A stretch of DNA of 36,590 bases. Source: Lentisphaerota bacterium. Lineage in GTDB: Bacteria > Verrucomicrobiota > Kiritimatiellia > PWTM01. Positions within the stretch are counted from its first letter, which is position 1. Each line of letters opens with the position of its first letter. This document shows, piece by piece, positions 1-36,590 of this stretch. A model generated the notes under the pieces. It ran no database searches, was not told where the DNA came from, and saw only the letters and a list, made by a program, of their open reading frames with translations. The position numbers and the translations under genes are program-made. The stretch covers positions 1 through 36,590 of the forward strand of contig VGWF01000037.1 in assembly GCA_016873715.1 (NCBI GenBank), in the 5' to 3' direction.

Positions 1-200
1 TTGTGGGGGCTGGGTTCTGGGTGCTGGGCGCTGGGTGCTGGGTGCTGGGTGCTGGGTGCTGGGCGCTGGGCGCTGGGTGCTGGGTGCTGGGTGCTGGGCG
101 CTTGCTGTTGGGCGTTGGAAGTTCGGTGTTCGATGTTGGTTGTTCGATGCTCGAAGTTGGGCTTTGGATGTTGGTTGTTGGTTGTTGGATGTTGGTTGTT
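1..200. repeat. Degenerate heptamer array (TTSGRYG type)
   Basis: From about base 10 the sequence reads as some 27 consecutive 7-base units, first mostly CTGGGTG/CTGGGCG, then TTGGATG, TTCGATG and TTGGTTG, ending near base 200 just before the inositol-phosphatase gene. The same unit family recurs at 1225-1352 and, inverted, at 16875-16920. Because 7 is not a multiple of 3, the array gives odd Cys/Trp/Gly/Leu-rich open frames that are not genes. The array may continue left of the window. Bases 201-296 hold the ribosome binding site of the next gene and nothing else I recognise. Confidence 0.9.
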
Positions 201-296
201 GAGTCCGGACGTCCCGCGCGGCGTTGTGTGGAACGGCCGACGGCGGTATCCTGTCCGCCTTTCGCGCCGGCCCAACCCTCCGGCGAAGGGAGCCCG

Positions 297-1082
297 ATGA
301 ACCCGGTTTCGACATCCCGGCTGCTGGACATCTGCATCGCCGCCTCGCAGGCGGCGGGGCGGCACGCGGTGGACAACTTCGCGCGGCGCACCGAGACGCT
401 GGAGGTCGGCGCGCACGATGTGAAGCTCGCGCTGGACGTCGAGTGCCAGGGCGTCGCCGGCGGGGTCGTCCGCCGCGAGTTCCCGGACCACGCCCTGCTC
501 GGCGAGGAGCGCGGGCTGCGGGAGGACGGCGAGTACCGCTGGGTGATCGACCCGATCGACGGCACCGTCAACTTCTCCCACGGCGTCCCTTACTGGGGCA
601 ACTCGATCGCCGTCCAGCATCGCGGCCGCACCGTCGCGGGAGCCGTGTCGCTGCCGATGCTCGGCGAGATCTACGCGGCGACGATCGACGGTCCCGCGAC
701 GCTCAACGGCGCGCCGATCCGCGTGTCCGGCACGGCCGACCTCGCCCACAGCATCGTCTACACCGGCATGATCGAGACCGACGGCGACGACGGCGTCTCG
801 ATGCGCGTCACCACGCGGCTCGCGAAGGACGTCCAGAAGCTCCGCATCCTCGGCTCGGCGGCGGCGGAGTTGTGCTACGTCGCCTGCGGCCGCGGCGACG
901 GCTACGTCGAGACGACGATCCACCTCTGGGACCTCGCCGCCGGCGCCCTGTTCGTCGAACGCGCCGGGGGCACCTGCGAGATGCTCGAGGACCTCGGCGA
1001 TTTCACGATGCGCTACCTCGCCTCCAACGGCCGCATCCACGCCGCGTTCCGCCAGGCGACCCTCGACGCGATCCGCGCGTGA
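297..1082 (+). CDS. Inositol monophosphatase family protein
   Basis: A 261-residue Mg-dependent sugar-phosphate phosphatase of the inositol monophosphatase superfamily. The three metal-site signatures are visible: LGEERG (E70, E71), the DPIDGTVNF loop (D85, D88, T90) and LWDLAAG (D212). GSAAAEL before the last motif is also typical. Family members remove phosphate from myo-inositol-1-phosphate or related small phosphates, and the sequence alone does not fix the substrate. I start at ATG 297, preceded by AAGGGAG at about 8 bases. The frame stays open upstream only because the heptamer array has no stop there. It converges on sufU, and the 271-bp gap is mostly repeat. Confidence 0.93.
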   Translation: MNPVSTSRLLDICIAASQAAGRHAVDNFARRTETLEVGAHDVKLALDVECQGVAGGVVRREFPDHALLGEERGLREDGEYRWVIDPIDGTVNFSHGVPYWGNSIAVQHRGRTVAGAVSLPMLGEIYAATIDGPATLNGAPIRVSGTADLAHSIVYTGMIETDGDDGVSMRVTTRLAKDVQKLRILGSAAAELCYVACGRGDGYVETTIHLWDLAAGALFVERAGGTCEMLEDLGDFTMRYLASNGRIHAAFRQATLDAIRA

Positions 1083-1224
1083 GGGGGCGGAGGGTGGAGG
1101 ATTGAGGGTGGACGGCACCGTGGATGGTTCCCCGCCGATGGAGGGGCGAGCTACCGCGAGCCCGCACGCTGCGCCCCGTGACCCCCTCCACGGCCTCGCA
1201 TAGCTCGGCCCTCCATCACCCCTG

Positions 1225-1352
1225 TTGGGTGTTGGGTTTAGGAGGTTGGTTGTTGGGCGGTGGATGTTGGATGTTGGGTGTTGGATGTTGGACGTTGGGT
1301 GCCGGCGTCCGCACTTCGGCGTTCGGTGTTGGATGTTCGGCGTTCGATGTTC
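1225..1352. repeat. Second heptamer array, abutting the sufU stop codon
   Basis: Units of the form TTGGATG, TTGGGTG, TTCGGCG and TTCGATG follow one another with one interruption (about 1300-1318). The array starts 1-2 bases after the sufU TAA stop (read on the minus strand) and runs toward the end of the convergent phosphatase gene. A 29-base stretch (about 1325-1353, minus-strand sense) is identical to one at 16874-16902. The rest of the gap (1083-1224) holds G-rich sequence such as GGAGGGTGGAGGATTGAGGG with no gene. Confidence 0.88.
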
Positions 1353-1353
1353 G

Positions 1354-1782
1354 TTATCGATCCGCCTTCTCCAGCGCCTTCTTCATGGCATGCCAGCACA
1401 TGGTGGCGCACTTGATGCGCATGGGGAAGTCGCGGACGCCGGAGAGCGCCTCGACGTCCTCCATGCCCTGCGAATCCCACTCGCGCTCGCCGCGCATCAT
1501 GGCGACGAACGCGTCGGCGGTGCGGCGGAACTCGTCCGGCGTGCGGCCGACGGCGAACTCGCTCATCATCGACGCGGCGGCGGTGGAGATCGCGCAGCCG
1601 TGGCTCTCGTGGCGGACGCCGGCGATGCGGTCGTCCTTCACCTCCACCGCGAGGCGGATGTGGTCGCCGCAGGACGGGTTGACCTCCTCCGCCGCGACCT
1701 CGGCATCGGCGACCGCGCCCGCGTGGCGCGGACTGCGGTAGTGGTCGAGGATGACCTCCTGGTAGAGCGCGTCAAGGTCCAT
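1354..1782 (-). CDS. sufU: SufU/IscU-type Fe-S cluster assembly protein
   Basis: A 142-residue cytoplasmic protein of the SufU/NifU-N family. It carries the three conserved cysteines in NPSCGD (C38, with D40), HGCAIS (C63) and RIKCATMCW (C125), and the SufU-type insertion before the third cysteine (residues ~95-118, ending VRDFP). In Firmicutes-type systems SufU is a zinc protein that accepts persulfide sulfur from SufS, so the pairing here fits a SufS-SufU sulfur relay. The ATG overlaps the end of sufS by 11 bases, which implies co-translation. No sufBCD is visible in the window. Confidence 0.95.
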   Translation of the reverse strand: MDLDALYQEVILDHYRSPRHAGAVADAEVAAEEVNPSCGDHIRLAVEVKDDRIAGVRHESHGCAISTAAASMMSEFAVGRTPDEFRRTADAFVAMMRGEREWDSQGMEDVEALSGVRDFPMRIKCATMCWHAMKKALEKADR

Positions 1783-3046
1783 GGCCGAAGTAGGCGCGCG
1801 CCCGCACGACGGCGTCGGCGAGGCGGGCGACCTCCTCCTCGAGGTTGTAGAAGGCGAGGCTGGCGCGGTTGACGGCCGGCACGCCGAGGCGGCGCATCAG
1901 CGGCTGGCAGCAGAGGTGCCCGGCGCGGATCGCGATGCCGTCGCCGTCGAGGAACTGGGCGAGGTCGTGCGGGTGGACGCCGTCCACGGCGAACGACACC
2001 GCCCCGCCGCGCTCCGGCGCGTCGCCGTACACGCGGACTCCCGGCAGCGCCCGCAGCGCGGCGACGGCGTGGCGGGTGAGGTCGCGCTCGTAGGCGGCCA
2101 GCGTGTCGCGGCCGAGACGGTTGAGGTAGTCGAAGGCAGCGCCGAGGCCGATCGCGGACGAGACGTTCGGCGTGCCCGCCTCGAACTTGTGGGGGATCTC
2201 GGCCCACGTGGATTCCTCGAGGCCGACGCGGTCGATCATCTCGCCGCCGCCGAGGAAGGGGTCCATCGTCTCCAGCAGGTCCGCGCGCGCGTAGAGCACG
2301 CCGATGCCCGTCGGCCCGCACATCTTGTGGCCGGAGAACGCGAGGAAATCGCAGCCGAGGTCGCGGACCGAGACCGGCATGTGCGCGACGCTCTGGGCGC
2401 CGTCGACGAGGACCAGCGCGCCGGCCTTGTGCGCGGCGGCGGCGAGGTCGCGGACGGGGTTGACGGTGCCGAGCACGTTGGACATCTGCGTGACGGCGGC
2501 CAGCCTCACGCCGCCGGCGGCTAGGTGCGCGGCGAAGGCGTCGAGGTCGAGCGTGCCGTCCGGCAGCACCGGGACGAACCGCAGCGAAGCCCCCGCCGCC
2601 TTCGCGGCGAGCTGCCACGGGATGAGGTTGCTGTGGTGCTCCATCTCCGTCAGCAGGATCGCATCGCCCGGCTTCAGGAACTTGCGGGCCCAGGCGTGGG
2701 CGACGAGGTTGACGCCCTCGGTGGTGCCGCGGGTGAAGACGATCTCGCGCGGCGAGCCGGCGCCGATCCAGGCGGCGGCGGACTTGCGCACCTCCTCGTA
2801 GCGGCGCGTCGCCTCCTCGGCCAGGAAGTGAAAGGCGCGGTGGACGTTGGCGTTGCAGGTGCCGTAGTACTGGCAGACCGCCTGGATGACCTCCGAGGGC
2901 TTCTGGGTCGTCGCGGCGTTGTCGAGGTAGGTCAGCGGCCTGCCGCGGACGGTCTGCTGCAGCACGGGGAAGTCGCGCCGGACGGCCCGCGGGTCGAACG
3001 ACGAGCGGCGCGCGGCAGACGGGCAGACGGGGCAGCAGGCGTCCAT
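1772..3046 (-). CDS. sufS: Cysteine desulfurase SufS
   Basis: A 424-residue group II cysteine desulfurase, PLP-dependent, taking sulfur from cysteine for Fe-S clusters. Seen in order: LDNAATTQKP (~41-50), NVHRAFHFLAEEAT (~67-80), the TRGTTEGVN phosphate loop (~105), EMEHHSN (~134), VDGAQSVAHM (~214), the PLP lysine in SGHKMCGPTG (K241) and RAGHLCCQP with the active-site cysteine (C379). I use ATG 3046. A GTG 39 bases upstream is possible but adds no family-like sequence. The first 15 residues contain three cysteines (MDACCPVCP), which is unusual for SufS. The minus strand has TATCGT about 15 bases before the ATG as a possible -10 box. Confidence 0.95.
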   Translation of the reverse strand: MDACCPVCPSAARRSSFDPRAVRRDFPVLQQTVRGRPLTYLDNAATTQKPSEVIQAVCQYYGTCNANVHRAFHFLAEEATRRYEEVRKSAAAWIGAGSPREIVFTRGTTEGVNLVAHAWARKFLKPGDAILLTEMEHHSNLIPWQLAAKAAGASLRFVPVLPDGTLDLDAFAAHLAAGGVRLAAVTQMSNVLGTVNPVRDLAAAAHKAGALVLVDGAQSVAHMPVSVRDLGCDFLAFSGHKMCGPTGIGVLYARADLLETMDPFLGGGEMIDRVGLEESTWAEIPHKFEAGTPNVSSAIGLGAAFDYLNRLGRDTLAAYERDLTRHAVAALRALPGVRVYGDAPERGGAVSFAVDGVHPHDLAQFLDGDGIAIRAGHLCCQPLMRRLGVPAVNRASLAFYNLEEEVARLADAVVRARAYFGHGP

Positions 3047-3113
3047 GGCAGGGCCACGATACCGCGGCCGGCCTGGAATTTCCACCGGCGGCCGGATCGG
3101 GCGGTCGCGGAGC

Positions 3114-3980
3114 CTACGCCAGGGACTTCTTGATCTCGTCGATGCGGGCCTTCAGCGACTCGGCCTGCATCACGACGAGGCGGTCGAGATCCGAGGTCAG
3201 CGTCGGCGGCACCGCGGGGCGCGCGGCGGAGGCCAGTTTCGCCTTCAGGTCCTCGACCTGGTGCTGGAGGTCGGCCTTCTCGACGGCGTGCTGCCCGGCG
3301 ATCGACCGCAGCGCGTTCTCGGCCTTCTCCGCGCGCAGCATGGCCTCGGACAGCGCCTTCTCCGCGGCGGCGAGCCGGGCGTCGCGTTCGCCCGCAGCCC
3401 TCTTCAGGTCCTCGGGCGAATCCGCCGGCCCGGCCACGGAGGGCGGAGGGACGTTGGCCTCCTCGCGGGCCGCCGGAGCGGGCGATGCGGCCTCGACGGG
3501 GAGCACAATGGTCTTCGGTTCGGCTGCGGGCGGAGGCGGCGGCGCGGAGGGCATGGCGGTCCTCGGTGCGGGAGCGGCGGAGGACGCCTCGGACACCATG
3601 GAGATCGCACCGCACTCCTTGCACCGGATCTTCTTTCCGGCCAGTGCCGACTTGAGAGTCATCGGCCGCTTGCAGCCGGTGCACTCCATGGAGATCGTCC
3701 CGGCCCCGGCATCGGCGGCCGGCGCGGGCGCGGACGCGGGCGCCAACGCGGGCACCGACGCGGGCGGCGTGGAGACCGGCTTGAGCGGGGCGAGGGGCTT
3801 GAGCGGCGTCTTGGGCGACGGCGACGGGGCCGGCGGCTGCGACGGCGGCGACGAGGCCGCCCCCTGGAGCGGGATCATCGCCCCGCACTTGAGGCACTTG
3901 AATTCCTTGAGGCTCTTCGCGAACCCCTCGCGGAGTTTCAGCGACGTTCCGCACGACTGGCACTTGATGGTCACGACCAT
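3114..3980 (-). CDS. Double zinc-ribbon protein with Pro-rich linker and coiled coil
   Basis: A 288-residue protein of unknown function. Residues ~5-40 form one CxxC...CxxC zinc ribbon (KCQSCGTSLKLR then FKCLKCGAM). A Pro/Ala/Ser linker follows, then a second ribbon at ~98-135 (MECTGCKRPM then IRCKECGAIS), another Pro-rich linker and a C-terminal charged helical segment (~190-288, heptad-like Ala/Glu/Lys) likely to be a coiled coil. The N-terminal ribbon resembles the MJ0042-type fingers common in Planctomycetes and Verrucomicrobia, usually of unknown role. ATG 3980 is preceded by GGAGG at 9 bases, which decides the start. TATAGGT on the minus strand near 4030 is a plausible -10. Confidence 0.8.
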   Translation of the reverse strand: MVVTIKCQSCGTSLKLREGFAKSLKEFKCLKCGAMIPLQGAASSPPSQPPAPSPSPKTPLKPLAPLKPVSTPPASVPALAPASAPAPAADAGAGTISMECTGCKRPMTLKSALAGKKIRCKECGAISMVSEASSAAPAPRTAMPSAPPPPPAAEPKTIVLPVEAASPAPAAREEANVPPPSVAGPADSPEDLKRAAGERDARLAAAEKALSEAMLRAEKAENALRSIAGQHAVEKADLQHQVEDLKAKLASAARPAVPPTLTSDLDRLVVMQAESLKARIDEIKKSLA

Positions 3981-4197
3981 GGCGCATCCTCCGCCGCCGC
4001 AGGCGGCGTCTGTGGAAGTCCGCACCTATACCGCGGCCGGATGCGCGGGACAAGCCCCAATCCGCCCCTTGACCGCCACCGGGCGCATCTCCGGTTCACT
4101 GCCCTGATCCTGCGGGCGCCTTCGTCATCGCCGCAGAGGACCGGAGATATGCCCCTCCGGCCATCACCCCGCGCACGATCGGCGGTGGCCCCGCAGG

Positions 4198-4267
4198 GTA
4201 GTCATCACGCTCCGCGTGATGACAAGCCGGATTGCGGAGATGTCCTCACGCGGAGCGTGAGGACTAC
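4198..4267. repeat. REPIN: two inverted REP hairpins with GTAG feet
   Basis: Two perfect 10-bp stems with 3-base loops lie in opposite orientation. The first is GTCATCACGC-TCC-GCGTGATGAC (4201-4223), preceded by GTA at 4198. The second is GTCCTCACGC-GGA-GCGTGAGGAC (4242-4264), followed by TAC. Read outward, each hairpin begins with GTAG, the foot typical of REP sequences mobilised by RAYT (TnpA-REP) transposases, and an inverted pair with a short spacer is a REPIN. No RAYT gene lies in the window. The surrounding 390-bp gap (3981-4370) otherwise holds only the two copies of an AGGACCGGAGAT motif (about 4137 and 4303). Confidence 0.82.
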
Positions 4268-4370
4268 GTTGGCGCCCGCCCCCGGCCGTCACCGTGCCCA
4301 GGACCGGAGATGCGCCCACCGCCACCTGCGGCTTGCGGAGGGCCCCGGGCGGGTATAGCATCGTCTCGTG

Positions 4371-4646
4371 ATGACCTCGCGACGCGGGATTCTTGCATGG
4401 ATCGTCGCCCTGGTGGCGGCCGGCGGCCGGCCGGGCGGGGCCGCCGACGATTCGGCCTCGATGATCCGGAGCATCGCCTACGACGCGGCGACGCAGACGC
4501 TCACGGTCGTGATGGCGAAGGACGGCCGGACCTACCGGCATCTCCGCGTCCCGGAGAAGGTCTACCGCGACTTCATGGCGGCCAAGTCGAAGGGCACCTT
4601 CTACCTTCTCCACATCAAGGGCCGCTACGAGTTCAGCGCGCAGTAA
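4371..4646 (+). CDS. Exported KTSC-domain small protein
   Basis: A 91-residue protein. Residues 1-25 look like a signal peptide or N-terminal membrane anchor (RRGILAWIVALVAAGG). Residues ~28-90 match the KTSC domain pattern: a serine-led strand (SMIRSIAYD), TLTVVMAKDGRTYRHLRVP, then VYRDFMAAKSKGTFYLLHIKGRYEF. KTSC domains are small and of unknown function, usually cytosolic, so an exported form is a little unusual. TATAGC lies about 18 bases before ATG 4371 and may be the -10 box. GTG 4368 is an alternative start. Confidence 0.75.
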   Translation: MTSRRGILAWIVALVAAGGRPGGAADDSASMIRSIAYDAATQTLTVVMAKDGRTYRHLRVPEKVYRDFMAAKSKGTFYLLHIKGRYEFSAQ

Positions 4647-4664
4647 TCCACGGCCGAAGCGGGC

Positions 4665-4693
4665 TTGAAACGCCGCCGCGCTTCCGGCAAGAT
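4665..4693 (+). promoter_or_regulatory. Possible sigma-70-like promoter of the rnf operon
   Basis: TTGAAA (4665-4670) and CAAGAT (4688-4693) are 17 bases apart, directly ahead of the small Cys-rich gene that begins the rnf operon. The -35 box is good and the -10 box is poor, and the start codon lies only 8 bases downstream. Treat it as a weak candidate. Confidence 0.25.
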
Positions 4694-4701
4694 GGATTCC
4701 T

Positions 4702-5004
4702 ATGCATTCGACGCACGAATCCGCCGGCGCTGGCTGTCGCGGATGCTGCGGCGGTTGCGCCGGCGGCGCGCCGGAAGCGCCGCCCCCCCCGGGGAGCCCG
4801 ACGGGCTGGGGCATGGTCGGATGGTCGGCCGGGGTCTTCCTCGTTCCCATCCTGACCGCGGCGGCCGGCGCCGCGCTGGGCGGGGCGGACCGCTCGATGC
4901 AGGCCGTCGGGGGCGTCTCCGGGTTGCTGGCGGGTGCGGGTTTCATGGCGGTCGTCTTCCGGCTGGTTCGCCGGGGCGACCGCGCGCAGGGGGTGTCTCG
5001 ATGA
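4702..5004 (+). CDS. Small Cys-rich two-helix membrane protein leading the rnf operon (RseC-like?)
   Basis: A 100-residue protein with a cysteine cluster near the N terminus (CRGCCGGC, residues ~13-20), a Pro/Gly linker and two membrane helices (~38-60 and ~67-88), ending in a basic tail. Its stop overlaps the rnfC start (ATGA at 5001-5004), so it is translationally coupled to rnfC. RseC/MucC proteins, found with rnf/rsx genes in several phyla, also combine an N-terminal Cys cluster with two helices. They are larger (~150 residues), so this may be a reduced relative or an unrelated protein. A role in Rnf assembly or cluster maturation is inference from position. Confidence 0.65.
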   Translation: MHSTHESAGAGCRGCCGGCAGGAPEAPPPPGSPTGWGMVGWSAGVFLVPILTAAAGAALGGADRSMQAVGGVSGLLAGAGFMAVVFRLVRRGDRAQGVSR

Positions 5005-6368
5005 GTGCAACGGCATCGGAGTCCACGGGCACGGGCCGGTTCGCGCGGGGGGTTCATCCGGCGGACCGGAAGGCGCTCGCGCGCCACCTGCCGATCGAGG
5101 TTCTCCCCACGCCCCCCGTCGTCACCGTGCCCGTCCTCCAGCACACCGGCGCGCCGTGCAAGCCCGTCGTCGCGATGAAGCAGGAGGTGCCCGCCGGCGC
5201 CGTGCTGGCCGACACCGACGCCTTCGTCTCCGCCCCCGTCCACACGCCGGTCGCCGGCGCCGTGCAGAAGGAAACGGTCGCGACGCTGCCCAACGGCCGG
5301 CACGTCAAGGTCATCCCGGTCAAGACGGGCCCCGAGCAGCTCTCCGCCGAGGCCCTGTGGGCCGACCTCTACGGCGGCGAGTGGCCGCTGGAGGGCATCG
5401 GGGCGCTGGATCCCGCCGAGATCGTGAAGGCCATCCGCGCCGCCGGCATCGTCGGCCAGGGCGGCGCCGCGTTCCCGACCCACGTGAAGCTGGCGCGCAA
5501 CCCGAAGAAGCCGGTCGACACGATCCTCGTCAACGGCTGCGAGTGCGAACCCTACCTGACGGCCGATTACCGGCTGATGATCGAGGCCCCGGAGCCGATC
5601 GTCGCGGGCACCCTGATCGCGGCCCGCGCGGCGGGCGCCGCCGGCGCCGTGATCGCCGTCGAGGACAACAAGCCCGAGGCGATCGAGGCGCTGCGCAAGG
5701 CGGCGACGGGCACCCCGGTGAAGGTCGCCGCGATGTCGACGCAGTACCCGATGGGCGGCGAGAAGCAGACGGTGCGCGCGTCGCTCGGCCGGACGATCCC
5801 GACCGGCGGACTGCCGCTCGACGTCGGCGTCGTCGTCATCAACGTCGCCACCGCGGCGGCCATCGCGCGCGCGGTGCAGCGCGGCAAGCCCCTCACCCAT
5901 CGCGTCGTCAGCGTGACCGGCGCGGGGATCGCCAATCCCAAGAACCTCCTTGCGCCCGTCGGCGCCTCCTACGCGGACCTCATCGCCCACTGCGGCGGCC
6001 TGAAGCCCGACGCGGCGCGCGTGATCGCCGGCGGCCCGATGATGGGCTTCTCCCTCGGCGCGTTCCAGACGCCGGTCACGAAGGGCACGAGCGGCATCGT
6101 CGTGCTGACGGCAGAGGACGTGAAGCGGTCCGCGGAGACCTCCTGCGTCCGCTGCGGCCGCTGCGTCGACGTCTGCCCCCTGAACCTCGTCCCCTCGCGC
6201 CTCGCGCTCGCCTCGCGCCACAAGGACTGGACCCTCGCGAAGCGCTACCACCTTGCCGCCTGCATGGAATGCGGCTGCTGCGCCTACGTCTGCCCCGCCG
6301 CGATCCCGCTGGTGCAGCTGATGCGGATGGGGAAGGCGCAGATGCAGAAGGAAATGACGAAATCCTGA
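5001..6368 (+). CDS. rnfC: Rnf electron transport complex subunit RnfC
   Basis: A 455-residue peripheral subunit of the ion-translocating ferredoxin:NAD+ oxidoreductase. It shows the N-terminal barrel/sandwich region (KQEVPAGAVLADTDAFV...PVAGAV, ~56-85), the GQGGAAFPTHVKL nucleotide/FMN region (~152), NGCECEPYLTADYRLM (~178), and two [4Fe-4S] motifs: CVRCGRCVDVCP (C382, 385, 388, 392) and CMECGCCAYVCP (C421, 424, 427, 431). These ferredoxin motifs distinguish it from NqrA. The start is ATG 5001. The last residues (from EMTKS) are read from sequence also found at the end of rnfD (GGAAATGACGAA), so the native C terminus seems to have been replaced by repeat DNA. Confidence 0.95.
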   Translation: MSATASESTGTGRFARGVHPADRKALARHLPIEVLPTPPVVTVPVLQHTGAPCKPVVAMKQEVPAGAVLADTDAFVSAPVHTPVAGAVQKETVATLPNGRHVKVIPVKTGPEQLSAEALWADLYGGEWPLEGIGALDPAEIVKAIRAAGIVGQGGAAFPTHVKLARNPKKPVDTILVNGCECEPYLTADYRLMIEAPEPIVAGTLIAARAAGAAGAVIAVEDNKPEAIEALRKAATGTPVKVAAMSTQYPMGGEKQTVRASLGRTIPTGGLPLDVGVVVINVATAAAIARAVQRGKPLTHRVVSVTGAGIANPKNLLAPVGASYADLIAHCGGLKPDAARVIAGGPMMGFSLGAFQTPVTKGTSGIVVLTAEDVKRSAETSCVRCGRCVDVCPLNLVPSRLALASRHKDWTLAKRYHLAACMECGCCAYVCPAAIPLVQLMRMGKAQMQKEMTKS

Positions 6369-6920
6369 TTCCGAAGCACGAAACAAGCACAAAGCCCCGA
6401 TTCTGAAGCACAAGACAGGCACGCGAACCGAAGCACGAAACGGACGACCCCGGGAACCCGGCGATTTCGAATGAAGGCGGACGGAGCTCCGAAATACGAC
6501 TTGGAGGAACGCACGGAGGTGTTCGCCTCGGACGTGCGCCGGCGGGTCCGCGGCCTGGCCATGACGGTGGCCCATCTGGAGGATGCGAAGCAACTCGTCC
6601 GGGCGTCCGGCTCCGTGGCGGCGAACTACATCGAAGCCAACGACGCCCTGAGCAAGAAGGACTTCGTGATGCACATCAAGATATGCCGGAAGGAATCGAA
6701 GGAGTCGCGGCTGTGGCTTCGGCTGCTCGATCTCGACGGCCCGATCTCGGACGAACGCGGCCGGCTGGCCCAGGAAGCCACGGAACTGACCAACATCTTC
6801 GGCGCAATTCTGAGGAAGTCCGAATGATGCCTTTCCTCTCCACGACGCCGGCCTGCGGGACGCCCGTTTGGGGTTTTCCCCTTGGTGTTTCGGATTTGTT
6901 TCGTGCTTCGGAATTAGGAT
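6350..6920. mobile_element. Inverted-repeat cassette carrying a four-helix-bundle gene, inserted in the rnf operon
   Basis: The terminal repeats are 6362-6386 and 6896-6920 (inverted, 24 of 25 identical, core CCGAAGCACGAAACAA). The left end also has two degenerate internal copies (CTGAAGCACAAGACAGGCAC near 6402 and CCGAAGCACGAAACGGAC near 6427). The only gene between the repeats is the four-helix-bundle gene at 6471-6827. The junction GGAAATGACGAA (6350-6361) recurs at 7927-7938 where the gene-less relative begins. The cassette separates rnfC from rnfD by 570 bp, whereas rnfG-E-A are 9-10 bp apart. No transposase is present. Calling it mobile is inference from the inverted repeats, the second copy and its position. 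Confidence 0.6.
6471..6827 (+). CDS. Four-helix-bundle protein (S23 / 23S rRNA intervening-sequence family)
   Basis: A 118-residue protein with the family signature: YDLEERTEVFASDVRRRVRG (~9-28), then HLEDAKQLVRASGSVAANYI (~36-55), EANDALSKKDFVMHIKICRK (~56-75) and ESKESRLWLRLLDL (~76-89). The fold is four antiparallel helices, typically a pentamer. Relatives are encoded in intervening sequences of 23S rRNA genes (Leptospira, Coxiella) and as stand-alone genes scattered through Verrucomicrobia, Planctomycetes and others. The avd protein of diversity-generating retroelements shares the fold. Biochemical function is unknown, and nucleic-acid binding is suspected from the basic surface. Here it sits alone inside an inverted-repeat cassette, not in an rRNA gene. 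The ATG has no good Shine-Dalgarno sequence. Confidence 0.92.
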   Translation: MKADGAPKYDLEERTEVFASDVRRRVRGLAMTVAHLEDAKQLVRASGSVAANYIEANDALSKKDFVMHIKICRKESKESRLWLRLLDLDGPISDERGRLAQEATELTNIFGAILRKSE

Positions 6921-6938
6921 CTCGGATTTGAACCCCTT

Positions 6939-7934
6939 ATGAATGCCTCCCCAGCCTCCTCCACACCACCCGCGCCCGTTCTCACCGTCGCCCCGGGTCC
7001 GCACATCTTCAGCGGTTCGCTGACGACGCGGCGGATGATGGTCGACGTCCTGCTCGGCCTGCTGCCGCTGGTCGCGGTCGCCGTCTGGCAGTTCCGCCTC
7101 CTCGCGCTGATGCAGATCGGCATCGGCGTCGCGGCGGCCCTCGCCGCGGAATGGCTGTTCCAGCGCATGCGCGGGCGCGCGGCGACGCTGTCCGACGGCT
7201 CCGCCGCCGTGACGGGCCTGATCCTCGCCCTGTCGCTGCCGGCGACGGCGCCGTGGTACGTCGCCGCGGTCGGTTCGTTCGCCGCGATCGGCCTGGCGAA
7301 GGTCGTCTTCGGCGGCGTCGGCCAGAACCTGTTCAACCCCGCGATGGTCGGCCGCGCGTTCGCGATGATCGCCTTCCCGGCGGCGATGGGCGCCTCGGCC
7401 TATGTCGTCGCGACGTCCCCCGTCGACGCGCTCACGCACGCGACGCCGCTGACGGCCCTCAAGATGGCAAACGAGGTCACGGCCCTCGGGCCGCTGTTCC
7501 TGGGCACGACGAACGGCTCGATCGGCGAGACCAGCGCGCTGGCCGCGATCCTCGGCGGCCTCTACCTCTGCCTCCGCCGCACCGCCTCGTGGGAGATCCC
7601 GGCGGGCGCCATCCTGTCGGTCGTCGTCGCGGCCGGCCTGCCGGCCCTGTTCCGCGACGGGTCGGGCTGGTCGGTCGCCCATGACCTCTCGGCCGGCGCG
7701 TTCCTGTTCGGCGCCTTCTTCATCGCGACCGACCCGGTCTCCAGCCCCCTCACCCCGAAGGGCAAGTGGATCTTCGGCGCGGTCTTCGGGCTGCTGGTCC
7801 TCCTGATCCGCCGCCTCAGCGGCTACCCCGAGGGCGTCATGTTCGCGATCCTCATCGTCAACGCCCTCGTCCCGCTGATCAACCGCGTCTCCATCCCCGT
7901 CCCGGTCGGAGGACCCGTACCGGAGAGGAAATGA
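6939..7934 (+). CDS. rnfD: Rnf complex subunit RnfD
   Basis: A 331-residue integral membrane subunit, homologous to NqrB, with about 8-9 hydrophobic helices. The FMN attachment region DALTHATPL (D163-L171) is present, and the flavin would be phosphodiester-linked to T169. GQNLFNPAMVGRAF (~128-141) and FIATDPVSSPLTPKGKWIFG are typical family stretches. ATG 6939 lies just after the cassette's right repeat and has no clear Shine-Dalgarno sequence, so the original translation signal may have been displaced. The C terminus (ERK then TGA) is read into the next repeat at 7927. Confidence 0.95.
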   Translation: MNASPASSTPPAPVLTVAPGPHIFSGSLTTRRMMVDVLLGLLPLVAVAVWQFRLLALMQIGIGVAAALAAEWLFQRMRGRAATLSDGSAAVTGLILALSLPATAPWYVAAVGSFAAIGLAKVVFGGVGQNLFNPAMVGRAFAMIAFPAAMGASAYVVATSPVDALTHATPLTALKMANEVTALGPLFLGTTNGSIGETSALAAILGGLYLCLRRTASWEIPAGAILSVVVAAGLPALFRDGSGWSVAHDLSAGAFLFGAFFIATDPVSSPLTPKGKWIFGAVFGLLVLLIRRLSGYPEGVMFAILIVNALVPLINRVSIPVPVGGPVPERK

Positions 7935-8080
7935 CGAAGCACAAAGCACGAAGCACGAAACAAGCACGAAGCACAAATGCCTGAGAATCCCAAACAGCCC
8001 CCGGCCACTGTCCCGTTTCTCCTATTGGGATTTCCGTGCTTGGGATTCGTTTCGTGCTTCGGAATTAGGATTTCGTGCTT
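7927..8080. repeat. Gene-less inverted-repeat element between rnfD and rnfG
   Basis: The left part has tandem GAAGCAC/GAAACAAGCAC units (7937-7975), of which 7949-7967 is identical over 19 bases to the left arm of the cassette at 6372-6390. The right part 8049-8071 is identical over 23 bases to the cassette's right arm (6898-6920). Between them is about 70 bp with a smaller inverted repeat (AATCCCAA near 7985, TTGGGATT near 8027) and no gene. It looks like a non-autonomous (MITE-like) sibling of the cassette. It supplies the rnfD stop codon and separates rnfD from rnfG by 167 bp. Confidence 0.72.
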
Positions 8081-8101
8081 CCCCCCCCTTGGAGTGAGTC
8101 C

Positions 8102-8671
8102 ATGAAGAAGCAAAACTACATTGCGGATGCCTGGCTCGTGATCCTGCTCTCGCTGCTCTTCGGCGGCGGGCTGGCCGGGGTCCAGGCATCGCTGAAGCCG
8201 CGGATCGATGCGAACAAGCTGGGCGACACGCTCTCCCAGATCCCGGCCCTCGTCCCCGGATCGACGCGCGGCGAGAAGGCCGATGCGGGCGAGGCGGTGG
8301 TCTACAAGGCTCTCGACGCCGCAGGCGCGACGACCGGCTGGGTCATCCCGGCCAGCGGCCAGGGCTTCGCCGACCGCCTCGAACTGCTGATCGGCCTCGA
8401 CGCCACCGGTGGGCGCATCACCGGCCTGTACGTGCTCGACCAGAAGGAGACGCCCGGCCTCGGCGACAACATCACCGCGAAGGCCTGGCGCGACCAGTAC
8501 GCCGGCAAGGCGACGGACAAGCCCATCGTGGTCCGCAAGACCAAGCCCGAGGCCCCGAACGAGATCCAGGCCATCACCGGCGCGACGATCTCGTCCGACA
8601 GCGTCACCGCGATCGCCAACGCGGCCGTCGCGAAGTTCCGCACGGACCTCGCCGGCGGCGGCATCCACTAG
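8102..8671 (+). CDS. rnfG: Rnf complex subunit RnfG
   Basis: A 189-residue subunit with one N-terminal membrane helix (~10-28) and a periplasmic FMN-binding domain. The covalent flavin motif is AITGATISSDSVT, with the expected attachment threonine T162. YVLDQKETPGLGDNI (~110-124) is a hallmark of the FMN-bind domain. ATG 8102 is preceded by TTGGAGTGAG. An ApbE flavin transferase, needed to attach the FMN, is not encoded in the window. Confidence 0.95.
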   Translation: MKKQNYIADAWLVILLSLLFGGGLAGVQASLKPRIDANKLGDTLSQIPALVPGSTRGEKADAGEAVVYKALDAAGATTGWVIPASGQGFADRLELLIGLDATGGRITGLYVLDQKETPGLGDNITAKAWRDQYAGKATDKPIVVRKTKPEAPNEIQAITGATISSDSVTAIANAAVAKFRTDLAGGGIH

Positions 8672-8680
8672 GAGAGGCGC

Positions 8681-9322
8681 ATGAGCAACGACGGCCCCAC
8701 CCCCCTTGAACGGTTCGTCCAGGGCATCATCCCGGAGAACCCCGTGCTGCGGCAGGTGCTCGGCATCTGCCCCACCCTCGCCGTGACCAACACGATGGAG
8801 GGCGCCATGACGATGACCGGCGCCGTCCTGTTCGTCCTCGCGTGCGCCAACGTGCTGATCAGCCTGATCCGCGGAATGCTGAAGCCGCACCTGCGGATCC
8901 TGGTCTTCACGCTGACGATCGCCGCGTTCGTGACCGTCGCCGACCGGCTGCTGGCCGCCTTTATGTACGACATGAGCAAGCAGCTGGGTCCCTACATCCC
9001 ACTGATCATCGTCAACTGCATCATCATCGCCCGGTGCGAGATCTGCGCGGCCAAGCAGGGCGTCTGGACCGCCTTCAGCGACGCCGTCGGCCAGTCGCTG
9101 GGCTTCGGCCTCGCGCTCGGCTGCATCGCGACGGTCCGCGAGGTGCTCGGGTTCGGCACGTGGTTCGGGAAGTGGCTCGGCTGGCATGTGATTCCGGCCT
9201 CGATCCCGACGGACGTGTGGTCGCCCTGGGTGATCATGGTCCTGCCGCCGGGCGCGTTCCTGACGCTCGGATTGCTGCTCGGAGCCACGAACTGGATGAC
9301 CGCCCGGACGAAGAAAGCCTGA
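8681..9322 (+). CDS. rnfE: Rnf complex subunit RnfE
   Basis: A 213-residue integral membrane subunit (NqrD homologue) with about six helices. The two half-channel cysteines that with those of RnfA bind the intramembrane [2Fe-2S] cluster are present: [10 protein letters not shown] (C30) and [13 protein letters not shown] (C113). AGGAGAGG precedes the ATG, and the gene begins 9 bases after rnfG. It lies in the classical C-D-G-E-A order. Confidence 0.96.
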
Positions 9323-9332
9323 GGGATCCGAC

Positions 9333-10076
9333 ATGGACTACCTTGCCACCATCCTCCTGCTCGCGATCTCGACCGCGCTCATCAACAACATGGTGTTCCA
9401 CTTCTTCGTGGGGAACTGCCCGTTCATCGGCGTTTCCCGCAAGCTGGACACCGCCTTCGGCATGGGCGCCGCCGTGACGTTCGTCACGACCATCGCCGCG
9501 CTGCTGAGCTGGCTGATCACCTGGGCCGTCCTGGCGCCGGGCGCCCCGCTGACGACCTGGGTGTGGCACCTGATCCGGCCGGATGCCAAGGGCGTCGTCG
9601 ACCTCAGCATCCTGAACTACGTCGTCTACATCTTCGTCATCGCATGGGCGGTGCAGCTGGTGGAGATGTACGTCCGCAAGTTCTTCCCGGCCCTCTACAA
9701 GGCCTTCGGCGTGTTCCTGCCGCTGATCACGACGAACTGCGTCATCCTGTTCGTATGCCTCGAGATCATGAAGCACGTGCCCTCCGCCGGCGACGTGCCG
9801 GATCCGTGGGGGCTGGACAAGGCCCTGATCTACGCCTTCTGCGCGGGCCTCGGCTTCCTGATCGCGATCGTGATCATGGCCGGCATGCGCGAGGAGATCG
9901 AGCACTGCGACGTCCCGAAGCCGCTCCAGGGCCCCGGCATCACGCTGATCATGGCCGGCATCCTGTCGCTCGCGTTCCTCGGCTTCACCGGGATGGACTC
10001 GAACCTCGCCAAGATCCTCAAGCCGGCCCCGACCCCTGCTCCGGAGATCAAGGCCGCCCCGCCGCCGGCCTCCTAG
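9333..10076 (+). CDS. rnfA: Rnf complex subunit RnfA, with C-terminal Pro/Ala tail
   Basis: A 247-residue integral membrane subunit (NqrE homologue). [20 protein letters not shown] holds C29, and [12 protein letters not shown] holds C136, the partner cluster ligands to those of RnfE. Typical RnfA is about 190-200 residues. The excess here comes from a longer helix-2/3 loop (~70-90), an insertion near residues 150-165 and a tail rich in Pro and Ala ([16 protein letters not shown]). GAGGGATC precedes the ATG, 10 bases after rnfE. Confidence 0.95.
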
Positions 10077-10116
10077 GCCGCCGGCAACCGGCCCCGGCCC
10101 GCGCGGCGAGGACGCC

Positions 10117-10761
10117 ATGGACCTGGCCCTCCTCTTCCCCGCCTTCGTCCGGACCTCGCTCGTGGAGGTCGGACGCGCCCCCCCGCCCCTGCCGGAGGAG
10201 GCCTCGCTCGTGGCGGGCGCCGTCGAGCGACGGCATCGCACGTTCTCCGCGGGCCGCGAGGCGGCGCGGCGCGCCCTGCGCGCGGCCGGCGGCCCGGCGG
10301 CCGCCATCCTCCGCTCGCATGACGGCGCCCCGCTCTGGCCGCCGGGCTTCTCGGGATCCATCGCGCATACCGACCGGCTCGCCGCCGCCGCCGTCGCGCG
10401 CGCGTCGGACGCCGCCGCCATCGGCCTGGACATCGAGATCCTCGCCAAGGTCCGCGCCGATCTCGCCCCGTTGATCCTCACCGAGGCCGAGTCCGCCGCG
10501 TGGACGGCGCGTCCCGCCGGTTGCCGCGCCGTCGAGCTGGCGCTCGTCTTCAGCGCCAAGGAGGCCGCGATCAAGTGCCTCTCCTGCGCGGAGCGCCCGC
10601 CGCGGGGGCTGCGCGAACTCACGGTCGGACTGGATGCCGCGGGCGGCACCTTCCGCGTCGGGTCCGTGCGCGGCGGGCCCGTCCTCGACGGACGCCACCT
10701 CGTCGACCCCGTCTCCGGCCACGTCGCGGCGGGCATCGTCAGGGTTGCGCCGGCCCGCTGA
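10117..10761 (+). CDS. 4'-phosphopantetheinyl transferase (Sfp/EntD type)
   Basis: A 214-residue enzyme of the Sfp/EntD superfamily, which transfers the phosphopantetheine arm of CoA to carrier proteins of fatty acid, polyketide or peptide synthesis. Visible motifs: FSGSIAHTD (~78-86), AIGLDIE with metal ligands D105 and E107, and VFSAKEAAIK with E149 and K148. It follows rnfA by 40 bp on the same strand and may be read through from the operon. Its place is where rnfB lies in the C-D-G-E-A-B arrangement. No carrier protein or synthase is in the window, so the target is unknown. Confidence 0.9.
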   Translation: MDLALLFPAFVRTSLVEVGRAPPPLPEEASLVAGAVERRHRTFSAGREAARRALRAAGGPAAAILRSHDGAPLWPPGFSGSIAHTDRLAAAAVARASDAAAIGLDIEILAKVRADLAPLILTEAESAAWTARPAGCRAVELALVFSAKEAAIKCLSCAERPPRGLRELTVGLDAAGGTFRVGSVRGGPVLDGRHLVDPVSGHVAAGIVRVAPAR

Positions 10762-10785
10762 CCGTCCTACATTGCCGCCGGACGG
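10762..10785 (+). terminator. Weak hairpin after the phosphopantetheinyl transferase
   Basis: CCGTCC (10762-10767) pairs with GGACGG (10780-10785) around a 12-base loop, directly after the stop. There is no T-run, so rho-independent termination is doubtful. Confidence 0.25.
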
Positions 10786-10827
10786 CGCGCCGCGCCATGG
10801 ACAACCGTCGAACGGAAGGGAACCGCC

Positions 10828-12156
10828 GTGAACGTGACGATCGGAGACCGGGAGTTCTTCCCCCGCATCGGGAAGATCGCGTACGAGGGGCCGAAGACGA
10901 GGAATCCGCTCGCGTTCCGGTGGTACGACGAGGACCGCGTCGTCGCCGGCAAGACCCTGAAGGACCATCTCCGCTTCGCCGTCGCCTACTGGCACTCGTT
11001 CTGCGGCACCGGCGGCGACCCGTTCGGCCCGGGCACGAAGGCCCTGCCGTGGCTCAAGGCGTCCGACCCGCTCCAGCAGGCCCGGGACAAGATGGACGCC
11101 TGCTTCGAGTTCGCGACCAAGGCCGGCATCCCGTTCTACTGCTTCCACGACTTCGACGTCGTCGCCGAGGGCGCCTCGATCGCCGAGAGCGAGCGGCGCC
11201 TCGATGCGATGGTCGCCTACGCGAAGGCCAAGCAGCGCGCCTCGGGCGTGAAGCTCCTGTGGGGCACCGCCAACCTCTTCAGCCACCCGCGCTACATGAA
11301 CGGCGCGGCGACGAACCCCGACTTCGCCGTCGTCGCCCGCGCCGGCGCGCAGGTGAAGAAGGCCCTCGACGTCACGATCGCCCTCGGAGGACGAAACTAC
11401 GTCTTCTGGGGCGGCCGCGAGGGCTACAACAGCCTGCTCAACACCTGCACGAAGCGCGAGCTCGACCACATGGCCCGCTTCCTCGCCATGGCGCGCGACT
11501 ACGCCCGCAAGCAGGGCTGGAAGGGCACGCTGCTGATCGAGCCGAAGCCGATGGAGCCCTCCAAGCACCAGTACGACTTCGACGCCGCCACGGTGATCGG
11601 CTTCCTGCGTCACCACGGCCTCGACAAGGACTTCAAGCTCAACGTCGAGGTCAACCACGCGACGCTCGCCGGCCACTCGTTCCAGCATGACCTGCAGATG
11701 GCGGCCGACGCCGGCCTCCTCGGCAGCATCGACGCCAACCGCGGCGACTACCAGAGCGGTTGGGACACCGACCAGTTCCCCGTCAACCTCATGGAACTCG
11801 TCGAGGCCATGCTGGTCATCCTCCCGGCCGGCGGCTTCACGACCGGCGGCATCAATTTCGATGCCAAGACGCGGCGCAACTCGACCGACCTCGCCGACCT
11901 CTTCCTCGCGCACGTCACGGGCATGGACGCCTTCGCCCGCGCCCTGATCGTCGCGGACCAGATCCTGCGCACCTCGCCCTACCTCAAGCTCCGCGCGAAG
12001 CGCTACGCCTCGTTTGATACCGGGGACGGCGCGAAGTTCGAGAAGGGCAGGCTCACGCTCAAGGACCTGCACGCCATCGCGTCGAAGGGCGGCGAGCCGC
12101 GGCAGACCAGCGGACAGCAGGAGCTCTACGAGCAGATCCTCGCCCGCTTCACCTGA
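10828..12156 (+). CDS. xylA: Xylose isomerase
   Basis: A 442-residue class II xylose isomerase converting D-xylose to D-xylulose (and glucose to fructose) with two divalent metals in the cytoplasm. Seen: [13 protein letters not shown] with the catalytic histidine (~107-119), [13 protein letters not shown] (~193-205), [18 protein letters not shown] (~235-252), [18 protein letters not shown] with metal ligands (~272-289) and [19 protein letters not shown] (~301-319). The start is GTG 10828, preceded by GAAGGGAA. There is no xylulokinase or transporter next to it, so it stands as a monocistronic gene. Confidence 0.97.
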
Positions 12157-12164
12157 CCCGGGCA

Positions 12165-12282
12165 CCACGGAGACGCGGGGACGCACAGAGGTGCGGACGG
12201 CCGCCGGCGGGGCGGAACCTCGCGAGGCCCCGGCGCCCTCATCGTGCTTCGGCTCCCCTTTGCGCCCTCTGCGCCTCCGTGG
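12165..12282. repeat. CCACGGAG-type inverted repeat downstream of xylA
   Basis: CCACGGAGACGC (12165-12176) pairs with GCGCCTCCGTGG (12271-12282), 11 of 12 positions, and inner parts (GCACAGAGG near 12184, CCTCTGCGC near 12266) extend the dyad. It begins 8 bases after the xylA stop and fills most of the gap to the convergent glycosyltransferase gene. It resembles widespread CACGGAGRCACAGAG intergenic repeats of Planctomycetes and Verrucomicrobia, as far as I recall. Termination from either side is possible. Confidence 0.6.
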
Positions 12283-12308
12283 GAGGTCCGCGTCCGGACG
12301 GGAGTGAC

Positions 12309-13064
12309 TCAGCGCGGGGCGCGGACGCTGCGCGGGTGGACGCCGTGCGGGCTGCGCCGGCACCCGCTGCGAAGCGCCAGCCGCCCCACCAGGCGGAAGG
12401 CCTCGAGGACGATCGAGCGGTTCATCTTGGAGATCCCGGACCTGCGGTCCTCGAAAACGATCGGGGTCTCGATCACGTGGAAGCCGCGGATCCACGCGCG
12501 GTGCAGCGTCTCGATCTGGAACGAGTAGCCGTTGGAGGTGATCGTCGGAAGGTCGATCTCCTCGAGCACCGCGCGACGGTAGCACTTGAATCCGCCGGTC
12601 GGATCGTGAAACGGCATGCCGCTCACCGTCCGCACGTAGGCGGCGGCGCTCACGCTCAGCATCAGGCGCGACAGCGGCCAGTTCGTGATGCGGATGCCCT
12701 CGACGAACCGCGACCCGAGTACGAGGTCCGTCGTGTCCGCGAGCGCACGCAGCCTCGGCAACTCTGCCGGATCGTGCGAGAAGTCGGCGTCCATCTCGAA
12801 GACGTAGTCGAATCCGTTCTCGATCGCCCACTGGAAGCCGGCCACGTAGGCGCGCCCGAGCCCCTGCTTGCCCTCGCGGTGCAGCACGTGAACGCACGGG
12901 TTCTCCGTCGCCATGCGGTCGAGGATCGCGCCGGTGCCGTCGGGGGAGTTGTCGTCCACGAAGAGATGATGCGCGCCGGGAAGGGAGGCGAGCGCCGCGG
13001 CGCAGATGGCCTCGACGTTTTCCTTCTCGTTGTACGTCGGCGTGATGACCAGCGATTCCGGCAT
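12309..13064 (-). CDS. Polyprenol-phosphate mannosyltransferase (GT2, Dpm1-like)
   Basis: A 251-residue family 2 glycosyltransferase without membrane helices, the form of Dpm1 and bacterial polyprenol monophosphomannose synthases. Seen: VITPTYNEKENVE (~6-18), FVDDNSPDGTG (~35-45), the metal-binding DAD of FEMDADFSHDP (~89-99), GSRFVEG (~118), the acceptor-loop FHDPTGGFKCYRR (~153-165), YSFQIETLHRA (~180-190) and the product-site RRSGISKM (~210). It would load mannose (or another sugar) from a nucleotide sugar onto a lipid carrier at the cytoplasmic membrane face. The start is the ATG at 13064, with TATACT 12 bases upstream on the minus strand, suggesting a short or leaderless transcript. Confidence 0.9.
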   Translation of the reverse strand: MPESLVITPTYNEKENVEAICAAALASLPGAHHLFVDDNSPDGTGAILDRMATENPCVHVLHREGKQGLGRAYVAGFQWAIENGFDYVFEMDADFSHDPAELPRLRALADTTDLVLGSRFVEGIRITNWPLSRLMLSVSAAAYVRTVSGMPFHDPTGGFKCYRRAVLEEIDLPTITSNGYSFQIETLHRAWIRGFHVIETPIVFEDRRSGISKMNRSIVLEAFRLVGRLALRSGCRRSPHGVHPRSVRAPR

Positions 13065-13171
13065 GCCCCGAGTATACGGACAGATCGCCCGGGGGCAAGC
13101 GGAGGAAACCCCACCCCGCCTTCCCCCCACGCCTCCCCGGCCGGGTCTCCCGCATCGTTCCCGGGGATCGG

Positions 13172-13213
13172 GTGTATCATTACCGGATGCGACCGCATCG
13201 GATAATGTTACAC
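13172..13213. promoter_or_regulatory. Long AT-richer palindrome (20-bp arms)
   Basis: Arms 13172-13191 and 13194-13213 are complementary at 17 of 20 positions around a 2-base centre. The palindrome is notably AT-richer than its surroundings. It lies 26 bases downstream of the minus-strand gene ending at 13240 and 108 bases upstream of the mannosyltransferase start. It could end transcription of the former (no T-run is seen) or serve as an operator for the latter. Confidence 0.55.
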
Positions 13214-13239
13214 TTCAGGCGGGATCTCGCGGCACCGAA

Positions 13240-14532
13240 TCAGCCCGAAACCGCAAGGCGCAGCCGGTGCCAGGCGCACTCGAGCGGGAAGAACTGCGAG
13301 TAGACGAGCTGCTCGATCGGCAGGTGGGCCAGCACGCGTTCCACCGCCGGCGCGCGGGCGCGCAGCGTCGCGGCATCGGGCGCAAGCGTGACGATCCACG
13401 CGGCGGCCGCCGGCTCGCGCACGAACCGGTGCTCCACCCCCCGGCGCGGGGACAACCGGTTGAGAAGCGTCGACTGCGCAGCGGCGACCTCCGTCGCCTT
13501 CGCGATCGTCGGCTGCGGTTCCCACAGGTCGTTCAGCTTCCGCCAGTCGGCCTCGAACGGCGGCAGCGCGGCCGGGTCGAGCTCCTGCGCGAGGGGCAGA
13601 CTCTCCATCGCCACCCCGGCGCTCCGTTCCAGCCCCCGCGCGTAGGCCGAGCGGACATCCGCATCGGTCTCCATCTCCCACAGCGCCCGCTGCACCGCGA
13701 CGCAGTTGGAGGCGGTCCACGAATGGCGCCGGCCCGGGCTGCCGTGGTCGTAGACCAGCCCGCGCCCGCACAACTCGAGCCGGCTGAGATTCTCCGGACC
13801 GCCGCGCTCGTGGAGTGCCGTCCGGTACGCGGCATCCCACGATGCGTCCCCGGTGACCGCGTGCATCATCCTCGCGACGAAGAGCAGTCGCGGCGCCTGG
13901 TAGTAGAGAAACCCCGCGAATCCGCCGCGCACGCCGAACGGGGGCTCCGCGGGCATCTGCCAGCCGCGACGGCGGATCTCGTCCGCCGTCTCGACCAGCT
14001 TCGCAACGATGGCCGCGCGCTCGTCCGCGGAGGCAAGGCCGGTCTCGAGATAGCGCCAGAGGCCGAGGAACCACGGGAGCGTCTGGTCGTCGGACCCCAT
14101 CGCGTAGTGCGCGCGGCCGTCGGTCGCGAAGCCGCGCGCGATGAAGCCCCTCACGTCGCTGACCGAGGCCAGCCGCATCAGCCCCGCCGCGAGCCGGCGG
14201 ACCTTCGCCGCGTCCGCCTCCGCCTTCGACGCGCGCCAGCGGTGCACCGCGGCCTCCAGGTAGAGTCCGTTGAAGAAACCGCCGTTCTCGATCGGGCTCC
14301 ACCAGCCGAGCGCGTTGGGCTTGCCGAGGCGGCACTCCCCGGGGGTCGGGATGGACACCGTGCCGTCCGGCGCCGTGAAGTCGATCAGCACGCCGTGCGG
14401 ATCGATGAAGCGGCGCCAGATCTCCGCGTGCAGGGCCTCCGCCCGCGCAGCCGGGTCGGCGGCGGCCCGGCTCCGGCCGGCGGCGACGAAGGCCGAGGCC
14501 GCCGCCAGGAATCGGCGGCGCGTGACCGTCAC
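13240..14532 (-). CDS. Tat-exported protein of unknown function, probably alpha/alpha-toroid
   Basis: A 430-residue protein I do not recognise as a named family. The N terminus TVTRRRFLAAASAFVAAG is a Tat signal (twin arginine, then a hydrophobic stretch). The body is helical and rich in Trp and Arg, with segments such as NGLYLEAAVHRW, GSDDQTLPWFLGLWRYLE and GLVYDHGSPGRRHSWTASNC that recall six-hairpin sugar-active or heparinase-like toroids, but I see no decisive catalytic motif. The start GTG 14532 overlaps the stop of the upstream oxidoreductase gene (GTGA, 14529-14532), so the two are coupled and may act on the same exported substrate pathway. Confidence 0.7.
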   Translation of the reverse strand: MTVTRRRFLAAASAFVAAGRSRAAADPAARAEALHAEIWRRFIDPHGVLIDFTAPDGTVSIPTPGECRLGKPNALGWWSPIENGGFFNGLYLEAAVHRWRASKAEADAAKVRRLAAGLMRLASVSDVRGFIARGFATDGRAHYAMGSDDQTLPWFLGLWRYLETGLASADERAAIVAKLVETADEIRRRGWQMPAEPPFGVRGGFAGFLYYQAPRLLFVARMMHAVTGDASWDAAYRTALHERGGPENLSRLELCGRGLVYDHGSPGRRHSWTASNCVAVQRALWEMETDADVRSAYARGLERSAGVAMESLPLAQELDPAALPPFEADWRKLNDLWEPQPTIAKATEVAAAQSTLLNRLSPRRGVEHRFVREPAAAAWIVTLAPDAATLRARAPAVERVLAHLPIEQLVYSQFFPLECAWHRLRLAVSG

Positions 14533-15509
14533 GGCGCCGACGCCCTGCGGATCATGTCCTCGATCAGGGCCGGCTTGCCGTCGAGGCGCTTGCTCTCGTC
14601 GGAGGCCTCCATGAACGCGAGGATCTCGACGGTTTCCCGCTCGGGAAACGGCACGACGCCGGTCTGGAAGAACTTGATCACGTCGACCAGCAGCGGCGCG
14701 TAGCCGTCGTAGGTGCCGGCCGGGGCCTCGCCCTTCTCGCCGCGAACCTTGCCGCCGTAGCCCTTGTTGCCCGGCGCCTGGCGGAAGATCCCGGTGCGCC
14801 CGTCCTTCCACGTGCCCGTGACCTCGATGCCGCCGTCGGCCGCCGTGCCGCGTTTCACCGAGACGCAGCCCGGTCCCATGACCGCGAAGAGCGACTCGAC
14901 GCCGTGGATCCCGTACCAGAACAGCTCCGGATGCGTCGGCTCGACGTTGACCGGGCTGAACGTCTCGGCGCCGAGCACCCGGCCGACCGCCCCGTTCCGG
15001 GCGGCCTGGGTCTCCTTGCCGAACCGGAGCGACGAGGCGCTGAACACCGGCACCTTCTTCTCCCGCGCGAGACGGAAGATCTCGATCGCATCCTTCAGCG
15101 ACGCCGCCATCGGCTTGTCGATGAACAGCGGCTTGCCCGCCGCGATCACCGGGCGCGCCTGCGCGAGGTGCGGACGGCCGTCGACGCTCTCGAGCATGAC
15201 GCAGTCGACCTGCTTGCAGAGCTCCTCGATCGAGTCGACGAGCTTCACGCCGTACTTCGTCGTCAGTTCCTCCGTGAACTTGTCCACGCGATCGCGGCTG
15301 GAGGCGATGTCCGCGCTGCCGCCCTTGAACGCCGCGACGACTCGCGCGCCGGGAACGTGGTTCTTGTCCGCCGGATCGTTGAGGACCTTGGAGAACGCCG
15401 ACACGTGCGACGTGTCGAGCCCGATCATCCCGATACGGAGGTCGGCGGCGAGGCAGGCGGCGGCGGGGATCAGGACGGCCAGCGGAAGGACGCAGTTCCG
15501 TGTTTTCAT
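14529..15509 (-). CDS. Exported Gfo/Idh/MocA-family oxidoreductase
   Basis: A 326-residue protein with a Sec-type signal peptide (residues 1-22, CVLPLAVLIPAAACLA) before a Rossmann domain that begins LRIGMIGLDTSHV. The usual GxGxxG is altered to GLDTSH, so dinucleotide binding may differ. The EKP-like motif is IDKPMA (~131-136), and the second domain has HPELFWYGIHGVESLF, where the histidines are candidate catalytic residues. Such signal-bearing members are abundant in Planctomycetes and Verrucomicrobia, where they may act on sugars or sugar derivatives in the periplasm. Coupled to the downstream Tat protein by a 4-base overlap and divergent from another Gfo/Idh gene 29 bp away. Confidence 0.85.
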   Translation of the reverse strand: MKTRNCVLPLAVLIPAAACLAADLRIGMIGLDTSHVSAFSKVLNDPADKNHVPGARVVAAFKGGSADIASSRDRVDKFTEELTTKYGVKLVDSIEELCKQVDCVMLESVDGRPHLAQARPVIAAGKPLFIDKPMAASLKDAIEIFRLAREKKVPVFSASSLRFGKETQAARNGAVGRVLGAETFSPVNVEPTHPELFWYGIHGVESLFAVMGPGCVSVKRGTAADGGIEVTGTWKDGRTGIFRQAPGNKGYGGKVRGEKGEAPAGTYDGYAPLLVDVIKFFQTGVVPFPERETVEILAFMEASDESKRLDGKPALIEDMIRRASAP

Positions 15510-15538
15510 GGTGTGCCCTCGCGCCTATAGTGGCACGC
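15510..15538. promoter_or_regulatory. 29-bp divergent region with GTGCC/GGCAC dyad
   Basis: Only 29 bases separate the start codons of two divergent oxidoreductase genes. GTGCC (15513-15517) and GGCAC (15532-15536) form an inverted repeat 14 bases apart, with TATAGT (15526-15531) as a possible -10 for the plus-strand gene. Promoter elements of each gene must extend into the coding start of the other. A shared operator is possible but unproven. Confidence 0.35.
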
Positions 15539-16855
15539 ATGAAACCATTCATCAATCGCCGGACGTTCCTCCAGCATTCCGCCGCCGCCGGCGCCGGACT
15601 GGCCGTCGCGCGGACCGGGTCGCTGGCCCGCGCCGCGTCGCCCTCGTCGAAGATCGTCGCGGCCATCGTCGGGGTGAACGCGCGCGGCCTCGCGCACGTG
15701 AACGGCCTTCTCGCCCAGCCGAACGTGGAGATCGCCGCGGTTTGCGACGTCGACAGCCGCGCGCTGCAGAAGGCCGTCGGCATCGTCGAGAAGAAGCAGG
15801 GCAAGGCGCCCCGCGGGGAGAAGGACATCCGGACGCTGCTCGAGGACAAGTCGATCGACGTCGTGACGCTGGCGATGCCCAACCACTGGCACGCGATCGC
15901 GGCGATCATGGCCTGCCAGGCCGGCAAGCACGTCTACGTCGAGAAGCCCGGCAGCCACGACCAGTTCGAGTCGGAGTCGCTCGTCGCCGCCGCGCGCAAG
16001 CACAAGCGCGTCGTGCAGATGGGCAACCAGCGCCGCAGCATGCCGACGTTCATCGAGGCGATGGCCGCGCTGCACCGCGGCGCGATCGGCCGGATCATGA
16101 CCGCGCGCTGCTGGTACACGCGCTTCCGCCCGACGATCGGCATCGGCAAGGCGGCCCCGGTCCCCGAGTGGCTCGACTACACGCTCTGGCAGGGCGCCGC
16201 GCCGGACCGGCCCTTCAAGGACAACCTGATTCACTACAACTGGCACTGGTTCTGGCACTGGGGCAACGGCGAGCTCGGCAACAACGCCGTGCACTCGCTC
16301 GACCTCGCGCGCTGGGGCCTGCAGGTCAACTGCCCGAAGCGCGTCACGTGGGGCGGCGGGCGCTACCTCTGCCAGGACGACCAGGAGACGCCGGACACCG
16401 GCCTCGCGGCCTTCGACTTCGGCGACAAGCTCATCACGTGGGAGCAGAGCAGCAGCCACGCGCGCGCCGCGGAGAAGATCGGCTTCCAGGTGAACTTCTA
16501 CGGCGAGGGCGGCACGATGATCCTCGTCGACTCCGGCCACCGCATCATCGACGCGAAGGGCAAGGAGATCGTCGGCCTCAAGACCAAGGAGGAGGTCAAC
16601 GTCGGCGCGGGCTCGGGCAGCGACTCGGTCGAGCACTTCGCCAACTTCGTCGACTGCGTGCGCAGCGGCGGGAAGCCGAACGCGGACATCGAGGACGGCC
16701 AGCGCAGCACGATGTACTGCCACTACGCGAACCTGGCGGTCCGCACCGGCCGCACGATCAACGTCGACCCGGCCACCGGCAAGGTCGTCGGCGACCCCGA
16801 GGCCCTCGCGCTGACCAAGCGCGAGTACCGCAAGGGATGGGAACCGGTTGTTTAG
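15539..16855 (+). CDS. Tat-exported Gfo/Idh/MocA-family oxidoreductase
   Basis: A 438-residue protein. The Tat signal is NRRTFLQHSAAAGAGLAVAR (~6-25). The NAD(P)-binding strand is KIVAAIVGVNARGLAH (~38-53), with a modified GxGxxG. The conserved EKPGSHDQFE (~138-147) carries the lysine of the EKP motif, and MGNQRRSMPTF follows. The C-terminal domain has NWHWFWHWGNGELGNNAVHSLD, the pattern of the planctomycete/verrucomicrobial Tat subgroup. The substrate is unknown, probably a sugar. It is divergent from the other exported oxidoreductase and likely co-regulated with it. Confidence 0.88.
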   Translation: MKPFINRRTFLQHSAAAGAGLAVARTGSLARAASPSSKIVAAIVGVNARGLAHVNGLLAQPNVEIAAVCDVDSRALQKAVGIVEKKQGKAPRGEKDIRTLLEDKSIDVVTLAMPNHWHAIAAIMACQAGKHVYVEKPGSHDQFESESLVAAARKHKRVVQMGNQRRSMPTFIEAMAALHRGAIGRIMTARCWYTRFRPTIGIGKAAPVPEWLDYTLWQGAAPDRPFKDNLIHYNWHWFWHWGNGELGNNAVHSLDLARWGLQVNCPKRVTWGGGRYLCQDDQETPDTGLAAFDFGDKLITWEQSSSHARAAEKIGFQVNFYGEGGTMILVDSGHRIIDAKGKEIVGLKTKEEVNVGAGSGSDSVEHFANFVDCVRSGGKPNADIEDGQRSTMYCHYANLAVRTGRTINVDPATGKVVGDPEALALTKREYRKGWEPVV

Positions 16856-16874
16856 CGCCCGCTTTCGCGGGCGC
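16855..16874 (+). terminator. Strong hairpin at the stop of the Tat oxidoreductase gene
   Basis: GCGCCCGC (16855-16862), loop TTTC, GCGGGCGC (16867-16874): a perfect 8-bp GC stem that begins on the last base of the TAG stop. No T-run follows. It is the only good terminator-shaped hairpin after this gene. Confidence 0.5.
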
Positions 16875-16920
16875 GAACATCGAACGCCGAACATCCAACA
16901 CCGGACATCGAACGGCGGAG
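16875..16920. repeat. Third heptamer array, inverted relative to the first two
   Basis: On the minus strand the units read TTCGATG, TCCGGTG, TTGGATG, TTCGGCG, TTCGATG. A 29-base block (16874-16902) is identical to the complement of the block next to sufU. After the array comes CTTTCGTCTCCTTGCGATCT-type sequence (about 16955-16980), which resembles another common intergenic repeat. The remainder of the 353-bp gap to the amidotransferase gene (16856-17208) has no gene that I can support. Confidence 0.85.
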
Positions 16921-17181
16921 AGCGAAGGGGCGCCTCAAGGCCCCTCACCTCTCCGCCTTTCGTCTCCTTGCGATCTTCGCGCCCTTGTGCCGACCGTCCG
17001 GCGGCCGCGCCCGACGCTCCGCGCGGTACCGCCGGGAACGCATGAAGCCTTACGACGCCGTGCGGGCGGACGGTTGCGGCGAGGCGGCCGTCGCGCGGGA
17101 CCGCGGAAGCCCCGGCCGGCGCGGACATCACGGCCGCCAGCCATTACGCGCTTCTCACGTCCGCACCCTACCCCTCAGATC

Positions 17182-17227
17182 TTCCAACCCTTGGAAACCG
17201 ACGACGGGTCAGGTTCCAACCCTTGGA
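17182..17227. repeat. Two TTCCAA-CCC-TTGGAA palindromes supplying a stop codon
   Basis: TTCCAACCCTTGGAA at 17182-17196 is a perfect 6-bp stem around CCC. The core returns at 17214-17227 after a 17-base spacer. The second copy lies inside the end of the amidotransferase gene: its last codons (RPRVGT then TGA at 17211-17209) are read from repeat sequence. The 46-bp pair is a compact paired-palindrome element. Confidence 0.75.
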
Positions 17228-17916
17228 CGCTCCCCGGCCGCAGCCCGGACGAAGGCCGTGACGAGCGGATGCGGCGCGTCCGGCCGCGACCGCGCCTGCG
17301 GCACGAACAGCGTGCCGATGAAGAACGGATGCCCGGGCAGTTCGATCACGCGCACCTCGCCCTCGGCATCCGCGCCGGTGATGCGCAGCGGGCCGGCGGC
17401 CAACCGTCCGACGCAGTCCGGGTTCACGCCGAAGTTGCAGTAGTACCGCTCGTGGACCGCGGTCGCGCCGTAGATGCGCGCGACCCGGGAGCCGGGGACC
17501 AGGCGCAGATCCATCGCGCGTCCCGCGAGCGAGCAGGCCAGGCGCGAAATGAAGAGGTTCGATGCGTACGGATCGTACTCGGCGTGGCGGGCATCGGGGA
17601 ACCCCAGCACGTTCCGCGCGTATTCGAGGATCATGTGCTGGAAGCCGCCGCAGGTGCCGAGGCACGGCACGCCGCGCTCGCGGGCGAACCGGATCGCCCG
17701 CAGCGTGCGATCCAGGTCCCGGTACGGGCTTCCCGGCGCAATCCAGAGGGCGGAGGATCCCGCCAACGCCGCATCATCCACCTCCGCTGTCGACATCCAC
17801 CTCGCCTCGACCGCCACGTCCAGCGCCGCGCTCGCGTGCCCGATGGCCGCATCGGTCAGTGCGTGCGGTGCGAAGGCTGCGTCGTATTCGCCAAGGATGA
17901 CGAGGCGTGTCGTCAC
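17209..17916 (-). CDS. Class I glutamine amidotransferase-like protein (CTP-synthase C-domain type)
   Basis: A 235-residue stand-alone amidotransferase-like protein. It starts VTTRLVILGEYD, has the oxyanion strand LWIAPGSPYRD (~64-74), the nucleophile elbow GTCGGFQHMILEYARNVLG (Cys ~93), and the histidine region ELPGHPFFIGTLFVPQARSR (~192-211), where PyrG has GHPEFVGTQFHPEF. The CTP synthase synthetase domain is absent. Related stand-alone proteins exist without assigned function. Start GTG 17916 overlaps the GNAT stop (GTGA). The C-terminal residues come from a palindromic repeat, and the equivalent of the catalytic Glu two residues after the histidine is Phe (HPFF), so glutaminase activity is doubtful. 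Confidence 0.82.
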   Translation of the reverse strand: MTTRLVILGEYDAAFAPHALTDAAIGHASAALDVAVEARWMSTAEVDDAALAGSSALWIAPGSPYRDLDRTLRAIRFARERGVPCLGTCGGFQHMILEYARNVLGFPDARHAEYDPYASNLFISRLACSLAGRAMDLRLVPGSRVARIYGATAVHERYYCNFGVNPDCVGRLAAGPLRITGADAEGEVRVIELPGHPFFIGTLFVPQARSRPDAPHPLVTAFVRAAAGERPRVGT

Positions 17917-18521
17917 GGAGTCCCGTCTCCGCGGGGGGCCATCAGGCGGGCGGTGTGGGCCGGCGTCCTGCCCGCGCCGGGCCAGGGACCGGGCGGGGAG
18001 GCGGGCATCTCCTTGGGATGCGTTTCGCTCCGGACGAGCCGGAAGCCGCGGGCGAGGTAGTTCCGGAGCGCGGCGGGGTGGTCGAACGAGCAGGTGTGCA
18101 GCCACACGCGCGGCGGGGTGCGGGCCCAGGCGCGGCGGACGGCATCGGTCAGCAGCGCGCCGCCGAGGCCCTGCCCCGCGAATTGCGGGAGCACTCCGAA
18201 GAAGGCCAGTTCCGTGTCGGCGCCGGGCGGACCGTCGAGTTCGAAGTAGGCGGCGGGCGTGCCGGACACGGACGCGATCCACGTCTCGTGGCCGGGGCGC
18301 AGCACCCACTCCAGCCAGTCCGCGTAGGCCTGCCCGAGCCGGTCGACCCACAGCCAGTCGCCGCCGACCGCCGTGTAGAAGAACCGGCTCACCTCGGGAC
18401 ACGGGATCTCCGTGCGGCGCAGGTCGTAGGCGACGCGCGCCGGACGGGAGGGGCGCAGGTCGCCGGGGCTCCGCATCTCCAGGTAGTGGATCGTCTCCTC
18501 GCGCCGCATGGCCACGCTCAC
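17913..18521 (-). CDS. GNAT-family N-acetyltransferase
   Basis: A 202-residue GNAT protein (198 if ATG 18509 is used). The acetyl-CoA motif A is FFGVLPQFAGQGLGGALLTD (~121-140, the Q/RxxGxG/A pattern), followed by VWLHTCSFDHPAALRNYLARGF (~153-174, the motif B helix and GF strand). The N-terminal IHYLEM then a long helical insert is seen in a subgroup with unknown substrates. I prefer GTG 18521 because it forms a GTGA overlap with the DAHP synthase stop, as its neighbours do. It is third in the minus-strand operon. Confidence 0.85.
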   Translation of the reverse strand: MSVAMRREETIHYLEMRSPGDLRPSRPARVAYDLRRTEIPCPEVSRFFYTAVGGDWLWVDRLGQAYADWLEWVLRPGHETWIASVSGTPAAYFELDGPPGADTELAFFGVLPQFAGQGLGGALLTDAVRRAWARTPPRVWLHTCSFDHPAALRNYLARGFRLVRSETHPKEMPASPPGPWPGAGRTPAHTARLMAPRGDGTP

Positions 18522-19600
18522 GGCATCTCGGTCTTGTGGCGCAGGGTTTCCTCGTGGATGAGCGCGTAGAGCTCCTCCATGAACTCGCCGTCGAGCCCCT
18601 TCTCCACGCCCTCGCGGGTCCGGCTCTCGAGCGTCGCCTGCCAGCGGTCGGGCTGGAACGCGGCGACGTTGTTGCTCTTCTGCACCCCGGCGATCCGCCT
18701 GGCGATCGACATGCGGGACGCGAGCAGGCCGATGATGCCGTGGTCGACCTCGTCCATCTCGAGGCGCAGGGCGCTGATGCGGGCGCGGTACTCGTCGCTC
18801 GAGCTCGTCGGGCTGCGCCGCACGAGCCGGCCGAGCAGCGCGCCGAGGTCCGCGGGGGTGAGCTGCTGCTGCGCGTCGCTCAGCGCCGCCGGCGGGTCGC
18901 GGTGCGCCTCGATCATCAGCCCGTCGAAGAGCAGGTCGAGCGCGTTCTGCGCGACGGCCTCGATGAGGCCGACCGTCCCGCTGATATGGCTCGGGTCGCA
19001 CAGCAGCGGCAGGCCCGGCGCGAGGCGCCGCAGGTCGAGCGGGATGCGCCAGATCGGGTCGTTGCGGTAGGCGCTGCGCGCGTGGGTGGAGAACCCGCGG
19101 TGGATGGCGCCCAGGCGCCGCACGCCCGCGGACGCGAGGCGCTCGATCGCGCCGAGCCACAGCTGGACGTCGGGATTGACCGGGTTCTTCACGAGGAGGG
19201 GAACGTCCGTCCCGCGCAGCGCCTCGGCCAGCTCGGACATCTGGATCGGGTTCGTGCTCGTGCGCGCGCCGATCCACAGCACGTCGATCCCCGCCTTCAG
19301 CGCCGCCTCGATGTGGCCGGTCGTTGCGACCTCGACCGCGACCGGGCGGCCGATCTCAACGCCGGCCTCCTTGACCCAGGCGAGCGCCTCGACGCCGGCG
19401 CCCTCGAACGTCCCGGGGCGGGTCCGGGGTTTCCAGACGCCGGCGCGGAGGACGCGAACCTTGAGCGGCGCAAGCGCCCGTGCGGTCTCCAGCACCTGTT
19501 CGCGCGACTCCGCGCTGCAGGGTCCCGCGATCACCATCACCTCGCCCGCCGGGATCCCCCAGGCGGTCAGCGGCGGAGCCGCAAGCGACGCCGCGCTCAT
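18518..19600 (-). CDS. Bifunctional DAHP synthase / chorismate mutase
   Basis: A 360-residue fusion. Residues ~1-260 are a type I (KdsA-like, I-beta) 3-deoxy-7-phosphoheptulonate synthase: VMVIAGPCSAES (~21-32), LRAGVWKPRTRPGTFEG (~51-67), WIGARTSTNP (~108), LLVKNPVNPD (~135), AIHRGFSTH (~164) and CDPSHISG (~196). Residues ~270-360 are an AroQ-class chorismate mutase (LRLEMDEVDHGIIGLLASRM, then the terminal helix region with EELYALIHEETLRH). This is the order described for Bacteroidetes such as Porphyromonas. It makes the first shikimate product and converts chorismate to prephenate, and the mutase part usually acts as the feedback sensor. Overlaps both neighbours by 4 bases. Confidence 0.95.
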   Translation of the reverse strand: MSAASLAAPPLTAWGIPAGEVMVIAGPCSAESREQVLETARALAPLKVRVLRAGVWKPRTRPGTFEGAGVEALAWVKEAGVEIGRPVAVEVATTGHIEAALKAGIDVLWIGARTSTNPIQMSELAEALRGTDVPLLVKNPVNPDVQLWLGAIERLASAGVRRLGAIHRGFSTHARSAYRNDPIWRIPLDLRRLAPGLPLLCDPSHISGTVGLIEAVAQNALDLLFDGLMIEAHRDPPAALSDAQQQLTPADLGALLGRLVRRSPTSSSDEYRARISALRLEMDEVDHGIIGLLASRMSIARRIAGVQKSNNVAAFQPDRWQATLESRTREGVEKGLDGEFMEELYALIHEETLRHKTEMP

Positions 19601-20460
19601 GGCGCCTCCCCTCCGCGCACGCCGGTGAACCGGCGGATCGCCTCGCGCGAGGGGTCGTCCGGCAGCTTGATGTTGCCGCAGATCGTCCCGTGCGTACGGT
19701 CGGGCACGACGAGCAGATCGACGCGCCGGTTGCCGGCGATCTTCTGGAGCGCCACGAAGTACTGGTTCTCTTCGAGCCGCCCCGGCCAGTCGCGGTCGCC
19801 CATGATGACGAGCATCGGCGGACCGTCCGGCCGCGTGAAGTGGATGGGCGCGGCCGCATCGGCGACGATGGCGTTCGTCCCGAGGCCCCGCTCCGCCCGC
19901 ACCGTGAAGTGCGTCACCATCTGGCCGCTCACCGGAACGAACCCGGCCAGCGCCGACGGATCAAGCCCGTGGCGACGCAGGTAGGAGGCGTCCATCGCGA
20001 TCATCGACGTGAGGTATCCCCCGGCCGAGGCCCCGCCGACGAAGACCCTGTTGGAGGCCCCGCCGTGCCCGCCGATGGTCGCACGCACCCAGGCCACGGC
20101 GGCCGCGGCGTCCTCGACGTAGGCCGGGAACTTCACCTTCGGGCTCAGCCGGTAATTCGCGGCGGCCACGGCGATGCCCTCCTCCGCAAAGGACCGTCCG
20201 ATGGACATGGCGCCGTCCTTGTTGCCGCCAACGAGTCCACCGCCATGAAACCATACGATCGACGGGAATCCCGTGCCCCCCGGCAGGTACAGGTCGAGCC
20301 GGGGCCGCTCCCGTTCGTAGTCGTCCGCGGCCGCCTCCGCCTTGTACGGCAGGTTCGTGAGGATGGTCACGCCTCCACGCGCGGCCCCCGCCGCAAACAG
20401 CTCGGCCGCCAGCGCGAGGACCCTCCACCTCCCGGTCGTCATCATGCATCGGTTCTCCAT
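19597..20460 (-). CDS. Exported alpha/beta hydrolase (esterase-like)
   Basis: A 287-residue protein with a signal peptide (WRVLALAAELFAAGAARGG, ~12-30) and an alpha/beta-hydrolase fold of the hormone-sensitive-lipase/carboxylesterase type. Seen: the oxyanion motif WFHGGG (~70-75), the nucleophile GGASAGGY (Ser ~144), the acid region IMGDRDWPG (~221-229) and PDRTHGT with the catalytic His (~260). Such exported esterases deacylate plant or algal sugars or small esters. Its stop overlaps the DAHP synthase start (ATGA, 19597-19600), an odd partnership with aromatic biosynthesis. ATG 20442 (MMTTGRW) is an alternative start. The upstream region is a repeat. Confidence 0.85.
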   Translation of the reverse strand: MENRCMMTTGRWRVLALAAELFAAGAARGGVTILTNLPYKAEAAADDYERERPRLDLYLPGGTGFPSIVWFHGGGLVGGNKDGAMSIGRSFAEEGIAVAAANYRLSPKVKFPAYVEDAAAAVAWVRATIGGHGGASNRVFVGGASAGGYLTSMIAMDASYLRRHGLDPSALAGFVPVSGQMVTHFTVRAERGLGTNAIVADAAAPIHFTRPDGPPMLVIMGDRDWPGRLEENQYFVALQKIAGNRRVDLLVVPDRTHGTICGNIKLPDDPSREAIRRFTGVRGGEAP

Positions 20461-20467
20461 CCGCTTT

Positions 20468-21174
20468 GTGGCACATCCGGCCGCACACTGTCACGACGGA
20501 AGCGCCCCCACCGATCCTCGGCCGGGCAAGGTATCCGCGAACGGGGCCGACGTGAAGTGCGCAGGATACGGCCGCGACGGAGCGCGGCCCTCCAGGGCTC
20601 CTTCAGCCGATGTACGCGAGGATGGTCCTGGAGGGCGCCGCTCCGCCGGCGACGTGCCACAGGCCCTCGGACCAACATGCGTCGATGATCGCCGGGGCTT
20701 GGCCACCGACGTGCGCGAGGACGGTCCTGGAGGGCGCCGCTCCGTCGGCGCCATGCAACAGGCCCTCGGACCAGCATTCGTCGATGATCGCCGGGGCTTG
20801 GCCGCCGATGTACGCGAGGACGGTCCTGGAGGGCGCCGCTCCGTCGGCGCCGTGCCACAGGCCCTCGGACCAGCATCCGTCGATGATCGCCGGGGCTTGG
20901 CCGCCGATGTACGCGAGGATGGTCCTGGAGGGCGCCGCTCCGTCGGCGCCGTGACACAGACCCTTGGACCAACATGCGTCGATGATCGCCGGTCTGTGGC
21001 ACATCCGGCCGCACGCTGCCACGACGGAAGCGCCCCGCCGATCCTTGGCCGGGCAAGGTATCCGCGAACGGGGCCGACGTGAAGTGCGCAGGATACGGCC
21101 GCGACGGAGCGCGGCCCTCCAGAACTCCTTCAGCCGAGGTACATGCGGACGGATCTGGAGGGCGCCGCTCCGTC
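20468..21174. repeat. Compound repeat: 4 tandem 99-bp units between ~130-bp direct repeats with hairpin arms
   Basis: Four units of exactly 99 bases start at 20607, 20706, 20805 and 20904. Outside them, 20468-20595 and 20996-21122 are near-identical direct repeats (about five differences). Each direct repeat ends with the arm GACGGAGCGCGGCCCTCCAG, which can pair with CTGGAGGGCGCCGCTCCG in the following unit (20576-20595 with 20628-20647; 21103-21122 with 21155-21174). Period 99 leaves several frames open on both strands, giving spurious 33-residue repeat proteins. The whole 785-bp gap (20461-21245) between two minus-strand genes is this structure. Confidence 0.92.
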
Positions 21175-21245
21175 GGCGCCGTGCAAGAGGCCCGCGGACC
21201 AGCCGCCTTCGCAAGGCGCTTCAGCGGGCGCGGCGCGGCTGGGAT

Positions 21246-21707
21246 TCACCGGGCATCCGGCGGCCCGGACCGGAGGAGGATCCCCGCCCGCGCGGCGAGG
21301 ACCGAGAGGACCCCGCAGATCAGCAGCACGGCCGGGCCCTCGCCGAACCGCCACCAGGCCGGGAGGCCGGCGCGGTGGTCGAGCACAAAGAGGCCGGGCG
21401 CCGCGGCGAACCCGAGCACCAGCATGAGGCGGAGCAGGCGGGCGTAGCGGACGAGATCCGACGCGATCAGCCACATCAGGCCGCCGAGCGCCGCGTAGAG
21501 GAAGGATGTCGACCGGGCGAGGTACTCGACCACCGGCCCCTCCGGCAGCGGCCCGAGCCCGATCGCCTCGTGGGCGGCCGCGATCCACGACAGCGGCATC
21601 AGCGCCGCCACGATCGCCGCCCCCGAGACCGCGCCGATCCAGCGCAGCGCGAACGCAAGCGCACGCGTCGCGGGGGCGGTCGCGGCATCCGTCGTTTCCA
21701 CCTGCAT
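21246..21707 (-). CDS. Four-helix membrane protein of unknown function
   Basis: A 153-residue protein with four predicted membrane helices (~13-38, ~58-80, ~88-108, ~122-145). The loop EAIGLGPLPEGPVVEYLARS and the following SFLYAALGGLMWLIASDLVRY recall a family of uncharacterised planctomycete/verrucomicrobial membrane proteins. No catalytic motif is visible. ATG 21707 is preceded by GGAGG at 8 bases. It is divergent from the peptidase gene at 21943 across a repeat-bearing 235-bp gap. Confidence 0.75.
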   Translation of the reverse strand: MQVETTDAATAPATRALAFALRWIGAVSGAAIVAALMPLSWIAAAHEAIGLGPLPEGPVVEYLARSTSFLYAALGGLMWLIASDLVRYARLLRLMLVLGFAAAPGLFVLDHRAGLPAWWRFGEGPAVLLICGVLSVLAARAGILLRSGPPDAR

Positions 21708-21862
21708 GGCGCCTCCGGGGTCCGGCCGCAGTCGCGCCCGGCCCGACCCCTTGTAGTCGCCCTTCGCCCGGGAATCCAGCCCGGCGGGCCGTCGCATCGG
21801 AGTTGCGCAACGAGCGGACCCGATGTATCCACGACCCGGCGGTGGCATGAAGCGACGGATGC

Positions 21863-22015
21863 GCGGACGGAGGGACGACGGGATGAATGGATGGGTGGAT
21901 GCTCGGATGAACGGAAGGAAAGCGGATGCGCGACGATGCGCGATGCGGCGTTCCGCGGCCGGCATCGCGTCCCTCTTCTCTTCTCCTCCCCCCATCCCGT
22001 CATCCTTCCGTCCGC
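21863..22015. repeat. Inverted repeat reaching into the signal-peptide region of the peptidase gene
   Basis: Arms 21863-21885 and 21993-22015 are complementary at 21 of 23 positions (GCGGACGGARGGAYGACGGG core). Between them are octamer-like units (GGATGAAT, GGATGGGT, GGATGCTC, GGATGAAC) and the putative start of the peptidase. The right arm encodes IPSSFRP within the signal peptide. Confidence 0.7.
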
Positions 22016-23433
22016 TTGTTCTCGCCTTTGTCCTCGCCTTGCCCCTGGCCGCCCGCGCCGCGCCCCCGCCGCCGGCCGTGCACGCCGTCGTCGATCTTGC
22101 CCACGAGTTCTCGTTCTATGCCGACGGCCGCTTCGCGCGGCAGTACCTCGCAGGCCGGAAGGCCGTCACGAGCTGGAACGCGCTGCCCCGGTTCGATCTC
22201 TCCAACGCCAACCTGCTGGTGCTGCTCGATTGCGCGGAGCCGCTCGCCTACACACCGGAGGACCGCGCCGCGATCCGCGACTTCCTCAAGGCCGGCGGCG
22301 GCGTGGCGGTCTTCGTCGGGTCGGAGCGTGGTCCGCAACACGACCTCGCCGCATCGTTCGGCGCGCGGCTCGTCTCGGACGCGAAGAAGCCGCTCAAGGT
22401 CGCGGCGGACCTCGGCGCCGCCGCCATCGAGGGCGGTGCGCGACTGCGGCTCGAACTGGAGGCGCCGACGGCATGGGCCGTGCACGTCACGGACGCGGAC
22501 GGACGCCCGGTCGTCGCCTCGCGCGCCGAAGGGAAGGGCCGCGTGCTGGTCGCGCCGCGATCGCTGGCGGGCAGCCGGCCGGACGCGTCCGACCCGATCA
22601 ACGCCTCGTGGCTCGCCCCGCTGCTTGTCCGAACGGCCGCCGGCCGCGCCGTCGATCCGTCGAAGCCGTTCAAGGGGCGCGGCCTCGTCCCGGGCGACAC
22701 GGTCGAAACCCACGAGGGGCTCACGCTGCACTACAGCGATTACCTGAAGCCGTACGCGCGGGCCATGTTCGACATCGCGCAGCGCTGCCGGCCGGTCATC
22801 GGGAAACGCATGGGCGTGCCGCTGTCCGACGGCATGGCCTCGGAGGTCGGGCTGCTTGCGACCGGCGGCGGCGGGTTCTCGTCCGGCCGCGTCATCGGGC
22901 TGGCGGTGTGGTGGGGCGGCTTTCCGGAGCGCGAGGACAGCATGATCGAGTTCATCACCCACGAGTCGGTCCATTCGTGGGTCCTGCCCTTCGCCGAGAT
23001 CTGGAACGAGCCGATCGCCACCTACGTCGGCAACCTCGTCATGATCGACATGGGCCACGCGGAGGAGGCGGAGCGCCGCATCCGGGAGACCATCGCGCGC
23101 GCCGCCCGGCACGACCCGGAGATGAAGCTCTACGGTCTCGAGGGCCGCGGACCGGCCGGCGCGGCGGAACTGGGCGACGGCGCCCGCAACGACGTCCACT
23201 GGGGCAAGTCGTTCTGGATCTTCGAGCAACTCCGCGCCAAGGATCCCGACTGGCTCGCGCGCTACTTCCAGGCCAAGCGGCGCCTCGCCAAGCCCGGCGC
23301 CCTCCGCCGCTACGGCCCCGACGAGACCGTCGCCGTCCTCTCCGCCGCCCTCGGCCGCGACCTCTTCCCCTGGTTCCGCGCCCACGGCATCGACGCCGCC
23401 CCCGACCGTTCGCAGGTACGCCTCGCGGAATGA
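21943..23433 (+). CDS. Secreted HExxH zinc metallopeptidase with N-terminal Rossmann-like domain
   Basis: A 496-residue protein. The signal peptide is residues ~1-39 (hydrophobic PLVLAFVLALPLAARA). Residues ~45-205 resemble a class I amidotransferase/ThuA-like Rossmann domain (NLLVLLDCAEPLAYTPEDRA, then RDFLKAGGGVAVFVG). The peptidase part has FITHESVHSW (H340, E341, H344) followed by WNEPIATY with E356 as the likely third zinc ligand, 11 residues on, in gluzincin style. The closest known scheme is the M60-like HExxH...E group, but I cannot assign a family firmly. The start is uncertain because an inverted-repeat element covers it and no Shine-Dalgarno sequence is seen. ATG 21943 gives a normal signal peptide. 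Confidence 0.75.
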   Translation: MRRSAAGIASLFSSPPPIPSSFRPLVLAFVLALPLAARAAPPPPAVHAVVDLAHEFSFYADGRFARQYLAGRKAVTSWNALPRFDLSNANLLVLLDCAEPLAYTPEDRAAIRDFLKAGGGVAVFVGSERGPQHDLAASFGARLVSDAKKPLKVAADLGAAAIEGGARLRLELEAPTAWAVHVTDADGRPVVASRAEGKGRVLVAPRSLAGSRPDASDPINASWLAPLLVRTAAGRAVDPSKPFKGRGLVPGDTVETHEGLTLHYSDYLKPYARAMFDIAQRCRPVIGKRMGVPLSDGMASEVGLLATGGGGFSSGRVIGLAVWWGGFPEREDSMIEFITHESVHSWVLPFAEIWNEPIATYVGNLVMIDMGHAEEAERRIRETIARAARHDPEMKLYGLEGRGPAGAAELGDGARNDVHWGKSFWIFEQLRAKDPDWLARYFQAKRRLAKPGALRRYGPDETVAVLSAALGRDLFPWFRAHGIDAAPDRSQVRLAE

Positions 23434-23575
23434 GGGGCGGCGGTACCGGGCGCAGGGCAGCCCGAAGTCGCTAGGATCGCGGAGGATGGAGCCACGGCGG
23501 ACAACCGCGGCGGATCGCGGGTGCACGCAGGAGGCCGGACGTCGGGGGACCCCGGGGCGCCCGTGAAAGCGGGAA

Positions 23576-23631
23576 GGGCAGCGCGCGCCAAGGAGGTTGG
23601 GTGGAGAACCCAGAGAAAACGCACGCTGCCC
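23576..23631. other. Nested stem-loop in a convergent gap, possible structured RNA
   Basis: GGGCAGCGCGCG (23576-23587) pairs with CGCACGCTGCCC (23620-23631), 11 of 12 positions. Inside, TGGGT (23598-23602) pairs with ACCCA (23608-23612) around GGAGA. The purine-rich single-stranded parts (CAAGGAGG, GAGAAAA) are unlike the terminators elsewhere in the window. It lies in the 239-bp gap between the convergent peptidase and von Willebrand A genes, which holds no other gene. It might be a bidirectional terminator or a small RNA. Confidence 0.45.
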
Positions 23632-23672
23632 GATGCGAACCTACCCCACCGCTCCCCGTTGTCAAACGACGG

Positions 23673-25568
23673 TCACCATTCATCCGCCGCGTCGCCCGCG
23701 TCGACGTCGGCGTTGCGGCCGGCGCGGCAGGCGGCGAGCTTGCGCATCGCCGCGGCGTTGGCGGGGTTGGGGTCGAAGTTCACGCTGTGGATCGCGACCG
23801 GCGCGTACCGGTGCATGACGGAGAGCACGCGGAGGATGTCGGACCACGCGTTGAACTGGCCGCGCACGGGAGCTCCGTCGGAAAGGAACAGCAGCGTGTC
23901 GACGGCGGGGAGGCGGGCCGCTCGCTCCATCGCGTCGTAGGCGCGCGTGCCGCCGGAGAGCGGCATGTCCTCGGCGCGCTTGACGCCCCTGCGGCGGTCT
24001 TCGAGAAGTCCATCCGCCTCGAGCACGGTCAGGTCGCCCCCGAAGTCGACGATGCCGTAGCGCACGGGCTTCGCGAGGCCGTCGACCGACTCGGCGAGGT
24101 TGCGGCGGAGCGACGCGATGCGGTCGCCCTTCATGGATTGCGACGAGTCGACGACGTAGCAGATCCGGTCGCTCTGGATCGGCAGCGAGTAGAAGAAGCC
24201 GAGCGCGACCAGGTCGACGCGCTGCACGGGCGTCCGTGCGCGGTAGGCCGCGCCGGCCTCTGCGTTGACCTCGAACGCCGGCCCGTTCGTCGTCCACCAT
24301 CCCGCCCACGCCTCGGCGGTCTGCGCCTTCTGCTCGCCCGCGATGCAGCTCAGCGCATGGACGAGATCCATCCGGAGCCTCCCCTGCTCCCTGCGCAGCC
24401 GTTCGATCAGGGCGGGGACCATCCGCTTGTCCGGCCGCGCGCCGATTGCGTCGGCCAGTTCGACGGCCACCGGCCAGTCGCAGGCCTGGAGCCAGCGGCC
24501 CGTGAAGGCCAGGGCTTCGTCGGACTCGAACCGCCGCAGGGCGCGGGCGGCCTCGAGACGGACGCGCGGATCCTCGTGGGGCGCACCCTGCAGGATCTTC
24601 GGAAGGTGCTGCGGGTCGCCAAGGATGCCAAGGGCCTCGATCGCCGGGCAGAGGCCGGGGACATCGAGCGCGTCGGGGACGTTGTCCGCCGGCCCGCGCG
24701 GGCCGCGCGCGCCGGGCGGAGGGAGGCCCGCGGGCGCCCGGGGCGGCGGGGCGAAGGCTGCGGCGAGCGCATCGTCCGGAAGCGGATGACCCATGCGCGC
24801 CGCGTAGAGCAGCCGCGCGCCCGCAACGCGCGGCTCGTTCGTGGTGCACGCCGCGACGGCGTCGGCGACGGATGCGTCCCGGGCGTACGCCGCCGCGCGG
24901 ATCGCCATCGAAACGGTGGCCGGCGCGGCGGCCTTGAGCAGCGCGGCGGGCACGACCACGGGCCCGTTCTCCGGCCGGGCCTCGTGTCCCGCGCGCGCCC
25001 CTTTGCCGGCGCCTCCCGCCGCCTTGCCCTTCCCCTTGCCGCCCTTCTTCCGTGCGCCGGATGCGCCGCCGTCGCCCTCGCCGTCCGGCTCCGCCTCGGC
25101 GGCGCCCTTCTTCCACGCCTCGAAGGCCGCCTCGCGGGCCTCGCCGAGATGATCGGCCAGCGCAGCGAAGAGCAGCGCGCCGGCGGCCAGCCGCTGCGCC
25201 TCCGCGCGGCCGTCGCCGAGCAGCGCCGGGACGACGGCATCGCGCTGGCCGCTGAGCCCGAGGTGGCAGCTCGCGGAAGTGAACATCCCCTCGCGCGCGA
25301 CGAAGCCCAGGATGACCTTCATCGAATCCGCGGTGCGCAGCGAATGCGTTCCTATGACGAAGTGCGCGAAGGCGGTCCGCGCCAGCGAGTCGGATGTGGA
25401 ACGCGCGATCGCCGCCTTGCCGGCGGCCTCGGGATCGTCCCTGAAGGCCTTGAGGACGTCGGCCTCGCCGCCGCCCTCCATTCGCGCCATGGCGGCCGCC
25501 GCAGTCAGCAGGAAGGCCACCGCCGGGGCGCACCCGTGCACCCCATGTCCCGCGCGCCGTCGGTTCAT
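23673..25568 (-). CDS. Exported HEAT-repeat / von Willebrand factor A protein
   Basis: A 631-residue protein. The signal peptide is ~12-28 (APAVAFLLTAAAAMA). Helical repeats follow, interrupted at ~165-205 by a Lys/Gly/Ala-rich low-complexity linker, then HEAT-type repeats (~300-400, for example PRVRLEAARALRRFESDEAL). Residues ~455-610 are a von Willebrand A domain with the MIDAS motif DSSQSM, then SGGTRAYDAM and LLFLSDGAPV. HEAT plus VWA proteins are frequent in Planctomycetes and Verrucomicrobia, with presumed envelope protein-binding roles. It starts one base after the tag stop (TGACATG), so it is coupled. The C terminus is acidic (DVDAGDAADEW). Confidence 0.85.
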   Translation of the reverse strand: MNRRRAGHGVHGCAPAVAFLLTAAAAMARMEGGGEADVLKAFRDDPEAAGKAAIARSTSDSLARTAFAHFVIGTHSLRTADSMKVILGFVAREGMFTSASCHLGLSGQRDAVVPALLGDGRAEAQRLAAGALLFAALADHLGEAREAAFEAWKKGAAEAEPDGEGDGGASGARKKGGKGKGKAAGGAGKGARAGHEARPENGPVVVPAALLKAAAPATVSMAIRAAAYARDASVADAVAACTTNEPRVAGARLLYAARMGHPLPDDALAAAFAPPPRAPAGLPPPGARGPRGPADNVPDALDVPGLCPAIEALGILGDPQHLPKILQGAPHEDPRVRLEAARALRRFESDEALAFTGRWLQACDWPVAVELADAIGARPDKRMVPALIERLRREQGRLRMDLVHALSCIAGEQKAQTAEAWAGWWTTNGPAFEVNAEAGAAYRARTPVQRVDLVALGFFYSLPIQSDRICYVVDSSQSMKGDRIASLRRNLAESVDGLAKPVRYGIVDFGGDLTVLEADGLLEDRRRGVKRAEDMPLSGGTRAYDAMERAARLPAVDTLLFLSDGAPVRGQFNAWSDILRVLSVMHRYAPVAIHSVNFDPNPANAAAMRKLAACRAGRNADVDAGDAADEW

Positions 25569-25569
25569 G

Positions 25570-26205
25570 TCACACCCCCGGACGCCGCAGGGCCCGCCGG
25601 GCGCGTTCGACCGCGGCGCGGATGCAGCAGTCCTCCGTGTGGTCGTTGACCATGCCCACCGCCTGCATCAGGGCGTACATCGTCGTCGGCCCGACGAACG
25701 ACCAGCCCCGCCGCTTGAGGTCCTTCGACAGCGCAACGGACTCCGGGCACGTCGTCAGCGTCCGCAGGACTCCGGCCGTGATGCGCTTCGGCCGCGACGC
25801 GGCGGGGGGCTCGAAGCGCCACAGGTAGGCCGCCAACGAGCCGCATTCCCCGACGAGATCGCGCGCGCGCCGCGCGTTGTTGATCGCCGACTCGATCTTG
25901 CCCCGGTGCCGGACGATTCCCGCGTCGCCGAGCAGCCGCGCCACGTCCTTCGCGCCGAACCGCGCGATGCGTTCGAAACCGAAGCCTGCGAAGCCGCGCC
26001 GGAAGGCCTCGCGCTTGCGGAGGATCGTCAGCCAGCTCAGGCCCGACTGGAACCCCTCGAGGCAGATCTTCTCGAAGAGGCGGCGGTCGTCGGTCACCGG
26101 GAAGCCCCACTCGGCGTCGTGGTAGGCCGCGAGTTCCGGCGCGGCCGCGCACCACCAGCAGCGGCGGCGTCCGTCGGGGCCGGTGAAGGCCTGCAGGTCA
26201 GCCAT
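25570..26205 (-). CDS. tag: DNA-3-methyladenine glycosylase I
   Basis: A 211-residue Tag protein that excises 3-methyladenine from alkylated DNA. Seen: RRCWWCAAAPELAAYHDAEW (~14-33), with the zinc cysteine in CWWC and the conserved YHDxEWG, ICLEGFQSGLSWLTILRKRE (~47-66) with the base-recognition Glu and Trp, and the C-terminal zinc ligands in NDHTEDCCIR (~187-196). Overlaps the dehydrogenase stop by 8 bases and is followed one base later by the von Willebrand A gene. Confidence 0.96.
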   Translation of the reverse strand: MADLQAFTGPDGRRRCWWCAAAPELAAYHDAEWGFPVTDDRRLFEKICLEGFQSGLSWLTILRKREAFRRGFAGFGFERIARFGAKDVARLLGDAGIVRHRGKIESAINNARRARDLVGECGSLAAYLWRFEPPAASRPKRITAGVLRTLTTCPESVALSKDLKRRGWSFVGPTTMYALMQAVGMVNDHTEDCCIRAAVERARRALRRPGV

Positions 26206-27178
26206 GGCCCGCCTCCGGCGCCGGCAGGGGCACGAGGTTCTGCGGTTTGCCGGCGAGGAACGCGGCGAGGTTGTCCGCCGCGATGCGGATCAGCCGCTCG
26301 CGCGCCGCGCGGCTCGCCCAGGCGTGGTGCGGGGTGATGAGACAGTTCGGCGCGCGAAGCAGCGGGTTCTCCGGGGGCGGCGGCTCCTCCGAGAGGACGT
26401 CCAGCGCCGCGCCCGCGATCGCCTTGCGCGCCAGCGCGTCCGCCAGCGCCGTCTCCTCCACCACCCCGCCGCGGCTCGTGTTGACCAGCCACGCGGCCGG
26501 CTTCATCAGTGCCAGCCGGCTCGAGTTGACGAGGTTCTCGGTCTCCGGCGCGAACGGCACGTGGACGCTCAGGATGTCGCTCTCGCGGAACACGCGGTCG
26601 AGGTCGGCGAACTCGATGCCGGGCGGACGGATCGCGGGCGGCGTCCTCGTGTGGACGATCACGCGCATCTCGAACGCCAGCGCGCGCCGCGCCACCGCCT
26701 GGCCGGTGCGTCCGAAGCCGACGATGCCCATCGTCTTGCCGGCCAGTTCGACCAGCGGCGCGTTCCAGTAGCAGAAGTCCGGGCAACGGCTCCAGCGGCC
26801 CTTGCGGACGCTGTGGGCGTGCCACTCGACGTTGCGCGCCATCTCGAGGATCAGCGCGAAGACGTGCTCGGCGACCGACGGCGTGCTGTAGGCCGGCACG
26901 TTCGTCACGACCACGCTCCGCTTCGCGGCCGCCTGGAGGTTCACGACGTTGTGGCCGGTCGCCAGCACGCCGATGTAGCGCAGCTTCGGGATCTTCCGCA
27001 GCGCCTCGCGGTTGAGGACCGTCTTGTTCGTCAGCACGGCGTCGGCGTCCGCCGCGTGCTCCTCCATCTCGTCGCGCCCGGTCCGGTCGAAGACCGTCAG
27101 GTCGCCCAGTTCGATCAGCGGATCCCACGACAGATCGCCCGGGTTCGTGGTGTACCCGTCCAGCACAACGATTTTCAC
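26198..27178 (-). CDS. D-2-hydroxyacid dehydrogenase (glycerate dehydrogenase/hydroxypyruvate reductase type)
   Basis: A 326-residue NAD(P)-dependent dehydrogenase. Seen: VLTNKTVLNREALRKIPKLRYIGV (shown here as two parts, VLTNKTVLNRE and LRKIPKLRYIGV), ATGHNVVNL (~73), the dinucleotide fold GIVGFGRTGQAVARRA (~151-166), NTSRGGVVEE with the substrate arginine (~233-242), the catalytic Glu in LSEEPPP (~264) and the histidine in ITPHHAWAS (~283). The NPGDLSWDPL start and TPHHAW ending are typical of glycerate dehydrogenases. Substrate choice between hydroxypyruvate and glyoxylate cannot be read. First gene of a three-gene minus-strand operon. TAGATT lies about 16 bases before the ATG. Confidence 0.9.
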   Translation of the reverse strand: MKIVVLDGYTTNPGDLSWDPLIELGDLTVFDRTGRDEMEEHAADADAVLTNKTVLNREALRKIPKLRYIGVLATGHNVVNLQAAAKRSVVVTNVPAYSTPSVAEHVFALILEMARNVEWHAHSVRKGRWSRCPDFCYWNAPLVELAGKTMGIVGFGRTGQAVARRALAFEMRVIVHTRTPPAIRPPGIEFADLDRVFRESDILSVHVPFAPETENLVNSSRLALMKPAAWLVNTSRGGVVEETALADALARKAIAGAALDVLSEEPPPPENPLLRAPNCLITPHHAWASRAARERLIRIAADNLAAFLAGKPQNLVPLPAPEAGHG

Positions 27179-27501
27179 GCGCCGAATCTACGCCCGATCC
27201 CCCGCCCCGGAAAGCCGGAAGCACGCCCATCCGTTCGACACCCTTGCTTTGCCGGCCGCCTCCTCTCGCGCCCCCGCGCCCATACCGCCAACGGGCATCA
27301 TCGAAAGCAGAATCGCGCACCAGGACCGCCTGTCCCGGGCTGTTTCTGGCTTGAGCGGACGGGACCGGGAGCGCATCATCCCGCGCCGGAGGTTTCACGG
27401 ACCGGCCCGCAGCCGGGGCCGTGTGGAATCTCGCGCCGACGGTTGTAAGCTAACGACATGCGGTCGGGCGACCGGTCCGGCCGGCATGCAGGGGAGACCC
27501 G
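27179..27501. other. Divergent intergenic region, no gene seen
   Basis: A 323-bp gap between the divergent dehydrogenase operon and the TPR-barrel operon, so it should hold promoters for both. Candidates are TAGATT (minus strand, near 27189) and TTGTAAGCTAACGAC (27443-27457) for the plus strand. Near the plus-strand gene lies the short dyad CGACCGGTCCGGCCGG and a Shine-Dalgarno AGGGGAG. No repeat of the families found elsewhere is present. Confidence 0.4.
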
Positions 27502-28827
27502 ATGAGCGATCGACCCGGGATTCGCGTGGCCGTCGCGCTGGCGGCGGTCTGGTTCTCGTTCGGGACGGCTTCGCCGTCCCCGGGGGGCGCTCTGGACGAC
27601 GCGCAGGCCGCCCTCGGCCGCGGCGACGCGGCGGCGGCCTACGAGGGTTTCATGGCGGCCATCCGCGAGCGGCCGGACGACGTCTCCGCCAGCCTCGGTG
27701 CCGGCCTGTCCGCCTTCGCCCTCCGCAAGTACGGTCACGCGCAGATGGCCTTCGAGCGGGTCCTGGCGCTCCAGCCCGGCAACCAGAGGGCCCGGCTGGA
27801 GCTGGCGCGGACGTACCACGCCCTGGGGCTTCCCGAGCTGGCGCGCAGCGAGTTCGAGGCCGTGCTGCGGGCCGGCCCGCCCGCCCCGGTCGAGGCGAAC
27901 ATCCGGCGCTTCCTCGCCCGGATCGACGCCGAGGAGCGGCGATGGGGCTTCACGGGCGAACTCCGGATCACCGGCTTCCACGACGACAATGCCAACTACG
28001 GCCCCTCGTCCGTGACGGTCGATACGCTTCTCGGGACGCTCCAGGTCGCGCCCGAGTCCGAGCCGCTGGACGTCTGGGGCGGCTCCGTCGCGTTCATCGG
28101 CTCCGCGCTCCACGACCTGGGCGACCGCGGCGGCTGGTTCGCGACGGGCGGTCTGTCGCTCTACAACAGCTTCACCGAGCATTCCGACGAGGTGGCGGTC
28201 GGCTACGGCCGCGCCACGCTGGGCCTGCGGCACGTCGCCCCGCGGCGCGAGATCGACCTGCCGGTGAAGGTCGATTACTTCGGCTTCGGCAACGAACCCC
28301 TGCTCTGGTCGGGCGGCGTCGAGCCCGGGCTCGTCTGGCGCCCGCTGGAGTCGTGGTCCGGCGCCCTCCGCGTGACGGCGGAGTTCCGCGACTACGACAC
28401 CGACGCCGGCCGCGATGCCGGGTTCTACCGCGCCGGCGGCTATCTGACCCACCGCCCGGGGCGCGACCCGCGCCACGCGGTCTCGTTGCTTGCCGCCACC
28501 TTCCTCGAGGACGCCGACGCCGACGGCTACCGCAACGAGGGCGTCGAGGCCGGCCTTCTGGCCGAGGCCGGGCTGCCCCTGCGGACCAGCGCCTACGCCT
28601 TCGCCGTGTACCGCAGCGCCGACTACGACGGCATCCTGTTCGAGGGCATCCAGCCCGCCCCGCGCGACGACGACCAGTGGCAGTTCGGCGGGGGGCTGCG
28701 GACGCGCTGGACCTCGCGCTGGGAGACCGACCTCGGCTACCGCCACGTCCGGAACGAGTCGACCTTCTCGCTGTACGAGTACGAACGGAACGTCGTCAGC
28801 CTCGGGATCTCGTATTTCCTGCAGTAG
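27502..28827 (+). CDS. TPR protein with C-terminal outer-membrane beta-barrel (Slam-like)
   Basis: A 441-residue protein. Signal peptide ~1-27. Residues ~28-145 form three to four TPR-like helical pairs (for example ALGRGDAAAAYEGFMAAI, YGHAQMAFERVLALQPGNQ and LPELARSEFEAVLRAGP). From ~150 to the end there are alternating hydrophobic/polar strands with Gly and aromatic residues, ending in VVSLGISYFLQ, as expected for a barrel anchored in the outer membrane. The layout is that of surface lipoprotein assembly modifier (Slam, DUF560) proteins, though export of a lipoprotein is not shown here. First of three genes with the FecR protein and cyclase. The ATG is 18 bases after TGCAGGGGAG. Confidence 0.8.
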   Translation: MSDRPGIRVAVALAAVWFSFGTASPSPGGALDDAQAALGRGDAAAAYEGFMAAIRERPDDVSASLGAGLSAFALRKYGHAQMAFERVLALQPGNQRARLELARTYHALGLPELARSEFEAVLRAGPPAPVEANIRRFLARIDAEERRWGFTGELRITGFHDDNANYGPSSVTVDTLLGTLQVAPESEPLDVWGGSVAFIGSALHDLGDRGGWFATGGLSLYNSFTEHSDEVAVGYGRATLGLRHVAPRREIDLPVKVDYFGFGNEPLLWSGGVEPGLVWRPLESWSGALRVTAEFRDYDTDAGRDAGFYRAGGYLTHRPGRDPRHAVSLLAATFLEDADADGYRNEGVEAGLLAEAGLPLRTSAYAFAVYRSADYDGILFEGIQPAPRDDDQWQFGGGLRTRWTSRWETDLGYRHVRNESTFSLYEYERNVVSLGISYFLQ

Positions 28828-28845
28828 GCCACGGGAGACGCCACC

Positions 28846-30759
28846 ATGAACGCCATCGCTATCCGTCTCGCTCCGCTGATCGCGTGCGGGCTCGCCCTTG
28901 CGGCGGCCGCCGCGGACCCGATCGGATCGGTCATCGCCCTCCAGGGCCAGGCGTCCGCCGCCGGCGCCGACGGCGCCGCGCGCGCGCTCGCCATGAAGGC
29001 CGCCGTCTTCACCGGCGACACGCTCAAGACCGGCCCGGGGTCGCGCGTCCAGATCCTCTTCTCGGACGACAGCCTCTTCTCGCAGGGCGAGAACTCGGAG
29101 ACCGTCCTCGACGAATACGTCTACGATCCGGGCGCGAAGGAGAAGAACGGCTTCAAGGCGCGCGTCGGCAAGGGCGTCTTCCGGACCGTGACCGGGAAGA
29201 TCACCGAGCTGAATCCGTCCCGCTTCCAGATCCAGACCGGCCGGTCGACCATCGGCATCCGCGGGTGCGGCGTGGCCGGCCAGATCGGACCGAACCAGGA
29301 CGACTTCGCGATCGACTTCGTCAGCCCCGGCACCGAGATCATCATCTTCGCCACGCAGCGCGGCCCCGGCCAGCCCCTGCGCTTCAACGGTCCCGGCGGC
29401 GGTTTCGTCGACAACAACGGCAACTCCGGCCAGGGCCCGTTCGATCCGCTGTTCTTCCGGGGACTCCTCGGCGGCACGGCGCCCGGCTTCAACGCCCCCG
29501 GCGCGCCGGGCGGAAGCGGCGGCTTCGGCGGGGCGCCGGATGACGGCGGGGGGGGCGGCGGCGGGCCTCTCGGCGGCGCGCCGGGCGCCCACGGTGCCGG
29601 CGGTCCGAACGGACCCGGCCTCGGGTTCAACCCGTTGTTCGGCGATGCCGGCCAGGTCTTTCTGAATCGCCGCATCGGGGCCGGCAGCCTGCAGCCCGGG
29701 GGCCCTTCGGGCGGCTCCCCCTTCACCCCGTTCGGGCTCCGCACGTCCTTGGGGATCATCCCCCGCCCCGGCAGCAGCCCGAGCTGGGACTACTTCGGCT
29801 ACACCTCGGCGGAGATGACCTACACGTACTTCAGCTACTACCCGCCCCCGGGCGTCGCCGGCAGGTCGGAACGCGGCACGATCACGAGCGGAAGCACGAT
29901 GACCTACCAGGACCTGCTCGGCTCCGCCAACGGCGTCTACGACGCCCCGGCCTCCGATCTGTCGTCGCGGAACGAGGATCACACCCGCGTCGCCCTCGAC
30001 AAGTCCGGCGTCGTGAATCCGGCGTTCCTGGCCGTCGACCTGTTCACCTCCGTCGACAGCTCGACGCCCTACACGACCCTCGGTCCGCCCGACGCGAGCG
30101 TCCGTCTCGGCGGCGACGACTTCAACGGCGCCTGGCTCGGCATCGCCTCCGGCGATCAGGGCGTCATCCAGAACCGCGGCCAGGGCTCCGACTGGGTCTG
30201 GGGCGAATGGGCCGCCACGCAGACGACGGCCAACTCCGAGACCACGCTGTCCGGCGTCTACGCCGCCGGCCGCACGCTCGGCGCCGCGGACATCGACGCC
30301 CTGCGGCAGGGATCCCAGGTCTACCAACTGCACTCCGACCCGATCGGACGCGCGACGGCGTTCGTCGGCGACAGCTCCGTGACCCGCCGTCTCGACGGCA
30401 CCGCGGACCTCAATGTCACGCTCGGCGGCGGCACCGCGCAGTGGGCCGGGAGCTTCCAGCTCACGAACACCGATGGCGACAGCCTGTCGTTCGACGTCGC
30501 CCCCACGGCCATCACGCCCCTCGGCCACCTCCAGGGCTCGCCGTCGAACTACAGCCTCAACTTCAGCGGGGGCTCCTACGGCACGCCCGCGAACGGCAGC
30601 ATGACGGGCAATCTCGTCGGCCCGGGGCAGAACAACCTCGGGCTGGCCCCCGTCACCGGCGCCATCGGCAGCGGCCGCTTCGACCATGGCACCGTGGGGC
30701 CGAGCGTCGAACTCACCTACGGCACCGATCTCAGGACCCGATCCCCCTCCCCGAAGTGA
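28846..30759 (+). CDS. Secreted FecR-domain protein with Gly-rich linker and C-terminal barrel-like domain
   Basis: A 637-residue protein. Signal peptide ~1-23. The FecR domain is ~25-165: IGSVIALQGQASA, FTGDTLKTGPGSRVQILFSDD, then GKGVFRTVTGKI and STIGIRG. A Gly/Pro/Ala-rich linker runs ~170-290. The C-terminal half has repeated Ser/Thr/Gly strands, and NLNFSGGSYGT-like elements near the end (SMTGNLVGPGQ, GAIGSGRFDHG) recall transferrin-binding-protein-like barrels. FecR domains outside iron uptake sit next to CHASE2 cyclases and probably bind cell-surface components. It begins 18 bases after the barrel gene and overlaps the cyclase start by one base. Confidence 0.85.
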   Translation: MNAIAIRLAPLIACGLALAAAAADPIGSVIALQGQASAAGADGAARALAMKAAVFTGDTLKTGPGSRVQILFSDDSLFSQGENSETVLDEYVYDPGAKEKNGFKARVGKGVFRTVTGKITELNPSRFQIQTGRSTIGIRGCGVAGQIGPNQDDFAIDFVSPGTEIIIFATQRGPGQPLRFNGPGGGFVDNNGNSGQGPFDPLFFRGLLGGTAPGFNAPGAPGGSGGFGGAPDDGGGGGGGPLGGAPGAHGAGGPNGPGLGFNPLFGDAGQVFLNRRIGAGSLQPGGPSGGSPFTPFGLRTSLGIIPRPGSSPSWDYFGYTSAEMTYTYFSYYPPPGVAGRSERGTITSGSTMTYQDLLGSANGVYDAPASDLSSRNEDHTRVALDKSGVVNPAFLAVDLFTSVDSSTPYTTLGPPDASVRLGGDDFNGAWLGIASGDQGVIQNRGQGSDWVWGEWAATQTTANSETTLSGVYAAGRTLGAADIDALRQGSQVYQLHSDPIGRATAFVGDSSVTRRLDGTADLNVTLGGGTAQWAGSFQLTNTDGDSLSFDVAPTAITPLGHLQGSPSNYSLNFSGGSYGTPANGSMTGNLVGPGQNNLGLAPVTGAIGSGRFDHGTVGPSVELTYGTDLRTRSPSPK

Positions 30760-32563
30760 TGCGCCGCGGTGCCGGAGCGCGATCGGCGCCCGTGCTTGCC
30801 GCCGGGCTCGCCGTCGTTGCGGCGTCGGCGGCCCTCACGATCTGGGAACCGCCCCTTCTCAAGGCCCTCTCGCGACGGGTCCACGACCAGATGCTCCGGG
30901 GCCACGCGCAACCGCCGCGGGCGGACGCCGTCACCCTGGTCGACATCGACGAGGCCAGCCTCGCCGCCGTCGGCCAGTGGCCCTGGCCGCGCGTGCTGCT
31001 CGCGCGCCTGACCGACCGGCTGTGGGCGGCCGGCGCCAGCGTCGTCGTCTACGACGTCGTCTTCCCCGAACCCGACCGGACCTCGCCGGACCAGATCCGC
31101 GACCTGTGGACCCGGCTCTCCGGCACGCCCGTCGATCCCGGCGCGGCCGGGGGCCTCGGCTCGTTCGACGCGCAGTTCGCCGCCGCGCTCGGCCGCGGGC
31201 GGAGCGTCCTCGGGTGCTTCCTCGAGCGGTGCCCCGCCCCCGCCGACGCCGTCCCCGCCGCGGACGACGCCTACAAGGGGCGGATCTTCGAGCGCAACGC
31301 CGAGAGCCGGGTCCTGCTTCCGCAGGCGGACGCGATCGTCCACTCGCTCCCCGAACTGGCCGCCGCCTCGTCCGGCGCCTTCTTCAACACGACGCCCGAC
31401 CACGACCGCATCACCCGCCGAACGCCCCTCGTGTGGGCCTACGGCCCCGACCGCGTCTACCCGTCGCTCGCGCTGGAAGCCGTCCGCCTCCACCTCGGCC
31501 TGCGCCAGGCGGCCCTGGTCTTCGACGCCGAGACCGGGACGCGCGTCCGCGAGATCCGCCTCCGCGACCTTGTCGTTCCCGTCGACCACAACGGCCGGCT
31601 GGTGCTCAACTACCGCAGCGTGCCGTTCCCCGCCCTCTCCGCCGCCGCGATTCTCGACGGCCGGTTCGACCCGGCGGCCGTGTCGAACCGCATCGTGTTC
31701 GTCGGCACCTCGGCGGCCGGGCTCAAGGACCTCGTCGCGACGCCGTTCGTGGAGGAGTTCCCGGGCGTCGAGGTCCACGCGACCGCGGTGGACAACATCC
31801 TCGCCGGCGACGCGCTCCGCGAGCAGTCGTGGTTCTTCTACGTCACCTTCGCAGGCATCCTGCTCGGCGGCGGACTGGTGACCGTCGCCGCGTGGCGGCT
31901 GCGCTCGGGTCCCGCGCTGGCCGTGGCGGTCGCGGCCGTGGCGTCGACCCTCGGAGCCTCCGCGCTGATGCTGCACGCGCGGAACCTCGTGCTGTCCCCC
32001 GCGGAGGTCGCCATCGCCTGCGCCCTGGCCTACTCCGCCGTCACGGCGGTCCGCTACGGGCAGGAGGAGCGCGACCGCCGCCGCGTCCGCGCGATGTTCG
32101 GCACCATGGTTTCGCCCGAGGTGCTGCGTTACATGGAGGACCACCCCGAGAGCTTCACGCTGGCCGGCGAGCGGCGCGAGGTGACGGTCCTCTTCAGCGA
32201 CATCGCGGGCTTCACCGGCATCTCCGAGCACCTCGAGCCGCAACGGCTGTCGGACCTGATGAACCGCGTCATGACGCCGCTCACCGAGGTCGTCCTCGCC
32301 CGGAAGGGCATGGTCAACAAGTACGTCGGCGACTCGATCATGGCCGTCTGGAACGCGCCGTTCGACCTCCCCGGCCACGCCGCCGAGGCGTGCCGCGCGG
32401 CGATCGAGATGCACCGGACGCTCGACGCGCTCCGCCCCGGCCTCCACGCCGAGTTCGACTGCGACATCCACATGAGAATCGGCATCAACACCGGCCCCGT
32501 CACCGCCGGCAACATGGGCTCCGCGCGCCGCTTCGAGTACACGGTGCTCGGCGACACCGTCAA

Positions 32564-34195
<1,632 letters not shown>

Positions 34196-34213
34196 CGCAT
34201 CGGCCCTCCATCC

Positions 34214-34310
34214 ATGGGAAGGAGAACCGCGGGGGGAATTCCGGAGAAATCTCCGCGGCCGGAATGGGAAGGAGAACCGCGGGCGGAACTAATGAACCTC
34301 CGCGGCCGGG
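34214..34310. repeat. Two tandem 50-bp units upstream of recQ
   Basis: The block ATGGGAAGGAGAACCGCGGG occurs at 34214-34233 and 34264-34283, and each is followed by a section ending in CTCCGCGGCCGG. The CCGCGG at both ends of each unit can pair. The units lie directly ahead of the recQ start (minus strand), so they are part of its leader or promoter region. Confidence 0.75.
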
Positions 34311-34340
34311 TCGCCGAACCGGCCCGTCCCCGTTTTTCTC

Positions 34341-34530
34341 CCCACCGGGACAAGCCCGGTGGGACCGCCGGGCGCCTCGTCCAAGCCGCCCACCGGGCAA
34401 GCGTCCTGTCCAAGCCGCCCACCGGGCTTGAACATCCTGTCCGGGCCGCCCACCGGGCTTGCGCATCATGGGGCCGCCCACCGGGCAAGCGCCCTGTCCG
34501 AGCCGCCCACCGGGCTTGCCCCGGTGGGGG
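34341..34530. repeat. CCCACCGGG hairpin followed by five phased GCCGCCCACCGGGC units
   Basis: A perfect 9-bp stem CCCACCGGG-ACAAG-CCCGGTGGG (34341-34363) is followed by copies of GCCGCCCACCGGGC at 34385, 34414, 34445, 34473 and 34502 (spacing 29, 31, 28, 29), the last ending in a small CCCGG/CCGGTGGGGG fold. Segments between copies are themselves similar (GTCCTGTCC-like), so this is a degenerate tandem repeat. With the 50-bp units it fills the 353-bp gap 34196-34548. Confidence 0.82.
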
Positions 34531-34547
34531 CGGACATCAGAGGCAGA

Positions 34548-34628
34548 TCAGAGGGTCATGACGCCGAAGAGGAACAAGCCCAAGGCCACCGCCAGAAGCA
34601 ACTCGATGGCGAAGAGGATCCCACCCAT
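34548..34628 (-). CDS. Possible 26-residue single-helix membrane peptide
   Basis: ATG 34628 to TGA 34548 encodes a 26-residue peptide starting MGGILFAIELLLAVALGLF and ending FGVMTL: one uninterrupted hydrophobic helix with a single Glu. It lies 20 bases after the alpha-L-fucosidase stop on the same strand, between repeats on one side and the gene on the other. The Shine-Dalgarno sequence is weak. Its composition fits small membrane peptides such as KdpF in style only. It may be chance, but the surrounding DNA is not repetitive. Confidence 0.35.
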   Translation of the reverse strand: MGGILFAIELLLAVALGLFLFGVMTL

Positions 34629-34648
34629 CACTCAGCACCCATCGTCCC

Positions 34649-36325
34649 TCACTTCATCAGGTGGAATTCCTCGACCGTCGGACCGTCCTTTGCATCGAGG
34701 ATTTCGAGCCGGATGTAGCGGGCCTTGACCGGGGGGAAGGTCAGCGGCTTCGCGGCGGTGTCGGCGGCGGCCACCGTCTTCCACGCCTCGCCGTCCTTCA
34801 CGCGGATCTCGATCTTGCGGATGCGGCCGCGGTCGCCCTCCCATTCCTGCACGACGGCCTTCGACACCTCGGTCTCATGGCGCAGATCCACCTCGAGCCA
34901 CGCCTGCTTCGTCCCGGCATCCGTCGCCCAGCGCGTCTCCGGATCGCCGTCGACGGCCATCGCGGCGGTGTAGCGGCCGCTCTTCTGGAACACGTTCGAC
35001 GCCGTCGCCTTCGCGCCCGTCGTGAGCGAGGTGCCCCCGCTGGCGGTCGCGATCGGCTCCAGCGCCATCGCGTCGCCGTCGATCTCGAGCTTCACGACCG
35101 TCGCCGCGGCATCGCGCAGGGCGGCGTCGACGCGCACCACCAGGCCCGTATCCAACTGCGCCACGTCCGCGCCGCCCTTCGCCGTCAGCAGCACGGCCGA
35201 CTTCACCTTCGCCGGCAGACGGGGAAGCACCGCGGCGTCGCCGTCCCATTTCATGATGTGCAGGTAGACCGAGCTCCCGCGCCGCGTGCTGGCCCCCCAT
35301 GTTCCGGGCTTGTAGGGGCCGCCGCGCGTTTCGTAGACCGACTCGGCGTGCCGCGCGACCCAGTCGCCCATCTCCTTCAGGCGCTCGACCTGCCGCGGTT
35401 CGATGCGGCCGTCGGGCATCGGGCCGACGTTGAACAGCAGGTTTCCGTTGCCGCCGACGGTGCGGACGAGCGTCTGGATGCACTCCTCGCGCGATTTCAT
35501 CTTGTCGTCCGGCTTCCACGCCCACTGGCGGCAGATGGTCATGCAGGTCTCCCACGGCCGCTCCATGTCGAACCCGCCGACGCGCTGCTCGGGCGTCACG
35601 TGGTCGCCCGGCGCGCCGGAGAACGCGCGGTTGTTGATGACGATGTCGGGCTGGAGCTCGCGCAGCATCTTCACCGTCGGCAGGCCCTGCGTCGGGCCGA
35701 CGACCTGCGGCACGTCGAACCACATCGAGACGAGCGGGCCGTAGCGCGTCACCAGCTCGCGCACCTGGCCGCGGTAGTACTCGACGTAGCGGTCGAGCAC
35801 CGCGCCGGCCTTCTCGGTCCTCCCGCCCGGACTGCCCTTCGGGAAGTCGCGGTGCCACCAGTCGCACACCGAGTAATAGGTGCCGAAAAGCAGACCCTGC
35901 TTGCGGCAGGCCGCGGCGAGTTCGCCCACGATGTCGCGCCGGAACGGGCCGGCGGCGATGTCGTACTCGGTCAGGTCCGACGGCCACAGGCAGAAGCCGT
36001 CGTGGTGCTTGGTCGTCAGCACGACGTACTTCATCCCCGCCGCCTTAGCCGTCGCGACCCAGGCGTCGGCGTCGAAGTTGGTCGGGTTGAAGGACAGGAC
36101 GAGCTTGTCGTAGGTCTCGGCCGGCGTCTCCTTGCCGCGCGACCAGCCGATCTCGTGGCCCGTCAGGCTGACCGGCCCCCAGTGGATGAACATGCCGAAG
36201 CGCAGGTCCTGCCACTTCGCAACCGCCTCCGCGGGCGCCGGGATCCAGTTCGTCTGCGCCGCCGCGCCGAATGCCGTGCTGAATGCGAGCCCCACCGCCA
36301 ACGCCGCCGCCTGCAGGTTTCTCAT
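34649..36325 (-). CDS. Exported alpha-L-fucosidase (GH29) with C-terminal F5/8-type-C (CBM32-like) domain
   Basis: A 558-residue glycoside hydrolase. Signal peptide ~1-24 (LQAAALAVGLAFSTAFGAAA). GH29 catalytic barrel ~30-350: RFGMFIHWGPVSLTG (~43-57), VVLTTKHHDGFCLWPSDLTE, then LVSMWFDVPQVVG with the likely nucleophile Asp, and VGGNGNLLFNVGPMPDGRIE near the barrel end. A small beta domain follows, then ~430-555 a discoidin-like module (TASNVFQKSGRYTAAMAVDG, then RWATDAGTKQAWLEVDL) that would bind sugar. It cleaves terminal fucose from glycans such as fucoidan or mucin. ATG 36325 is preceded by GGGGAGAG. TGTAGCGT is a possible -10 upstream. Confidence 0.95.
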   Translation of the reverse strand: MRNLQAAALAVGLAFSTAFGAAAQTNWIPAPAEAVAKWQDLRFGMFIHWGPVSLTGHEIGWSRGKETPAETYDKLVLSFNPTNFDADAWVATAKAAGMKYVVLTTKHHDGFCLWPSDLTEYDIAAGPFRRDIVGELAAACRKQGLLFGTYYSVCDWWHRDFPKGSPGGRTEKAGAVLDRYVEYYRGQVRELVTRYGPLVSMWFDVPQVVGPTQGLPTVKMLRELQPDIVINNRAFSGAPGDHVTPEQRVGGFDMERPWETCMTICRQWAWKPDDKMKSREECIQTLVRTVGGNGNLLFNVGPMPDGRIEPRQVERLKEMGDWVARHAESVYETRGGPYKPGTWGASTRRGSSVYLHIMKWDGDAAVLPRLPAKVKSAVLLTAKGGADVAQLDTGLVVRVDAALRDAAATVVKLEIDGDAMALEPIATASGGTSLTTGAKATASNVFQKSGRYTAAMAVDGDPETRWATDAGTKQAWLEVDLRHETEVSKAVVQEWEGDRGRIRKIEIRVKDGEAWKTVAAADTAAKPLTFPPVKARYIRLEILDAKDGPTVEEFHLMK

Positions 36326-36397
36326 GGACGCTCTCCCCTTCGTTGCGCGGACGCTACACCCCGGCCCCGTCCGGTTCAAGATGCCCCATTTGCCGTT

Positions 36398-36418
36398 CCC
36401 CCGGGACAAGCCCGGGGG
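36398..36418. repeat. CCCCCGGG-ACAAG-CCCGGGGG hairpin
   Basis: A perfect 8-bp stem with the same ACAAG loop as the hairpin at 34341-34363, and GGGACAAGCCC is common to both. It lies 73 bases upstream of the fucosidase start. A third, partial copy (GGGACAAGCCCC) is at about 4049-4060. Confidence 0.75.
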
Positions 36419-36425
36419 GACGGCT

Positions 36426-36560
36426 CCGCCCCACCGCCCCACCGCCACACGGCCCCACTGCCATACGGCCCCGCCGCACACCGCCACACTGCCACACCGC
36501 CCCACTGCCCCACCGCCCCACCGCCACACTGCCACACTCCCCCACGTCCCCACGTCCCCA
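36426..36560. repeat. Octamer array (CYGCCMCA)
   Basis: Seventeen consecutive units, sixteen of 8 bases and one of 7: CCGCCCCA, CCGCCACA, CTGCCACA, CTGCCCCA and similar, ending with CGTCCCCA twice. It lies upstream of the fucosidase gene, and the 265 bases to the end of the window contain no gene. Its period (8) differs from the heptamer arrays (7). Confidence 0.9.
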
Positions 36561-36590
36561 CGGCCCTCTCACCTCAGCCAGCACGCGGCG

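Follow-up and report, generated by a model that had tools for sequence, protein, structure and literature searches.

The rnf locus

The window analysed here is the whole 36,590-nucleotide stretch of DNA, contig VGWF01000037.1 of a Lentisphaerota bacterium (assembly GCA_016873715.1). In its rnf operon a small gene, framed by inverted arms, lies between rnfC and rnfD. A gene-less twin of the same palindrome occupies the rnfD–rnfG gap of the same operon (approximately 7934–8083). The features, by window position and strand, are:

4884–6368, +, rnfC, the host gene 5′ of the insertion (start approximate)
6358–6386, +, outer left arm, pairing with the right arm at 27/29 positions; the rnfC stop codon TGA (6366–6368) lies inside it
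6403–6441 (6403–6416 and 6428–6441), +, extra degenerate copies of the arm unit on the inner left side
6471–6827, +, four-helix-bundle gene, 118 aa, TIGR02436 / PF05635
6896–6924, −, right arm, the reverse complement of the left arm
6939–7934, +, rnfD, the host gene separating both insertions
7934–7975, +, left arm of the gene-less copy, beginning at the rnfD stop codon and with a 7-mer period
8028–8083, −, right arm of the gene-less copy, 5′ of rnfG
8102–8671, +, next rnf gene (rnfG by position), 3′ of the gene-less copy

The two arms of the gene-bearing insert are 509 nt apart and enclose one ORF. Their core (6362–6386 / 6896–6920) matches at 24 of 25 positions, confirming the 25-bp terminal inverted repeats around a single S23-type gene that had been reported in the initial annotation. 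The 3′ end of rnfC falls within the left arm. The rnfC stop and the rnfD match are 570 nt apart, as against 2–89 nt in 14 family- or class-level relatives, in line with the earlier description of an insertion between two genes of a close-packed operon. No insert comparable to the rnf cassette was seen at the rnfC–rnfD junction of any relative examined at family or class level. The junction is empty elsewhere, the comparison that had been proposed for sister strains being available here at family and class level.

Arms were detected by local alignment within 350 bp, an approach that misses decayed arms. A scoring scheme that allowed gaps proved too lenient and was replaced. The rnf arms scored 24, and a score of at least 18.5 was reached by 0.2% of 1500 random 330-bp cores from the same genome. 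The palindromes of the rnf operon are predicted to fold stably (z of about −3.6 to −3.8). No known RNA family exceeded its gathering score in the region, where a single sub-threshold chance match was obtained, and the cassette region matched no PADLOC (anti-phage) or PHROG (phage) family.

The encoded protein

Profile searches assigned the 118-aa protein to TIGR02436 'four helix bundle protein' (61.4 bits, curated cut-off 24) and to PF05635 '23S_rRNA_IVP' (39.8 bits, curated cut-off 33.8), and detected no catalytic domain. The AlphaFold monomer model comprises four helices with a mean pLDDT of 73.5. Its best PDB match is 2rld of the S23 family (probability 1.00, TM ~0.5), and further structural matches include Xcc0516 (2gsc) and chains of a DGR ribonucleoprotein (8ub7). 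Xcc0516 is a homopentamer, as cited in PMC4990558. The S23-type cassette protein is probably a pentamer too.

Arms around other family genes

The source genome contains 10 genes of the TIGR02436/PF05635 family, nine of which are flanked by self-matched inverted arms with a score of at least 18.5. Exchanging arms between loci within this genome gave scores of mostly 10–13, and the few exceptions include loci that share a unit type. Arm sequence is locus-specific, and most arms are arrays of 7-bp units (AGAGCGG, GGAAGAC, GGGAGTC, GGCCGAT, CCTGAAA, CCAACAT and others). An 837-kb sample of the genome was scanned for inverted pairs, and no other repeat-array-like pairs separated by a gap of 250–800 bp were found in it. 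One longer family member (locus L010, contig C102) carries a TIGR04258 'four helix bundle suffix' domain and is flanked by GGGACGG arms.

The pattern GAAGCACGAAAC occurs 29 times in the source genome, compared to once for the reversed control pattern. Most of these copies are gene-less palindromes of roughly 130–190 bp (the GAAGCAC family). As a universal arm of the family GAAGCACGAAAC was rejected, other family genes carrying other units. The suggestion that the rnf arms be sought around further family genes was thus borne out in part: arms are present at most members, but each subfamily has its own arm sequences and GAAGCACGAAAC is not the arm of the family. A lack of arms around other members, which was to have counted against a mobile cassette, is accordingly not what we observe.

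Across the class of the source organism the family was found in 129 of 146 sampled genomes. Self-matched inverted arms (score at least 15) flanked 68.5% of 89 class loci, as against 2.6% when arms were mismatched and 11% when they were compared in direct orientation. Control rnfD genes from the same class were armed in 0 of 27 cases. A second set, of named loci, spans over 15 phyla and had arms in 77.5% of 80 cases (6% when mismatched). Its members include Planctomycetes, Chloroflexi, Proteobacteria, Acidobacteria, Armatimonadetes, cyanobacteria, Methanophagales archaea and one CPR bacterium, and sample a single subfamily because one query found them all. The subfamily of the rnf-cassette gene itself was armed at 86% of 29 loci against a control of 11.6%, a raised value that probably reflects units common to the subfamily. 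In all three sets within-arm identity was ~0.50 at lag 7 and likewise raised at lag 14, most other lags lying at ~0.26. Lag 8 was raised in a minority of loci with 8-mer units, mainly from Rhizobiales.

Repeat type and protein type

The arm sequence tracks the protein subfamily. Among 132 armed loci, compared as pairs from different genomes, protein identity predicts same-sense arm similarity with r = 0.42, the largest value in 1000 permutations being 0.09. Antisense arm similarity did not rise with protein identity (r = −0.12). The relationship persisted when only between-family pairs of the class set were considered (r = 0.37; no permutation exceeded 0.12). Here, arm similarity rose from ~0.18–0.20 below 50% protein identity to 0.67 above 70%. 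Cassettes can be typed by unit, the types including ACGGAAG, CAGAAGT and TAGGGCAG. Those of the 'AKTFQDLIVWQKAHQFVL' type, with CAGAAGT/CAGGAGT units, are found both on cyanobacterial plasmids and in the source organism's class. In 92% of loci, purines predominate on the sense strand of the 5′ arm.

The same genomes also contain the cognate unit in dispersed copies that carry no gene. In Rhizobiales, TAGGGSAG 8-mer arrays were present in 13 of 13 genomes with 8-mer-armed genes and in none of six with 7-mer-armed genes. The 7-mer pattern was found in all six of the latter and in 4 of the 13 former.

This co-variation suggests that the protein recognises its arms, although common descent of whole cassettes could explain part of it. 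Against descent as the full account, the fast-evolving noncoding arrays hold their unit across large protein divergence. Two tests for co-change between arms were negative or not significant: in orthologous cassettes an arm did not pair significantly better with its own partner than with a swapped one (p = 0.10), and the GAAGCAC copies of the source genome showed no within-element co-change. These tests thus lend no support to selection for a perfect stem.

Empty sites and junctions

Occupied and empty versions of the same gene junction were found in several lineages. In Rhizobiales one junction carries the cassette in twelve genomes; it is absent there in five Rhizobium/Agrobacterium genomes, whose spacer is 10–20 bp. 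Another cassette (L296) has nearly perfect 76-bp arms, and the corresponding site is empty in nine relatives. As the empty sites hold no arrays, gene and arms arrive together.

The most precise comparison came from conjugative Nostoc-type plasmids, located by tblastn with an approximate, consensus-like query that served for locus finding only. Occupied and empty junctions could be compared nearly base-exactly at 85–98% flank identity. At the best junction the empty site reads AAAAAGTAATTAACAAATAAATATG and the occupied one AAAAAGTAAT, cassette, GTAATTAACAAATAAATATG. This corresponds to a 5-bp target-site duplication, GTAAT (8 bp, GTAATTAA/GTAATAAA, if one difference is allowed), and is the only clear case. 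Other plasmid junctions had a 3-bp duplication, none, or 2–21 bp replaced, so that target-site duplication is inconsistent. A third plasmid (Nostoc sp. C052 plasmid pC052_E, L359, 795–928) retains a decayed remnant at the best junction, consisting of the left arm and part of the gene. One plasmid contains a gene-less palindrome built of the unit type seen in the best-junction cassette, and a related plasmid lacks it. On Nostoc edaphicum plasmid pNe_5 (L353) an antisense cassette lies between two ribonucleotide reductase subunit genes, a site that is empty in Calothrix NIES-4105 (L372).

Gene and arms thus form one unit, which inserts at gene junctions and typically just past a stop codon. Where the upstream gene runs in the same direction, the median start of the left arm is 4 nt beyond that gene's stop codon (interquartile range −3 to 11). 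At 62 loci the cassette gene runs in the direction of both neighbours, and at 18 against both.

At the shared Rhizobiales site dN/dS was ~0.07 (nine usable pairs), a value that is only approximate because most dS exceed 1. Purifying selection on the cassette protein is nevertheless clear at this site. Orthologous cassettes lasting there across genera, together with the low dN/dS, could point to a host function.

Interpretation and alternatives

We consider it probable (approximately 0.6) that the rnf insert represents a widespread type of mobile mini-cassette, in which an S23 / four-helix-bundle gene is framed by inverted, subfamily-specific arrays of 7-bp, sometimes 8-bp, units. The initial proposal that protein and arms constitute one mobile unit is well supported by the empty sites at the rnf locus and elsewhere and by the coupling of protein and arm type. 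In the mechanism that we favour, the protein would recognise its own array, in the form either of stem-loop RNA or of DNA. Recognition would let the unit and its gene-less derivatives copy into new junctions with the help of host-supplied enzymes, and the gene would be expressed by read-through from the host operon. The 23S rRNA intervening sequences would then be the same element landed in rRNA.

No transposase-like sequence was found in the cassette, and to that extent the element is transposase-free, as had been claimed. Reverse transcriptase and Y1 transposase were each rejected as an obligate partner, some cassette-bearing genomes having neither; genomes of genus g14, for instance, contain the family and lack both RVT_1 and Y1_Tnp. 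Mobility must depend on an enzyme encoded outside the cassette, or on a function of the protein that profiles miss.

That enzyme might be an unrelated host or trans-acting transposase acting on the palindromic arrays as miniature elements, some of which would carry the helix-bundle gene as a passenger or regulator. Gene-less copies outnumber gene-bearing ones, one target-site duplication is clear and the protein is devoid of a catalytic domain, all of which would suit such elements. A passenger would not be expected, however, to have arms that track its subfamily across families and phyla, and the 837 kb of source genome held no other gene type in comparable arms. With some cassette-bearing genomes also free of reverse transcriptase and Y1 transposase, we judge this account unlikely. 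Insertion by a reverse transcriptase in trans, with a stem-loop RNA as the mobile form and the protein acting in an Avd-like manner, is very improbable. The family fold does include DGR Avd, which is part of a reverse-transcriptase ribonucleoprotein (PMC10053308), and rRNA intervening sequences are cut out as RNA (PMC4990558). Yet the source genome, with its 10 family genes, has no RVT_1 match, and RVT_1 is missing from 82 of 146 class genomes, some with up to 18 family genes. Antisense insertions also weigh against it.

The cassette might alternatively be non-mobile, or domesticated, as a regulatory module whose arms fold into a hairpin once the operon is transcribed; by binding this RNA the protein would control the stability or translation of its own message and of adjacent genes. 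The sense-strand bias in operons (62 co-directional against 18 opposed loci), the purine-rich 5′ arm adjoining the start codon, the stable predicted folds and the one site kept under purifying selection would all agree with such a role. This explanation is quite improbable given sites that are empty in close relatives and near-identical plasmids, copies scattered over unrelated operons and in part antisense, and arm co-change that was not significant. We attach hardly any weight to the idea that the helix-bundle gene enters pre-existing palindromic heptamer arrays born of slippage. Gene-less heptamer arrays are indeed common in some genomes, but the empty sites are free of arrays, which largely refutes it, and array type fits the protein subfamily.

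A broader proposal built on the mobile mini-cassette is offered tentatively, at slightly less than even odds. The cassettes may represent a new class of mobile element that has no transposase or reverse transcriptase of its own. A ring-forming helix-bundle protein would read a 7- or 8-bp periodic array, the two having co-diversified into many protein–repeat specificities in bacteria and archaea, and would spread itself and gene-less arrays just past stop codons. Such elements would be the source of rRNA intervening sequences and of dispersed heptamer repeats. The proposal joins three open questions: what S23 / four-helix-bundle proteins do, how rRNA intervening sequences move, and where the intergenic heptamers of Xanthomonas, Nostoc and others come from. 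A single answer to all three is suggested by the pairing of protein and repeat, by the empty sites and by the gene-less copies. If the protein does read periodic 7/8-bp arrays, this would also amount to a novel mode of sequence recognition, one of which many specificities exist in nature, and cognate protein–repeat pairs are now available for direct binding tests. A literature search, with subscription papers and preprints largely outside its coverage, returned no paper linking the gene family to the repeats.

Relation to known elements

The closest known relatives are the 23S rRNA intervening sequences with an S23p ORF in Coxiella and Leptospira, which encode the same protein family (PMC4990558). 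The Coxiella sequence, whose 28-bp terminal inverted repeats form a stem around an ORF-bearing loop, is cut out by RNase III; it has been proposed to be mobile. Tandem GACAGAT heptamers lie directly 5′ of its S23p ORF in strain-variable number; in the available text of that paper (PMC4990558) they are not tied to the family in general. The rnf cassette likewise has terminal inverted repeats with an S23 ORF in the loop, but sits between rnfC and rnfD. Cassettes in general are located in protein operons just past stop codons and not in rRNA. They differ further from the 23S sequences in their arms, long arrays whose units are cognate to the protein subfamily, and in the dispersal of their gene-less relatives.

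Judged from the model, the 118-aa protein shares its four-helix-bundle fold with DGR Avd. In contrast to a DGR, the cassette includes no reverse transcriptase and no template/variable repeat, and the source genome is without a reverse transcriptase. MITEs are resembled in the many short gene-less inverted-repeat copies per genome, here the GAAGCAC-family palindromes, and in the one clear target-site duplication. Unlike in MITEs, the autonomous-looking partner carries a helix-bundle gene only, the arms are unit arrays and duplication is inconsistent. With REP/RAYT systems (Y1 HUH) the cassettes have in common palindromic intergenic repeats tied to one gene family. They lack the HUH nuclease, however: the helix-bundle ORF is alone in the cassette, and several cassette-bearing genomes, those of g14 among them, have no Y1_Tnp.

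Heptameric repeats on record include GGGAATC of Xanthomonas/Nostoc (PMC4692102) and TAACTGA of Beggiatoaceae (PMC4679880), with the same 7-bp unit length as the cassette arms. The Xanthomonas campestris genome has 186 GGGAATC arrays with 70 convergent pairs, which are mostly intergenic and near the 5′ neighbouring ORF at an average of 28 nt (PMC4692102). The terms 'helix bundle' and 'S23' gave no matches in either paper, and a helix-bundle partner is not proposed there. Xcc0516, a family member of solved structure, is from Xanthomonas campestris, and we would predict that xcc0516 has GGGAATC arms. The cyanobacterial STRR sequences are further heptameric repeats.

Other repeats in the window

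A distinct, repeated REP-like hairpin, GTAGTCATCACGCTCCGCGTGATGAC, was noted at 4198–4267 of the window. It is also found at 23972–24416 of contig C17, where it is tandem with 125-bp spacing, and on contigs C3, C5, C10, C12, C13 and C19 of the source genome. A short 7/14-bp array, CGAACATCGAACGC, lies at 16874–16914, and a 99-bp tandem repeat of ~3.9 copies with internal hairpins at 20606–20992. At the contig end (36426–36566) there are ~18 copies of the 8-bp unit CCGCCCCA, possibly another gene-less array. Long gene-less 7-bp arrays at 4–201 and 1223–1353 (TGGGTGC, TGTTGGA) share their unit type with the CCAACAT arms of another helix-bundle gene of the source genome (L008).
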